Part shown: piece by piece, positions 1-64,000 of the stretch | Layout of the letters: each line of letters begins with the position of its first letter | Position numbering within the stretch: the first letter of the stretch is position 1 | Source of the DNA: Onchidella celtica | Taxonomy: Eukaryota > Mollusca > Gastropoda > Systellommatophora > Onchidiidae | Assembly (NCBI GenBank): GCA_963931925.1 | Contig: OZ007570.1 | Span: 67,795,714 to 67,859,713, forward strand | Reading direction: 5' to 3' | DNA length: 64,000 bases | The notes under the pieces: model-generated | Database searches by the model: none | What the model saw: the letters and a program-made list of their open reading frames with translations, nothing else | What the model was told of the DNA's origin: nothing | Made by a program: the position numbers and the translations under genes

Positions 1-60
1 TGTGAGGAAAAATGTAAACATTGTCTTTCTTTTCTCGGCTTGCTCAACTGCTGAACATCC

Positions 61-370
61 GCCATGCAAGCGATTTAGAGTAGAGATAAAAACAACATCT
101 CCTTGGTAACCAACTGACAAGTTAGGGCAGACATTAAGTACTATTATAGTCGCCATGGTAACAGGCTGGCAATCTGGAATATAAAAACTGCAATCCTCGA
201 CATGGTTATCAGTTAGCCATCTGGATTAGAGATTAAATACTGCAACCATCGCCATAGTAACCAGCAAGCAATCTGGAGTAGAGACTAAGAAATTAGTCGT
301 CATAAAAATGAGGAGACAATTTGGTGCAGAGATTAAATATGACTGTCTGCGTCCTAGTAACCAGCTTAAC
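61..370. repeat. Degenerate tandem array, ~50-bp period
   Basis: About six imperfect copies of a unit built around 'agtaaccagc', 'caatctgga' and 'gagattaaatactgcaa', with phases near 104, 155, 203, 256, 303 and 356. The array lies upstream of the LINE ORF1. It could be tandem promoter monomers in the LINE 5' UTR, as known for some L1 families, or an unrelated minisatellite; the sequence alone does not decide. Confidence 0.6.
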
Positions 371-940
371 TACGATATAGATGTACGAAAAAGAGGTCAA
401 CGTTTCCAAAATAATCAATATTTAATTAAATTATCGAAATTACTGAGTTCCTTATTATAACCGTTTGAAACAAGTTAAAGCTGACAATTTCAGCTAAACC
501 GGCCTCATCCATGTCTGATTTCTCAGCCCATACGGCAAATCTGTCATTTGGCGACAACTAACTACCTTATTTTGTGTAATGAGATTAGTTGAACTGATGG
601 TACGATTATCCATTTTCAACTTTAATAGCATATCAGACATTTTTGGTCTGTTAGATCCAGCTGTGAGAAAAATTGAAAGTCGGAAATTAATGAGAAAGAG
701 AGAACGGGTGGACTTCCGGTGAATGGCAGATCGACGTCGGTCGTGTCTAACTCTCTCTCCGCTTATCATAAGTGGCTGGGTAGCAGTTGTGTAGCGTGGT
801 GGTGAAATATTCTTGTTTGTGTGGATCACAATAGTAAGCGGTAAGATTTTGTGAGTCGTAAGGTAAGTTTTTGCTTTTCTTCCTTTCCTCTGCATTCAGT
901 AAACCCGTTCGTGTGTGAAACCCGGCTCCTAGGCTCAAAC
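371..940 (+). other. Candidate 5' UTR / leader of the LINE
   Basis: There is no supported gene here. The stretch precedes ORF1 of the LINE and may be its 5' untranslated region. I could not fix the 5' boundary: no copy of the sequence after the poly(A) tail was found upstream, so the target duplication, if any, may lie outside the window or have decayed. Confidence 0.35.
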
Positions 941-1933
941 ATGGCGTCCGCACGAGTTGTTCCGGCTTGTTTTATCCTGGACAAGGCTTTCGCCCCGGAC
1001 TCCAGTAAACCTATAGGGGGTCTAGAAATATGTAAAGCTTGCGAGGTAATCAGCGGGGAGGGTTTGATTCACCGAGCCCAGAAGATCTCTGGACTCTGGA
1101 GAATCTACCCTTTATCCTTAGACGCAAGGAGAACACTCATAATTGAAGGGATCGAATTAAGGGGGCAATCTATTACCGTCCTTGACAAGAACCCTTTTAT
1201 TGTAGCGGGTGGAGGAGAAAGGGCGACCACAAAACTGATCATTGGCAATGTGCCAATATCGGTCTCAAATAGCGAAATCGAGTGTACTCTTAAAAAGCTG
1301 GGGGTAACCGCAAGGTCGGGGATGAAAGATGAGAACTATAGAGATGAGCTAGGCGGACTGACGCGATTTAGGACTGGCAGGAGGTTTGTCTATATAGACC
1401 TGCCTGCATCTTCGCTTCCTAAGACAGCTAAAGTAGGCACTCAATTCCTGGCTTTTTTGTACTATAGGGAGCAGGAGCGAGAGGTAGTGAAGACAAAAGC
1501 AACAGGTTTGACACAAGGGGAGGGGGAGATGGAAAGAACGCAGAAAGACAACTCAGAGGACGAAAACAAAACAAAACAAAATGACACAGAGGTCGAGCCT
1601 GAGAATGAGAAGATAGGCATGTCATCTCATGACAAGGCTATTGAGCGAGCAAGAACAATGCTCACAAAAAAACAGAGTACACTCGACCTCTTTCGGGGAG
1701 GAGCGAGAAGACCGCGGTCGGCAGAAGGCCACAGTAAACGACAGCGAACCTCAAGCTTGGAGAGAGGAGGTGATAGGAGAAAAAAGGCTGAGAAAATACG
1801 CAGCGATAGAGAGAATGGTGGAGCGAGTGAGCGGGAGAGCGGGGGGAAAAATGTTAGGGCGGGGGAAGAACACACGAGTGAAAACACACTGAACAAAAAC
1901 ATTGACTGGTTTGAGCAGGCAGGCGAGACGTAG
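941..1933 (+). CDS. LINE ORF1 protein, RNA-binding (330 aa)
   Basis: I chose the ATG at 941 (context aaacATGg, good Kozak); the frame is open from 851 but no earlier ATG occurs. Residues ~100-160 (TKLIIGNVPISV... followed by RRFVYIDLP) resemble an RRM-like fold, as in L1/Tx1 ORF1 proteins that coat the LINE RNA in the ribonucleoprotein. The C-terminal third (~185-330) is very charged, rich in K/R/E, probably disordered and nucleic-acid binding. No CCHC zinc knuckle was seen. ORF1 is separated from ORF2 by 150 nt containing a TC microsatellite. The frame is intact. Identification rests on position before an L1-type ORF2 and on the RRM-like stretch. Confidence 0.7.
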   Translation: MASARVVPACFILDKAFAPDSSKPIGGLEICKACEVISGEGLIHRAQKISGLWRIYPLSLDARRTLIIEGIELRGQSITVLDKNPFIVAGGGERATTKLIIGNVPISVSNSEIECTLKKLGVTARSGMKDENYRDELGGLTRFRTGRRFVYIDLPASSLPKTAKVGTQFLAFLYYREQEREVVKTKATGLTQGEGEMERTQKDNSEDENKTKQNDTEVEPENEKIGMSSHDKAIERARTMLTKKQSTLDLFRGGARRPRSAEGHSKRQRTSSLERGGDRRKKAEKIRSDRENGGASERESGGKNVRAGEEHTSENTLNKNIDWFEQAGET

Positions 1934-2017
1934 TCTACTCGTCTTTGTGGTGTCTCTTGATTAACGGACTTGGCCTGTTCACGGACTTTGCCTCTCGGAC
2001 CTAGCGGACTTTGTCGT

Positions 2018-2018
2018 C

Positions 2019-2054
<36 letters not shown>

Positions 2055-2055
2055 C
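2018..2055 (+). repeat. (TC)n tract between LINE ORF1 and ORF2
   Basis: A pure pyrimidine microsatellite ends 29 nt before the ORF2 ATG. It sits in the inter-ORF spacer and may be a normal part of this family or expansion in this copy. Confidence 0.9.
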
Positions 2056-2083
2056 CTTTATCTGTATCTACTAGTCATTGTCT

Positions 2084-5000
2084 ATGAAGATTGTCTCCCT
2101 TAATTGTCGGGGCCTTCATAGGCAATTAAAACGCAGACTTTTATTTAAAACATTTTATCAATACGATATAATATGTCTACAAGAAACGTATGTTACTGAA
2201 GCGAAAGCTATTGAATGGATGAGAGAATGGACGGGTGAATTCTTCTTCTATCCAAGTACTAGTAGGAGTAAAGGCCAAATCATTCTAGTGAATAGAACAT
2301 TTATTATTGATAAATTAAAATTTCTGCCTTTTGATACACGATGTATCGGAATTGAATTTGAAAGGCATAATAAATTATACACGGTATTAAATTGTTACGG
2401 TCCAGCACAGCCGCAGCAGCGTGAGGGCTTTATAGAGGACCTAAGTAATATTGTCAGTGAGATAGGCCAGAGCAGTGTTATAGTATGTGGAGATTTTAAT
2501 ATGATTGTAAACAACGATTTAGATATAATTTCGGGCGCACCACACGGAAAGAAAGAAGTGGAATTATTCTCAAATTTTGTGGAAATGTGGGATTTATATG
2601 ATTGTTGGAGAGGTTTAAATAAAGAAACAAAAGAATTCACATGGTGTAGGAAAGAACCCTTTGTGGCTAGAAGACTAGATTACATTTTTTGCGATAAAGA
2701 ATTAGTATCATGTATAACAAATGTGGAAATTAAACATTTTCCGTCCACAGACCATCGTGCCGTTATCGTAGAAATTTTAGAACATAACTTCCCGAGAGGC
2801 CCCTCCAGGTGGCAATTCAACGCGTCATACATTAATAATGTCGATTTTATAAACCATATGAATGCATTTATATCCAGTTTCATAGCAGATGAGGAAAAGA
2901 ACGATCTGGATCACAGAACAATATGGGAACTGCTGAAAGCAGCAATTCAGACAGAATGTATGCAATACAGTAAGAGCAATCCTATAAAAAATCACAGAAG
3001 AGATAAACTGGAAGCAGAGGTAAATGCCATCTCCAAGCTTATTGCTCAGTTCCCGGGTGAAAGAAAACTGCAGGAGAAATACGAAAATATGAAAAAACAA
3101 TTAGAAATTGAACTATTAGCAAAAACGAAAGGAGCAATAATAAGATCCAGAGTGAAATGGACCGAAGAGGGAGAAAAAAACACCAAATTCTTTTTAAATC
3201 TGGAAAAGGCCAGGGGAATATGTAATACAATAAAACAAGTTAAAAATGGGGATGGTGAAATAACAAGGGAACCGTTAAATATTCTTCGGGAAGCACAAAA
3301 ATATTATGAAAATCTCTACACTAAAGAAGCATCGGTGACGACGGTGGGCGATAAATTAGACACCTTCCTAGATGGTTTAGTGTATGACAGATTAGCTGAG
3401 GAAGACAAGGAAATGTGTGATCAGAACATTAGCGTGGAGGAAATGGGAAAAGCATTGAAAGGACTTAATAATGACTCAGCTCCCGGATCCGATGGGCTTA
3501 CGGCTTGCTTTTATAAGGTGTTTTGGCGGCTCTTAAAAAAACCGTTATATGATAGTTATATAGAATCGATAAAGCAGGGAGAATTGTCAGTTAGTCAGAG
3601 ACGCGGTATAATCACTATGATACACAAAGGCAACAACAGCAATAGGGAAGATCTAAACAATTGGCGACCAATAACACTAACAAATGTTGACTATAAAATC
3701 TTTACAAAGGTTTTGGCTTTGAGGTTGCAAAAAGTTATAAAAAGTATCGTACATGAAAATCAAAGTGGATTTGTTAAAGAGAGAACAATTACGTCACATA
3801 TTAGAATAATAGATGACGTCATAGATTACGTAAATAAAGAGGACATGGCAGGTTTGATTGTATCATTGGACTACCAAAAAGCCTTCGATACGGTGGATAA
3901 GGAAACAATATTGGTAGCCCTTGAAAGATTTAATTTTGGTCCAAAATTCATTCATAACATACAAACGATTTTAACAAACACGCAGAGCTCAGTAAAGAAT
4001 GGTGGGTGGCTATCTAAATGGTTTAAGGTAGAGCGAGGTGTTCGGCAGGGATGTTGTGTTAGTCCTCTACTTTTTATCTTAGTGGTAGAAATACTAGCGA
4101 TAAAACTTAGGTATAATGAAGAGATAAAGGGAATTATGAGTGAAGGAGTGGTAACAGATACGCTTAAACTTTTGCAGTACGCAGATTTACATGACGCTAC
4201 TGATAAAAGATAAAACAGATCTATCCAACGCATTGAAAATTATTGAGCAGTTTTCAGACATCTCGGGGCTAAAGCTTAATAGAAATAAATCAGTGGGAAT
4301 GTGGGTGGGAAGTAATAAACAAAGGGAGGAAAGAGGGGAAGGAATAACGTGGGTAGAAAAGGGAGGTAACATAAAAATACTTGGGATATACTTCAATGCT
4401 ACGGTCGAGGCATCTAATATTTCACAAAATTGGATGGAAAAAATAAACAGCATTAAAAATCTGATTCCTAGATGGTCCAAAAGAAATCTGTCGATATATG
4501 GAAAGAGTATAATAGCAAAAACTTTTTTACTATCAAAACTAAACTATGTTATTCAGGCCCTATCCCTACCCCAGGAAACTCTGGCTGAAATAGATCGAAT
4601 CATATTCAAGTTTTTGTGGCAAAAAAAGTATTCAAATAAAAGAGCTTTTGAAAAAATCAAACGGAACACTTTATGCAGAGAACCAAACGAGGGAGGTTTA
4701 GGAGTAATCAGTATAAAGGATCAGCAAAATGTCTTTCTCATAAAATGGTTTAAAGAGATATGCTTACAAAAGCCACATCTAAAAACAGGAGTAAAATTAG
4801 CCAGTCATTTTTGCAAAAAGCTGGTAAGCTTGCCTTACTTAACCACGTCAGATATTAAAGCGAGAGAAGTAAAACAAGTTGGTACAATAAACTCGATTTT
4901 TTGGCAGAATGTAATTAAAACATGGCTAGATTTAGAAAAAAGGGATAAGGAAAATGAAAACGATACTGCTCCAAATAGGCTAGGCCGGCAACCGCTATTC

Positions 5001-5849
5001 AACAACAATAATATTAGATATAGAAATAAGCCACTGTGGATAGAAAAATGGGTCAGAGGGGGAATTAAATATCTGTATCAAATGTTTAGTGTAAATAAAT
5101 GGAAAACCCTGCAAGACATTGCTGGGATAATCGGACATTACCCTGGTATCCATTTTGATTATTGGGCAGTTACAAATGCTGTTAAAAAAGAATGGAAGGA
5201 AATTTTTGTACAAACCAGAACGGAGGACAGACCTCCTCTGCATAATATAGAAGATGAGACAGATGAAAATGTAAAAGATATCTTTAAACTAACGAATAAA
5301 GAAATTAGAGAGAAACTAATAAATAACAAAAACGCCACGATCTGTAGCTTGGGTTTCTGGAAACGAAAATACAATGTCGATATATATCCTTATTTTGAAA
5401 GCGGGTTTAGAGCCTGCAAAGAAACAAGATTGAGGCTCTTACATTTTAAAATCCTACACAATATTTACCCAACCAATATTCTCTTACATAAAATGAAAAT
5501 AAAGGAAAGTAATAAATGCGAGCACTGTAAGACGCCTGATTTTATAGAACATTTCTTTTTCTATTGCAGTAAATTGAAAGACTATTGGCCTTATGTGGCC
5601 CAGTATATTTTGAATAAAACCGGTAAAAGAATTGAAATAAATGAGAAAATTGCACTTTTTGGAATAATACGTGGGGACTTGGACTATACTGTAAATCAAA
5701 ATATTATTGATGATATTAACTTTGTACTATTAGTTGCTAAAATGTGTATCGGTAAAATAAAATATGGCAAATCAATAAATCTTAAATTTGCATTTGAGAC
5801 AGAAATGCAGGTAAGGGAAAAATATCTGAAGGTATGTCCGAATAAATAA
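2084..5849 (+). pseudogene. LINE ORF2: endonuclease-reverse transcriptase, frameshifted
   Basis: ORF2 starts at ATG 2084 (MKIVSLNCRGL). Residues 1-235 form an APE-type endonuclease: LNCRG, QET, CGDFNM (~135), RLDYIF, and TDHRAV near 220. RT follows at ~440-760: PGSDGL (~466), NWRPITL, LDYQKAFD motif A (~595), GVRQGCCVSPLL (~652), then LLQYAD (~698). At 4187-4190 four bases (ttac) stand where three are expected for the second Asp of YADD, so the first frame stops at 4211-4213 while the protein continues in the +1-shifted frame from ATG 4191 to 5849. The remaining part holds the thumb region and a CEHC...H...C motif (5518-5570) typical of L1 ORF2 ends. The shift may be a mutation or assembly error. 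Function: nicks target DNA and primes reverse transcription of the element RNA. Confidence 0.85.
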
Positions 5850-5917
5850 TCAGAGAATGCAAGGACGATTGAAAAGTGTGGAGAATGTGTAAATGAAGTA
5901 AGAGTCAAATGAAAACA

Positions 5918-5951
5918 AATAAACTTTAAAAAAAAAAAAAAAAAAAAAAAA
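5918..5951 (+). terminator. LINE polyadenylation signal and poly(A) tail
   Basis: AATAAA at 5918-5923 is followed by a run of 24 A at 5928-5951, which marks the 3' end of the LINE. Confidence 0.85.
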
Positions 5952-7801
5952 GGGCAATGACGAAAAGATGAAAATGCAAAAACTAGAACATTCCAAAGTG
6001 CATGAAGTAAAGTATAATTGGTATACGGCCGTATATTGCTATTATTATTATTCTGTTATTGGCAATATATTATTACCATCTAGTACAATAATTGATTGTC
6101 GTGTCGCATCTGGCTGATAATAACCTATTTATTTATTTATTTATCCTTATTTTTATCTCGTTTTCTTTCTTCTTTGTTTTTATCTTACTTGCCTTTGTAT
6201 TTGTTGAGATGTTTATACATTATATCGTTATTATTTAATTATAGCTGCTTTTCATGTACTCGTAATAATTTGTAAATGAAGGATCCACTCAGTTTTTTTT
6301 TTTGTTTTTTGCTGTTGAAAATGAATTGTAAAAACTGTCAGCTGATAATGAAAAGACCAAAATGGTTCGAGAACAGCCGACAACACAGAATTCAGCAACT
6401 GACAATTCTGGGAGATAAAAGACTGCAATTGGGTCCGATCCTCAGAATAGTCCTTATAGACAGCCATGTATTTATTTGCTGGACTATTATCAGGTCATAC
6501 GTACTTCATACTTATCTATTTATTCATTTAACCAGCCACTTTGAACTAGACTTCTCTACATGTTTATTTGCTTTATATGGATACCTTCTTAAAGTAGGTT
6601 TTTTTGTTGCTGTTTTTTTTTGGTTTTTTTTTCAAATTTCCGTAAATTTTAAAAAATATACCAGACCTATTAAGTGATCTCCAATCACTGAGTCATGCAC
6701 GAAATGAATGCATTGCATTTGAATCTGAGCCCAAAAAAAAAACAAAAAAGAGGAGAAAGAGAGAACGAAGGAAAGAGTAAAAGAGAGAGAGGGAAAGAGA
6801 AAACATATAGACTGTGAATAATCGACCTTAGTTCCAGGCAATCTTCCCACCCCCACCCCCCCCACCCCCCTATTTTTGTTCTCCACTTCCTTGTTTCTCT
6901 GTTCAGAGCGTGCATCTTGCCTTTTACGTCAGCCTTTTCCCATTACCTTTCTTTACCCTCTGAACAACCCAACCTTCTGTCCTCTTGTACCCTTACTAAT
7001 GATGACCATAATGAACCTTATGCTATGAGTATTGCGTGTGGTAGCGACCATTAGTTTTACCCAGAGGTTGGCAATACTGGCATGCCATAGAGCCAGAATG
7101 TACCCTAGTTTTATCCTGAGACTTGCACGTCCTTACTGTTTACGAGGAACTGGCATGGGAGAAAAGTGTCATTATACTTGGCAATCATCTGATGTTTACA
7201 GTATAGACTAGGCTATGGTATTTACTGGTACGAGTAACTGGTGACAGAAGAGACAATTATGTCTATCATTGTTGTATCTTATGTGGGTGATAACGACCCT
7301 GTTTATCAGTGCAAGAAAAAGACACGGTGTGCGGAACCGAATATCTCTAGAACCGAAATTGTCCATCGGAAATCACTCTGAAAAAATAAAAAGAAGCAGT
7401 ATCTAGGTCAGGTTACAAATTACACATATGTTGTTGCAAATTCTTGCCAACGTACTTTAGAGTAAATTGCTGTCTCAGTTTGTCTAGTGTAATATGTAAC
7501 CTTTTTTTAATTTGTTGTTTTTCACGATCACTTCAGGTCGTGTTCAGATATTGTTAGTGGACGGCGCTTACGTATCACTTTGACTTTGAACAAAATATTG
7601 TTCTGTTAAGTTTATCGTTCGACATGTCACTGGACATTTTGTACCATTTATTATCATTCTTATTTGCAAAATCAACAACATGTTTTTATTTTGTGTATGT
7701 GAGGGGGTGGGGTGGATGTGGGAAAGATAGAGAATAATCTTGGAGTAAATCTAGACCTAACTTGAAAATCGCCAAAATATGACAATTGTCTGTGTTTTCA
7801 G
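5952..7801. other. Non-coding, AT-rich; no gene recognised
   Basis: This stretch lies between the LINE tail and the first visible GTPase exon. It contains poly(T) runs (6290, 6615), a purine-rich patch (6728-6800) and a C-rich patch (6845-6875). I looked for a P-loop GxxxxGKS exon of the downstream GTPase and did not find one. Confidence 0.5.
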
Positions 7802-7929
7802 GAGTCAGGTCAGGAGTATAAAGAAGACCCCATCACGTGGGCAGATGGTTTCCTACTGGTCTTTTCTCTAACTGACGTCAGCAGCTACTCTGTTGTGCAG
7901 GGTCTGGTCGAGTCTCTCAGGAAAGCCAG
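7802..7929 (+). CDS. RASL11/RERG-like small GTPase, internal exon (G3 region)
   Basis: The 128-nt exon runs from acceptor 'ttttcag' (7795-7801) to donor 'gtgagg' (7930). It encodes 42 codons plus two bases, starting ESGQEYKEDP and continuing through WADGFLLVFSLTDVSSY to SLRKA. The SGQE is the end of the G3 box (DxxGQE in Ras), and WADGFLLVFSLTD aligns in order with the beta-4 strand of Ras-like proteins; the tryptophan and SY signature are closest to RASL11/RERG proteins. The exon before it must supply the DxxG aspartate, the P-loop and switch I. That exon was not found, so the gene is incomplete in this window. The protein is predicted to be a cytosolic GTP-binding protein; RASL11/RERG members often lack C-terminal prenylation. 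Confidence 0.85.
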
Positions 7930-8389
7930 GTGAGGAAATAGTCAGGATAACTGGGCTACGGGTCATCACATAAATGGCTGTAGGTAGAAAGCTTATTGTT
8001 ATTATAATATCGCCACGCTTATTCGCAGACGTCTGCGAATAAGATCAGAATCTTATTCGCAGATGGATTTTCTGTTTGTGATTTTTATTTAGGAAGAGCT
8101 CCTTATGCGTCACCTGACAACCTCCTCGGCGTAAAATGGCGTTCAGTCGAGTTATCGATGAAACTTTTACCAAAACATTTTTGATGGTGAGAGCTGTCTA
8201 TGGGATAAAAAATCGCCCAAGTACCATAACAAGCAGGCGAGAACCAAAGCCCTCTGAATTTTAGCGAGTGATAAAATTCTAGAAAGATCAGATTAACTTC
8301 ACATACATACATTGAAAAGCTGAAACGAACAATTCCTTCGCTCGACGAGTGAGAGGCCAACGCGGCCACCCGAGCGTCTATCTCAATCA

Positions 8390-8690
8390 CATGACCAAAA
8401 CAAACGATGCGCGTCACTTCTCATTCAGAAACGGACCAGAGTAAACAAACAGCGTGTCGAGAGGGAAATCAGTGGCCGTATGCATAATCAATGCGTAAAC
8501 TAAAGTAAATACGTTGACTGGTGTTAACGCAAGAAATGAATACAATTTCTCGTGTTAACACCAGTCAACGTATTTACTTTAGTTCACGCATTGATTATGC
8601 ATACGACCACGAAAGCCAGAAGGGTTCGTCCTCTGCCCCACATTCCTTTTTTTCTATTCCAAAACCTATCAGAACTAGACTCGCCTGCCG
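8390..8690. repeat. Partial copy of the foldback family seen complete at 55350-55639
   Basis: It shares segments such as 'caaacgatgcgc', 'tctcattcagaaa', 'cggaccag', 'gtaaacaaac', 'gaaagccag' and 'cattcctttttt' with the complete copy, in the same order. It is interrupted by the hairpin 8479-8603, which therefore inserted later. Confidence 0.6.
8479..8603. mobile_element. Near-perfect 125-bp hairpin (foldback MITE)
   Basis: The left arm starting tatgcataatcaatgcg is mirrored by the right arm ending cgcattgattatgcata, with one mismatch in the first 50 bp and a short central loop near 8541. The arms begin with TA and end with TA, compatible with a Tc1/mariner-like TA target, but this is inference. 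It sits inside a copy of another foldback family. Confidence 0.75.
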
Positions 8691-9260
8691 AGTTGGGGGG
8701 GGGGGGGGGGGCGTGAATTCGAGGCTCCGCAAGATCTGGGTGTTGTTTTTTTGTGACTTTTTTAACTGCGTCGTCGCCCCCCCCCCCCCCCTCACCCTGA
8801 TCATCGTTGCTTTGCTTCAGAGTATAAAATTGTGGCTAGGATTTTGAAAAATATTTTTTTACAATTTGTTTTAGATGAATTATTATTATTAGTCTAGCCA
8901 ATTTTGTCGGGTGTGAAATCACAGAGAAAGTCAGACAGAACAAATAAAAATGAATCAAACTTCCATGGAAACAAAAAATGTCATAAAATAAAACATGACA
9001 AATAGATCCAGTTTACCGTGGAGAGAGATGAGCTGTTCAATTTGCACTGACTAAAAGAAATCATTTACATGTTTAAAATTTGATTTTACATTTTTATTTC
9101 TGTCCCGTTCAGTGAACAGGAAAAAATAAAATGAACAGGAATACACTAGATCTAGTAACATTGATCAATTTCCCCACGACATCAATTTTGCAAAATCCTT
9201 TAAAAAAAAAAATGCTTTTTCCTAAAAATGAGCAATCCTAGGTTAAGAAAAAAGAAATAT

Positions 9261-9342
9261 GCTCCACCGTGGGTTTGAACCCAAGACCGGACCCATAGTC
9301 TCTGACTGATAACCGCGGATGCTAGCCATTTCGCCAACGCAG
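9261..9342 (-). repeat. tRNA-derived SINE head (minus strand)
   Basis: On the minus strand it reads as a tRNA-like segment with an A-box-like 'tggctagcatc' and a B-box 'gggttcaaaccc', ending in 'cacggtggagc'. It is not the same SINE family as at 17910. Lack of a clean cloverleaf argues against a functional tRNA gene. Confidence 0.5.
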
Positions 9343-9483
9343 ACTGCAGAATACAGGAGAACTTTCCCATAGTAGACATCACAAAATCAAGAAACCCCCC
9401 ATCTGCGAATAAGATTGGGATCTTATTCGCAGACGTCTGCGGTTAAGATGGGGGATCTTATTCGCAGACGTCTGTGAATAAGC

Positions 9484-10418
9484 ACTTCGTAATAATATAC
9501 CTTACCCGTGTCCACACGGCGTCATTAAAGTCAGGACTGGTGTCCATGGTATTTATTTACTGTAGACATGTGGTCCGCAGAGGTAATGTGTGGCCCAGCA
9601 GCTGAGGTGGTAGAGCATTTCGAGGGGTATTTGCCATATTGTTGTATGTGAAATTTTGCTGATTTTGAGGTTTTATCATGAAAGTGGTCCTCTCACTCCT
9701 AATTTCATTATATATAAGTGTCATTCCAATCGATTTAAAACTTGTCTAGATGTGTTTATGACGTAATATTTTATGCGTTTTAGCCCTTTTGTGGGCCAAA
9801 CTTCAGTCCTCATTTCTCGAGAAGTCTAAAATGCACATACAATTACATAGCAAATACCCGACGATTTGCTGGATATACGTCTACGAGAGGCTTCGATGTC
9901 AGTTTCTGTTTACATGCCATTTCTTTGGTCTTCTTCTATTTGCTTTATCACTTTTTCTGTCGTTTCTTTGCCTGTTACAACTGACACTTCCCTCTGTGTT
10001 ATTTGGAGTTAATGGTAAAGAATGTAGATCAAATTGAATGTGTTTAGTTTTCTGTAATACTTATGACTCTGATAATCTGATAATGTGGTAGAAGTGAGGT
10101 CGATGATGATAGTAAGTTGATGTTATTAATAACGGCGAAGGGAAAAGCATTATGAAGAGTGTCAGTATTGTAATGGATATAACGATATTGACGATGTTAA
10201 TCTTGGTGCTGGTTTTGATGGGTGAGATGGTGCTGCTACTGTTACCAATGATGACAATTATGATGAGGAAGAGGATGAAGAAAATGAAGGCGTAGATAAT
10301 GATATTGTCAGCTTTACTTTATGATTGGAGGTAGTGACGTCTCTCAGTCAGTTGCTGATTCCAGAAAATGTTTCTTGCGTAACTACGATGTAAATCTTTT
10401 ATAATGTTTTATGTACAG
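9484..10418. other. Intron sequence, no gene seen
   Basis: Rest of the GTPase intron. A short tRNA-like fragment ('gctgaggtggtagagca') is at about 9600. Otherwise only AT-rich sequence with a GA/GAT-rich patch near 10200-10300. Confidence 0.5.
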
Positions 10419-10539
10419 AGATGACGAGCGATTGCCCATCCTTGTCGCGGCCAACAAGAGTGACCTGGTTCACCTGAGGGCGGTCAGTGTGGTGGACAGT
10501 GAAGCCTGGACGCTTGACCAGGGATGTCTGTTTGCAGAG
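10419..10539 (+). CDS. RASL11/RERG-like small GTPase, internal exon (G4 box)
   Basis: The 121-nt exon lies between acceptor 'tgtacag' (10412-10418) and donor 'gtaggt' (10540). Its first base completes the AGA codon split with the previous exon, giving RDDERLPILVAANKSDL. NKSD is the G4 (NKxD) guanine-specificity box, preceded by a hydrophobic beta-5 strand LPILVAA. The exon ends phase 0 at GCLFAE, which continues directly into VSASEDPES of the next coding exon. Order, spacing and hydrophobic pattern match Ras-family proteins; VVVANKADLLH is the corresponding region in RASL11. Alternative tissue-specific exons cannot be excluded. Confidence 0.88.
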
Positions 10540-13500
10540 GTAGGTCGGTACAGCTGGAGGTTCTGTAGGTCACTAACAGGGCAAAACTCTACCACTACCA
10601 GTCACTCTTTTCAACATGTATAGGCTTTGGTGGAAAAACAACAACAAAAACGAAGAAGTAATTATTTTTGATTCTGTAACTATTGGCCAGATTCTAGCGT
10701 TCAGTATTCGGGATCCGAGTGCGCGGAAGTTGGACATTTGTAATATAATTATAACAGCGTGACATGGTAGAAACATTTTTATCGTTGTCGATAGTGATAC
10801 GAAGAATAAGTTTGCAGAATCAGAATTTAGAGTAAATGTTGAACTAAGGTACAAAACGGGGAGAGACAGAAAGACTTTTGAATATGGACTTTGAATTCTG
10901 AAGACGATGCACCCGTGATAGTTCCAGTCATGTAGTTTAAAGGACACAGTCCATAGCCCAGTTGAACTAGCGAGCGATCGCTGTTGACACAAGACTATTC
11001 ATCTTGTATAAGTCCAGAGCAAAGCTTCCAAGTAATGGTAAAAATAATGATAAAAACTGTATTTTACTTGTGTTCTTCCAGGAGATATATGATGCCAAAA
11101 CTGCCGTCTTTGATGTTATTCCCGCCCTGAGAGTGCCTTACATTTGGCTCGATCCCTAAGGAATCATCCACATGGGGGCCATGTCAGATGTTACTGAGAT
11201 CTTTCTTAAATCATCTATCTAATGTACCAAGCATTGTCAGCATCGCCATGTCGAATCCCATACCCAATTTCTCAGGGTACGAAAGTCCCTATTACTCCGA
11301 GGTCCATGTGGACCCAATATTCTGTTTCCCACGATCCTACGGTCCTTATTATTTCACGAAATTGAAAAATTAAAAATTTTCATTTCCTAATTTTCCAACA
11401 CATCTCAGACTTGTACATTAAATTAATGAAAAATTTGGTCCAATGATAAGGAAAATTGTACCACCTGAAAACATATAGTACAGTGTGCCAGGGAAAACGA
11501 TGCGTGACAGTGGGCTAGTTGTGGTAACTGTCATTGGTAAAGTGGCCTGCGTTAGCGTAGACAGACACTGATCGCTGGGCTAGCCAGCTAATGGCATCAC
11601 GATATCGGCGAGAGCAGCTCTGGTGGATATTATAATTGTAACCTAATACAGGCCGACAGATACAGCCAGCCACTTTGCCACATTTCTTTGACTGGCCTTT
11701 TTGCCTGTAGATTAGAGATTCCCAGCCCTTTTCGGCCCGTTTACTCCTGGCATCAGTAAAAGTAGCCTCCAGCCAGAGCCAGAACAGTCTTAAGGGGTGG
11801 GCACATTGGGGCAGTTGGCCAGGGTGTAGGGAGTACCATGCATGCAAAGTTACACTGGCTTCTGAGTAGTTGCATAAGGTGTGTGTGTGTGCGGGGGGGG
11901 GGGGGGCACAGCCTATTGCTTTGCCCCGGTGTCCCATAATGACGTTAACACGAGCCCTGCTCCCATCTATGTTTTGTTCAGGAATTTGTTTACAATTCTA
12001 CTGTACTGAACCAACCAGCAAAGGGGACATCTTAAAATACTCTTCTTAACATTGTTATTTTAAGTTCTAATCACAGTAACAATCACAATGGCACATAACA
12101 ATGTTATTTCACTTATTTCTGAACAAGCTTCTCAACTTCATATTTTTGTTCTTTGAAATACATACATTTTTTTCAAAAGATGTACAAATCTAGAATCACC
12201 CAAATTTACCCCCCCCCCCCCCCCCAAACCGGCTGAGAACCTCAGATGTAGACCTAGTAAAAATTGCCCCTGCCAATTTTGGGGATGCTATTTTCCCACC
12301 ATGGGGGGGGGGGGGGGGGGGGGGCTACTTTACCGAATTTCCACACCCGTTTATCTTTCCCAGGAAGAGAGATGAACAATATGCCCTGTCTGTGTCAAAA
12401 CGATCGATAACCCTAGGTGTTCCTTTGATCTATCCCGGCTCAATCTTGACCTTATCTACCAGTACTTACTTTAGTCTAACACCCACGCCAAAAACTCGGC
12501 AGGAAACAAACAAGCATCAAGCTGGCGAGAGATGAGAGAAACTGCAGTGTTATTGGAACTGAATCGTGTTTGCTCTTTGAAGAAATGAAATTCGTACTCG
12601 TGTCAACCCTTTCAACTCTAATCAACAACTTGATATGTATTGCGAAATCGTTATTTGTTACTTTTCCTTCATCCGGGGCTTTACGTTTCACCTGCTGGAA
12701 CTTTCCGATTACTTGGGATACAAAAATTAACTTCGTTAGGGATTTTTCAAGCAGCTTTCTGCCTATGCGGAACTGCTCAGTGTTGCTTTTACAGCTGTCG
12801 ACGGAATTCACACGAATTCACCATGAAAACAGTTGGGCTGGTCAGTGAATTGCACATGCGGCGTAAATTGATGTTCATTCGTTTTTATGACACATCTGAA
12901 AGCCACATGCTCAAATGACAAACCTCAAGTTTTCGATAAACTTACACCTATCCATTTGGATGTTCCGTTACATTTTTAAAGAAAACTTTTTTAAACCTTT
13001 TTTTTTTTTAAATCTTGTATTAATGTCTCTTGCTCCTTTAGTGAATTACATTCTACTACAGGCGTCTGAAGCGAGAGGAGCGTGATCTTTGCAATTTCCC
13101 ATAGTTGAGATCTTGCATTTTTTGCAGGGCTCCACAGAAAAGTGCAGGACTTCCCGGACACTGCCAGCTCCCAATTAAACAAGTCATTGTACTTACAGCT
13201 GTACATGATTTGGGAACCAGTGAAAAGATTTGCTGTTTTAAAACAGACTCCTTTAAAATCACCAAAATTTTGGGTATCATGTTCAGTTAGGACAGGTAGC
13301 TGATCCACCGCTGCACGCAAAGTTTAATGGAGCAACGTTCCAATTTTGCTACGTAAATTTGGTTCAGCCTGCAACAGCCATAACGCACTGAGACAATTCT
13401 GTTTTGCGTCGGCTTTGACATAGGCTTGAATTTCCACTGAACCAACTAGCGAGACAGAAGTGTTTCTGTTTTATGAGTGCACGAGGTCTCAGTAAACTCC

Positions 13501-15032
13501 ATTGTCCAATCTCACACTAGGGCCGAGGCCAAACAGTCTTGAGTCACTGCACTGATGTAATGAATTGTCCTGATTTTCAAATGAACTTATTTTAGTCTCC
13601 AACAATGTACAGTGGCAAATGTCTGGGTGTCAAAGACTTGTCATTGCTTACTTTAGCTATACAAGCCACAGAGAAACGCAGTACGGGTAAACACCATGCA
13701 GGTACAAACTTGTACTGCCAGCGATTGTTTCCTATCGTTCATGTGCAATTATTTCCGTCGCGCCGACTGTTGTCGTAATACGAAGAGTTAATTATGTTTT
13801 GTGTTATTTCAAGTGATTGTCTGTCAGATATGGCGTGTGAAAAATGAAGGAGTTGCACTGATTCACTTTTCCTGGTGCAAATACTTTCACGGGTAATTTG
13901 CTGCCTGTCTGTCACTTACAAGTTATTTATGTTGAGATTGGAAATGTCTAAAGGAATCAGAACTTGAATTATGTTTCTTGGTTCAGATTTCTGAGCCATG
14001 TCAAACTAAAATGTCAGATATTCTACTTTTTTAGTGTCAAGTTTCAGCACCGAAAGACAAATAAACGAATACAAAGCTCAAACATCATCAACAACAACAA
14101 CTTACATGTTTATTTCGCATTTTCTAACATTAGCTACACATTCCAAGTGTTATCATAACGCCGATAAAATTGTTTCTTGATGGTATTATGAGCCTGACCT
14201 TAAAGGCTTCCAGATGTGTGGATTTCTCTGTGTTTCAGTTCCATCTTCACAATACTGAACCTGATGTTATTGCATCGACTGTAATTTCATCAGCTTTTCG
14301 TGTATCTGCGAAACTGTGATATTCATTACAGAGTGTTCCTTTCTCTCACATATTCCAATTATCAACTTTGTTAAAAATGTGCACAAGTTGTTTATCTTTG
14401 ATTCCGATCATGTCATCTTCAATCAGTGAAATAAACCTGTATTTCATTTTATCATCTCCATAAGCCGACCACTCTCGGTCAGCGCGAATTGGGAGCTCAT
14501 GCAGACTGTAATGTAGGAAATACGAGAACATAACATCTGTTATAGATTAAAATGTAAAGTAATATTTGATCATTTTCTCGGCAGGTATACAGCTAGTTTA
14601 CTTGGTATTATGAAAGTTGATTTTATTGAACGAGGCCTTGATTTGGATGTGCCCATTAGTAAAAGAGTGGCCCAGCTCCACTCGGGCTGTTTCGAGAATA
14701 TTGAGTTTACCCGGTAGACTAAGGGCAAAGACATTCACTTTTTCTCGGGGAGCTGGACTTTTATTCCATTGCAAGATTGGAAGGTCTTGTAAATGCTCAT
14801 TGTACGATTCTCCCAGTTGAAAAACTTGTGGGTATCAGACGACTCTTTGATTGAGTGGCAACGTATTTTATAGTGACCAGCTGTATCAGTCTGTAACAAG
14901 ATCACCACGTCAGTTGAACTGCTGAATCTGAAAACTTGAATGATAATTAGAATTTTTGTTTTTTTCATTCTGATTTTTTTTCTTTGCCAATGAAAAAACC
15001 GTTTCCAAAGTTCTTGTTTTTTTTCCATGCAG
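10540..15032. other. Large GTPase intron, no other gene supported
   Basis: About 4.5 kb. It contains homopolymer runs: (GT)n plus poly(G) at 11881-11906, poly(C) at ~12211-12225 and poly(G) at ~12304-12324. A short open stretch after 'cttccag' near 11081 ends in a stop after about 25 codons and does not match the GTPase fold, so it is not annotated as an exon. Confidence 0.5.
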
Positions 15033-15233
15033 GTTTCAGCCAGTGAGGATCCCGAGTCTGTACAAGCCGCATTCTACGCGCTGTGCAAACAAGTGCGGGC
15101 AGTCACTAAGAAGCGGGAGAAACTGTCATGGACGCTTCAGAGACCTGCCGTGGCAGCCAAACTGCAGATTAGACAATCCCTGAAAAATCTGGCAGAGAAG
15201 AAAATATGGCGGACAAGAACTTCTACTTTCTAG
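15033..15233 (+). CDS. RASL11/RERG-like small GTPase, terminal coding exon (G5 box)
   Basis: The exon follows a polypyrimidine tract and acceptor 'catgcag' (15026-15032) and ends at TAG 15231-15233; 66 codons. It begins VSASEDPESV: SAS is the G5 box, and AAFYALCKQVR matches the alpha-5 helix (AFHVLCKEV in RASL11). The tail is basic (LQIRQSLKNLAEKKIW) and ends RTRTSTF with no CaaX prenylation motif, as in RASL11, whose C-terminus is also basic and non-prenylated. Together the three exons encode about 149 residues of a protein expected to be ~220-250 aa, so roughly the first 70-90 residues are missing from view. No poly(A) signal was fixed. Confidence 0.87.
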   Translation, partial: VSASEDPESVQAAFYALCKQVRAVTKKREKLSWTLQRPAVAAKLQIRQSLKNLAEKKIWRTRTSTF

Positions 15234-15387
15234 TTGGGCAGTTCCGCTTCCTGTTTTCTCTCAGTCATTCATTTTTCGACCACAGCTCTCTAAATACCAC
15301 TTTATATCTTTGATCGTCACCTATGATAATGACGTGTTCAAAGCGAGGTGTGATGTGTTTATATTGAAATGCAGGTTTATCCTTTTG

Positions 15388-15550
15388 CAGGGGCGGACCT
15401 ACATTTTTGGGACCCTGAAGCTTGAACTGTTGTGGGATCCCCTCGCAACCAGCAACAATAGGGCAACATACAAAATTCACTCTTTGAAAAACATTTCTTC
15501 GGGGCCCTGAAGCCTTAAGCTTCATTAGTTTCATGGTAGATCCGCCACTG
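15388..15550. mobile_element. Non-autonomous hAT-type MITE (163 bp)
   Basis: Begins CAGGGGCGGACCTAC and ends GTAGATCCGCCACTG, terminal inverted repeats of the CAGNGGCGGA type typical of hAT elements. Flanking 8-mers tccttttg (15380-15387) and ccctcttg (15551-15558) match at 6 of 8 positions, consistent with an aged 8-bp target duplication. Confidence 0.65.
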
Positions 15551-15558
15551 CCCTCTTG

Positions 15559-17035
15559 CATCAGTGTTGCCTAAATGAAGGTGTTAATGATGCCAAACTT
15601 CGTGGAAAGACGCACTTTCTTAATGCAAGTGGGCGCCGCTGTTTGAGAGCATATTGGAGTGAGAGAATGATCTTCTGTTTGTTATGCTCGTAAGTGATGC
15701 CCACAATGGGCACAGTCAAACGTGAGCAGTTTCCGACGCACGAAGTGTAACTGTTGTTCTTTCAAAGTGTTGAGTGGATTTCAGAAAAGTGGTTAAATGC
15801 ACAACAGGTGAACTCGTCACAACAAGAGGCAGGTGCTCTAAGTGGAATTCCTCTGTTATCGCAAGCAACGTGGAAGATCTGAAATTTCATGCTAGTTGGT
15901 ACCAGAGAGAATGCTCATCTACATGACGTACATCAGAGTTGAGATCTTTGTTTCTCGACAAACTTCAAGTCATATGGACTCATGATTTCAAAGCTGCTGT
16001 AAAAGGTTGCAAAATTTGTAAGGGAGATTATCATCAGACGTACGTCCGTGAATGGAGTAGATGCAGAATGAAGAGATCACTGGAAAGCTGAACTGGCTGG
16101 ACAGGAGTTAAAGACTCAGCTGCTTGGACTGTGGTTGTTGTTTTTTTCTTGCGTTTTCTTTTCCTTTTTTGTGAAATTTACTTTGGTATAATTACATTTA
16201 TATGTTTGTTTATGTGATTTCCTGTCGCGTCTGTTGGCAACAATTCTTGACTTATGCGAATCGTGGATTATGTGCTAGTTGAGATATATCATACCATAAT
16301 AGAGCTCGAGGGGGAATTATGAACTTTTTTGTAATGCCTCAAATTTTGACGATAAATTTGCACGGATATATCCATTTCTGGACAAAATTCCGTCTTCAAT
16401 ATTGTGTATTTTGCGATTTGTTGAGGTGCAAAAGAAGAGACGCGTTTTGGTTTGATTAGAACGGAAACTTATGTACGGAAATTTCGTTTCTCTTTAAATG
16501 TTACTGGTTGAAAGTCAACTTTGCCATAACTGTGTTTTCTGCAAGGAATGTTGGTGTGGCAATAAGTTGGATGAGTCTCTACATCGAATCCAACAGTGAT
16601 CCAATGTGACCAAGATCTGGATATAAATACAGCTGGGTTTGACACAAAGAATTTGCCAGATTCATCTTGCTCGGATCGGCTAGTCTGAAAAATAAAAGCG
16701 ATTAAAGAAAAATAAGAAGAAGAAAATACACCCAGAAAAAAGAGATATGCACGAGAAGAACATAATAGATTTGAGCTAGAGAGGATTTGATCTGTTGTAT
16801 GCAGGTGTTGAGCTATGATTTGGCTGAGGGAGATTGGCGTAGTTTCGTAATGAGCCTTCAGTTAAGCGATTTTTTTTCTTGGGGTGGTATTTGTCAGCCA
16901 GATGATCTTTTATGATTGCCCATGTTTGACGTGGGATTCTCTGGGCTCTAGTGTAGTTTGAGCTATTAGGTGTCTGGGCCGTCCTGTGTTTAGTGGATGG
17001 TTTTTTGGTACTCGTAATGAAGTTATCTCGTGGAG
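15559..17035. other. Non-coding sequence, probable 3' flank of GTPase gene
   Basis: No coding sequence or clear repeat recognised. AT-rich; possible 3' UTR in its first part. Confidence 0.4.
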
Positions 17036-17223
17036 TTGGTGTTTGTGAGTGTTTGTGTTGGTGTGCGTGAGTGTGTATAGGGTGTGGATGTGTGGGAGTG
17101 TATCTGGTGGAGGGAGGGAGTGAGTAGCACAAGAATGCAGAGCCTGGTTGCTGGCGACTTGAATGTGGGCTTTTGCAGCTGTAACTGTGTCTTCTTTTTG
17201 TGTTATATGTGTGTATGTGTGTG

Positions 17224-17264
<41 letters not shown>

Positions 17265-17312
17265 AAGAAAAAAAATGTCTGTGAAAGAAATAGAGAGGAG
17301 GGGGGGGGGGGC
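17036..17312. repeat. Simple-repeat cluster (GT)n, (GA)n, (G)n
   Basis: GT-rich sequence from 17036, a pure (GA)n run at 17228-17255 and poly(G) at ~17299-17310. Long apparent reading frames here are by-products of low complexity. Confidence 0.85.
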
Positions 17313-17898
17313 TATGTGTTGGCTGGTAGATTCATTAATATCACCCACTATTCTTATTGTTCTCTGTTATTGTAGTAGTTGTTGCTGCTGCAGTTACTGT
17401 CGTTGTTCTCTACGTTCATATTATTTGTTATTACAGCTGTACTGGTTGTTGATATGCCTGGTCCTTTGCTATTGTTGATACTGATGTGTTTAAACGACTT
17501 CTGATTGCTGCCGGTTGATTTTCTCTCACATTTTGCAATAAGCTTATTCATTATTTCTATTGATTTCCTTATTTGTGAGTGAACTGTTTTCTTTGATTTA
17601 TTTAGGTATAAATACATTTCAGAATTCCTCCTGGGATGAGGAGATGCACAGTTTACGGACAGTTATCAGTTTGTGTAGAGAGCCATTCGCAGGCACATTC
17701 AGGCTGATGGCCATTGAGGCAAGACTGTTTTGTCTCGCCTTTAGTGAGATATGTGAACTATGGTGTTGAACGGGACTTCGCGCACCGGAGGGACTAAAAA
17801 CAAGTTTGTCTCACTGGTGCGGGCAGGTCAAAACTGTCCAGGGACAGCTGACGGGAAGAGAGACCTGGCACACTGAGACAAAAAAGATGTAGCAACAG

Positions 17899-18292
17899 AC
17901 TTGACTCAGGGGGACACGGTGGTCTAGAGGTAAGCGCTCGCCTCTCATGCCGAAGGTACCGGGTTCGAATCCCGGTCCGTGCAAGCATGTTGGAATCTTG
18001 GGATTTTTCTCATTATTTTCCTGTCCCTGATCCTATGATAGGTAGGATGGAGCGTCTAGTCTTCTCTGATAAGGACGAAAAATTGGGAGGGCCCGTGTGT
18101 AGCCTACGTTGCGCACTTTAAATATACCTTGGCAGTTGGAAATCGAAAAGAGCACGCCGAACAGGCCGCTGCCTGGGAAAAATTCTTAAAAAACGAATCC
18201 CTACCACAACAAGGAAATAAAAACAAGAAAAGTAAGTGTAAATGCCAAGGGCAGAGAACCTCCTTAAATAAAGACCCAAACACTTGACTCAG
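17899..18292 (+). mobile_element. tRNA-derived SINE (17910-18281) with 11-bp target duplication
   Basis: The head is tRNA-like: A-box region 'tggtctagaggtaagcgct' and B-box 'ggttcgaatcc'. The body (gataaggacgaaaaatt, ttggcagttggaaatcg, gccgaacaggccgctgcc) recurs at 57991 (+), 24214 (-) and the split copy 45992/50228 (-). The direct repeat acttgactcag flanks it at 17899-17909 and 18282-18292, defining the insertion exactly. Pol III-transcribed and mobilised by a LINE in trans, by family knowledge. Confidence 0.85.
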
Positions 18293-20072
18293 TGATGCCA
18301 AATTGGGCAAAGTAACACGCAGCTCATTACCAAAAGTTTTAGAAAACGAGGCAAACAATATTATTGAACAGTTAGGATATTTGGGATTAAAAGCAAACGC
18401 CTCGAAAACACAATTAGTCTTTTATAACTCAAAAAAGAATGGAAAAGTCCAAATTCAAGGCACCCCTGTACATTCCACGTCATCGGCAAAATTTTTGGGG
18501 GTCATTTTGGATCGAAATTTAACATATAGGGAGCAGATCGGTGACAGAGCCAGAAAGAGTTTGGGGGCCTTAAATGTAATGAGAAGGATTTCCGGCTGGA
18601 GATACGCCGCCCCCTTCAAAACTAGGCTTCTCCTCTATAACAACTATATTAGGGCTAGATTTTCATACGGGGAGGAGCTCTATCACACAGGAAACAAAAC
18701 TAGCTTAGACAGCCTGGATTCTATACAGTACTCAGCCCTTAAAAATCTTTCACAAATACACAGTGGACCCAGTCAATTAAAATTAAATGCGGCTCTTAAA
18801 ATACCCCCTTTACATCTGGAAAGAACTAAAAGCATCCTTAAATACTGGGCCAGAACAAAATTAAATCCAGGCAACCCTATAAACACCATCATTGAAAACT
18901 ATGAAACTGAAATCCAACTTAAACGAAAGCCGCGACTAGACACATTAAGAAATAAAAGTTTAATCCATAACATGATTGATCTATCCCACAAACTCGGGGG
19001 CGGTAATCTCCAGCTGGACTGCCACCTCCCACTTCCACCAACCTGGGGGCTCGCGGGACTCACCTTAGACACCGCCCTGGCAGATGAAATCAGTAAAAAA
19101 CTAGATACACCTACCATTATGAAAGCCAGGGTGTACGAACACATAGAAAGATACTACAAACACACAGAGAAAATTTACACGGATGGGTCGAAGACAGAGG
19201 ACGGGCGTGTGGGATTGGGCATCTACAGCACAGACACAGACTTAGATAGGTCAATCAGAATCACAGACAACACGAGTATACTCACCGCAGAGCTACACGC
19301 AATACAACAAACACTTATAGAATTGGACGCCCGCCGGATCAGGGACCGACGGGTGACCATTCTTACAGACTCATTATCAGCCATAAAGACAATACAGACA
19401 GAAAGCCAGTCTAACAGCAAACACAACATGATACACAGCATTATCACACTTGTAGATAGGATTTTCAGATGCGGTACAGACGTGGTCCTGCTATGGATAC
19501 CGGGCCACGTGGGGGTCACCGGGAATGAACGGGCCGACCTCCTGGCTAAGAGTGCCACAACAAAAACAGAAATTCTAAACATTAAACTAGATAAAAGTGA
19601 CATCTATAGTCTAATTAAAAAACATATAAATGAAATTTGGAAAACTGAATTTGAAGGATACCTAAATCAAAAAGTAAACATTATAAAGCAGATATATCAG
19701 AACTGGGAAACATTTGTCATGGATTTTAGCACTCCCAGCGAGCTAGGCCTAAATACCCTAAGAATAGAAACTTACAGACTTAGGGGCAACTTTAATTGTA
19801 ATCTCTGCGACGTGCCCATGACGACAGAGCACATTCTTTTTAACTGTAAGAAAAATGTAATAGAAAGGAATAAACTTAAAAGGTTATTTAATGAAACGAA
19901 AAAACCATTTACATTGGCCGGTGTCCTGTCTCTTGTAGACAATAGTTTTAAAAAAGAAAAAAGGGCCCTTGTCAACAAAATAAATCTATATGTTGACTGT
20001 AACAAAGCTGGCACCCCTGACCTGGCAGATCATGGTAGCAATGGCACCACTCAAAATCCCATCGCGGAATAG
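18293..20072 (+). pseudogene. 5'-truncated LINE ORF2, RT C-terminus + RNase H (I-like group)
   Basis: The open frame begins after the RT catalytic boxes (GLKANASKTQLVFY... AKFLGVILDRNLTY) and has no true start ATG. An RNase H domain follows at ~285-415: YTDGSKTEDG, TAELHAIQ, LTDSLSAI and GHVGVTGNERADLLAK carry the expected D-E-D-(H)-D residues. A C-terminal zinc motif CNLCDVPMTTEHILFNC is near residue 500-515. An RNase H domain is found in I/Nimb, R1, Loa and related LINEs but not in the L1-like element at 941, so this is a different clade. It is open for 589 codons despite truncation, so the loss is probably recent. The upstream border coincides with a SINE and its duplication. Confidence 0.8.
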
Positions 20073-20240
20073 CGTGCTGAGGTCGGCCACCGGTGGGGGC
20101 CGGAGGCTGGGTGACGCCGTTTCAACCGCGCACGGACTGACAGAGGGCTCGCCAGCTATAAATATAAAACAAATAAATATACACGTAACTACAATATTTT
20201 AATTAAAAAATCTTAAATAAATAAATATATTAATATACAA
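20073..20240 (+). other. 3' UTR and A/T-rich tail of the RNase H LINE
   Basis: GC-rich stretch just after the stop, then 'taaataaataaata' at ~20213-20228, which resembles TAA-type tails of I-like LINEs. Exact end not fixed. Confidence 0.4.
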
Positions 20241-20429
20241 ACACATTGTTTTGTGATATAAATTTATTTTAGAACAGTTATTCTTTTATCTGCCAGGGCC
20301 GACAGACTCTTTCTGCCGACCCAGCCATACAGGCAGAAACAATGGCCTCGGATGCCTATTGCACCCGGGACCACCCAACGCAGAGTTTTTAATAAGATCC
20401 CTGAAATTATGCTCTGCTGCGGGACTAGT

Positions 20430-20462
20430 CTTGGTGCCGCCAGGCTCCCTGGCGGCACCAAG
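20430..20462. repeat. Perfect 15-bp-arm stem-loop
   Basis: cttggtgccgccagg, a 3-nt ctc loop, then its exact reverse complement. GC-rich and very stable as RNA. No gene identified around it. Confidence 0.8.
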
Positions 20463-20966
20463 AACTAAAGACCAAAATTCAAAAACTCTAGAGCCCTGCT
20501 AGGTCCTAATATCTTATTACTTGTTTTAATTGGGGCTCCAGAAGAAAACAGTCAATTAGTGACATGTTATATTGGCTATAAAGGGATCAAACTCCTGAAA
20601 GGGACAGAGTCCTAGAACTGCTTCTCTATCTTCCCCTTTTTCCTGTCTTGTCCTTGCCCTTGCCTTGGCGCATCCCAAAAATTAATAAATATAAAATACC
20701 ACGAAGAATGAAGACAACAACAGAAAGAAAGAAAAAAAGAACAACCAGCTAACAAGAAAGACCAAAGAGAGAGAAAATCAAGAACAGGGGGCCAACAGCA
20801 CTATGCTGAGGCCCCCGAGAAACAAAAGAACTCATCCGTCAGTGAGCTGCCAGTCTAGAAAGAAAAGATAGCTAACTTTCATTAGTCCAGAATCTTTTCC
20901 ATTGGATGCATGTTATTCCACGGCATCAGAAACATTTAACCAGAGGATTTGTGTATTGTTTTACTT
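20463..20966. other. No gene seen
   Basis: A-rich, purine-rich sequence (20690-20800) without supported coding content. Confidence 0.4.
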
Positions 20967-21238
20967 TTGGTCGATTTGCACCGCGAGACAAGGGAGACTC
21001 CGCGAAACCATTGTTAGCATGGAGCGGAAAGTAGGTCGCTGCGGTAAACAATATCCGTGTGTGCATTTCCACGGGGCTTGAGAGCTTACACGCGGCTCTA
21101 AATAGTTTCAATCAGCCCCAAAAACATGAACAAACTACAGTGAACAGATATGCACAGTATTTTTGGTGAAGATGATCTCTTTCAATTCTTGTTACCGCAG
21201 CGACCTAGTTTCGCGATTTGGCGGAGATGAGATCTCTT
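20967..21238 (+). repeat. Dispersed repeat with internal inverted arms, copy 1
   Basis: About 272 bp closely matching 28704-28986 in the same orientation. Internal arms 'aggtcgctgcggtaaacaa' and 'ttgttaccgcagcgacct' are inverted relative to each other, so the unit can fold on itself. No ORF; likely a MITE. Confidence 0.65.
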
Positions 21239-22185
21239 ACTTAAATATAATTGTTCTTGTCTGTTGAAAAGTGGCAATTATCCTACAAAAGCTTCGCGCT
21301 ATCTTTAATAATTCTTTTATAAACCTGACAGCCATGAGGTCTATTGGCTCTGCCCGGTGCCTCAAATTTGAAAGCACTTGAAACCACTTAAGTGTGCCGT
21401 GGTTACATTATATGGCCAATGATCGAGGTTTCTGTTTGCTTGGCCATTTCAGAAGAAAAGTTGTTCATTTCATATATCGCTGTGGTCACGAATATTGCCC
21501 AGGTGGGAAAGTTATCTGTGTAGGCTGTTGCTATTGTGTGCAAGACAGATATAGGCTGTTGCTGTGTGTGTGCATGCCAGATTAAGATGGATACTGTTGT
21601 GAACAAGACAGATATAGAACAATAATAATGTGTACAAGACAGGTATAGGCCAATACTGTTGTGTACAAGGTGGATGGTGTGTACAAGACGGATACAGGCT
21701 GATACTGTTGGGTACAAGACAGATCAGACATGGGTGAGTTGTCGCTTGTTGATTTTAAATCCGTGCTCAATTGAACTTTGCCAGTTGGGAAATAAAAATC
21801 ATATTTTATCTCCATTCTGGGCGTTCCTGTGCTTGCGTGTACGATTGTATGTGTGACTGTTTGTGTGTGAACAGAATGTTATGTGAAAACGGGTTTATGA
21901 AGTAAACACACATGAACGCTGGGCACTGACACAATGGTCACCCATCTTTCCTGTCCACCCAAAACAGAACAGAAATAAACCATGAAGAAAACGTGTACGT
22001 AGGATTTCTGTTTCTCCTGGCTCTCTGGGGAACTCTTCCCTGCTCGTCTCTGAATGAAACACTGACTTACGGGGGAGGGGGAATATCACACCTAAGCCCG
22101 GAACGGCACAGTCAGCTACTGGCAGATAAGAAGTGCACACCACAATTTCCTATTCTATATTTTCTTGGTAAATCTGGGAGGAATT
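21239..22185. other. No gene supported; GTACAAGACAGATA-type repeats
   Basis: Between 21540 and 21725 a degenerate tandem motif 'tgtgtacaagacagatataggc' occurs about five times (spacing ~25-45 bp). A signal-peptide-like stretch at 21993 has no in-frame ATG. Confidence 0.45.
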
Positions 22186-22512
22186 GGCCTGGATTAACCA
22201 TTTAGCAAGCTAAGCACATGCTCAGGGCATCGAGGGGAGAAGGGGTGGGGAGGGGGACCACAGAAATTTTTCATTGCCAGATTTACCTGGACCGTATGGT
22301 GCAAAATGCAAAACTGAAAATGGTGCAGCTGAACCAAGGTTCACACAAAGCCCCACCCCCCCCCCCTCCCAATAAATTAAAAAATTAAAACATTTGCTGG
22401 TGTATAAGACTCGCTTTTTTATTTTCATTTTGAATTACACAATGTACAGTATATGGCGGCATCAAAATCTTTTAAGTGCTAAGGGCTTCTAAAAGTCTTA
22501 ATCCAGCCCTGG
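22186..22512. repeat. hAT-like non-autonomous element, CAGGGCTGGATTAA end
   Basis: Left side reads 'ggcctggattaacc', right side 'gtcttaatccagccctg', giving matching inverted ends. Internal segments (tagcaagctaagcaca, gggcatcgagggg, accacagaaat) recur at 55318-55810, and the right end recurs at 27329. Confidence 0.5.
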
Positions 22513-23689
22513 GGAGGGCCCTATCATACTAAGCCCGGCAAGCACAGTCACTGTTTATTCAGATGTCCATTTTGCTGGCAGCAACTACTGGCTGTGACGT
22601 TCCGGCCTCAGTAAGCAATTTCCTGAATATGAAACGCTTCCTGCCAGACTTCTTTGTCGTGAAGAGGGGGTGACCGCTGAGTAATGAAAGTAAGACAGCT
22701 TTGACGTAAAACAGATGTTGGCGAGCGATAAGGTAAAAAATCTTTATCTGTAATACAAAACGACCCTGGGCAAGTTGTTAGCGCCGGACTGAGGATAAAG
22801 GGGGAGTAACCCGCTGCCACCTGGGTGTCATGATTTGCTGGCCCGTTTAACGTATTATGTAACCAAAATAATGATCATCGTATTATAAAGGAAGTAAGAC
22901 TTCCAATGTAATCATGAAAGGCTTTTTAACAGCTGAACCTTAACTCATTCCCTACGATAACTTTTGCAGATGAGGACGAGAACTCTCAAGACCATCCAGT
23001 TTGAAATTTAGACGTAGTTCAAAGATGTCTTTTCTTCACTCAGTATAAACACCAGACATAATACATTAGACAATAAAGTAAAGGAAAATCAATGAACCAG
23101 GATGGGATTCAATATTTTGAGAAGTTGGCTTAGATATTACCGGAAAATTGTGCTGGAAAATTGGTGTCCACTCGAGCCGAATATTCGGCTTTCCGTAGCG
23201 AGTGAGTAACGAAAATTCTACAAAATAGCATATTCAGCATACAAAGATGTAAAGGTGTACGTGGGCATATTTAAAAAGCTCTTGAAGTTCGCTATATTTT
23301 TAATACTTTCGTTGATCTGAGTTGAACAGTCGAAAGTGTTCCGACATGAATCGAAAAGTGGGACCGGAAATTGCGTTCTATGCGTCTCTTGACATTGCCG
23401 GCCCAGAGTCAGCTTTATCATAATAATATGTGTGTATTCTGCAAGGAATAATTGTGGTGTAACAAAAAGATCTATTGGTACTTGCTTCGCATCCAAGTGC
23501 CGTTGTGAATGTGACATAGATCTAGATAACTATCCAGCTGGTCTTGGTATACAAGGAAATTTTGAAAGATTCATCTTGCCCAGGTCCGCTAGTTGAAATA
23601 ATGATATGAATATGAAGGGAAATAAATGTACTGTTTAATCAAGGATCACTTGATTATCTCCCCGTCTTTTCAAGGACGTTTTTTTTGTC
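22513..23689. other. No gene seen
   Basis: Unique-looking AT-rich sequence; no exon, repeat or RNA could be supported. Confidence 0.4.
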
Positions 23690-23905
23690 CAGTCTCAACC
23701 AGCTTCCCTACGAAAATACGATGAGTAGGATTGACGTCAAAATTGCATCTAGGAATAACGTTCTGCCTACGTAGAATCGCTGGTTCGACGTCAGTTTGAT
23801 GTAGGGAATCCGCCCCTATGGTCATCCTACCAACCTTACGGGAATCCTGTACAAATCTACTCTGGATTGAAGTAGAGACGCTGGCTAGAGTTGGTATTAC
23901 ACCCC
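23690..23905. repeat. Single-arm copy of the 'gatgtaggga / ccaaccttacgg' repeat
   Basis: It shares 'cgtcagtttgatgtaggga', 'cctaccaaccttacgg' and 'atcctgtacaaat' with the two inverted arms at 33905-34105 and 34375-34520, in the same orientation as the left arm. Confidence 0.55.
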
Positions 23906-24039
23906 CTGTAGATTGCTAGTTCCTACAACAGGAATCCAATACAGTTCAAGGGTCTTGCAGAATTTAAACCTTCAGAATAGTCTAGGACCCCGCCCCCAAC
24001 ACACACACACATGCGCGCGCACACATACACGCAGACTGT

Positions 24040-24180
24040 GGCTTGATGTCATTTGTATTTGTATATACTACTTTAATCCCATTTCGGAAATTTGACTTTG
24101 TGTCATTGCACCCAGTTACAATTGGAGCAGGCACGTCGTCGCCACAGTGCAGCGCCGGTCGGCGGTGGGTTTTTTGGGGG
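24040..24180 (+). repeat. Dispersed ~130-bp repeat, copy 1
   Basis: Matches the reverse complement of 29150-29300, including 'cacgtcgtcgccacagtgc' and 'agcgccggtcgg', ending in a poly(G) run. Confidence 0.6.
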
Positions 24181-24213
24181 GGGGGGGAGGGGGAGATGAG
24201 GGGGGAGGGAGGG

Positions 24214-24500
24214 ATGAATTTTATTTGATTTTGCCCCCGCAGCGGCCTGTTCGGCCTGCTCTTTTCGATTTCCAACTGACAAGGTATCTTTAACATGCGC
24301 AACGTGCGCACTGGCTCTCCGAATTTTTCGTCCTTATCCGAGAAGGCTAGGTACTCGATCCTATCCCCCCAATAGGTTCAGGGACACGAAAATATGAAAA
24401 AAAAATCCCAAACTTCCAACATGCCTGCACCGGCCGGGTTTTGAACCCGGAACCCTTGGCATGAGAGGCGGGCACCTTGCCTCTATACCACCTTGTCCAC
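24214..24500 (-). mobile_element. tRNA-derived SINE, minus strand
   Basis: Same family as 17910. On the minus strand the head has 'gttcaaaacccgg' (degraded B-box) and the body has the GATAAGGACGAAAAATTCGG and TTGGAAATCGAAAAGAGC segments. The 3' part is lost past 'aaaattct', abutting poly(G) and GGGA-rich sequence. Confidence 0.75.
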
Positions 24501-24985
24501 TATCATCCATTTGTCCTAAGTAGCTATTGTTTGGGGCGCGTACTATTTTGCATTATAAGGCATTAGTGAACAATGAACACAATTCAGTATTTTCTCTATT
24601 TGGCTTCCAAAAATTAGACGTACGCGCCCCTAACTACATTCTTATCCCACCTGTCCTAATCTCTTGCACCAGACTGCCAGAGAGAACATCTACTGTTGTA
24701 TAAACTAGCGTGTGGGAATGCTGGAAGATAACATCCCTAGGGGGCTGGCAACACGTGATCGTGTCAGCCCAAGCAGATTCCTGCGTCAGTGAAGTGATAA
24801 AAATTAATATCCTAGTTAATATTAACAAGATTTTCCCTTAGAGATTAGGTCGAAATTGCTATGTCAATGTAAGATCAGAATCTGAAACTATCTAAATCTC
24901 AGAGACGAGAAATTTGTCTTGGTACTACAGAAACAAGCAAGGATACAGCGTCAAGGGCACTGGGGCCAGAGCAGATCTCGATCTA
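24501..24985. other. No gene seen; contains MITE core motif
   Basis: At 24560-24610 there is a 'gaacaatgaacacaattc...tatttggctt' core shared with several MITEs in the window. Confidence 0.45.
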
Positions 24986-25008
24986 TCTATTTCTCTCTCT
25001 TTCTCCCA

Positions 25009-25042
<34 letters not shown>

Positions 25043-25341
25043 CCCTCCTTCTCTCTCTCTTTTCTCTCTCCTTTTCTCTCTCCTTCTTTGTCTCTCTCTC
25101 TGTCGTTCTATCTCTGTCTCTCTTTTTCTGTCNNNNNNNNNNNNNNNNNNNNNNNNNNNNNNNNNNNNNNNNNNNNNNNNNNNNNNNNNNNNNNNNNNNN
25201 NNNNNNNNNNNNNNNNNNNNNNNNNNNNNNNNNNNNNNNNNNNNNNNNNNNNNNNNNNNNNNNNNNNNNNNNNNNNNNNNNNNNNNNNNNNNNNNNNNNN
25301 NNNNNNNNNNNNNNNNNNNNNNNNNNNNNNNNTCTCTCTGC

Positions 25342-25376
<35 letters not shown>
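24986..25376. other. TC microsatellite with 200-N assembly gap
   Basis: N run from 25133 to 25332 (exactly 200), flanked on both sides by (TC)n. A fixed-size scaffold gap; true length unknown. Protein-like frames across it are artefacts. Confidence 0.95.
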
Positions 25377-25377
<1 letters not shown>

Positions 25378-25690
25378 CACCTTGCACTTCGACATTTCTA
25401 CCCGCAACCCCGCAATCGCGGACTATAAATACTCTGTTGACAGTGCTCAGCAGGAACTCTATAATGCCCTTATAGAAGCAGAGATAATAGGTAACACGAA
25501 AGTGTTTGAGATGCAAAGTGAACAAGCGATGAGAGCGATGAAAGAGGGTTAGACTTGAGAGACAGTTTACGGTAAAATCTGTCCTGGGTGAGAAGAAACT
25601 TGTGAAGTAAAGTAAACTGACTCTATTAACCCGTTTAAATGAAAAGTAAAGTATTTTTCAGTAATGTGGGAGTTTAAATTGTTCGTGAAC
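25377..25690 (+). other. Flank of gap; weak coding-like stretch
   Basis: From 25385 to the TAG at 25550-25552 one frame is open for about 55 codons (...SAQQELYNALIEAEIIGNTK...) with helix-like composition, but there is no start, clear acceptor or family match. I leave it uncalled as a gene. Confidence 0.25.
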
Positions 25691-26905
25691 CTAATTTGGA
25701 AGGCATTGTGAACCTAAACTGGATGACATTGTGAACCTAATTTGGAAGACATTGTGAACCTAATCTGGAGAACATTGTGAACCTAATCTGGAAGGCATTG
25801 TGAACCTAGTCTGGAAGGCATTGTGAACCTAATCTGGAAGGTATTGTGAACCTGATCTGGAAGGCACTGTGAACCTAATATGGAAGGCATTGTGAACCTA
25901 ATCTGGAAGGCATTGTGAACCTAATATGGAAGACATTGTGAACCTAATCTGGAAGACATTGTGAACCTAATCTGGAAGGCATTGTGAACCTAATCTGGAA
26001 GGCATTGTGAACCTAATCTGGAAGGCATTGTGAACCTAATCTGGAAGACATTGTGAACCTAATCTGGAAGGCATTGTGAACCTAATCTGGAAGACATTGT
26101 GAACCTAATCTGGAAGACATTGTGAACCTAATCTGGAAGACATTGTGAACCTAATCTGGAAGGCATTGTGAACCTAATCTGGAAGACATTGTGAACCTAA
26201 TCTGGAAGACATTGTGAACCTAATCTGGAAGACATTGTGAACCTAATCTGGAAGACATTTTGAACCTAATCTGGAAGACATTGTGAACCTAATCTGGAAG
26301 ACATTGTGAACCTAATCTGGAAGGCACTGTGAACCTAATCTGGAAGGCACTGTGAACCTAATATGGAAGGCATTGTGAACCTAATCTGGAAGGCATTGTG
26401 AACCTAATCTGGAAGGTATTGTGAACCTAATCTGGAAGACATTGTGAACCTAATCTGGAAGACATTGTGAACCTGATCTGGAAGGCACTGTGAACCTAAT
26501 CTGGAAGACATTGTGAACCTAATCTGGAAGACATTGTGAACCTGATCTGGAAGGCACTGTGAACCTAATCTGGAAGGCATTGTGAACCTAATCTGGAAGG
26601 CATTGTGAACCTAATCTGGAAGGTATTGTGAACCTAATCTGGAAGGCATTGTGAACCTAATCTGGAAGACATTTTGAACCTAATCTGGAAGACATTGTGA
26701 ACCTAATCTGGAAGACATTGTGAACCTAATCTGGAAGACATTGTGAACCTAATCTGGAAGGCATTGTGAACCTAATCTGGAAGACATTTTGAACCTAATC
26801 TGGAAGGCATTGTGAACCTAATCTGGAAGGCATTGTGAACCTAATCTGGAAGGTATTGTGAACCTAATCTGGAAGGCATTGTGAACCTAATCTGGAGAAC
26901 ATTTC
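25691..26905 (+). repeat. 23-bp minisatellite, ~53 copies
   Basis: Consensus ctaatctggaagrcattgtg + aac. Variation is concentrated at the ggc/gac/ggt position, with rarer 'ctgatctgg...cactg' and 'attttg' variants. First and last units share the divergent 'ctggagaacatt' form. The period is not a multiple of three and includes TAA, so it is non-coding. Confidence 0.97.
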
Positions 26906-27328
26906 TATTCCACGTCACTTATTACTTTTTGTTGTTTTTGTTGTTTTTAAAGTGGAATTGTAGACGTGTAGACAATATTCATGCAGTATTTTTTAATTTC
27001 GTTGAACATTTTATCTTTAAATATTTATAGAATTTCATTCTTGAAATGAAATCAAAAAAATATTGCATAAATTGTTTTTAACATTTCCACCTGTGACCCG
27101 TCTTCTAAGATTAAAAAGATGTTTTATCAATTTCTGGGACACCTTGAGCTGAAACACCTGGTCTTGACTGGACACTTTCAGATTCAACAGTTCAACAGAA
27201 GCTACGCTGATTAGCAGAAAGTGTGGGCGAAGTGGCGGCTTGTTGTAATCACAAAATGACAGAAATGTTCAGGACCGAAGGGCAGGTCTCCCAAGTCTCA
27301 GGGCTTTCTGCCCTCTAACTGAATCAGA
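26906..27328. other. No gene seen
   Basis: AT-rich flank of the minisatellite. Confidence 0.4.
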
Positions 27329-27420
27329 ACCAGGGCCGGATGAAGACTGTTAGAGGTCCTAAGTACTTAAAAAATGTTGGTGCCTCATCCCACCCCCACC
27401 CCCACCCCCCCCCCCCCTTG
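27329..27420 (+). repeat. hAT-like repeat end (CAGGGCCGGATGAAGAC)
   Basis: Begins with a CAGGGC terminus and continues 'tgttagaggtcctaagtactta', similar to the reverse complement of 22450-22512. Followed by a poly(C) run. Only one end recognised. Confidence 0.45.
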
Positions 27421-28703
27421 ATGCCTTGAGCACGCACTTATTTTGCTTAATAGTTAATCTAGCCGTGGTCAGGCCTGGCTCTCATCAGGGTTGCTCGGTC
27501 ATTTTGGTGTGGAACCAATACACTTTTATCGGCACTGGACTTTTTTTTCTTTTCCCTTTCAAATTGAGGGCCAGGAAAGTAAGCTTACAATCGGAAGATA
27601 AAGATTTCCTCACCTAGGACCATACGAACCTTTTCAATTCTAATACAAAACAGCGTTGTTTGACGTACAAGTGGTGATCTCCTGTGACATATTTTAACTG
27701 ATTGTAACGCATTAAATCAAAATAATAATTATATAATCTTAATTATGTAAATTTAGCTACTTGTCCTAGATTTTTCAGGTGACCTGTTTGAGGGGGGTGT
27801 CGTTTTGTACAGGTTCAGCGACTTTCTATAGCCGTGTGAGATGTGTAGTTAGCATCTTGTGGGTGTAAAAACTATAAATTTTCGACCGGGAAAGTGGCCG
27901 GAAGAAAGGAGGGTGACAATCGGTTTTTGGGCAGAGTAGATGGCGGATGGCAGTACTCACAAAAGGACTAGACTTATCTTAACGGTGGTCACACAGTTCC
28001 TACTAACCATCCCTTGCTGGGGTAAACTTTAATTTCTTGTTGCAGGTGCAGGTTACACAGAAGGCCGTAAACTTGGTTAAACGAAAACCCTGGCGGAGGT
28101 AATCTCAGGGGAATTGTTCACTTTTGTTTGTCTCAAGAGAGCCTCTTCCGTAATGTGTCGCGTGTTTTTTCTTGGAGGTAAATTTAAGGTCATGATATTA
28201 AACAGGCCACCATTCTAATCCAACTGAACTCGAGCGCGACTCCAACACTGTGTACACGGCATAGAAGGAGAAAAAGGGGTTAATTAGACAGAAACGTACT
28301 CCTGAAGACGAAGAAGGAAGATGGCAAGGAGAAAGGAGGAAAATTAACCAGTGGAAGGATCGGAGAATAAGATGGGGAAACATGAGGAGGAAGACAGAGA
28401 AAAGAAAGAAGAAAAAAGATATAGGTCAGTGCGTGTGAGTGGTCGCCCCTGACATCAACCACCTGTGTGTGTTACACAGGCAGAAGTTGTTTTAATTGCA
28501 CCGATAAGACCCGCTGGTGCGCACATGTTTAGTGAACATTCCTGAGCTGGCAGCGCTGGGGAGGGCTAAGGTTAATGATTCTATAAATAGTTTAAACATT
28601 ATTTTTGTGGGTGCCCCCTACACGTCAATGCTGGCTGCCACCTGCCAGTTAGCAGAGAGTATACTATATAATATATATATAGAGAGAGAGAGAGGGTTCA
28701 CTA
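27421..28703. other. No gene seen
   Basis: No exon supported. An AT dinucleotide run and (AG)n occur at 28665-28695 just before the next repeat. Confidence 0.4.
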
Positions 28704-28986
28704 TTGGTCAATTTGCACTGAGAGACACGGGAGGCTCTGCGAAACCACTGTTAGCATGGAGCGGAAAGTAGGTCGCTGCGGTAAACAATATCCCTTTGTC
28801 CATTTCCACGGAGCGTAAGAGCTTACATACGGTTCTAAATAGTTTCAATCAGCCCAAAAATATGAACAAACCACAGTAAACAGATATGCACAATATCATT
28901 GGTGAAGGCGGTCTCTTTCAATTCTTCAATTTCTTGTTTACCGCAACGACCTAGTTTCGCGATTTGGCGGAAGTGAGATCTCTCTA
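28704..28986 (+). repeat. Dispersed repeat with internal inverted arms, copy 2
   Basis: Second copy of the 20967-21238 unit, same strand, with a short 'ttcaattcttcaatttctt' duplication inside. Confidence 0.65.
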
Positions 28987-29059
28987 TACGTCAGTTAGTG
29001 GACGCCTAGTCGGTCTTTTTGACATACAAAAAAAAAGTGGTTAGGGGGGTGTAGACTGA

Positions 29060-29300
29060 TTACAAAGCCAAATAGAGAAAATAATAATTAAGTTGTCTTC
29101 ACTATTCAGCAATATGGCTTATAATGTAAAATTTATCCCTATCACTCCCCCCCCCCCCCACAAATAAAAACCCAGCCGACCGGCGCTGCACTGTGGCGAC
29201 GACGTGTCTGCTACAGTTGTATCTGGGCTGCAATGACACAAAGCAAATTTCGCAGCTGGTATTCAAGAAGTATACAAAATACAAAAATACAAACAAAAAA
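29060..29300 (-). repeat. Dispersed repeats: MITE core motif and ~130-bp repeat copy 2
   Basis: 29062-29110 carries the inverted 'agccaaatagagaaaat...ttcactattcagc' core, and 29150-29300 is the inverted copy of 24040-24180. Confidence 0.55.
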
Positions 29301-32300
29301 TACCGACCGGCTCCTCACAACAGCCCCACACAAAATGATGTGTTTGTCTGCGTGTTGGTTAGTGTGCATGTTGAGTGTATAAACTTTTGTTCAGTTGATC
29401 GGAAAGTAGATTTTTCCTTGTTGTTATTGTTGTTATTACGGTACTGTTATTGTTTGAGGATCATGTCATTACTGTTATTGTTTACAACTGTTATCCAAAT
29501 CCATTAATGCCAAGACTTTGTTCATTCCTTCTCCAATTCTTTCTTCCCCGCTCTGTCTCTCCTGACCATACTCTCTCTCTCTCTCTCAAACATTTGCCCA
29601 CCTCCCATCTTTTCCTTTGTTCCTTCTTCTATTCGTCCTCCTTTACTCATTGGTTTTTTTTTCCTCTTTCTCCCTCTCTTTCTCCTCCTTCCTCATTCCT
29701 CTTCCATTCCTCCCTTACTCTACCTTTTCTCCCTCCCTCTCTGTTTCCCAACTCTCCCCAACTCTCCATTTATTAAAATATTTTATTTACATGTATTTAT
29801 TTGACAGAAATAACATGCTCAATGAAATTTCCATTTCGCATTCCTCCCCGACCATATTAAATATATCTCCAGCTTCCTCTCTCTCTCCCTGCATCCCCTC
29901 TTTTCTTCCCTCTCCGTTCCCCATACACGCACACACATACACACAAAAAAACCCAACTCCCGAAGAGGAACTAGAATGTTCCACCCAACACTTTAAGTTT
30001 CTGACGTCCGTTTCTGTGATAACCATCTCACGGGGAAACAACTCTGTAAATTACTTAATATGATATAATAGTTGGTTATTTCCCTTGTTTGACAGACTGG
30101 TGATCTCAATGATTTATTTTTCTTCCTTCTTTGTTTATAGGGGACATTGTGTCTGTCAAGAATCAGAGATAAGGAAATAAATATGCTCGTTTCTATTGAA
30201 ATTTCAGTTCGAGAATCTACTTTATTGTAGAACTAATATAAGAAAGTAGGTCAGGGAAATCGGACCAGGGTTTTACACGTCTGGAGGGCTAAAATCATCG
30301 TCACTGTCTATTCATGGATCAATGTTTAGGGGCCGTTTGACAATAATGAGAGAGAGAGGGAGAGGATGGAGGAGGTTGGGGGGGGGGAGACAGATGGAGA
30401 GAAAGAGAAGGGGAGGGAGGAGAGAGAGGAACAAGGAGATGGGGATGAGTGAGAGAGATGGAGAGAGACTCCGAGGAGAGGGGAGAGAGAGAGAAAGGGA
30501 GGGAGAGAGAGAAAGATCACTAAACTTGTTATGTGCAAAATCATTCCCAACTGTCCATGATATGAGGTATAAAGACAACTTCTGACCCACCAGTTTATGT
30601 TAACAGTCATATGACTGAGCGCTGACACCGGACTTTGAGACACAAAATATTGCAAGAGATCAGAAAGTGTATTGTGGTCATGATCACTTCACTAAGCAGC
30701 GCTAATGGACCGCACATCACTGACAGATACTAAATACTGGATGAAGCCTCATGAATGTCGTAAAACACCTGCATAAGTAGATAATGGCTTAAGATCAAAG
30801 GCTTTGTGATGTCACAAAACTATCAAAGATGAGAGAAGAATGTGTGGTTTGTTAAGAGAGACAAGTTCTATAAGCCCACACTTGCAATGGGAGAAACCAG
30901 AGGGCTAAAAAGAATATAATCCAGCTGTACGGGGGCCGTTCACAAAGTACATGAGCTTGAATTTTGCACATTTCTGATTCCAACCCCACTCCCGATCCAC
31001 ATGTACACCTGGCTTCATACCCCCCCCCCCCCCTTGGGAATATCCATGATAAAAACCTTGATAAGTGAAAACGTGACATTCATTTTGTACGGAGTATCTA
31101 ACTGTTCCATTACATATATAGCCTATAGGCGATTTTAACAGCAACAGCTTTTTTTTTAGAGGGGGGGGGGGGGGTTGTTGAAAAAAAAAGTTAATGAAAA
31201 CAAATTTTTAGATTTTTTACCATAATTTAAAAGGTTATATCGTCAGGTATTTTCCATATAGCTGAATGTCATTAATTTTTTTTTGCCTATTCGAGATGTG
31301 ACGAGTGAAAGTTTGGAGAGCTGTGTAAAATCAAGGTTTTGTTCAATACGCTTCAAAATCGAAACGCACAAAAATTTCCTCGCAAAATACACCCAAACGG
31401 CACATATACATGATAAAATTAAGAGTGAGAGACCCACTTTCATGACAAAACCTCAAAATTGGCAAAATATCACAAACAATGATATGGCAAATACCCCTCG
31501 AAATATGTTTCTTTTTATTTGTTGCTAAACTTATAGTAAGGAATACTAATTTTTTTCCTTTCTGCTGTATTTCAACACTGCCAGCTGAACTATGGAATAC
31601 CAAGTGTGGGCGGCGTATGCAAAGTGTCAATTATATCCTGGCTCACATGTGTATTTGATTGATGAGTGATAGAATGCATGTATTTTAAAACATTGACAAG
31701 CCTGTGTTCCTTAATCCGCAGGGTGACAGTTTGGACGCGATTTTCTGTGTCCATACAAATTGTGATTACTTTCGTTTCAATCAATCCAAATGTTCGACTG
31801 TTGTTAAGATGTAGCTGACTATAAATTACATGTATTGTCATAAGGCGGTTGGTAAGTTGACGTACCGTTCTACATAGAAAGCTATGGCTGAACAGTGAAC
31901 ATGTCTCAGGTTTCTCTCGATTTGGCTTTATAATTAGACTATGTGCCTCCCCAAAGAACATTCTTGTCATAGACTGCAAATGAGACCTCAAAGACAGGAT
32001 GACAATGTTAGTGCAAGAGAGAAACAAAAGGATCAATGGTACAAGCACAACATCCTTGTTTGTCTATTGTCAAACTGTTTATACGACTCGATGTCTTCAT
32101 TTATCTGGTGTCAAATAACCTGCTTTGTTCATTTATTCATAATTGGACAGAAGCAAGTGTCGTACACTGAAGTGAGAGGATGATGGATTTAGCATCAAGC
32201 TACAGCCTGTTTCCTACACACATAAATATCCCTTGGACATCTGGACACATGTCTTCAACGCGCTGGTCAGTGGAATTTTAAAGTTCAAGGGGCAAAGGCA

Positions 32301-32387
32301 AGGTCCCGTCATGCTTAGCTAAATAACGACCTGGTGGGTTTCAGTGTTTAATTCATGTTCAAGACTCGTTGTTGTTGTTGTTGTTTT
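29301..32387. other. No host gene seen; low-complexity patches and one MITE core
   Basis: CT-rich sequence at 29540-29760 and 29870-29930, GA-rich at 30345-30515, poly(C) at 31020-31034 and poly(G) at 31160-31174. A core motif 'ggctgaacagtgaacatg...gatttggctttata' is at 31889-31935. Confidence 0.45.
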
Positions 32388-32517
32388 TTCTTCCTCATGA
32401 CCACCGTCCAAGTGAACCCCCTCCCCCCCCCCCATCCAAGTGAACCCCCTCCCCCCCCCGCCCCCCCGTCCAAGTGAACCCCCCCCCCCCCCGTTCAAGG
32501 TGGTCATGAGGAAGAAA
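32388..32517. repeat. Small foldback enclosing a C-rich minisatellite
   Basis: 'cttcctcatgaccacc' at 32389 is mirrored by 'ggtggtcatgaggaag' at ~32500. Between them 'gtccaagtgaacccc' repeats about four times with poly(C) spacers. Confidence 0.6.
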
Positions 32518-32949
32518 GGCTAAAGTGTGAAAATGTGGCTGGATGGGTGATGAATGGCTGGATGGTCAGGGACGGAGGGAGGCCGGTATACAGAGGTCAT
32601 TCACTCAGAAGAAAGCTTGGCAGCTCTGAAGGATATTTGGGTGTGGAGTACGGGTGGGGTGGGGAGCCTAATACATATATAATTTAAGAGTAAGGTCAAT
32701 GACAAACTTTGATCCCTGTTTAAACAGTCGAGTAGAACGTTGTAATCTTGATCACAAAAAATGGCTAGGAAATGAAAACTGGAAGATATTTATTTTGATT
32801 GCAGTGACGTCAACATTTGAAATTAGAAAAAAAACCAAAAAAAAATTAAGTTGTTCTAGGCGCTGGCTCCGCCCATTTTGACCTGCTGACAGTTGGATAG
32901 TGACGTCATGACACTGAGTTGCAGTGAGTCCAACTAGTTGGCTGGTGTG

Positions 32950-33363
32950 CCAGATCTCATGGAAACTATAAGATGAGACACTGTCTTCTTCGCACCACTA
33001 AAAAAACCGTGCACACAATTTGCGCGCTGATCGGGGCCGGGGCCCATGGCGCATAGTATGAAAAGAATGCTTGATATAATGGTAAATTTATGATGCAAAA
33101 TTGTGACAGTGCTACTGCGACAAAAAAAAAGAAAGAATAGCCAGTTTTCTCACAGCGACTGAGGTTATAATTCCACAATAAGTGACGTCAATCAAAGCCT
33201 ATAGCGATAGCTGAACAGTGAACAAAATTCAATATTTTCCTATTTGGCTTTGTAAAGTATGGCATTTTTCATGACTTCTGGGCATTTGCCGCTAGGTGGC
33301 CGTGCGAAATCTGTGCACGCTAAAAGCACTAGGTGTCTTATCTTATCAACTGTAGCATCTTTG
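32950..33363 (+). mobile_element. MITE family A, copy 1
   Basis: About 410 bp shared with 42588-43004 (inverted) and 45503-45911 (direct): conserved blocks 'cacaatttgcgcgctgatc', 'ggcgcatagtatgaaaaga', 'cacaataagtgacgtcaat', 'gctgaacagtgaacaaaatt', 'gctaggtgg'. Ends resemble AAAGATACTAGAA...GATAAGAT inverted repeats. No coding capacity. Confidence 0.75.
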
Positions 33364-33904
33364 ATGACATCACAATCGAAGTACCAAAAAGCACGATCAA
33401 AAATAGGCTTGTGTGTGCCTACGGTTCAAAAATAGCATTAGATACGGCAATATAATTTCAAACAACTACATAATACAGTGTTATTCATCCTCCCAGATGC
33501 TGGCGGTCACATTAAAAAATGCACACGCTGTCTTCCTATTGTGTTTGCCTCAGTTTCAACCACATGAAACGAAACAAATCTGCCGTAAAAACAATTTGAA
33601 TGGACGACAAAAAGGTGCGAAGCCGTGGGGATTTATAGTAATTGCCATTAAAACAGTGGAGGATTAGACTATAGCGCAGGCGGTGTATTTGACTGGAAAG
33701 GCCCAAGCTAAGATGGTCGCTGGATCGAAAATGTAAAAGTGCAACTGGTGTAGAGAGACTTGATAGTTTAATTTGGTTGGCAAGTCAAATGGTTCCAGGC
33801 TCTGAAAGCTACAGAAAGTTGACTCTGTTTTAAGTTATTTTATATTCTATAAGCATGGTTAACCCTTGGATGGACAGGGAAGCTCTGGTGTAAGCGGTAT
33901 CCCA
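33364..33904. other. No gene seen
   Basis: Unremarkable AT-rich sequence. Confidence 0.4.
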
Positions 33905-34520
33905 GACAACAATCATGTAGAAATCCCAATGTGTGGGACTGGCATCAAATTTGCACATGGGAATTATAAGGTTCCTATGAAGATCCGCTGGTTACGGCGT
34001 CAGTTTGATGTAGGGAACTTTGTCTGACATTAATCCTACCAATCTTACGGAAATCCTATACAAATTTTGGTCGGATTGGCGTAGGGATGCTGGCTGGGAT
34101 GCTACAATCTTAGTTGTTGTATGTGTTTGAAGGTGTTATGAAATGACGATAGTATGGATGACTTACCTCCCCCCCTTCCCTCCCTTCCCCCCCCCCATCC
34201 CACCCCCCCCCCCCCCATCCCACCGATCAAAGTTTGCGCTAAACACAGTGGTCTATGCTTGTTCATTCCAGATTGGGAATTAATCAGCAATTTTTTTGAT
34301 TTCCTTAAACATCAAAATGAGAATGTCTTTCTGTATGTTTATCCACAGTACAACAATAATTTGTGAAAGCTGAACAGCCGGCATACTCACGTCAATCCGA
34401 CGTAGATTTGCATAGGATTTCTGTAAGGTTGGTAGGATTACCCTGGCGACGAGTTCCCTGCATCTACCCAACGACAGCGTAGAGATCTGCGTATGAAAGA
34501 CGTCATTCCTATGTGCAGGC
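33905..34520. repeat. Foldback element with inverted arms, split by the LTR retrotransposon
   Basis: Left arm 33905-34105 and right arm 34375-34520 are inverted copies (gatgtagggaact / cctaccaatcttacgg / atcctatacaaat against their reverse complements), around a C-rich loop (34165-34220). The right arm resumes at 42424-42480 beyond the LTR retrotransposon, so the element pre-dates that insertion. Confidence 0.65.
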
Positions 34521-35739
34521 TGTCACAAATCCCAGACTGGGAGATGTAATAGTTTATGACAGGACGACAATCACGAACAACAAGTTTAACACTTAACAAA
34601 ACAGCCCATCAGACTCACACATTTATTAAACATAATTGTACATATACTAGCGCAATTACATATATTATATTATTGAAATGACTGCCGTACAACGGCCTTA
34701 TTCTCACACACACGCTCCCTCGGATCCACAATCCGGTAGTTACTCCTAAAGGCACTTCGGCCTCAGCCTCTCCCCTCAGGGTCTTAATAGTACATTAATG
34801 ATTCACTGGCACCGCAGTCTCTCAATACCACCTTCCTATTGTCATACACCGTAGCACTCCCCTAGCACCTCCGCAGGGCAATAACACATTATTATTTCCA
34901 TAGCCATCAACATGGCAACAACATAGTATCAGTTCACTAGCCTATCAACATGGCAACAACATAGTATCAGTTCACTAGCCTATCAACATGGCAACAATAT
35001 AGTATCTCATTCACTCTCATATCTACGTCCCTGTCCGTGGCCTGACTGCCACGACTTTATGTGCCTCTACTGTCCTGCACTGACAGCCTCACTTCTGGCC
35101 TATGTGTGGCCTCCGGCCCTATGCTGGCCTATCCCCTGTGCTCATCGAGGTGGCTCTGCGGCCCGTCCCCGACACCTACAAGAATAACATTACATTGGTA
35201 TAATACCCTACCGTTTCTATTCACTCCACCTCTCCTCACAATCCATGAAGCGTACACACACTAGTTCACCTTTCACTCACCACACATCTTACGGTAACAC
35301 ACTTCCATCGGGGTACACACTACTCACTCGCGCTACAAATCCATGAACTCACTTTCATCTATCGCTCATGGCGCACATTGCTATATTCAATATCAAGGAC
35401 TTCCACATTCCTCACATATACTTATTCACATCATAGTAATAGACGAATATAATATAATACATCAATCATAATAATCAATCAACATTCTACATACCAGTCA
35501 TAACTGGAAAGACTCTCACTAGTCTTCTCGACTGCTTCCTTTTATCTCTGCCCGATGGGCTATTATTCACAGATCCGCTCCCTAGGACCTTCTAACTTGC
35601 AGTGATAGTTATACAGCGCTTTCGCCTCCTTCAGACCCCCCACTCATGACATGCACGACTTTCTCACTTGTCTCCGTGCGTTAATTTTACTCTCCTCTCC
35701 CCCCGTAATTATTAACTATCGCTCACTCCACTCGTGACA
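34521..35739 (-). repeat. LTR (3' LTR of the minus-strand element)
   Basis: 1219 bp, begins tgtcacaaat and ends ctcgtgaca. Contains a 38-bp unit (tatcaacatggcaacaacat...) repeated three times at 34905-35005. No difference to the other LTR was seen where compared. Confidence 0.95.
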
Positions 35740-35753
35740 TCATCCCCCACCCC
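35740..35753 (-). promoter_or_regulatory. Polypurine tract next to the 3' LTR
   Basis: Minus strand reads ggggtgggggatga directly before the LTR TG, the expected position for plus-strand priming. Confidence 0.6.
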
Positions 35754-36095
35754 AAAAAAATTAATGCAATTAATTTCAAATCGCATCAAGATGACTGTCA
35801 ACGAGTGAGCCTGAGCAATACCTACATTAAAAATGACCTACCAATGCCCCCAGCACATAAAATACTGGGATCAGGGGAAAATATGGGGATCAATATGCCA
35901 TGCATTATGCATATATGTATCACATCATCAATAGCTAACTAAACACAATATCTAATACAGAATCAAAAACCATTCAACCTATCAACCATTCTTCATATCA
36001 TATATTTTATAATGTCAATATTTTAAAGTCGACTTATTCACACAGATCCTGTCAATGTTCCTGTCCTCCGATGTATAAGCTCCTGAAATCTTCCC
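35754..36095 (-). other. Non-coding spacer between RNase H stop and purine tract
   Basis: AT-rich element sequence with no open frame. Confidence 0.6.
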
Positions 36096-37960
36096 CTAGG
36101 CTCGACTAAGGTAGTCGGCGATATGATTGCTGGTTCCTGGAATTGGTTGAATAACGAAGGTATACGGCTGCAAAGCCAATGCCCATCTAGACAAGCGTGG
36201 GCTGGACGAACGATTCTTCGACAAAAATGTCAGTGGCTTGTGGTCTGTCTGGATACAAAATTCTCGTCCCATGAGATAACGTCCTAGTTTCTGGACGGAC
36301 CAGACAATGGCAAGACACTCACGCTCTATCACAGAATACTTTCTTTCTCTCTGCAATAACTTCCTACTGACATAACATACAGGATGGAGACATTCGTTCT
36401 TCTCCTGTAGAAGACAAGCGCCGACACCAGAGTCCGACGCATCCGTTCTGAGGATAAAATTAGATCGAAAATCGGGTAATATCAGAATGGGTGACGATGA
36501 TAATGCTGTCACCAAATTATCAAATGCTGTCTGACATTCAGACGTCCACTGGACCTTATCGGGTTGTCCCTTCTTAGTAAGGTCAGTAAGAGAAGATGAC
36601 AAGGAGGAAAAATTTGGAATGAACTTTCTGTAATAATTTAAAATTCCCACTAAGCTTCTGACTTGTTTCTTTGTTTTTGGGATTTGCAACCCTACTAACT
36701 TGTCAATTTTTGTTTCTTCAGGTCTCTGAACACCTCTACCCACAATATGTCCTAAGAATATTATCTCTGGACATGCCAAATCCATCTTTGCGGGTTTAGC
36801 AGTTAACCCAAAATGACGTAATCGTTGAAAAATTACTGTTAGTGTCTGAATATGATCAGACCATGTCGACGTATGGCATGCTATATCGTCAAAGAATGAA
36901 ACGACATTAGGTATGTCCCTCAACACTAATCTCATTAATCGTGCAAACGTCGCTGGCGCGTTTACCAACCCAAATGGCATGACCTTAAATTGGAATAATC
37001 CAATGGGCGTTTGGAACGCCGTGTATTGTTTAGACTCCTCAGTAAGCGGGATTTCCCAATAACCTTTCGTTAAATCTATCTTGGAAAACCACGTGGACCC
37101 GGCCAATGAAGCTATTAATTCCTCCTGAAACGGGATAGGCTCCCTATCGCCTACCGTAATAGTGTTCAATCTTCGAAAATCAATACAGAACCGCACCGAT
37201 CCATCAAGTTTTTTCACGAGGACGATGGGTGATGAATACGGCGATGTTGATGGTTCTATCACATCTAACTTCAACATTGACTCAACTTCCTTTATGACCC
37301 TATCCCTCGAAGAAAAAGGCAACGGATACGGTCTAAGAAATACTGGCTTATCGGAAGTCAACTTTATTTGGTGCTGGATCACCGTAGTGCGACCCGGCAA
37401 ATCCGTAACAACATCCGGAAATGACGCTAACAGGGTCTCAAGTTCCCTACTCCTTGAACTCGTAAGGTCAGGGTTAATTTTTACGTCCCTGTAACCTTGT
37501 GTCGGAGTTAACTCCGGCAATTGAATTTGTAACTCCTCCTGCGCCTCGGTGTCGCTTACGTCACAGTCCAACTGGTCTACGACCCCCGTACAAGCAGTAG
37601 AGAAGACAGTCTCCTCCGGTCTTGCCTGTGCACACAGATACTGTGGTCTCTCATAAAATCTCTGTAGCATATTAACATGGAAAACCTTACTCGTTCCATC
37701 AATGTGGATAGCGTAATCTACCTTTGAAACAACTCGCTCAATAACATAAGGACCTTTCCATGTCATCAATAACTTATTATGGTCCGTAGGTAACAACAAC
37801 AGAACCTTGTCTCCTGGCTTAAAAATTCTCAGTTTGGAACCTCTATCTTTATAGTCTTTTGCTCTTTTCGAAGCGATACCCGAAGCTTCTTCTGCTATAG
37901 TGCGCGCTGAAGATAGTCTTTCTCTTAAATCAACAAGGTACTGAAACCTTTTTAAACGGT
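36096..37960 (-). pseudogene. Pol C-terminal part: integrase C-domain, reverse transcriptase, RNase H
   Basis: The frame ends at TAG (36098-36096). It is open upstream to 38060, but meaningful homology starts near 37950 with YLVDLRERLSS and runs into an integrase C-terminal domain (FKPGDKVLLLLP, MTWKGPYVIERV, FHVNMLQRFYERP). RT follows: VIEPSTSPYSSPIVLVKK, VRFCIDFRRLN, FSKIDLTKGYW, FGLVNAPATF, and the catalytic SFFDDIA (FFDD rather than the usual YxDD, ~36885-36900). RNase H follows: LRTDASDSGVGACLLQ, ERECLAIVWSV, QTDHKPL, ending HIADYLSRA. Gypsy-type chemistry: copies element RNA and removes the RNA strand. The integrase core expected upstream is missing and the frame differs from the Gag frame, so it is annotated as broken. 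Confidence 0.85.
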
Positions 37961-40245
37961 TCCGAAACCGTGGGGATCTTTTGAAGAGGGGCCTGGGGTG
38001 TACGACCCCTATGCGTCGTCTTTTGGCACGCACTGCACGTCTTACAATATAAACGTACATCTCTGTATACTGACGGCCAATAAAAATCTTTCAGAACTCT
38101 TTGCTTGGTTCCCGCACTTCCCACATGATCCGCTAATGGAACATCATGGGCCAGACGCAATACTGTAGCAATTAACGACCGTGGCACGACGACCTGCTTT
38201 TGAACGGAAGCCACTGTGACGTACATACGGAACAGAATGCCCCCCTGGACAAAAAAAGAAGATAACCCGTTCTTATATCTCCTCGTTTTCTCGGTTCGCG
38301 CTTCCCCAAAACATGGGTTTAATGATGGGTCCTCCCTTTGTAATCTCGCCAAGCGCTCTGGCGTGATGTCTAGGTTGACCGCTGGCGTAGCCAAAGGTCT
38401 AATCTTGTCTTTATCGGCTACCCGTCGGCGTGTTTCGACCGCGGCGCAAAAGTCAATACCTTTTGATTGCGACCATGCTTGCACGTTCTCATCGGAAGGG
38501 GAAACTACCCGTGATACATTCCCAATGATGAGCTGGGCGCCTGGAAAACAACCAACGACTGCTTCGACTTCCCCGCTAAGGAAAGGTGTATCTATCATTA
38601 TTTTTGCCATGGGTAATTTCTCAATGGCCCCCGAAAATTGGATGCACGGGACAGTCTCACCTGTAAGCTGTGAATCCCGAATGCAGTCTCTATGCACTCC
38701 CACAACGGTAGATCCCGTATCTCGTAAAACCGAGACCGGTTCGTCCCCAACAAACCCCGGATAAACCCTAAGACCACCTCCTGTATGACATGAATTTATA
38801 ACGGGGATCTTTCTCCCACAAGGTAAAACACCGGAAGATAATAACTTCTCACAACTGGGACACTTAGAATACTGTCCGCCTCCGTTGTCCGATGTAACAC
38901 ACGCAGCCGCATGGTGAAATTTATTTGGGGAACATGGACTGGAGCTACTGTCCACGTTCGCGGCTATCCTACCTGCAGGGCAGTTCACGCTGATGTGATC
39001 TGCTCTTCCGCAGTTCCAACACTTCGCGGCCCTACACTCGCGCGAAAAGTGACCCACGCGTCCGCAAGTCCAACACTCCGCTCCCTGTGCTGTACTAGGC
39101 CTGGGTCCCCGTGACCCCTCGCGACCGGAACTAGAGTCCCCATGCCGTCGGTCATCGGCAAAGGTCACAATTCGCCCCCGGCCATTACCGCGACCTAGCC
39201 CTCCTGCTCGGTCAAACTTACCGGATCCATATGCCGGTGATTGGTGATATCCCCTACGATGCCCCTGGGCTTGCCCGCTATAGGCACCACGCTGACGCGA
39301 CCTGTCCCTAAGTCCTGCCGGCGACCCCTCGACAACGGCGACGTATCCAGCATCTTGGACGTACGCCCTGGCGACTGGTTTGGACGGATGCGCCGTACGG
39401 TATGCCTCCGCCAACTTAGACGCCTCCTGCACCGTCGCGGGTTCGTTCTCTTTCAGGAAAGCCACCAGATCTTTGTGGCACGACGCGTACAGCTGGTCAC
39501 GGATCATTAAGTCTTTCAGTTTGGCAAAATCCGTGCCCACATGCGCCAAGTCTACCCAGTTCGCGAAATACTCCGTTAGTCTCGCGACGAAGGCAGCAAA
39601 GTCCTCCCTGGTATCTGCACGTGCTCGCCTAAACTGCTCCCGGAAATATTCCTCGGTACGCGCAAATCGGCGAAGCAGCAAAGCCTTCAGCTTATCGTAA
39701 TCTTGCACGTCTTCGCGCTGTAGCTCTTTAAAGTAGGTTAACGCTCGCCCCTGCAATAGCGATGCCAGGTACGTGGCCCATAATTCCTTATTTTCCCCCC
39801 ATTGCAATTGTGCGTTCAATTCGAACCTGTAAAGGAAGGCGTCTATGTCGTCCTTCCGGTCGTCGAACGTAGGGAGCTTAATCCTGACACCACCTTTATT
39901 GGGTACCTGCCGCTCAACTGTTTCTGTTGGCGCACTCTTTTTGATTTCCAACTCCGCTATTCTTACTCGCGCGTCTGTCTCCCGCTCTTGAGCTTCTATC
40001 TCCTTTAACCTTATCTCCTGCTCCCGTTCTTGAGCTTCTATCTCCTTTAACTTAAGCTCCCTCTCCTGTTGCTTATCCTTAGCCTCTCTCTCCTGCTCCT
40101 GAGCCTTAGCCTCTTTTTCTCGCTCTCTATCCTTAGCACGCTCATCGCGCAAATCCGCCTGCTGTTCTTTGATCCAGCCGCGTAGCTCCTCTCCCTCAAG
40201 GCCAAGTTCCTTACCCAACTTCATTAATTGTTGGAGTTCCGCCAT
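37930..40245 (-). pseudogene. Gag-protease-integrase N-domain polyprotein (771 aa), truncated
   Basis: ATG at 40245. Residues ~20-115 are an E/K/R/Q-rich coiled coil; ~120-280 a retrotransposon Gag capsid region (LPTFDDRKDDIDAFLYRFE, YLASLLQGRALTYF). Two CCHC knuckles follow near 386-426 (CWTCGRVGHFSREC, CWNCGRADHISVNC). An aspartic protease has VLRDTGSTVVGV near 500-512. Residues ~690-745 carry an integrase H2C2 zinc domain (H...DH...YCKTCSACQK). The frame then reaches EPFKKVS, where the catalytic core normally begins, and stops four residues later at 37932-37930. The DDE core is absent and the next recognisable integrase sequence is in a different frame. Confidence 0.88.
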
Positions 40246-41190
40246 TTCACAGATTTATGGTTATGGTATGTATTACAAAAACGGCTAACCTGTCGGTATG
40301 ATCACTAACAACACGACCAGAGACCTGAGATCACACCAGATATAACCACACCTACTTGTATCCAATACAATTCAGAAATTTACCTTTACAGCACAACTAA
40401 TTCTATATTCATAAAATGTACTGCACTATTAATAATAAAAAAGAGTAGAAAAGACAAGAATAAGGAAATTCAATAGAAGGACCACAAGTACGTCAAGGAC
40501 AACGAACCAGACTAGGACAAAGACCTAAAAAAGAGAATATAATGGAAAAAACTGCAACCTAACTACGCCGATTACACTACACGGTACGAACAAGAACAGA
40601 GTCTGAAAAAAAAGAACGTATCTATAGATAGGGAAGAGAGGGACAAGAGAAACGTCTTCCTAAAACAACGAGGAAGATAGAACGCTACAACTAAACAAAA
40701 ATACAGGTCCCTACAGAACTGTTCACTGTGATGAACGAAGTTCCAAATTTAGCCCACCTCCCGAAGAGGACAAACTACGCTCACCACAGCAAACCCGCGC
40801 CACCGCCCGTATAACCTATAACGACAACAAAAACAGCAAAAACAGGGAAACAGACAGATGAAAAGACAGCCCTCAATCCAGGGTACAAAATTTCAGAATT
40901 TCACTTAACTTTCACCCTTGATCTAAATTTCTCCCGTTTTCTCGGAGCTCTGGCTGCTTGACCTCTACAGGCTGGCACGCACACACTCTGGAAAGTTTAA
41001 ATACACATTAATACCTATTCATAGCAATACATGCATCAATACATATTATTATTCATAAACATACATAAATCATATCATCATGAAATTTCCATTCATCCCA
41101 CGAACAAAGACAACAGCACGAATTCCTAGCACAACAGAAAAACAACTAGATATAACGAATACACACTGTCAAAATGACCACAGGTAAACA
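40246..41190 (-). other. Leader of the LTR retrotransposon
   Basis: About 950 bp between primer site and Gag ATG, A-rich in the + orientation, with no long ORF. Expected to contain the packaging region and possibly a splice or IRES function, which I cannot see. Confidence 0.55.
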
Positions 41191-41203
41191 GGACGAGCCC
41201 CCA
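41191..41203 (-). promoter_or_regulatory. Primer binding site, tRNA-Pro type
   Basis: Minus strand reads tggggGCTCGTCC one base after the 5' LTR. These 13 bases equal the start of the classic tRNA-Pro primer site used by several retroviruses. Confidence 0.75.
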
Positions 41204-41204
41204 G

Positions 41205-42423
41205 TGTCACAAATCCCAGACTGGGAGATGTAATAGTTTATGACAGGACGACAATCACGAACAACAAGTTTAACACTTAACAAAACAGCCCATCAGACTC
41301 ACACATTTATTAAACATAATTGTACATATACTAGCGCAATTACATATATTATATTATTGAAATGACTGCCGTACAACGGCCTTATTCTCACACACACGCT
41401 CCCTCGGATCCACAATCCGGTAGTTACTCCTAAAGGCACTTCGGCCTCAGCCTCTCCCCTCAGGGTCTTAATAGTACATTAATGATTCACTGGCACCGCA
41501 GTCTCTCAATACCACCTTCCTATTGTCATACACCGTAGCACTCCCCTAGCACCTCCGCAGGGCAATAACACATTATTATTTCCATAGCCATCAACATGGC
41601 AACAACATAGTATCAGTTCACTAGCCTATCAACATGGCAACAACATAGTATCAGTTCACTAGCCTATCAACATGGCAACAATATAGTATCTCATTCACTC
41701 TCATATCTACGTCCCTGTCCGTGGCCTGACTGCCACGACTTTATGTGCCTCTACTGTCCTGCACTGACAGCCTCACTTCTGGCCTATGTGTGGCCTCCGG
41801 CCCTATGCTGGCCTATCCCCTGTGCTCATCGAGGTGGCTCTGCGGCCCGTCCCCGACACCTACAAGAATAACATTACATTGGTATAATACCCTACCGTTT
41901 CTATTCACTCCACCTCTCCTCACAATCCATGAAGCGTACACACACTAGTTCACCTTTCACTCACCACACATCTTACGGTAACACACTTCCATCGGGGTAC
42001 ACACTACTCACTCGCGCTACAAATCCATGAACTCACTTTCATCTATCGCTCATGGCGCACATTGCTATATTCAATATCAAGGACTTCCACATTCCTCACA
42101 TATACTTATTCACATCATAGTAATAGACGAATATAATATAATACATCAATCATAATAATCAATCAACATTCTACATACCAGTCATAACTGGAAAGACTCT
42201 CACTAGTCTTCTCGACTGCTTCCTTTTATCTCTGCCCGATGGGCTATTATTCACAGATCCGCTCCCTAGGACCTTCTAACTTGCAGTGATAGTTATACAG
42301 CGCTTTCGCCTCCTTCAGACCCCCCACTCATGACATGCACGACTTTCTCACTTGTCTCCGTGCGTTAATTTTACTCTCCTCTCCCCCCGTAATTATTAAC
42401 TATCGCTCACTCCACTCGTGACA
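41205..42423 (-). repeat. LTR (5' LTR of the minus-strand element)
   Basis: Partner of 34521-35739 at a constant offset of 6684 bp with equal length, including the three 38-bp internal units. Holds the promoter in the minus direction, by family knowledge. Confidence 0.95.
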
Positions 42424-42480
42424 CAGGCTTGATCTCAATCCTACATGTCTACTTCCTACTGGGTATAGCTGGTTGGGTAG
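42424..42480. repeat. Continuation of the interrupted foldback right arm
   Basis: After the caggc duplication the arm sequence continues (ttgatctcaatcctacatgt). Confidence 0.5.
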
Positions 42481-42587
42481 ATATAGAGATGATTATGCAA
42501 CAGTTTTGCCAAAGAAAAATACTTATTTATATAAAGAATCTGTCGCAGTTTATGACATCTCTAGCCATGCCCTGGCCGTAATTTATA

Positions 42588-43004
42588 CCAAAAATAATTG
42601 ACAGGATAGGACGGCTAGTGCTTTTAGTGTGCACAGATTTCGCTCTGTCACCTAGCGGCAAAGATGCGGAAGTCATGAAAAATGCCGTATTTTACAAAGC
42701 AAATAGGGAAAATATTAAATTTTGTTCACTGTTCAGCTATCGCTATAGGCCTTGATTGACGTCACTTATTGTGGAATTATAACCTTCAATCGCTGTGGGA
42801 AAACTCTGGCTATTTTTTTCTTTTTTAATCTCAGTAACACTGTCACAACTTTGCATCGTAAATTTACCATTATAATATATCAAGCATTCTTTTCATGCTA
42901 TGCGCCATGGGCCCTGCCCCCAATCAGCGCGCAAATTGTGTGCACGGTGTTTTTAGTGGTGCGAAGAAGACAGTGTCTCATCTTATCCTTTCTAGTATCT
43001 TTGT
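42588..43004 (-). mobile_element. MITE family A, copy 2 (inverted)
   Basis: Reverse-oriented copy of 32950-33363 with the same conserved blocks; right end 'tctagtatctttg' matches the family terminus. Confidence 0.75.
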
Positions 43005-44139
43005 TTAAACTCGACAACTAAATAAATTCTGTCTTTACCTTTCTGTATCTGTAGTGTCCAGATTGATTGTGTTAATTCCTTAAGCCTAGGCGCAGTCTAA
43101 CCGAGTTTTAATGGGGCCAATGTAGTTGGGTAGTGACGTCATGACATTGAATTTCACTGAAATCCAAACTGGTCGGGAATTACGTGAGACCTCAATGAAC
43201 CGCATTGTCGTGACGTCACCATCCAAGTAGTCTGTAAATCAAAATCGTGTAATGCGCGCCGGTCTGAAACCTCTCCCTACCCTCTCCGTTTCCCTCATAA
43301 GGAAACAAGTTACTTGTACCACGCCCAACCGTGTAGGACTGTAGACCACCGCCAAACATGACCGTGCACTGTACACTGTGCACCAGCAGCACGGCTGTAG
43401 TCACAAGATCAAAAGATGTCACTTCACTCAAGATCCTGATTGATTGACTTTCACCAATCCGGTTTTTTTGTTTTTTTTTGTATTTAGCCTTTTCTTGTTT
43501 AATTTATTTGTAAAGTTTTCCGGTATCATTCACGAAAAATTTTGTTACAACCACCGTGTCTGCTATGCTACTTCACGGTTCTGGTCTTGTCTTTTCATAG
43601 TACGAACTTCATTTTCATCAAATTTCTAGGTCATCCAAGAGTAACAGAACAGTCCACACCAAAGCAAACAGAGAAATGTTCAGAAGATCGTTTTAATCCT
43701 CAACAAAACATTATAGCCATATTTTACCAGAGTTCCATGCTATGTTACCTCATGTAATAAGTCTGTTACTGAGTTATGATAATTATGTTTATGTAATGAT
43801 GCGCTAGATGTGTACACTAACATTATGTGCTGTTGAACGCTCTGTGAACGTGAATTCCTCTCATGGGGTAATAAAGTGATTTCTATCTTATTTTATTTAA
43901 AGTGAACATTAAGGGATTTAAAAACAAACAAACAAACAAGTAAAAGGGACATAAAGAAAACAAAAAACTTTAAAACTTGACATGTTTGGCTGGGATGCAG
44001 GTGTGAAGACAGGCTGTGAATGGTATACAGAGGAATTAGGTGATCTTCGGCGACACTGGCTTGGTACAGGAAGGGTTAAGGTCACCAGCTAATCTCGCCG
44101 AGACAAATAGTCCTATCAATCTACCCGTCACTGGTCATT
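43005..44139. other. No gene seen
   Basis: AT-rich non-coding sequence. Confidence 0.4.
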
Positions 44140-44770
44140 ACAACCACACCTACTACTCACTACTATCGCTACCACCACTACTCGTATTGCTACCACTACC
44201 ATCACTATCAGCACTACCATAACTGTAACCACTATTTCTCACTACTGTAACCACCACACTACTACAGTTACCAGCGCCACCACCACTACCAACACTAGTA
44301 CCACTAGTACTACCACTACTAAAATTAATACCGCTAAAACCATTACCACCACTACTACCGCTAGCACCTATTCCACCACGAGTACAATTACTAACGCTAC
44401 CACTACTTCCACCACTATTACCGCTACCACCACTACCACCACCACTACTACAATTACTAATACCACCACCACTACTACAATTACTAATACCACCACCACT
44501 ACTATCACTAATGTCACTAGTGCCACTAGTATCACTATCACCACTACCACAACTACTACCACTACCACCACTAAGATTCACTACTACAACTTCCAGCATT
44601 ACAGAAACTACCACCACTTCAACATTCATTACAACTACCACTACCATTTTCATAACTATCACCACCACCACCACCACAACTATCGCTACCTCTTCACTCA
44701 CAACAACTACCACCACAACCACAACCACTACCACCAACACCACAGTTACCACAAAACAACACCATCACCA
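44140..44770. repeat. Long imperfect trinucleotide tract (ACC/ACT)n
   Basis: Over 600 bp made mostly of accacc, actacc and acaact triplets. It gives stop-free frames in several phases (T/S-rich or V/G/S-rich), which are compositional artefacts. Confidence 0.9.
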
Positions 44771-45502
44771 TCACCATCTCCACACATTACCGAGAAACAA
44801 AGGAATGTGGCTACAGATCCATACATCACCCAGCAAGCCCCCCCCCCCCCTCCTCCCCACTATAATTCCCCAATCCAGTCCCTTACCCCCTCTCACCTTC
44901 CCTCACCTTTCCAGCTGACCTGCTGTCTTCAGCGTTCGTTTGTCTCCGGCTATCCCCCGGCCCCAACTATCCCCCAACCAAGTGTGTAGTTGATTTTACC
45001 ATACACTGTATATATATTTTCATACTTCACGTCCTCAAAACAATGGATGGACCCGTAAGTCAAGGTTAAAAGCCCCCCCCCTCCAATCCCCCTCCCAGGG
45101 GCTCCTAACCCCTCCCCCAGGAGAACTGTAGACAGAGGGGGGGGGGGGTGACCACAGTTTAGGAAAAAGCGTACAGGGGAGCAGGCCAGGAGAGAGTACG
45201 TTCACTTTTCAATTACCGTAATGAACTGAGAATTTTCGTTGTTATCTTTTTTTTCCAAGAAGCAAGTTGTAGGATACTGTAAAACTGGAATATAGACTAG
45301 ATCTATGTATCGAATGCAAAACAGTCAAAATTTAATAATTTAATAGTCCATGTCAAATGCCACTGTAAGTTTGAAAAGTTCAAGGTTCTATCATGGGCAT
45401 TCTTCATTCAGTGCTCGTTTGCTCGTATATGGGAGGAAAAAAAAGGGGGGGAGTGGTTGGTTGAAGCCAAACGGATGAAAAGCTTACGTGGGAGTCCCAC
45501 GC
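44771..45502. other. No gene seen
   Basis: C-rich patches (44840, 45073-45120) and poly(G) (45137-45149). Confidence 0.4.
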
Positions 45503-45911
45503 AAAAGATACTAGAAACGATAAGATGAAACACTGTGCTCTTCGCACCACTGAAAAAAAAAAACCTGCACACAATTTGCGCGCTGATCGGGGGCGGGGCC
45601 CAAGGCGCATAGTATGAAAAGAATGTTTGATATAATGGTAAATTTATGATGTAAAATTGTGACAGTGTTACTGCGACTGATAAAGAAAAAAAACCAGGAT
45701 TTTCCCACAGCGATTGAGGTTCTAATTCCACAATAAGTGACGTCAATCTGTAACTATAGCTGAACAGTGAACAAAATTCAACATTTTCCGTATTTGGCTT
45801 CCGTATACGGCACTTTTCATGACTTCCGCGCACTTGACGCTAGGTGGCGGGGCGAAATCTGTGCACGCTAAAGGCACTAGCTGTCATATCTTATCAATTC
45901 TAGTATCTTTG
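45503..45911 (+). mobile_element. MITE family A, copy 3
   Basis: Best-preserved ends: left 'aaagatactagaaacgataagat', right 'atcttatcaattctagtatcttt', inverted relative to each other. Confidence 0.78.
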
Positions 45912-45991
45912 GTAAAAACTGCCACAATCAAACATATGACATAGATGTCCCCGGGCCCCCATTGGTAAAACCAGGATGAGCTTGTGGTGTG

Positions 45992-46146
45992 TGTTCATGT
46001 CTTTATTTAAGAAGGTTCCCTGCCGTTGGCCTTCATACTTCACTTTATCTAGTTGTGGTAGGGATTCGTTTTTTAGAATTTTTGCCCCAGCAGCGGCCTT
46101 GCTCGGCCTGCTCTTCACGATTTCCAGCTGCCAAGGTATCTTTAAC
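45992..46146 (-). mobile_element. SINE, 3' part, split by the hAT transposon
   Basis: Minus-strand SINE of the 17910 family (agcaggccgagcaaggccgctg body). It ends at the target duplication tctttaac (46139-46146) and continues at 50009. Confidence 0.85.
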
Positions 46147-46260
46147 CAGGGCAATGCGGGGGGGCCCCCGAGGGTAGGGGGCCCCCGGACGGAAGAAAAA
46201 AGAGGGAGTTAAAAAGGAAGAAGAAAAAAGAAAAAAAGAGGGAAAAAGAAGAAAAAGAGA

Positions 46261-46324
<64 letters not shown>

Positions 46325-46628
46325 TGGAATTATCTGGGGGCCCCAGCAATTTCAGCAAAGCAGAAAAAGACAATTTAGAGACAAGAGTGTTAATAACTGT
46401 CGGGGCCCAGTCAACAAAATCGTAGCTGTTGGGGGCCCCTCAACAAAATCGTAGTTGTCGGAGGCCCTTTACTTAACTGACTCATGGTTGCCGGGGGCCC
46501 CTTAACCTGGTTTTCCGATCAAATTATAATTATGGTTAAGGCACTCGTAATAAATGGCTGTCGGCCTTTGAGTGCAAAAAAAACCTGGCATCGGCCAAGT
46601 TTTTTTTGTTTTGGTCAAGACGATCAAG

Positions 46629-46853
46629 ATGAACCGACGGGAATATCCCTCGGGTGCTCAAAAGCGAAAATTAGCGAAACAAAATGAAGAGGGAATGAAA
46701 AAAAATCCGAAAATAGATGCCTTTTTTAAGCAACCCCCAAAATGGATGAGCTTGGTAATGCCAGTGATTGTGTCAACCCCAGGCCAGTGTCAGATCAAAG
46801 TCCAACTTTAGAACCTGGACCAAGCATGCAACAAGAGGAATCAAAATCCACCG
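46629..46853 (+). pseudogene. hAT transposase, exon 1 with a 1-nt frame slip
   Basis: ATG 46629 opens MNRREYPSGAQKRKLAKQ...IDAFFKQPP, the basic start typical of ZMYM/DUF4371-type hAT proteins. Around the homopolymer cccccaaaa (46733-46742) the frame appears to lose one base: the first frame stops at 46811, while the neighbouring frame stays open (MDELGNASDC...QQEESKST) to donor gtaagt at 46854. Exon 1 ends one base into a codon, which joins in phase with exon 2. The slip may be a true mutation, an assembly error, or hide a different splice site. Confidence 0.65.
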
Positions 46854-46860
46854 GTAAGTA

Positions 46861-47296
46861 GCCAAGATCTCGATCTAGATCAAGATTAGATCTAGATATA
46901 TCTAGACGTCTAGATCTAAATCTATACATGTATCTAGCTTTCTCTTGACTTAAATTCTAGTGCATGTAATTATTGAGTTGCCAGCAAAGAGACGGCAAAA
47001 ATTTTGGTATAGATCTAGATCTATATTTAGAATTCTCTGAAAACACTGTGATCTTCCAGCCCAGCAAATTACGAGCACGAGATCTAGTAGTGCCGGTGTT
47101 GTTGCTATTGCTGCTGTTGTTGTTATTGTTGTTGTTGTTTTGTTGTGTTTTCATTTTTTTAAGTTATTGTCTTTCCAATCGTAACGTAAATGTAACGTAT
47201 ATCACAACAAAGTATGAATTAGAAAACTAGATCTATCTATATCTATATCTAGTGATATAAGTCACTATTTCTTTCTTTATCTCACATTTTTTTCAG
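46861..47296 (+). other. Intron of the hAT transposase
   Basis: 436-nt region between donor at 46854 and acceptor 'tttcag' at 47296, rich in agatct/gatcta repeats and a (TTG)n run near 47100-47145. Confidence 0.65.
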
Positions 47297-49506
47297 GTCA
47301 CACGAAAGAAGGTAGTATAGAACTACATGTACCAGAAATAGATCTATTAACATTGGACTACCAAACTGACAAGGGTCATTTTGCCGATGATCTAACCGAT
47401 GATATGAAACATTTCATCGTTCAACATGGACTTTGTCGCCCGAAAGGGCCATTTCCAAGGAATACACAAAATAGAAGCTTTTCTTCTTATTTCTATGGGG
47501 AAGATTCTACACAGTTCTCACATTCTTCTAATACATGGCTTTGCTATTCACAAATACAAGATGTAGCTTATTGCCATTTCTGTTGGCTTTTTTCCCCCGA
47601 CCACCGAAAGTTCGACACTCGGGATTGGCAAGGTTTGTCTAAAAAAGTCAAAGAGCATGCACTATCAGGAGCCCACATTCAAGCCTGCATAGTTGGAAAC
47701 CATTGGAAACAACACAAAACAGTCGATCACAAGATCGATGCAAGTTTATCTGATGTGACTAGATTCTGGAGAGAGATTTTGAGAAGACTTGTTGAAATTA
47801 TTTTGACAAGAGCTAGAAATAACATCGCCCTGAGAGGAACGACTGATCAACTTGGTGCTATTTCAAATGGGAACTTTCTTTCACAGGTGGAACTGTTGGC
47901 CAAGTTTGATGTTTCTGTGAATACCCTAGTGAGCAAAAAGAAAGGGTCTACTAACTATTTAAGTCCACTTATTCAGAATGAACTTATTGGTATTTTAGCA
48001 TCAAGAGTGAGATTAGACATTTTAAATGAATTGAAAAGTGCCAGATTTTATTCCATCATCATGGACACCACCCAGGACAGTTCGAAAAAAGACCAAATGA
48101 GCTTAATTTTTCGATATGTATTAGTGGAGGACAGTGTCAAAGTTCATGAAGCTTTTATCAATTTCTATCATATCCACGACCAGACATCGGAGGGCCTACA
48201 AACAGCACTACTGTCGTTCCTAAAGGAGCATTCAATTGATTTAAAACACCGCAGAGGACAGGGCTATGACGGTGCTGCGAACATGTCCGGGTCATGCCAA
48301 AGTCTTCAAAAGAGGATTATTGACTCTCAAGCAAACGCATTTTACGTGCATTGTGCAGCGCATAACCTGAATTTAGTTGTCAACGACGCAGTGAAAGGAA
48401 TTGTAGAAGTCAGGATTTTTTTCGATATCATTCAGCAGCTGTACGTATTCTTCGGCCACAGCATCAACAGGTGGGACATTCTCGCTGAAATCACTTCTGA
48501 GTCGGAAAGTACACTGAAAACGTTAAACCCTACACGCTGGTCTGGAAGAGTCACCTCTTTAACTGCTCTGAGACTAAGATTTCCAGATGTTTTAAAAGCT
48601 CTCAGCAAGATTGCTCTCCAGAATACAAACAAGGACACGATTCATGAAGCTATATCACTGAGGAACAAGATGGAAAATTTTGACTTCATTGTGATTCTCA
48701 CAGTGCTCAGTGACGTTTTGTCCGACATCAATGTAGCATCAAAGCTGCTTCAAGCCAAAGATCTTGACTTATCAAAAGCTGTGTGTGAGCTGGATGCTGT
48801 GTTGTCCAAACTGAAGCAACATCGACAGGATTTCAGTTCATTTCTGGCGAGGAGTGAAGACACTGCTCGACGATGGTCCATACCCACAACATTCAAACAG
48901 AAGAGAAAGGCAGCAGTAAAGTTTGATGATGATATCGACCCGGAGAGAATCTTCAAAGTAAAAGTGTTCTATGGCATTTTGGATACTATGATCCTGCAGT
49001 TGGAGTCTCGCTTCACAGGAACAAAGAAAATCACCTTGCTATTCAAAGTCGTGAACCCACCATCGCTTCTCACTTTACAAGAAGTTGATATCAATACTGA
49101 AGTTGACAGGCTTGTTGAAGCGTACCCTGAAGACCTGTCTAAGGCACTAGCTACAGAGCTGGTTATGATGAAGACCTCTATGGGTGATAAACTAACAGGA
49201 TTGTCTTCTGTGCGACAGCTCGCAACCTGCCTGCTAGTAGATTATAAAGAGGTTGCTCCTAGCTTTCCCAACATCTGCGTTCTCCTGCGCATCTTCATGA
49301 CAATCCCTGTGACTGTTGCATCCGCGGAGAGGTCATTCAGTAAGCTGAAGATTATAAAAAACTATATGAGAACATCCATGAGCCAGGAACGCTTGCAAGG
49401 TTTGGCACTGCTCAGCATTGAAGCAGAGAGAGCAAGAAAACTAGACTACGAGCAAGTAATCAACGATTTCGCGGCCATGAAAGCAAGGAAAGCACCGATG
49501 GTTTAA
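47297..49506 (+). CDS. hAT transposase, exon 2 (DUF4371 / hAT C-terminal)
   Basis: Starts after the acceptor (47296); the first two bases complete a glycine codon, then HTKEGSIEL. Counting from the Leu codon at 47353, residues ~60-80 are a TTF-type zinc-finger remnant (WLCYSQIQDVAYCHFCWLF), then the DUF4371 region with the first catalytic-type aspartate in IMDTTQDSSKKDQ (~235), GYDGAANMSG (~302), HCAAHNLNL (~333), a conserved TRWSGR, and the C-terminal hAT dimerisation domain with TVASAERSFSKLKIIK (~652-667). Stop TAA 49504-49506. The full length of about 735 residues fits the family. It cuts and pastes the element ends in the nucleus. The exon is uninterrupted, so this copy looks young. Confidence 0.92.
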
Positions 49507-49671
49507 GGTAAGCATTATTTTATTTTTTATTTTGCTTCTGTTCATTTTACTGGTTTTTATTTTTAGTTTCAGTTGCTTGCATGGTTATTGATGCTTGGAT
49601 TCTTTTGTTATGTAGTTGCAGTTGTGTTCATTTTAATTTACTTTTATTTTCTTGTTTTTTGTTCAGGATAG

Positions 49672-49709
<38 letters not shown>

Positions 49710-50008
49710 AGTGGCGGCGGTGGTGGTGGTGGTGGTAGTGGTAGTGGTGGTGGTGATGGTGTGGTGGTGGTAAATATTGTTTTATCCACTAGATTATTCC
49801 GAATAAAATAATCCACTTGACGCGCCCCACGTTCCCTGCGTACCATATATATTTGGCTGTTTGGGTCACACGTCCTCAGCTCCGGTGCTACAGTATAAGC
49901 GAGTACATGTACATGTGTTGGGTGGGTAGGCCTATGCTTAGTCTGCGGAAGGGGGGCCCCGATAAGAAAGTTTGCGGGGGGGCCCCCGCTTGGCTAGTTA
50001 CGGCCCTG

Positions 50009-50228
50009 TCTTTAACGTGCGCAACGTGCACACGGGCCCTCGGAATTTTTCGTCCTTAGCAGAGAAGACTAGGAGCTCGATCCTACCTACCATAGGATCA
50101 GGGACAGGAAAAATAAAATTATGAGAAAAATTCCAATATTCCAACATGCCAGCACCGACCGGGATTCGAACCCGGTACCTGAAGCATGAGAAGCTAGCAT
50201 ATTGCCTCTAGACCACTGTGTCCCCCAC
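50009..50228 (-). mobile_element. SINE, tRNA-like 5' part, split by the hAT transposon
   Basis: Continuation of 45992-46146 after the target duplication. Minus strand has the B-box-like 'gggttcgaatcccgg' and the tRNA-like start 'ggggacacagtggtctagagg'. Confidence 0.85.
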
Positions 50229-50739
50229 AGGACGTGGCTGTGGTGTTGCTTGTCTTCGAATCACCATTACAATTACAGGGAAACAGTGTTAAGGATTAGA
50301 GGCTTCAAGATTATGTCAGGTGAAGAAAAACGATCGGGGCAGCCGTGGCGGGGGAGATGCTGGTGCCGAGGAAGATTGTGTGGACTAGAAAAGATATGAC
50401 CCGAGACGCAGAATACCGAAACGGACCATTCTTTCTTTCACTATATGTCCATAACTTGCGCGCGTATAAACATGGTGAGTACTACTCACAGTGCTCTGTG
50501 GTACTAGTCTTTTTTCTTTCAATAATGAAGGGGTATGGTGTGAACTGTTGCACTGTTGCCACAGATTAGACGCGCGCAAGTCCGAGGACGGAATTTGGCG
50601 AATTGAGCCGTCTCGGTACTCTGTGTCCTCGGGTAAGGCTGATGAATAGCAGAATGAATGAACAAAACTAGAGAACTGACTGAAATCTTCCCTAATCGTT
50701 GTTGTTCCTGATTTCAGTCAAATTCGGCGATGTTTTCTT
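50229..50739. other. No gene seen
   Basis: Non-coding flank. Confidence 0.4.
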
Positions 50740-51056
50740 CCCGTGTTGTTGTTGTTGTTGTCGTTGTTGTAGTTGTTGCTGCTGTTTTTATTGTTGTTTC
50801 TGTTGTGGTTGTGGTAGTGGTGGTGGTAGTGATGGCGTTATTGAAGGCGCCGGTACAGTAGAGATTAAAATGGTGATGGAGCAGATGTTGTTGAAGATGG
50901 TGGTGTTGGTAATGATGATGATGTGAAGTGGGGCGGTGTAGGAGGTGAAGATAATGGCATATTTGCTGTCCTTATTTATGTTGTTGTGGGTGTATGGCAG
51001 GTTGTTGTTGTTGTTGTTGTATCGATTTCTTATCACATCATTTTCAGCAGTTTTTC

Positions 51057-51098
<42 letters not shown>

Positions 51099-51171
51099 GT
51101 TTCTCTCTCTCCCCCTGTCTCTCTCTCTGTCGCTCTCTCTCTTTCTCTGTCTTTCTCTCTCTTTCTCTCTG

Positions 51172-51203
<32 letters not shown>

Positions 51204-51211
51204 CCTTTCTG

Positions 51212-51252
<41 letters not shown>

Positions 51253-51257
51253 TTCTG
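50740..51257. repeat. Simple repeats (TTG)n, (GGT)n and long (TC)n
   Basis: TTG/TGC triplets at 50742-50830 and 51001-51020, then an imperfect (TC)n block 51060-51256. Frames here are artefacts. Confidence 0.9.
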
Positions 51258-52680
51258 ATCAACTCGTTGTGTTGTAAGAAACGTTTTTTAACCTAGCATT
51301 TTCTTTCACTCTATTCCTGTCCACACTCCTCCTACCCTTCCCTCTCCTTCCCCCCTGTATTAGGAACGTCCCCCTCCCCTCTTCCACCCCCGCCGGCCTC
51401 TCCTCTTCTGTCAAGATTATGTACCTGTTCGCTACAGCCAGGATGTTTCTGTCTCCACGCTTGAATGGTTCTTATGGAAACACAAAATGGTCATTTTGCG
51501 AATAAAAACCGTCACGCACTGCCATGCATATTATGATAATAATAAATATGCAGGTTTCAGTGATCGTAATAGGGACTTGAGCCACATCCAAATTAACATC
51601 CCATCACCCCTGCATACAACAGAACAACTTGCAGGCCAAAGCTAACTGGCATCAATAGACAGGTTAAAGTGCAGCAGAAGACAGTTTTCCATGGTTTGGA
51701 GTTTGGCTGCATTGAAAGTCAACAAATATTTTGGGGGTAATTTTTTATTGGAAGGAAGCGGTTTACCAAATGAGATCGGCTGCAAACTAAAACTGACCAA
51801 TAGTGGCTTTGCTTAGGGGGTGGTTACTTTTTTTTATCACCATTGGAGAATTTGTCATGCGTCATTAAATGGGCGATTTCGTACAGTGCACTTAGTTTAT
51901 AGATTTCCATATTTCAAAGTACAATTTAGACTGCACCCATCGTAGTGTATCCAGTAATCTTGGTTGATTCACTCCTGTGACTATTCTGTTGTCTACGACA
52001 TCATCTACACAATAAACATGATGTTAATTTCTCATGTCCAAGCAAATTCTAAGACTTGAAAATTCGAACAGAATGAGGAATTCTGAGGCGAGAGTTTCTG
52101 TTTTATGTTTATGGACATTCTGAGACATTTCCTAGCACTGAAATGGAACATTCGCAACACTTTTGACATTATGTCTGTACCCACATTTTCTTGTTTGTAC
52201 CATGATGACTACATGCAGATGGAGTCAATGAAACGTGGGAAAATATGAAAACCGTGTAAACTTCATCCACATTTGGGTATGGGCCATTCAAAGTCAGAAT
52301 TTCCTAGGCATGCCAAAACGGACTTTTTTCTGGTTTATCCAAGTTGCTTCATTGTTCAGTTTCCGAAAATTTCTTGGACTGTTCAAAAGTATTGTGTGTG
52401 AAAACGACACAGATTTCCAATCTGACCACAAAAGGTTTCCATACAAGTACAGTGGTGGACATTTTTCAGTGCAAAAAGTCGGGAAAGATGACAATATAAA
52501 TGGCTAGGGAAAACGTGAGAAGAGTTATTATGAACAAGACAAGGCAACGCTTTATTTCACAATGGTCAGAAATGTTGGCATAATATCTTTGTTGGACTGA
52601 GAGTTACTTCGCCGAGTCCCTGACATACGCACAGGTTGACATACTGATGAACTCACTCTCCCCCAGGATCCCTGCCAAGA
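51258..52680. other. Upstream region of the secreted-protein exon, no gene seen
   Basis: Unique-looking AT-rich sequence; no coding exon supported. Confidence 0.4.
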
Positions 52681-53140
52681 TATAAATATACGTGACTGCT
52701 ACCTGTTGGATGCGCAAGTACAGCCGGAGGGTTCAGGCTTAAATTTAGCTGGAGAGCTGGTTTGGACAACATTTTAGCTCTGTCTTGATTACGCTCCGCA
52801 CCTTCTCTCAGCTGAGTTGGTTGGGAGTTTGTGACTGACTCCACCGACCAGGAAGCTCATTCACAGTTTGAGAACATAAACCTAAAATTATCTTAGCCCC
52901 CGGGGACCAAGCTCATTCAATCTTTCGTGATTTTTGTCGTGGGTCGCCACATTTGAGGAGCGGTCCCGCTAGCGGTGAGACCTTCTCTGTGTGTGTGCTC
53001 TGAGCTCAGGGAGAAAGTTGCCGTGAGCAGTGCAACCAAAGGGGGGAGCTCAAATCTTGACCTTCAGGAGTAAGGCTTAAGGCATAAGGTGAGATTTCCT
53101 AGAACCTGCACGACGTGCTAAAGGATCCACTGAGGACAGG
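52681..53140 (+). promoter_or_regulatory. Candidate promoter and 5' UTR of the secreted-protein gene
   Basis: TATAAATA at 52681-52688 lies 460 bp before the ATG. The region between is markedly richer in G+C than its surroundings, with no upstream ATG context judged decisive. An unseen 5' UTR intron is possible. Confidence 0.4.
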
Positions 53141-53217
53141 ATGAAGCCACACGTACTGCTGATCTTCACGGCTTGTGTCTGTGCAGCTTATGGCTGGGCA
53201 CGAGACATGAGGCACGG
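53141..53217 (+). CDS. First coding exon of a secreted or membrane protein (signal peptide)
   Basis: ATG at 53141 has A at -3 (gacaggATGa). The 25 complete codons read MKPHVLLIFTACVCAAYGWA then RDMRHG, a textbook signal peptide: short basic n-region, hydrophobic core VLLIFTACVCAA, cleavage likely after AYG. A consensus donor gtgagt begins at 53218, so the reading frame leaves the exon with two bases of a Gly codon. The upstream TATA-like box and the good donor support a real exon. I did not find exon 2 in the window and cannot name the protein. Confidence 0.55.
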
Positions 53218-53254
53218 GTGAGTGACTTATATTATTTCATTAGTGCTAACCCTG

Positions 53255-53870
53255 AGTCTACAATTACTCCCAATGTTAGTTTATTCATTAATTGTGAGTG
53301 TGCATGAGAAAACCCACAATATGTCGACAGAGCTGATTTTGAGAAAAACGGCTTTGAAGTGAAAATATGGGTCCGACACAAACTTCCAAATTGGCTGTTG
53401 TTTAGGGGACCGTGGCATGTTACAGGGTAAACTGTAGATGAGCAGTGAACACTACTCACCATGATCTCTATAAAGGCTTTGTAATTAGACTACGGTCTCC
53501 TAACAAGATCCAAAAACTTCCGACTTGGCTGTTGTTTGGGGGACCGTGGCACGTTACAGGATATTCTGTAGATGAGCAGTGAACATTACTCACTATGATC
53601 TCTATAACGGCTTAGTTATCAGACTACGGTCTCCTAACAGCAATCACTCCAATATTAATGGGTCAATTAGCTATTGCCACTTTTAGGATTAAATACCGTT
53701 TTCTCAAAATCTTGTTTTAGGGGGGTCACTGACTTCAATTTATCAGAAATGTCGTATCTTTTATTATGTGTGCAGAACTCAAAATGTCATGTTTGCGACT
53801 TATTGTGGGTTTTCTCATGCACACTCACAATTGATCTATTTGCTAACCCATGCAGGTTATGTCTAATTCA
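53255..53870. mobile_element. Composite foldback element in the following intron
   Basis: Outer arms around 'ttgtgagtgtgcatgagaaa' (53294) and its reverse complement (53806-53832) enclose two tandem ~130-bp units (about 53385-53512 and 53515-53643), each with 'ggctgttgttt', 'gaccgtggca', 'gatgagcagtgaaca' and 'gactacggtctcctaac'. Confidence 0.65.
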
Positions 53871-55232
53871 TCACCTTTTATTACAATTTCTCGTAAAAGA
53901 TGGAAAAAAAACCAGCACCAACAAAAACCTCCATGTTACTAAGCCCTCGCGTAAAAGACAGTAAGGAAACGCTACAATGAATCAGAAACGAAAAGGTGAA
54001 ACAACAACACTTGATTCTTTGTAAGGTTTCTTTACTGTTTCTTAGGCCGGGTTTTGTAACATGTAACTTTTCTTTCTTGGCCATATTTAATTTTAACTTG
54101 TTCCAAGCTTTGCTACCACCTCATAGATTTTCTGTGTGTATGTGTGTGTGTGTATATATACTTTGATATTTTGTCTTCCCATTCATGTATAAGGATTAAA
54201 TATGTATCCATACACAAGGCGAGCTGGAGAGAATTTGTATGACGTATAATTTTTTTGTACTTGTTTGTTTGTGTTATGGTTGGTATCATTCAATAAATCT
54301 TGGTAGAATCTCTACCGTTCCCACTGTGGACAGATGTCGAGATCCGAAAGTTCCTTTCAGTTTGAGATTTGGTATAGATCTAGTTTTTTCGTAACTGGCG
54401 TCCAGATTTCTAAACATTTGTCACCATCTTTACCCTCTAGTGATCGGCCGTAAAAATACTTTAAGCGTATCCAAAACATCTGAAACATGTAGAGCTAATA
54501 TAAAATAGTCAAAGAAATGTAAAAACATGAATATAGATATTTATCGCATAAAATTTATTTCTTGACAAATCACAAAGGTTAAAAAGAATTGTGAATTAGG
54601 CTAAAGGTCACGTGGTTTAACCCTTTGCTTGCCAAGGCTGGAAAGTCACCATTTTCAACTTCCTTGTTACTTTTAGATATGGTAACTACAGTCTTCTAAA
54701 ATTGTTGGTGTGAATCTAACATAATGAAACATTAATTTCTAAAAATAACTGTCACTTTTCTTAAATTTTATTGGCCCCGCTACAAATTGTAAGTCACGTC
54801 TGTACACTGCTGGCATTCAAAGTGTTAAATAAAGAACACCAGGCGTAAGAGGGTGAAGGCTTGGCAAAGACTTTTTTTTTTTTTTGGTCGTTTGTTGTTG
54901 TTGTGACTATTGTAACTTTACGCCAAGCTTCGTTGCCCTCCGCCGCCTTTCTGTGCTCATTCGATGTGTTATCTTCCAACAAGGCCTTCTCGTTCTGCAT
55001 TCAGATCTGAGGGCACAATCAATTCTATTTGCTCACAGTCTAAAAGCCTATACAACTCTGTTTGTTCCCCCTACCGAATAGGAGCAAGATTATCGTGTTT
55101 CGTAGTCAAGCTGCATATTTTGCCCATGAGAAATGTGACAATTTGTCTTGTTCATGGGCCAGAGATCTTTTACAACAACTGGGACAGATTTACCCTTGAG
55201 TTGTTGTTGTTTCTGTTGTTATTGGGACAGGC
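53871..55232. other. No gene seen
   Basis: AT-rich; a (TG)n(TA)n stretch is at 54134-54162. No exon matching the signal-peptide gene could be supported. Confidence 0.4.
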
Positions 55233-55810
55233 CAGTGGTTCTCAACTTTTTCGGACAATCAAATTCAGGCCCCAAATTGTCTTTCATTACCCCATGTTCG
55301 AATCCCAGCAAAGCTGGAGTAACCATTAAGCAAAATAAGCACGTGCTTAAGGCCTGTTTACACTGGTAGGTTTTAGGAATGGAAAAAAAAAAGGAATGTG
55401 GGACTGTGTGGGAAGAACTCTCCTGGCTTTCCGTCTTTTGTTTTCTGATTTCCCCCTTCGAAACATGACCAAGACAAACGATGCGCATCGTTTCTCATTC
55501 AGAAAACGGACCAGTGTAAACAAACACCGTTTCGAAGGGGGAAATCGGAAACCAAAAGACGGAAAGCCAGGAGAATTCTTCCCATACAGTCCCCCATTCC
55601 TTTTTTCTATTCCTAAAACCTACCAGTGTAAACAGGCCTTTAGGGCATCAAGGGGTAAGGGGCACCACAGAAATCATCTCTACTAAATATAGAAGCAGAT
55701 GTGCTACGCAACATTAGTTTTGAGGATTTGATCAAAGACTTCGCAGTTTTAAAAAAATGGAGAAGACCTTTCAAATAAAAATAAACTGTAAGCCTCTAAA
55801 GGGCTTAGTC
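55233..55810. repeat. hAT-like repeat(s) interrupted by a foldback element
   Basis: 'CAGTGGTTCTCAACTTTTT' at 55233 resembles a hAT-type terminus. 55318-55349 and 55642-55810 match the family at 22186-22512 and flank the foldback below. The right end 'gggcttagtccggcc' mirrors the family terminus. Confidence 0.5.
55350..55639. mobile_element. Harbinger-type foldback MITE with TTA duplication
   Basis: Ends aggcctgtttacactgg and ccagtgtaaacaggcct are exact inverted repeats; the arms extend about 45 bp with gaps. It is flanked by TTA on both sides (55347-55349 and 55640-55642), the 3-bp TWA target typical of PIF/Harbinger. Removing it joins two parts of the surrounding repeat as in its uninterrupted copy at 22186. 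Confidence 0.75.
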
Positions 55811-56303
55811 CGGCCGCGCACCCAAGCATGCAACCACAAGTACACAGAGTGCACCTGAACTTTGATGTTACATTTTTATAGCTTTATGTATGACACCAAA
55901 TTAGTAAACACGCAGGTGCACGTTGCTGCTCAATGGTTTTATAAATAGATGATCATGGTAAAAATACCCAAGGAGAAAAAAATGGAGGAAGAAAAATCAA
56001 AAGAAATTATGGGCGTTCTCTAGAAGATATAAATAATGTATTCAGATATTTTTGTGTAACACACACTCGCCTTTGTAGGCATTGTTAGTCCTCTGTTGTT
56101 CCGATACCCAGATAAGGAGGGAGATCATGTTGATGAGACAGATAAATGCAATGAGTTTGTAAGGCCTGGATTTGGTTGTGGCGACTGGGTTTATTTGTTG
56201 GTGGCGTGTACATTTTGTCCCCACTTTGAAAACATAATGACATCGAGACAGGTCAAAAAGTCTTGTCTCATGCTGAGATAAAATCCCCTTCCCCCTAGCC
56301 CTT
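55811..56303. other. No gene seen
   Basis: Non-coding sequence. Confidence 0.4.
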
Positions 56304-56815
56304 CATTCATTCATTCATTCATTCGTTCATTCGTTTATTCATTCATTCTTTCGTCTATTTACTCATTCATTCATTCATTCGTCTATTCATTCATTCATTC
56401 ATTCGACTATTTACGCATTCATTCATTCATTCATTCGTTCATTCATTTATTCTATCATTTATTCGTCTGTTTACTCATTCATTCATTCATTCATTCATTC
56501 ATTCATTCATTCATTCATTTTATCGTTCATTTTATCGTTCATTCGTCTATTTAGGCATTCGTTCATTCATTCATTCGTTCATTCATTTATTCTATCATTT
56601 ATTCGTCTATTTACTCATTTATTCGTCTATTTACCCATTCATTCATTCATTCATTCATTCATTCTATCGTACATTCGTCTATTTACTCATTCATTCGTTC
56701 ATTCTCTCGTTTATTCGCCTATTTACTCATTAATTCATTCTTCATTCATCCGTCTATTTACTCATTCATTCATTCATTCGCTTATTTACTCATTCATTAA
56801 TTCATTCAATCCTTC
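56304..56815 (+). repeat. (ATTC)n array with interspersed 'gtctatttactc' units
   Basis: Tetranucleotide ATTC array of about 510 bp; 'cgtctatttactcattc' recurs about eight times, giving a loose higher-order pattern. Confidence 0.9.
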
Positions 56816-57216
56816 ACCTGTCCAACTGCCCCTCCAACACTGGTGACAAACAGACAGCTTTGTGAGTAAACAAACACAGTCAGGTTCATGCATTTGACAC
56901 CCCCAGCAGCATTAAGTGACTCGGGCGATGTATCCTGTCCAGTCCGGCGTTTAAAGTTAGAGACCATCCCTAAAGTATCAATGGTTGATTGACTTGTTTT
57001 TTTTTACCCCCTCCCCTCCCCCTTTTCCCCTCTTCCCTTGTATGTTTTTCAAGCCCTTGGTTCAACCCCCCCCCCCCCCCACTTGTTTTTTTGTATGAGC
57101 CCACGGCCGTTACAATGTTTAATGTCCACGGTAGGGCCTTGAACACTGAATGATATTTTACAAGGTCGTCGACTGTGTCATTAGATAAAATAATTATAGT
57201 CCATAGTTTATTTTAA
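56816..57216. other. No gene seen
   Basis: C-rich runs at 57008-57035 and 57067-57080. The 9-bp direct repeat for the next element is at 57208-57216. Confidence 0.4.
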
Positions 57217-57393
57217 CGAAGTGCATATCCGTACAACATGTTGGGCACACAATTCGATGACGTGGGCTGGGGTAGCTCTACCTGATTGGCCTAAAATGTA
57301 AGCGCTCTTCTATGAATGAAGAAGATTCATTCACATTGTGTGTTCTACGTCATCGAATGGTGTGCACAACATGTTGCATGGATATGCGCTTCC
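57217..57393. mobile_element. Foldback MITE with 9-bp target duplication
   Basis: Left end cgaagtgcatatcc and right end ggatatgcgcttcc are inverted; arms share 'caacatgttg' and 'attcgatgacgt' for about 55 bp. Flanked by ttattttaa at 57208-57216 and 57394-57402, a perfect 9-bp duplication, compatible with a Mutator-like origin. Confidence 0.8.
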
Positions 57394-57402
57394 TTATTTT
57401 AA

Positions 57403-57970
57403 ATACATGTAATTCTGCATCCTTGCCCCCCCCCCCCCCGAAAAAAAGACTGTAGTAACTGAGAAGCGTACGTGCACTTTAGAGACCCCCGCCCTCCGTG
57501 CCCCCAAGTAAGCTTTTCATACACTGAGGGCAACACCCCCGCGCCCCCCCCCCCCAAAGCCGAGCGTGCTCACTGTGTGGATGTCCCTGAGCTTAGACTT
57601 TACTATGTAGTTTGTTGTCTCTATAGGAGACTTGTTAAGCTGATCACCCGATGAGTTACATGCCGTAACTTTGATGAGGAAAATATTTAGTTCCTCTCTT
57701 CCTCTTTCTATCTTGATGTCTCTCAAATTTCTGTCCAGTCTCCCTCTCCATGTCCTCACCCTTTTTTCTTTACATTTTCGTGTCAGTTTCCTAAAACCTT
57801 GTCCCGTTTCTTCCCTCATTCATGTACTTTCTTTCACTTTCTATTCTTCCCTTTCGTTTTTCGTTCGGTTGCCTACTTTCTTTCGTACTCCTCCTTCTGC
57901 ATTTCTCCTCCCTGCCCCCCCCCCTCCCCCCAACAAACAACAGCTTTTTAAAAAGGGCAAACAGTGAAAG
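57403..57970. other. No gene seen
   Basis: Poly(C) runs and CT-rich sequence (57690-57930). Confidence 0.45.
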
Positions 57971-57990
57971 CCTGAGGATTTACTGATCTT

Positions 57991-58369
57991 AGGGGAGGCC
58001 GTGGCCTAGAGCCAAGGTGTTCACCTCTCATGCCGAAGGTACCGGGTTCGAATCCCGGTCGGTGCAGACATGTTGGGATTTTGGGATATTTCCTCATGTT
58101 TTCCTGTCCCTGATCCTATGGTAGGTAGGATCGAGCACCTAGTCTTCTCGGATAAGGACGAAAAATTCGGAGGGCCCGTGTGCACGTTGCGCACTTTAAA
58201 CATACCTTGGCAGTTGGAAATCGAAAAGAGCAGGCCGAACAGGTCGCTGCCTGGGCAAAATTCTATAAAACAAATTCCCACCACAACAAGAAAATAAAAA
58301 CTAGAAAAGTGAGGTGTAAATGCCGATGGCAGCGAAACCTCCTAAAACTTAGTAAAGACCTAAACACGT
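57991..58369 (+). mobile_element. tRNA-derived SINE
   Basis: Near-full-length copy of the 17910 family, with intact B-box 'ggttcgaatcc'. 'ctgaggatt' occurs at 57972-57980 and again at 58370-58378, a probable target duplication with about 10 extra bases at the 5' side. Confidence 0.82.
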
Positions 58370-58378
58370 CTGAGGATT

Positions 58379-59338
58379 CTTTGGGCCACCATGTACGTGC
58401 AGAGGTCGTAACTTTGAAGTTACGTACTCATGATTGCCTGCTGTCAAACGATTGTTGTATGGCAATCAGCCCCGGATTAAAGACCGTAGAGTTTGCAAGC
58501 AAATATTCTGACCCAATTAGACATCTGGAGACAACTTTTCTTTTTTTTTTTAACAAAACACAATCACCATCTCAGCGATTAAAAGACCCGGGGTATAGAG
58601 GGTGGGTTTTTTGCGTGGGTTTTTTGCGTAGAGGATGTGAAAAAAAAGTTGCAGCGCACCATGTGTCAAATCGCGTGGAGCATTGTGTTCATCGAACTCG
58701 ACGCCATTGAGCTATTTATAGATCTGAGGTGTTTAGCGGAGAATGGGATTCTTTGAGAATTGTTACGAAAATCCACAGCCTCACAATTGTTTCTTGTCCT
58801 ATCAGTTTACTTTCCAGAATAGTCTATCCACAGAATGTCTACCTAAAAACTTGGCGTATTCCATTCTTTACATCTCTGACAGTGTCGTGACTGTATGTTT
58901 TGTCCTTTGAAACACATCTGCAGGCTGACAAATGCTAATGGCAGACATTTATCTTCTTGTCACCAGATCTTCCATTACGACCTCTGACCTCTGTTGTTCC
59001 CGCTCAGCGCACTGTGGCCTTTGCGCATGTCTAGACTACGTGAAACTCGCGCCCAATCAGACATTTCCCAATGTGTACACACTGTAACAAAATGTCAGAC
59101 GTGAATTAACGAGTTCGCCATGACGTGAAATTTACTCGAACGTTCTGAGCTACTGCAGTTTTATTCCTATTCAAAACTGATCGGTTTCGGAGACAAATCA
59201 GCCCCCTCTCCACTCCAACGAATTAAGGAGCTTCAGAAAACTGAGTCTGGAGTTTTCTGGTCCTTGGCAAATGCCTAGATCTCTTTTGTTAATGCCCGCG
59301 CTTGTAAAGTCAAAATATGGCAAAAAGAAAACGAAACG
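58379..59338. other. No gene seen
   Basis: No coding or repeat feature supported. Confidence 0.4.
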
Positions 59339-59445
59339 TTGTATGTAGCAAAGTCTTGAGTAAGAAATTATACAGAAAAGATATAAAACGTAAAGGAAAA
59401 GGACAGACAAATCTTGCCTTGGATTTATTGACTTTCTTCGAGAAA
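59339..59445 (+). repeat. Degenerate coding-like repeat, copy 1
   Basis: Shares 'gttgtat-tagcaaag', 'gtaagaaat' and 'ggaaaaggacagacaaatct' with 62261-62365. Conceptual reading KRKGKGQTNLALDLL against KRKGKGKTNLARGLL suggests a decayed basic coding segment of an unidentified mobile element. Confidence 0.45.
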
Positions 59446-62260
59446 AAAAATAACAGGATGGAAAATGATACAAACAAAACAATTGTAGAATGTTAGACCG
59501 TAGCTTGGAAACGAACCTTCTCACACCGGTAGGACAACGCCCACTTTTGACGGTACAGTGATATCAGAAATGTCGAAAAATGTGGGATAGCCGACCTGTC
59601 TTTGAATCGGACCAATAATTCTGGACTATCTCATCACTGTAAACAAAAAGCCTGTTGTTACAAGTATGTACGGCCCCCAAGCGTCTAGCCGTAGGGATGC
59701 ATACGTATAGTACCTACCCTTAACCCCAGTCTTGTCCTCAATCCTAAATCTTATTGAATCCCAAACCCTGCTCCTTACCCTTTCAACCAAAAATAAATAA
59801 AAAAAGAGGAAAACAAAACAAAAATCTGAAAGAATAGTTAATTAAGGCTGTGGTTACGAGTATTTCGGGAGGTTGTCGGGATTAGTGCTCTAGCTCTAGA
59901 GTCACAAAAGGCCTTTAAAATACGTACCCCTAGCGCAAAAAACAAAAAAACTTAGAGAACGTACGTACTTGTAACAAGGAGCTTGACTTGTAACAACATC
60001 CTAAACAAAATCACCACGCTAAAGTCGTGGAATAGGAGAGGGTGAAGTGGGTGTGGGGCGAGGAAGGGGGAGAACAATTATAGAGAAAGAGAAAAGACTA
60101 GGTAGGGAAGAGGGGGTGGGGGGGGGGTGGGGGGTCTTTATATAGGTCCATTGTGGATAACGGCCATTTTAGTTGTCAGGACCGACGCATAACCATGGTG
60201 ATGGTAGCATTGATTTTGATTCATTAGATGATTTGCACTGCGAGCACGTCAGGCGTCGCAAACCAATCGGCGGCGAGCTAAAAAAGAACTTCACTACAGT
60301 AAACAGTGACACGTGCGTTCACACACATGGGAGACGTTCGGTCAATTCTTTCACTTCCTTTCCCTTGTTTACACGGATGGTAGGGAATCTGACCAGCTGC
60401 TTGGATCCATCCTTTCCACCCCTGTCCTAACAGACAACTGCAATGCAACGAGCATTCATTTTAACCGCTTAGACATACCTCGAAGTTACACTCGGCAGCT
60501 GATCTAATCGCCATTTTATGTGTCGGAAGTACAACACAAAAACACTCTGTGACGTCATTCGCAAAGGGCCTATAAGTGGAAAATACTTTACCTCGTCACG
60601 TTTACCTTCAACCAGCCACTTTCTAGTTTGCGCCCCTTCCTCTTTTCTCACCCCCCCCCCCTCCCCCACTTTCCCTAGTTCATACTCTATGCTGACTGCC
60701 TATGGATTCGGACAGCACGACCGAAGGTACCTCTAGCTACCATCGTCTGTTTGTTCTAGCGTGCAACTGTTATCATTAATTACACTGACTTTAGAAGGTT
60801 AATGTCGACCCTGCTTTATACAAAGAAGCTCTTTCTTCTGTGCAAACCACATCTCATAATATATCGTTGTTCCTGGGGAACGAGACACTTTATAACAAAA
60901 TCTGCTCGTCGAACACATTAGTACTGTCCCAATTTAATTTTTGTTGTTAAAGACTTCTAATATAACACATAATCTGGGTCAATTTTGTTTCAGACAATAA
61001 TTTATATATGCCCTACAAAAGAAAAAATTATTCCTTGTTTATGTTTTGGCACATTTTGGCCAGACCGAAACAAAGCTTAACCCTTGCCTGGCTGTTATTT
61101 ATGGCTTTACCGTAAACAAGCAGAAAGGTTTTTTTTGCTACTGTGAATGTTCGAGTGTAAGTTTCTAGGAAGACTCGCTACACACATGTGTTTACACAGG
61201 TTGACAGCACACGGTTTATTTCTTGATCAGTTTTAATTTCTGGTTGAGTGAAGAGAAACACACACACACACATGCACACGCGGATACAGAGTCCAGGCGG
61301 TCAAACGACACACTGGTCCCTGATGTAAACATCGGCTCTAGCGCTCTATGCATTGCGATTTGTTTTTTTGTTTTTTCGATACGGCCAAAAGAAGCCGGTA
61401 TTGTTTGAAGGTTCCGGCTGGGCAAGGGATCTAGTGTTATAGTTGTGCACAATAACAATTTCTGTACAGTGCACACTTTCACAACCGTCGTACGTCAGAT
61501 TTTAACCAGTGATGGACTTAAATCGTGCTGACCAACGTACGGCCCAACAGTGATCGTGCTGACAGAGCCTTAAAACTTTAATTAAAATTACTCCCCCCCC
61601 CCCCCCCCACTCCCTGCGCCTTCGCTGTCCTGACGCTCACAAAGTTTATTGGCTGCCCAGTTAAACCTGGGGATTACCGAGAATTAACCCTCCAACTGTC
61701 TGTGTCTTACTGCACCCCCACCACGTCACTCATTCTGAAGCTGATGGTCTTATAACCCTCCTTAAACCCCAGGTGTTATCTCATACTGTGTAATCATCTC
61801 TCAACTGTCCAATAGAGTTTTGTACCCTGTTGTCTTCGTTGAGCGTCACAATTTCAGTTAGATGGAACACAAAACAGACAAACATTTTTTTGTTGTTGTT
61901 TTTTGGACCGACTTTTCAAAATCCTACGCTAAATAGCCTTCACCAGTTTTGCCACAAATTCCTTGAGTTCCGTGCCCTCAGCATTGCCCGGAAGTGCGAG
62001 AAAGATTGCTCTTTGTACAAGTCAGCAGATGGTTGTTTAATCGGTCGAAGGTTTACTTATCATTGGCCTACTGTATGTTTGCCTCACTTTCGCCGCTCAC
62101 CATGCTTTTTACTGGCTGACCTACTTTCGACTTGTTGGGGTATTCCCAAAAACTTCTTTTCGACTTTTGAAGTTGACGTAGAGCGGTGCTGTTTCATTCT
62201 GATCTGTGGTAAGCATTCCATTCAGCTCACGTTACACGGTCAAACATGTGACAAAAAGTA
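59446..62260. other. No gene supported
   Basis: Contains a G-rich patch (60109-60134) with a TATATA just after it, (CA)n at 61258-61275 and poly(C) at 61592-61607. An 85-codon frame from 60173 and a 143-codon frame from 61830 lack ATG support or family resemblance. Confidence 0.4.
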
Positions 62261-62365
62261 AGTTGTATCTAGCAAAGCCTGGCGTAAGAAATAATTCAGA
62301 AACGATGCCATAAAACGCAAAGGAAAAGGAAAGACAAATCTGGCTCGCGGTCTTTTGACCTTAGA
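62261..62365 (+). repeat. Degenerate coding-like repeat, copy 2
   Basis: Partner of 59339-59445. The coding resemblance continues for ~25 codons (LEREHKERFKGEKVSPS) before a stop. Confidence 0.45.
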
Positions 62366-62805
62366 GAGAGAACACAAAGAACGCTTCAAGGGCGAGAAAG
62401 TTAGCCCCTCCAGACAAGGAAGTGCCTGTTACTGCCTAGGATCCACATAGACAAAGCCCGAAAAAGCAAGGACTTCACCATTCACGACACTCCCTCATGT
62501 TTTAATATGTGAGACGACGTCCATTTTGTTGCACCAGAAGATCCAAAAGTACGAGTAACTACAGACTGCACTACACAACAAGTCGCTTCAATGCCCGAAA
62601 AAGAATTCACTTTCAATACTTCAAAACACACCTGATTTTACAAGCGAGGTTCTACGCAACAAGTTTTATTGTAGGAGCTTTCATAGTGCGTATCAAAAGG
62701 GTTTGAGTGGAATATTTCAGGATGCCACATAGCGCTTGTCTTGATGAGCTAGCTTTCTCGAGCTTGAAGCGTTCTGTATGTCCCCTTCCTTTCACACCTT
62801 TCACC
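62366..62805. other. No gene seen
   Basis: Non-coding flank between two decayed repeats. Confidence 0.4.
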
Positions 62806-63270
62806 TTTGACCTAGGCGTTGTCCACCCACTGCAGGATGTAGCCCCCCCCCCCTCCCACAATGCTTTCCATTCTCTTCTGTCTGTTGTTTTCCTCATGCA
62901 TGTTGTTCCTCCTCTCTTTGTAATTATCGTCCTTCCATCTTCTTCCTGGTCGTCCTCTTGTTCTCTTTCCTGTCCTTGGCTGCCATTCAGTGCAGCGTTT
63001 TGTCCACCTATTGTTATTCATTCCTCCCCACGTGTCCGGCCCAATTCCACTTTTGTTGTAGCATGAATTCCACTACGTCTTTTAGTTTTTTTTGTTTGCG
63101 TATGTCAGCGTGAGGGATTCTATCTTGCAGTCTGATGTTTAGCATATTTCTTTCCATTGCACTCTGAGTATTTCTTAGTTTATTCGTGAGCTGTTTCGTG
63201 ATCGGCCATGTTTGACAACCATATGTAGCCTAATCGTTGGGCGAATACATTGATTGAATACCTGCTTCTT
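62806..63270 (-). pseudogene. RTE-like LINE ORF C-terminal fragment
   Basis: Minus strand: frames give LRNTQSAMERNMLNIRLQDR, then LQQKWNWAGHVGRN, and after a frameshift near 63025 RWTKRCTEWQPRTGKR, RGRPGRRWKDD. This order (TQ.AMER.ML, D.R, KW.WAGH..R, W..R.TEW.P, GRP..RW.DD) is the familiar C-terminus of RTE/craniofacial-development-protein-2-like reverse transcriptases. Catalytic RT domain absent; frameshifted relic. Confidence 0.75.
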
Positions 63271-63427
63271 GAGAGACACTGGCAGTTTGGAATCCAGGAA
63301 TATCTCTCTTTTTTTCTAAAGCAACTCCTGTGCTGCTCTGATTCTGGTGTTTACTTCTTCCCCTTAGTCGGAAAAAAAACAACTTAGCAAGATACAAAAC
63401 TAAACGAGTGAGAACAAATCGTAGGAT

Positions 63428-63536
63428 CGTTGTAAGAAGTGAAACAGACCAAGCCGCCAGACTAGTGGGTCGCCGCCACCTATTAATTATGCATCACACT
63501 AATAGCAGCTTTAATCTGTTTCACTCCTTACAGGAG
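63428..63536. repeat. Small inverted repeat
   Basis: 'gtaagaagtgaaacag' at 63433 and 'ctgtttcactccttac' near 63516 are inverted with one mismatch; possible MITE remnant. Confidence 0.5.
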
Positions 63537-63816
63537 TTTGATCCACACTAGGCAGGCTGTTCAACAACGAAACATAAGTGGTTTAGACAACTGTGTCTAA
63601 ACGCTGCAGGTGGGAGATTAGGACACCTATAAGAGTGGTGGGGGTTTACAAAACACCTACTGATCTGTAGCACAGATCTTCAGTGTCACAGTTTTGGCAA
63701 TACAGGAATCTTTACCTGACCCTCAATACATGTTATGCTATGTACTCCCTCCCTCCCTCCGTATTGTCTGATCTCAGACCAGTTGAACTGACCGATTCTT
63801 TAAAATAATTATGTAT

Positions 63817-64000
<184 letters not shown>

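What the first reader, a model, noticed from the sequence alone, without database searches (positions are those of the whole stretch)
34521..42423. Young LTR retrotransposon with Ty1/copia-like domain order but gypsy-type RT, lacking the integrase catalytic core
Seen: on the minus strand the order is Gag, protease, integrase H2C2 zinc domain, integrase GPY-like C-domain, RT, RNase H. Gypsy RT normally precedes integrase; the reversed order is known for Gmr1-type elements. At ~37930-37960 sequence jumps from EPFKKVS (start of the rve core) to YLVDLRERL (after the core) in another frame, so about 200 residues including all DDE residues are gone. LTRs match and the 5-bp duplication is perfect, so the deleted form itself probably transposed using integrase from a relative.
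Basis: partly seen in the sequence, partly recalled or inferred. Interest (0 to 1): 0.8.

Follow-up and report, generated by a model that had tools for sequence, protein, structure and literature searches.

The report
Retrotransposon copies spreading without own integrase
A very young mobile element in an animal genome has lost the cutting-and-joining core of its integrase, yet hundreds of copies carry the same loss and swap sequence with core-bearing relatives, so the damaged form most likely spreads by borrowing enzymes from them.

Summary
Window 34521-42423 (minus strand) is a Ty3/gypsy element with Gmr1-type order. Its 1219-bp LTRs are identical, its 5-bp duplication (CAGGC) is perfect, and 530 bp of integrase core are gone. 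The deletion is not private: the junction occurs at 748 places in the host assembly. Six of six such copies whose two LTRs I read (of nine known pairs) have perfect 5-bp duplications and 0-1 LTR differences, so the deleted form itself transposed repeatedly. Core-bearing relatives (2242 places) share the genome. A second, in-frame 528-bp core deletion occurs at 1184 places and an RT deletion at 775. Within the 3.7 kb compared, deleted and full copies are separable only in about 310 bp upstream of the junction; elsewhere they share polymorphisms and their trees intermix, so the forms recombine. The loss also shifts RT-RNase H out of frame, so this form probably encodes only Gag-protease and takes RT and integrase in trans. 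Oyster database proteins show an analogous in-frame core loss. New variant of a known kind: trans-mobilised deletion derivatives such as mouse IAP I-Delta-1.

The parts
34516..34520 (.). target-site duplication CAGGC, left
34521..35739 (-). 3' LTR (1219 bp)
   Evidence: 0 mismatches to the other LTR
35740..35753 (-). polypurine tract GGGGTGGGGGATGA
   Evidence: sequence directly before the 3' LTR
36096..38090 (-). ORF with integrase C-terminal remnant, RT (about 36741-37217) and RNase H (about 36162-36548); in the +1 frame relative to the Gag-protease ORF
   Evidence: Ty3 RT best PDB match
37633..37945 (-). integrase C-terminal remnant (LRERL... WKGPYVIE...) downstream of the deletion
   Evidence: aligned with full-length copies; no Pfam match
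37943..37948 (-). deletion junction AAAAAGG/TTTCAG; 530 bp of integrase core missing here
   Evidence: 748 places genome-wide
37948..38263 (-). patch (integrase H2C2 region): 17-26% different from 12 full-length copies over its first about 210 bp and 4-12% nearest the junction, while the rest of the scanned interior is at background
37930..40245 (-). Gag-protease-integrase zinc-domain ORF (from ATG), ends at UGA just past the junction; SCAN-like capsid about 39388-39651, CCHC about 39031-39075, protease DTGS 38710-38721 (read by eye), H2C2 about 38011-38187
41191..41203 (-). primer-binding site TGGGGGCTCGTCC (tRNA-Pro type; the name is recalled)
41205..42423 (-). 5' LTR (1219 bp)
42424..42428 (.). 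target-site duplication CAGGC, right

Best explanation
The window holds a recent insertion of a non-autonomous, integrase-core-less form (D1) of a Gmr1-like Ty3/gypsy family. SHOWN: D1 is one of several structural forms of the family in this genome: F with the core (one open frame from inside Gag to RNase H in 7 of 12 copies read); D1; D2 with an in-frame core loss; and an RT deletion found beside D2, F and D1 junctions. The 8 LTR pairs read make perfect 5-bp duplications. SHOWN by alignment: the core losses lie between imperfect direct repeats. The D2 junction is an exact 9-bp repeat (ACCTTGTTG). The D1 junction has 2-5 bp of identity, depending on the upstream allele. INFERRED: the losses arose by template jumps during reverse transcription. 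D1 RNA makes Gag-protease, is packaged in particles that also hold F products, and is copied and integrated by F's RT and integrase. Template switching between co-packaged RNAs keeps exchanging everything except a stretch tied to the deletion. D1 may be a D2 x F recombinant, because it carries the D2-like patch upstream of the junction and F-like sequence downstream.
For: Junction at 748 places (up to 2 mismatches), reversed-pattern control 0; 40 of 40 scored hits of an 801-bp junction query, out of 2151 first-look candidates and including the window, align end to end at 98-100%. Six of 6 D1 LTR pairs read (of 9 D1 pairs found) have 0,0,0,0,1,1 LTR differences and perfect, distinct 5-bp duplications. 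F: 3' junction 2242 places; 40 of 40 scored core hits, out of 1047 candidates, full length at 100% as rounded; 7 of 10 F interiors fetched are one open frame over the stretch. D2: 1184. RT deletion: 775. Recombination: 32 D1 versus 12 F rows show 17 fixed differences, all within 280 bp upstream of the junction, 0 in the RT half, and 40+31 shared polymorphisms. Elsewhere divergence equals within-form diversity; dS is 0.56 in the patch versus 0.06 upstream and 0.043 downstream. Trees give 1 D/F change in the patch but 8 in Gag-PR and 10 in RT-RH. RT-deletion junctions lie beside D2, F and D1 junctions (coordinates). The integrase remnant looks relaxed in D1: 20 synonymous/30 replacement variants versus 109/64 upstream, p=0.005.
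Against: No RNA, protein or mobility data were available. The copies read are biased to those most like the window or L026 (top-scoring hits). The relaxed-constraint contrast with F's own patch is only p=0.06. Divergence is lower right beside the junction (4-12%) than further up the patch (17-26%), which simple linkage to the deletion does not predict. RT-RNase H in D1 is as conserved as in F (singletons 36 synonymous/26 replacement, ratio 0.21, against 12/11, 0.27, in F). Recombination explains that, but cis use of RT would too. LTRs of only one F pair (C9, 3 differences) were read, so relative ages of F and D1 are not established. One of the six D1 pairs (C24) lacks the primer site beside its 5' LTR, so that copy has lost more than the core.
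Confidence: 0.82

Rival explanations
1. D1 is semi-autonomous: RT-RNase H is still made from D1 RNA by +1 frameshifting in the 161-base overlap (for example at the terminal UGU-UGA-U) or by internal initiation, and only integrase is borrowed.
For: The RT-RNase H frame is free of stops and frame-breaking gaps in 31 of 32 D1 rows (2 of these cover less than 80%), and its variants are strongly constrained.
Against: The RT halves of D1 and F behave as one recombining pool (0 fixed differences, 31 shared polymorphisms), so the constraint can come from F. No known strong shift site was recognised by eye, and the likeness to an antizyme site is recalled, not tested.
Confidence: 0.2
2. The core was removed as an intron and the spliced RNA was reverse transcribed.
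For: The core is cleanly missing in many copies.
Against: None of the possible breakpoint placements (6 for D1 from a T-allele parent, 3 from a C-allele parent, 10 for D2) gives GT...AG. Two different junctions exist, each at a short repeat.
Confidence: 0.03
3. Private deletion, dead copy or assembly artefact.
For: Only one copy in the window.
Against: 748 junctions with reversed-pattern control 0; six separate insertions with clean duplications.
Confidence: 0.02
4. D1 arose directly from a full-length element by one jump, not from D2 x F recombination.
For: A full-length copy with the T allele has a 5-bp match (GTTTC) at both breakpoints. Only 14 F copies were read in the patch, so a full-length parent with the D1 patch may exist unseen.
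Against: The D1 patch groups with D2 (34 D tips in one clade, support only 0.44) and not with the 14 F tips. The window's patch is 93% like D2 copy L075 and 83-84% like F, and divergence stops at the junction.
Confidence: 0.35

Closest known systems
Mouse IAP I-Delta-1 proviruses (PMC6466679, passages read)
   Different: That deletion is 1.9 kb and leaves a gag-pol fusion frame. D1 here loses the integrase core and shifts RT out of frame. The host and element class differ.
RLG_Cereba / RLG_Quinta of einkorn wheat (PMC11302176, abstract and section 5)
   Same: An autonomous plus Gag-donating non-autonomous pair sharing LTR ends and primer-binding site.
   Different: Quinta lacks RT and integrase coding and its gag has barely any DNA homology to Cereba's. 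Here the forms differ by about 1-3% outside the patch and recombine.
Gmr1-type Ty3/gypsy elements (PMC8220671 and PMC6238403, passages)
   Same: Integrase upstream of a gypsy-type RT.
   Different: The passages read do not describe core-less, amplified forms.
Core-less Gmr1-like proteins, mostly named as Pacific or Portuguese oyster (P0127-P0165), beside full-length P0166
   Same: H2C2, RT and RNase H kept and the core lost, with a near-identical full-length relative.
   Different: The loss is in frame, about 260 residues including most of the C-domain, at another junction. Known here only as proteins, so DNA contiguity is unchecked.
ONSEN intra-family recombination in Arabidopsis (PMC5668417, abstract)
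   Same: Pairwise recombination among co-mobilised copies.
   Different: No fixed deletion allele is described in the abstract.

Membership tests
Ty3/gypsy (Metaviridae) | RT-RNase H most like Ty3 type | tested here: met
   Best PDB match Ty3 RT 4ol8, E 4.9e-79
Gmr1 clade | integrase upstream of RT | tested here: met
   H2C2-rve piece lies upstream of RT in one open frame in L026; H2C2 upstream of RT in the window
Gmr1 clade | RT groups with named Gmr1 references in a tree | not tested
   No named Gmr1 reference sequence was fetched
Ty1/copia | copia-type RT | tested here: not met
   Ty3-type RT
Autonomous LTR retrotransposon | integrase with DDE core and RT in an expressible frame | tested here: not met
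   No rve in either ORF; core missing and RT +1 out of frame
Non-autonomous partner of an autonomous family (criteria in PMC11302176 section 5) | same LTR ends, primer-binding site and LTR as the partner | tested here: met
   One F pair (C9) against the window: same 8 bases at both LTR ends, same 12 bases beside the 3' LTR, primer site 11 of 12 bases the same, LTR 97% identical. Only one F pair was read
Trans-mobilised deletion derivative (IAP I-Delta-1 kind) | many independent insertions of the deleted form itself | tested here: met
   748 junctions; 6 of 6 pairs read with clean duplications
Trans-mobilised deletion derivative (IAP I-Delta-1 kind) | mobility shown to depend on proteins from relatives | not testable with these tools
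   needs experiment
Retrocopy of a spliced transcript | GT...AG boundaries | tested here: not met

The most novel reading that the evidence does not exclude
Gmr1-like elements repeatedly evolve a multipartite way of life. Within one recombining family, deletion alleles of the integrase core and of RT circulate as interchangeable modules, and core-less junctions make up nearly half (1932 of 4174) of the core-site junctions counted. Core-less forms are favoured (shorter, Gag-rich, or relieved of a costly core) rather than merely tolerated, and the same solution arose independently in oysters. Such a family would behave like a segmented or defective-interfering virus population that lives in a genome.
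Probability: 0.3. Interest if true: 0.78.

Novelty: new variant of a known kind. Interest (0 to 1): 0.6.

Why it matters
It is a clean natural case of an LTR element without a catalytic integrase core that has gone on inserting. Core-bearing and core-less copies are nearly alike, so the deletion can be traced as an allele against a recombining background. That makes it possible to test how often packaged RNAs recombine, whether integrase acts in trans, and whether Gag-protease-only forms help or parasitise their full-length kin. The oyster proteins suggest this may be a repeated outcome in Gmr1-type elements, in which integrase sits between protease and RT in one polyprotein.

Tried and rejected
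Rejected: private deletion or collapse (748 junctions); intron; copia RT. An early reading, that the patch comes from a separate full-length lineage still present in this genome, was not supported. Copies sharing one patch allele (L073, L074) turned out F-like in the patch, and no full-length copy with the D1 patch was found among the 14 read; I did not search exhaustively. My first full-length count (3357) also matches D2 with one mismatch, so I replaced it by the 3' junction count (2242; 3357-1184=2173 agrees). My first size for the deletion (512 bp) left out part of the repeat; one search gives 530 bp for D1 and 528 bp for D2. The place lists show exact matches only (mismatch column 0 throughout) and stop at 100, so pairings made from them are positive finds, not full counts; a notebook entry that treats the C1 lists as complete is wrong in that. 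The anchor for L031 failed in the patch alignment; that table is not used. Argopecten P0178 also lacks a core but is a low-quality gene model in which an intron could mimic the loss; I do not count it. Literature: and 121 of the held library listed no paper whose title or abstract opening describes core-less Gmr1 forms; for most listed papers nothing more was seen. PMC3701649 was looked at in passages and not used.

Rows dropped before counts: the tandem neighbours L041, L043, L044, L045, L051 and the duplicate L048 were left out, L033 is the window copy itself, and L031 and L032 were set aside (L031 is D2; L032 is not resolved at the junction). In the RT half, L035 and L038 are cut short. In one search the D1-D1 dS of the RT half came out undefined; (9 D1 rows) gives 0.044. 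In one search insertions were not counted, so the F tally of the RT half there misses L064 (1 inserted base). The identity of the host was not established: the assembly carries no name.
Full report
Anatomy. On the minus strand the element runs from 42423 to 34521, 7903 bp. It has identical 1219-bp LTRs (95% upper bound on divergence 0.25%), TGTCAC...GTGACA ends, CAGGC duplications, a primer site TGGGGGCTCGTCC and a polypurine tract GGGGTGGGGGATGA. One ORF carries SCAN-like Gag, CCHC, protease (DTGS read by eye) and the integrase zinc domain, and ends at a UGA. A second ORF, overlapping by 161 bases in the +1 frame, carries the integrase C-terminal remnant, RT and RNase H. The RT is Ty3-like.

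The deletion. The host assembly (1.14 Gb in 43 contigs, unnamed) was searched. I fetched interiors of 12 LTR-paired copies chosen by LTR likeness to the window. Eight of 12 run across the junction without the core. Two (L026, L029) carry the core, which in L026 matches Pfam rve and shows the D, D and E motifs by eye. One (L031) is the other core-less form D2, and one (L032) is not resolved there. In 14 of 14 core-bearing copies read, the core site is 530 bp longer than in the window; in D2 copies L031, L075 and L076 it is 2 bp longer, so D1 lost 530 bp and D2 528 bp. The frame runs from inside Gag through RT in L026 (1327 aa, ending early after a 4-base gap in RNase H) and to RNase H in 7 of 10 further F interiors, so a single polyprotein is the full-length state and the frame break belongs to D1. 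The D1 junction joins AAAAAGG to TTTCAG within an imperfect direct repeat. The D2 junction uses an exact 9-bp repeat ACCTTGTTG and keeps the frame into the C-domain.

Copy numbers. Patterns of 26-31 bases with up to 2 mismatches, reversed control 0 in each case: D1 748, D2 1184, F 3' junction 2242, RT deletion 775. D1 plus D2 is thus 1932 places against 2242 with a core (46%). These are junction counts, not counts of intact elements. D1 insertions are young and genuine: of 8 LTR pairs read, 8 have perfect 5-bp duplications, and the 6 D1 pairs have 0-1 LTR differences over 1219-1223 bp. The two others, an F copy (C9) and a rearranged one (C3), have 3 each.

Recombination. I compared 32 D1 and 12 F copies over 3.7 kb. 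Divergence between forms equals diversity within forms except in about 310 bp upstream of the junction, where it is 17-26% over the first 210 bp and 4-12% nearest the junction. There are 17 fixed differences, all there, and 40 and 31 shared polymorphisms in the Gag-PR and RT halves. In the patch tree all 34 core-less tips (32 D1, 2 D2) form one clade with a single change, although with weak support (0.44); in the other two trees the forms are intermixed with 8 and 10 changes. RT-deletion junctions lie beside D2, F and D1 junctions. Among the exact matches listed for contig C1, 17 of 24 sit 313-314 bp from a D2 junction, 3 of 24 sit 326 bp from an F junction and 4 are unassigned; on C2 one sits 326 bp from a D1 junction (19280693 beside 19281019). 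These lists hold exact matches only, up to 100 places a call. With the window copy (no core, RT present) and F, all four combinations of core and RT presence exist, which requires recombination or repeated deletion. The D2 copies read (L031, L075, L076) have the RT deletion and a stop soon after it. By totals at least 409 D2 junctions have no RT-deletion junction within 2 mismatches, but none of these was read.

Selection. In D1 the zinc-domain patch shows 20 synonymous and 30 replacement variants, against 109 and 64 upstream (p=0.005) and 17 and 10 in F's patch (p=0.06). D2 agrees (ratio 0.53 in the patch, 0.23 in Gag-PR, three copies). The integrase remnant thus looks less constrained, while Gag-PR and RT look constrained. 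Because those parts recombine with F, this does not show that D1's own RT is used.

Mechanism. Shown: repeated insertion of D1, presence of F, shared ends (one F pair), recombination. Inferred: D1 makes Gag-protease only, and RT and integrase come from F in shared particles. The arrangement works like IAP I-Delta-1 (PMC6466679, passages) and like the Gag-donating Quinta (PMC11302176, section 5). Whether D1 helps or parasitises F is open.

Elsewhere. A protein search (120 of 2901 listed) gave one protein with H2C2 and RT but no rve among its precomputed domains (P0120). A search with its middle part (120 of 324 listed) gave 39 near-identical proteins (P0127-P0165), 31 of them named as Crassostrea or Magallana gigas or C. 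angulata, none with rve and 38 with RT, beside a full-length one (P0166). The junction PLGQ/MDYK, read in P0120, P0131 and P0137, differs from the window's. By codon reasoning (inference, no DNA seen) no GT...AG intron fits it. These are protein records, so the number of loci and DNA contiguity are unverified.

Novelty. Trans-mobilised deletion derivatives are known. A core-less integrase allele at hundreds of copies in a recombining Gmr1-like family, with a second in-frame allele beside it and a likely parallel in oyster, is a new variant as far as the searches named in Tried and rejected reach.

Noticed in passing
G000 C11:39683002-39703802, also C13:437875, C14:32096846, C5:29120660, C2:45562385: D1 copies in tandem, four in a row at 6666-6668 bp spacing on C11 and pairs elsewhere; F copies too, three in a row at 7063 and at 7123 bp spacing on C1. 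They probably share LTRs; origin by unequal exchange or during reverse transcription was not examined.
   Followed up: partly
window 845-5849 (+): LINE-like non-LTR element: Exo_endo_phos plus RVT_1 on ORF 2075-4213 and a weak zf-RVT match, below Pfam's cut-off, on ORF 4155-5849; ORF 845-1933 had no match.
   Followed up: no
window 18288-20072 (+): 594-aa ORF with an RNase H domain, possibly the end of another non-LTR element.
   Followed up: no
window 47218-49506 (+): 762-aa open frame with DUF4371 and hAT dimerisation domain, a hAT-type transposase.
   Followed up: no
window 34906-35006 and 41590-41690: 38-bp tandem repeat (ATCAACATGGCAACAACATAGTATCAGTTCACTAGCCT) inside each LTR.
   Followed up: no
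P0178 (Argopecten irradians): Scallop Gmr1-like gene model also without integrase core; low-quality model, may be a prediction artefact.
   Followed up: partly
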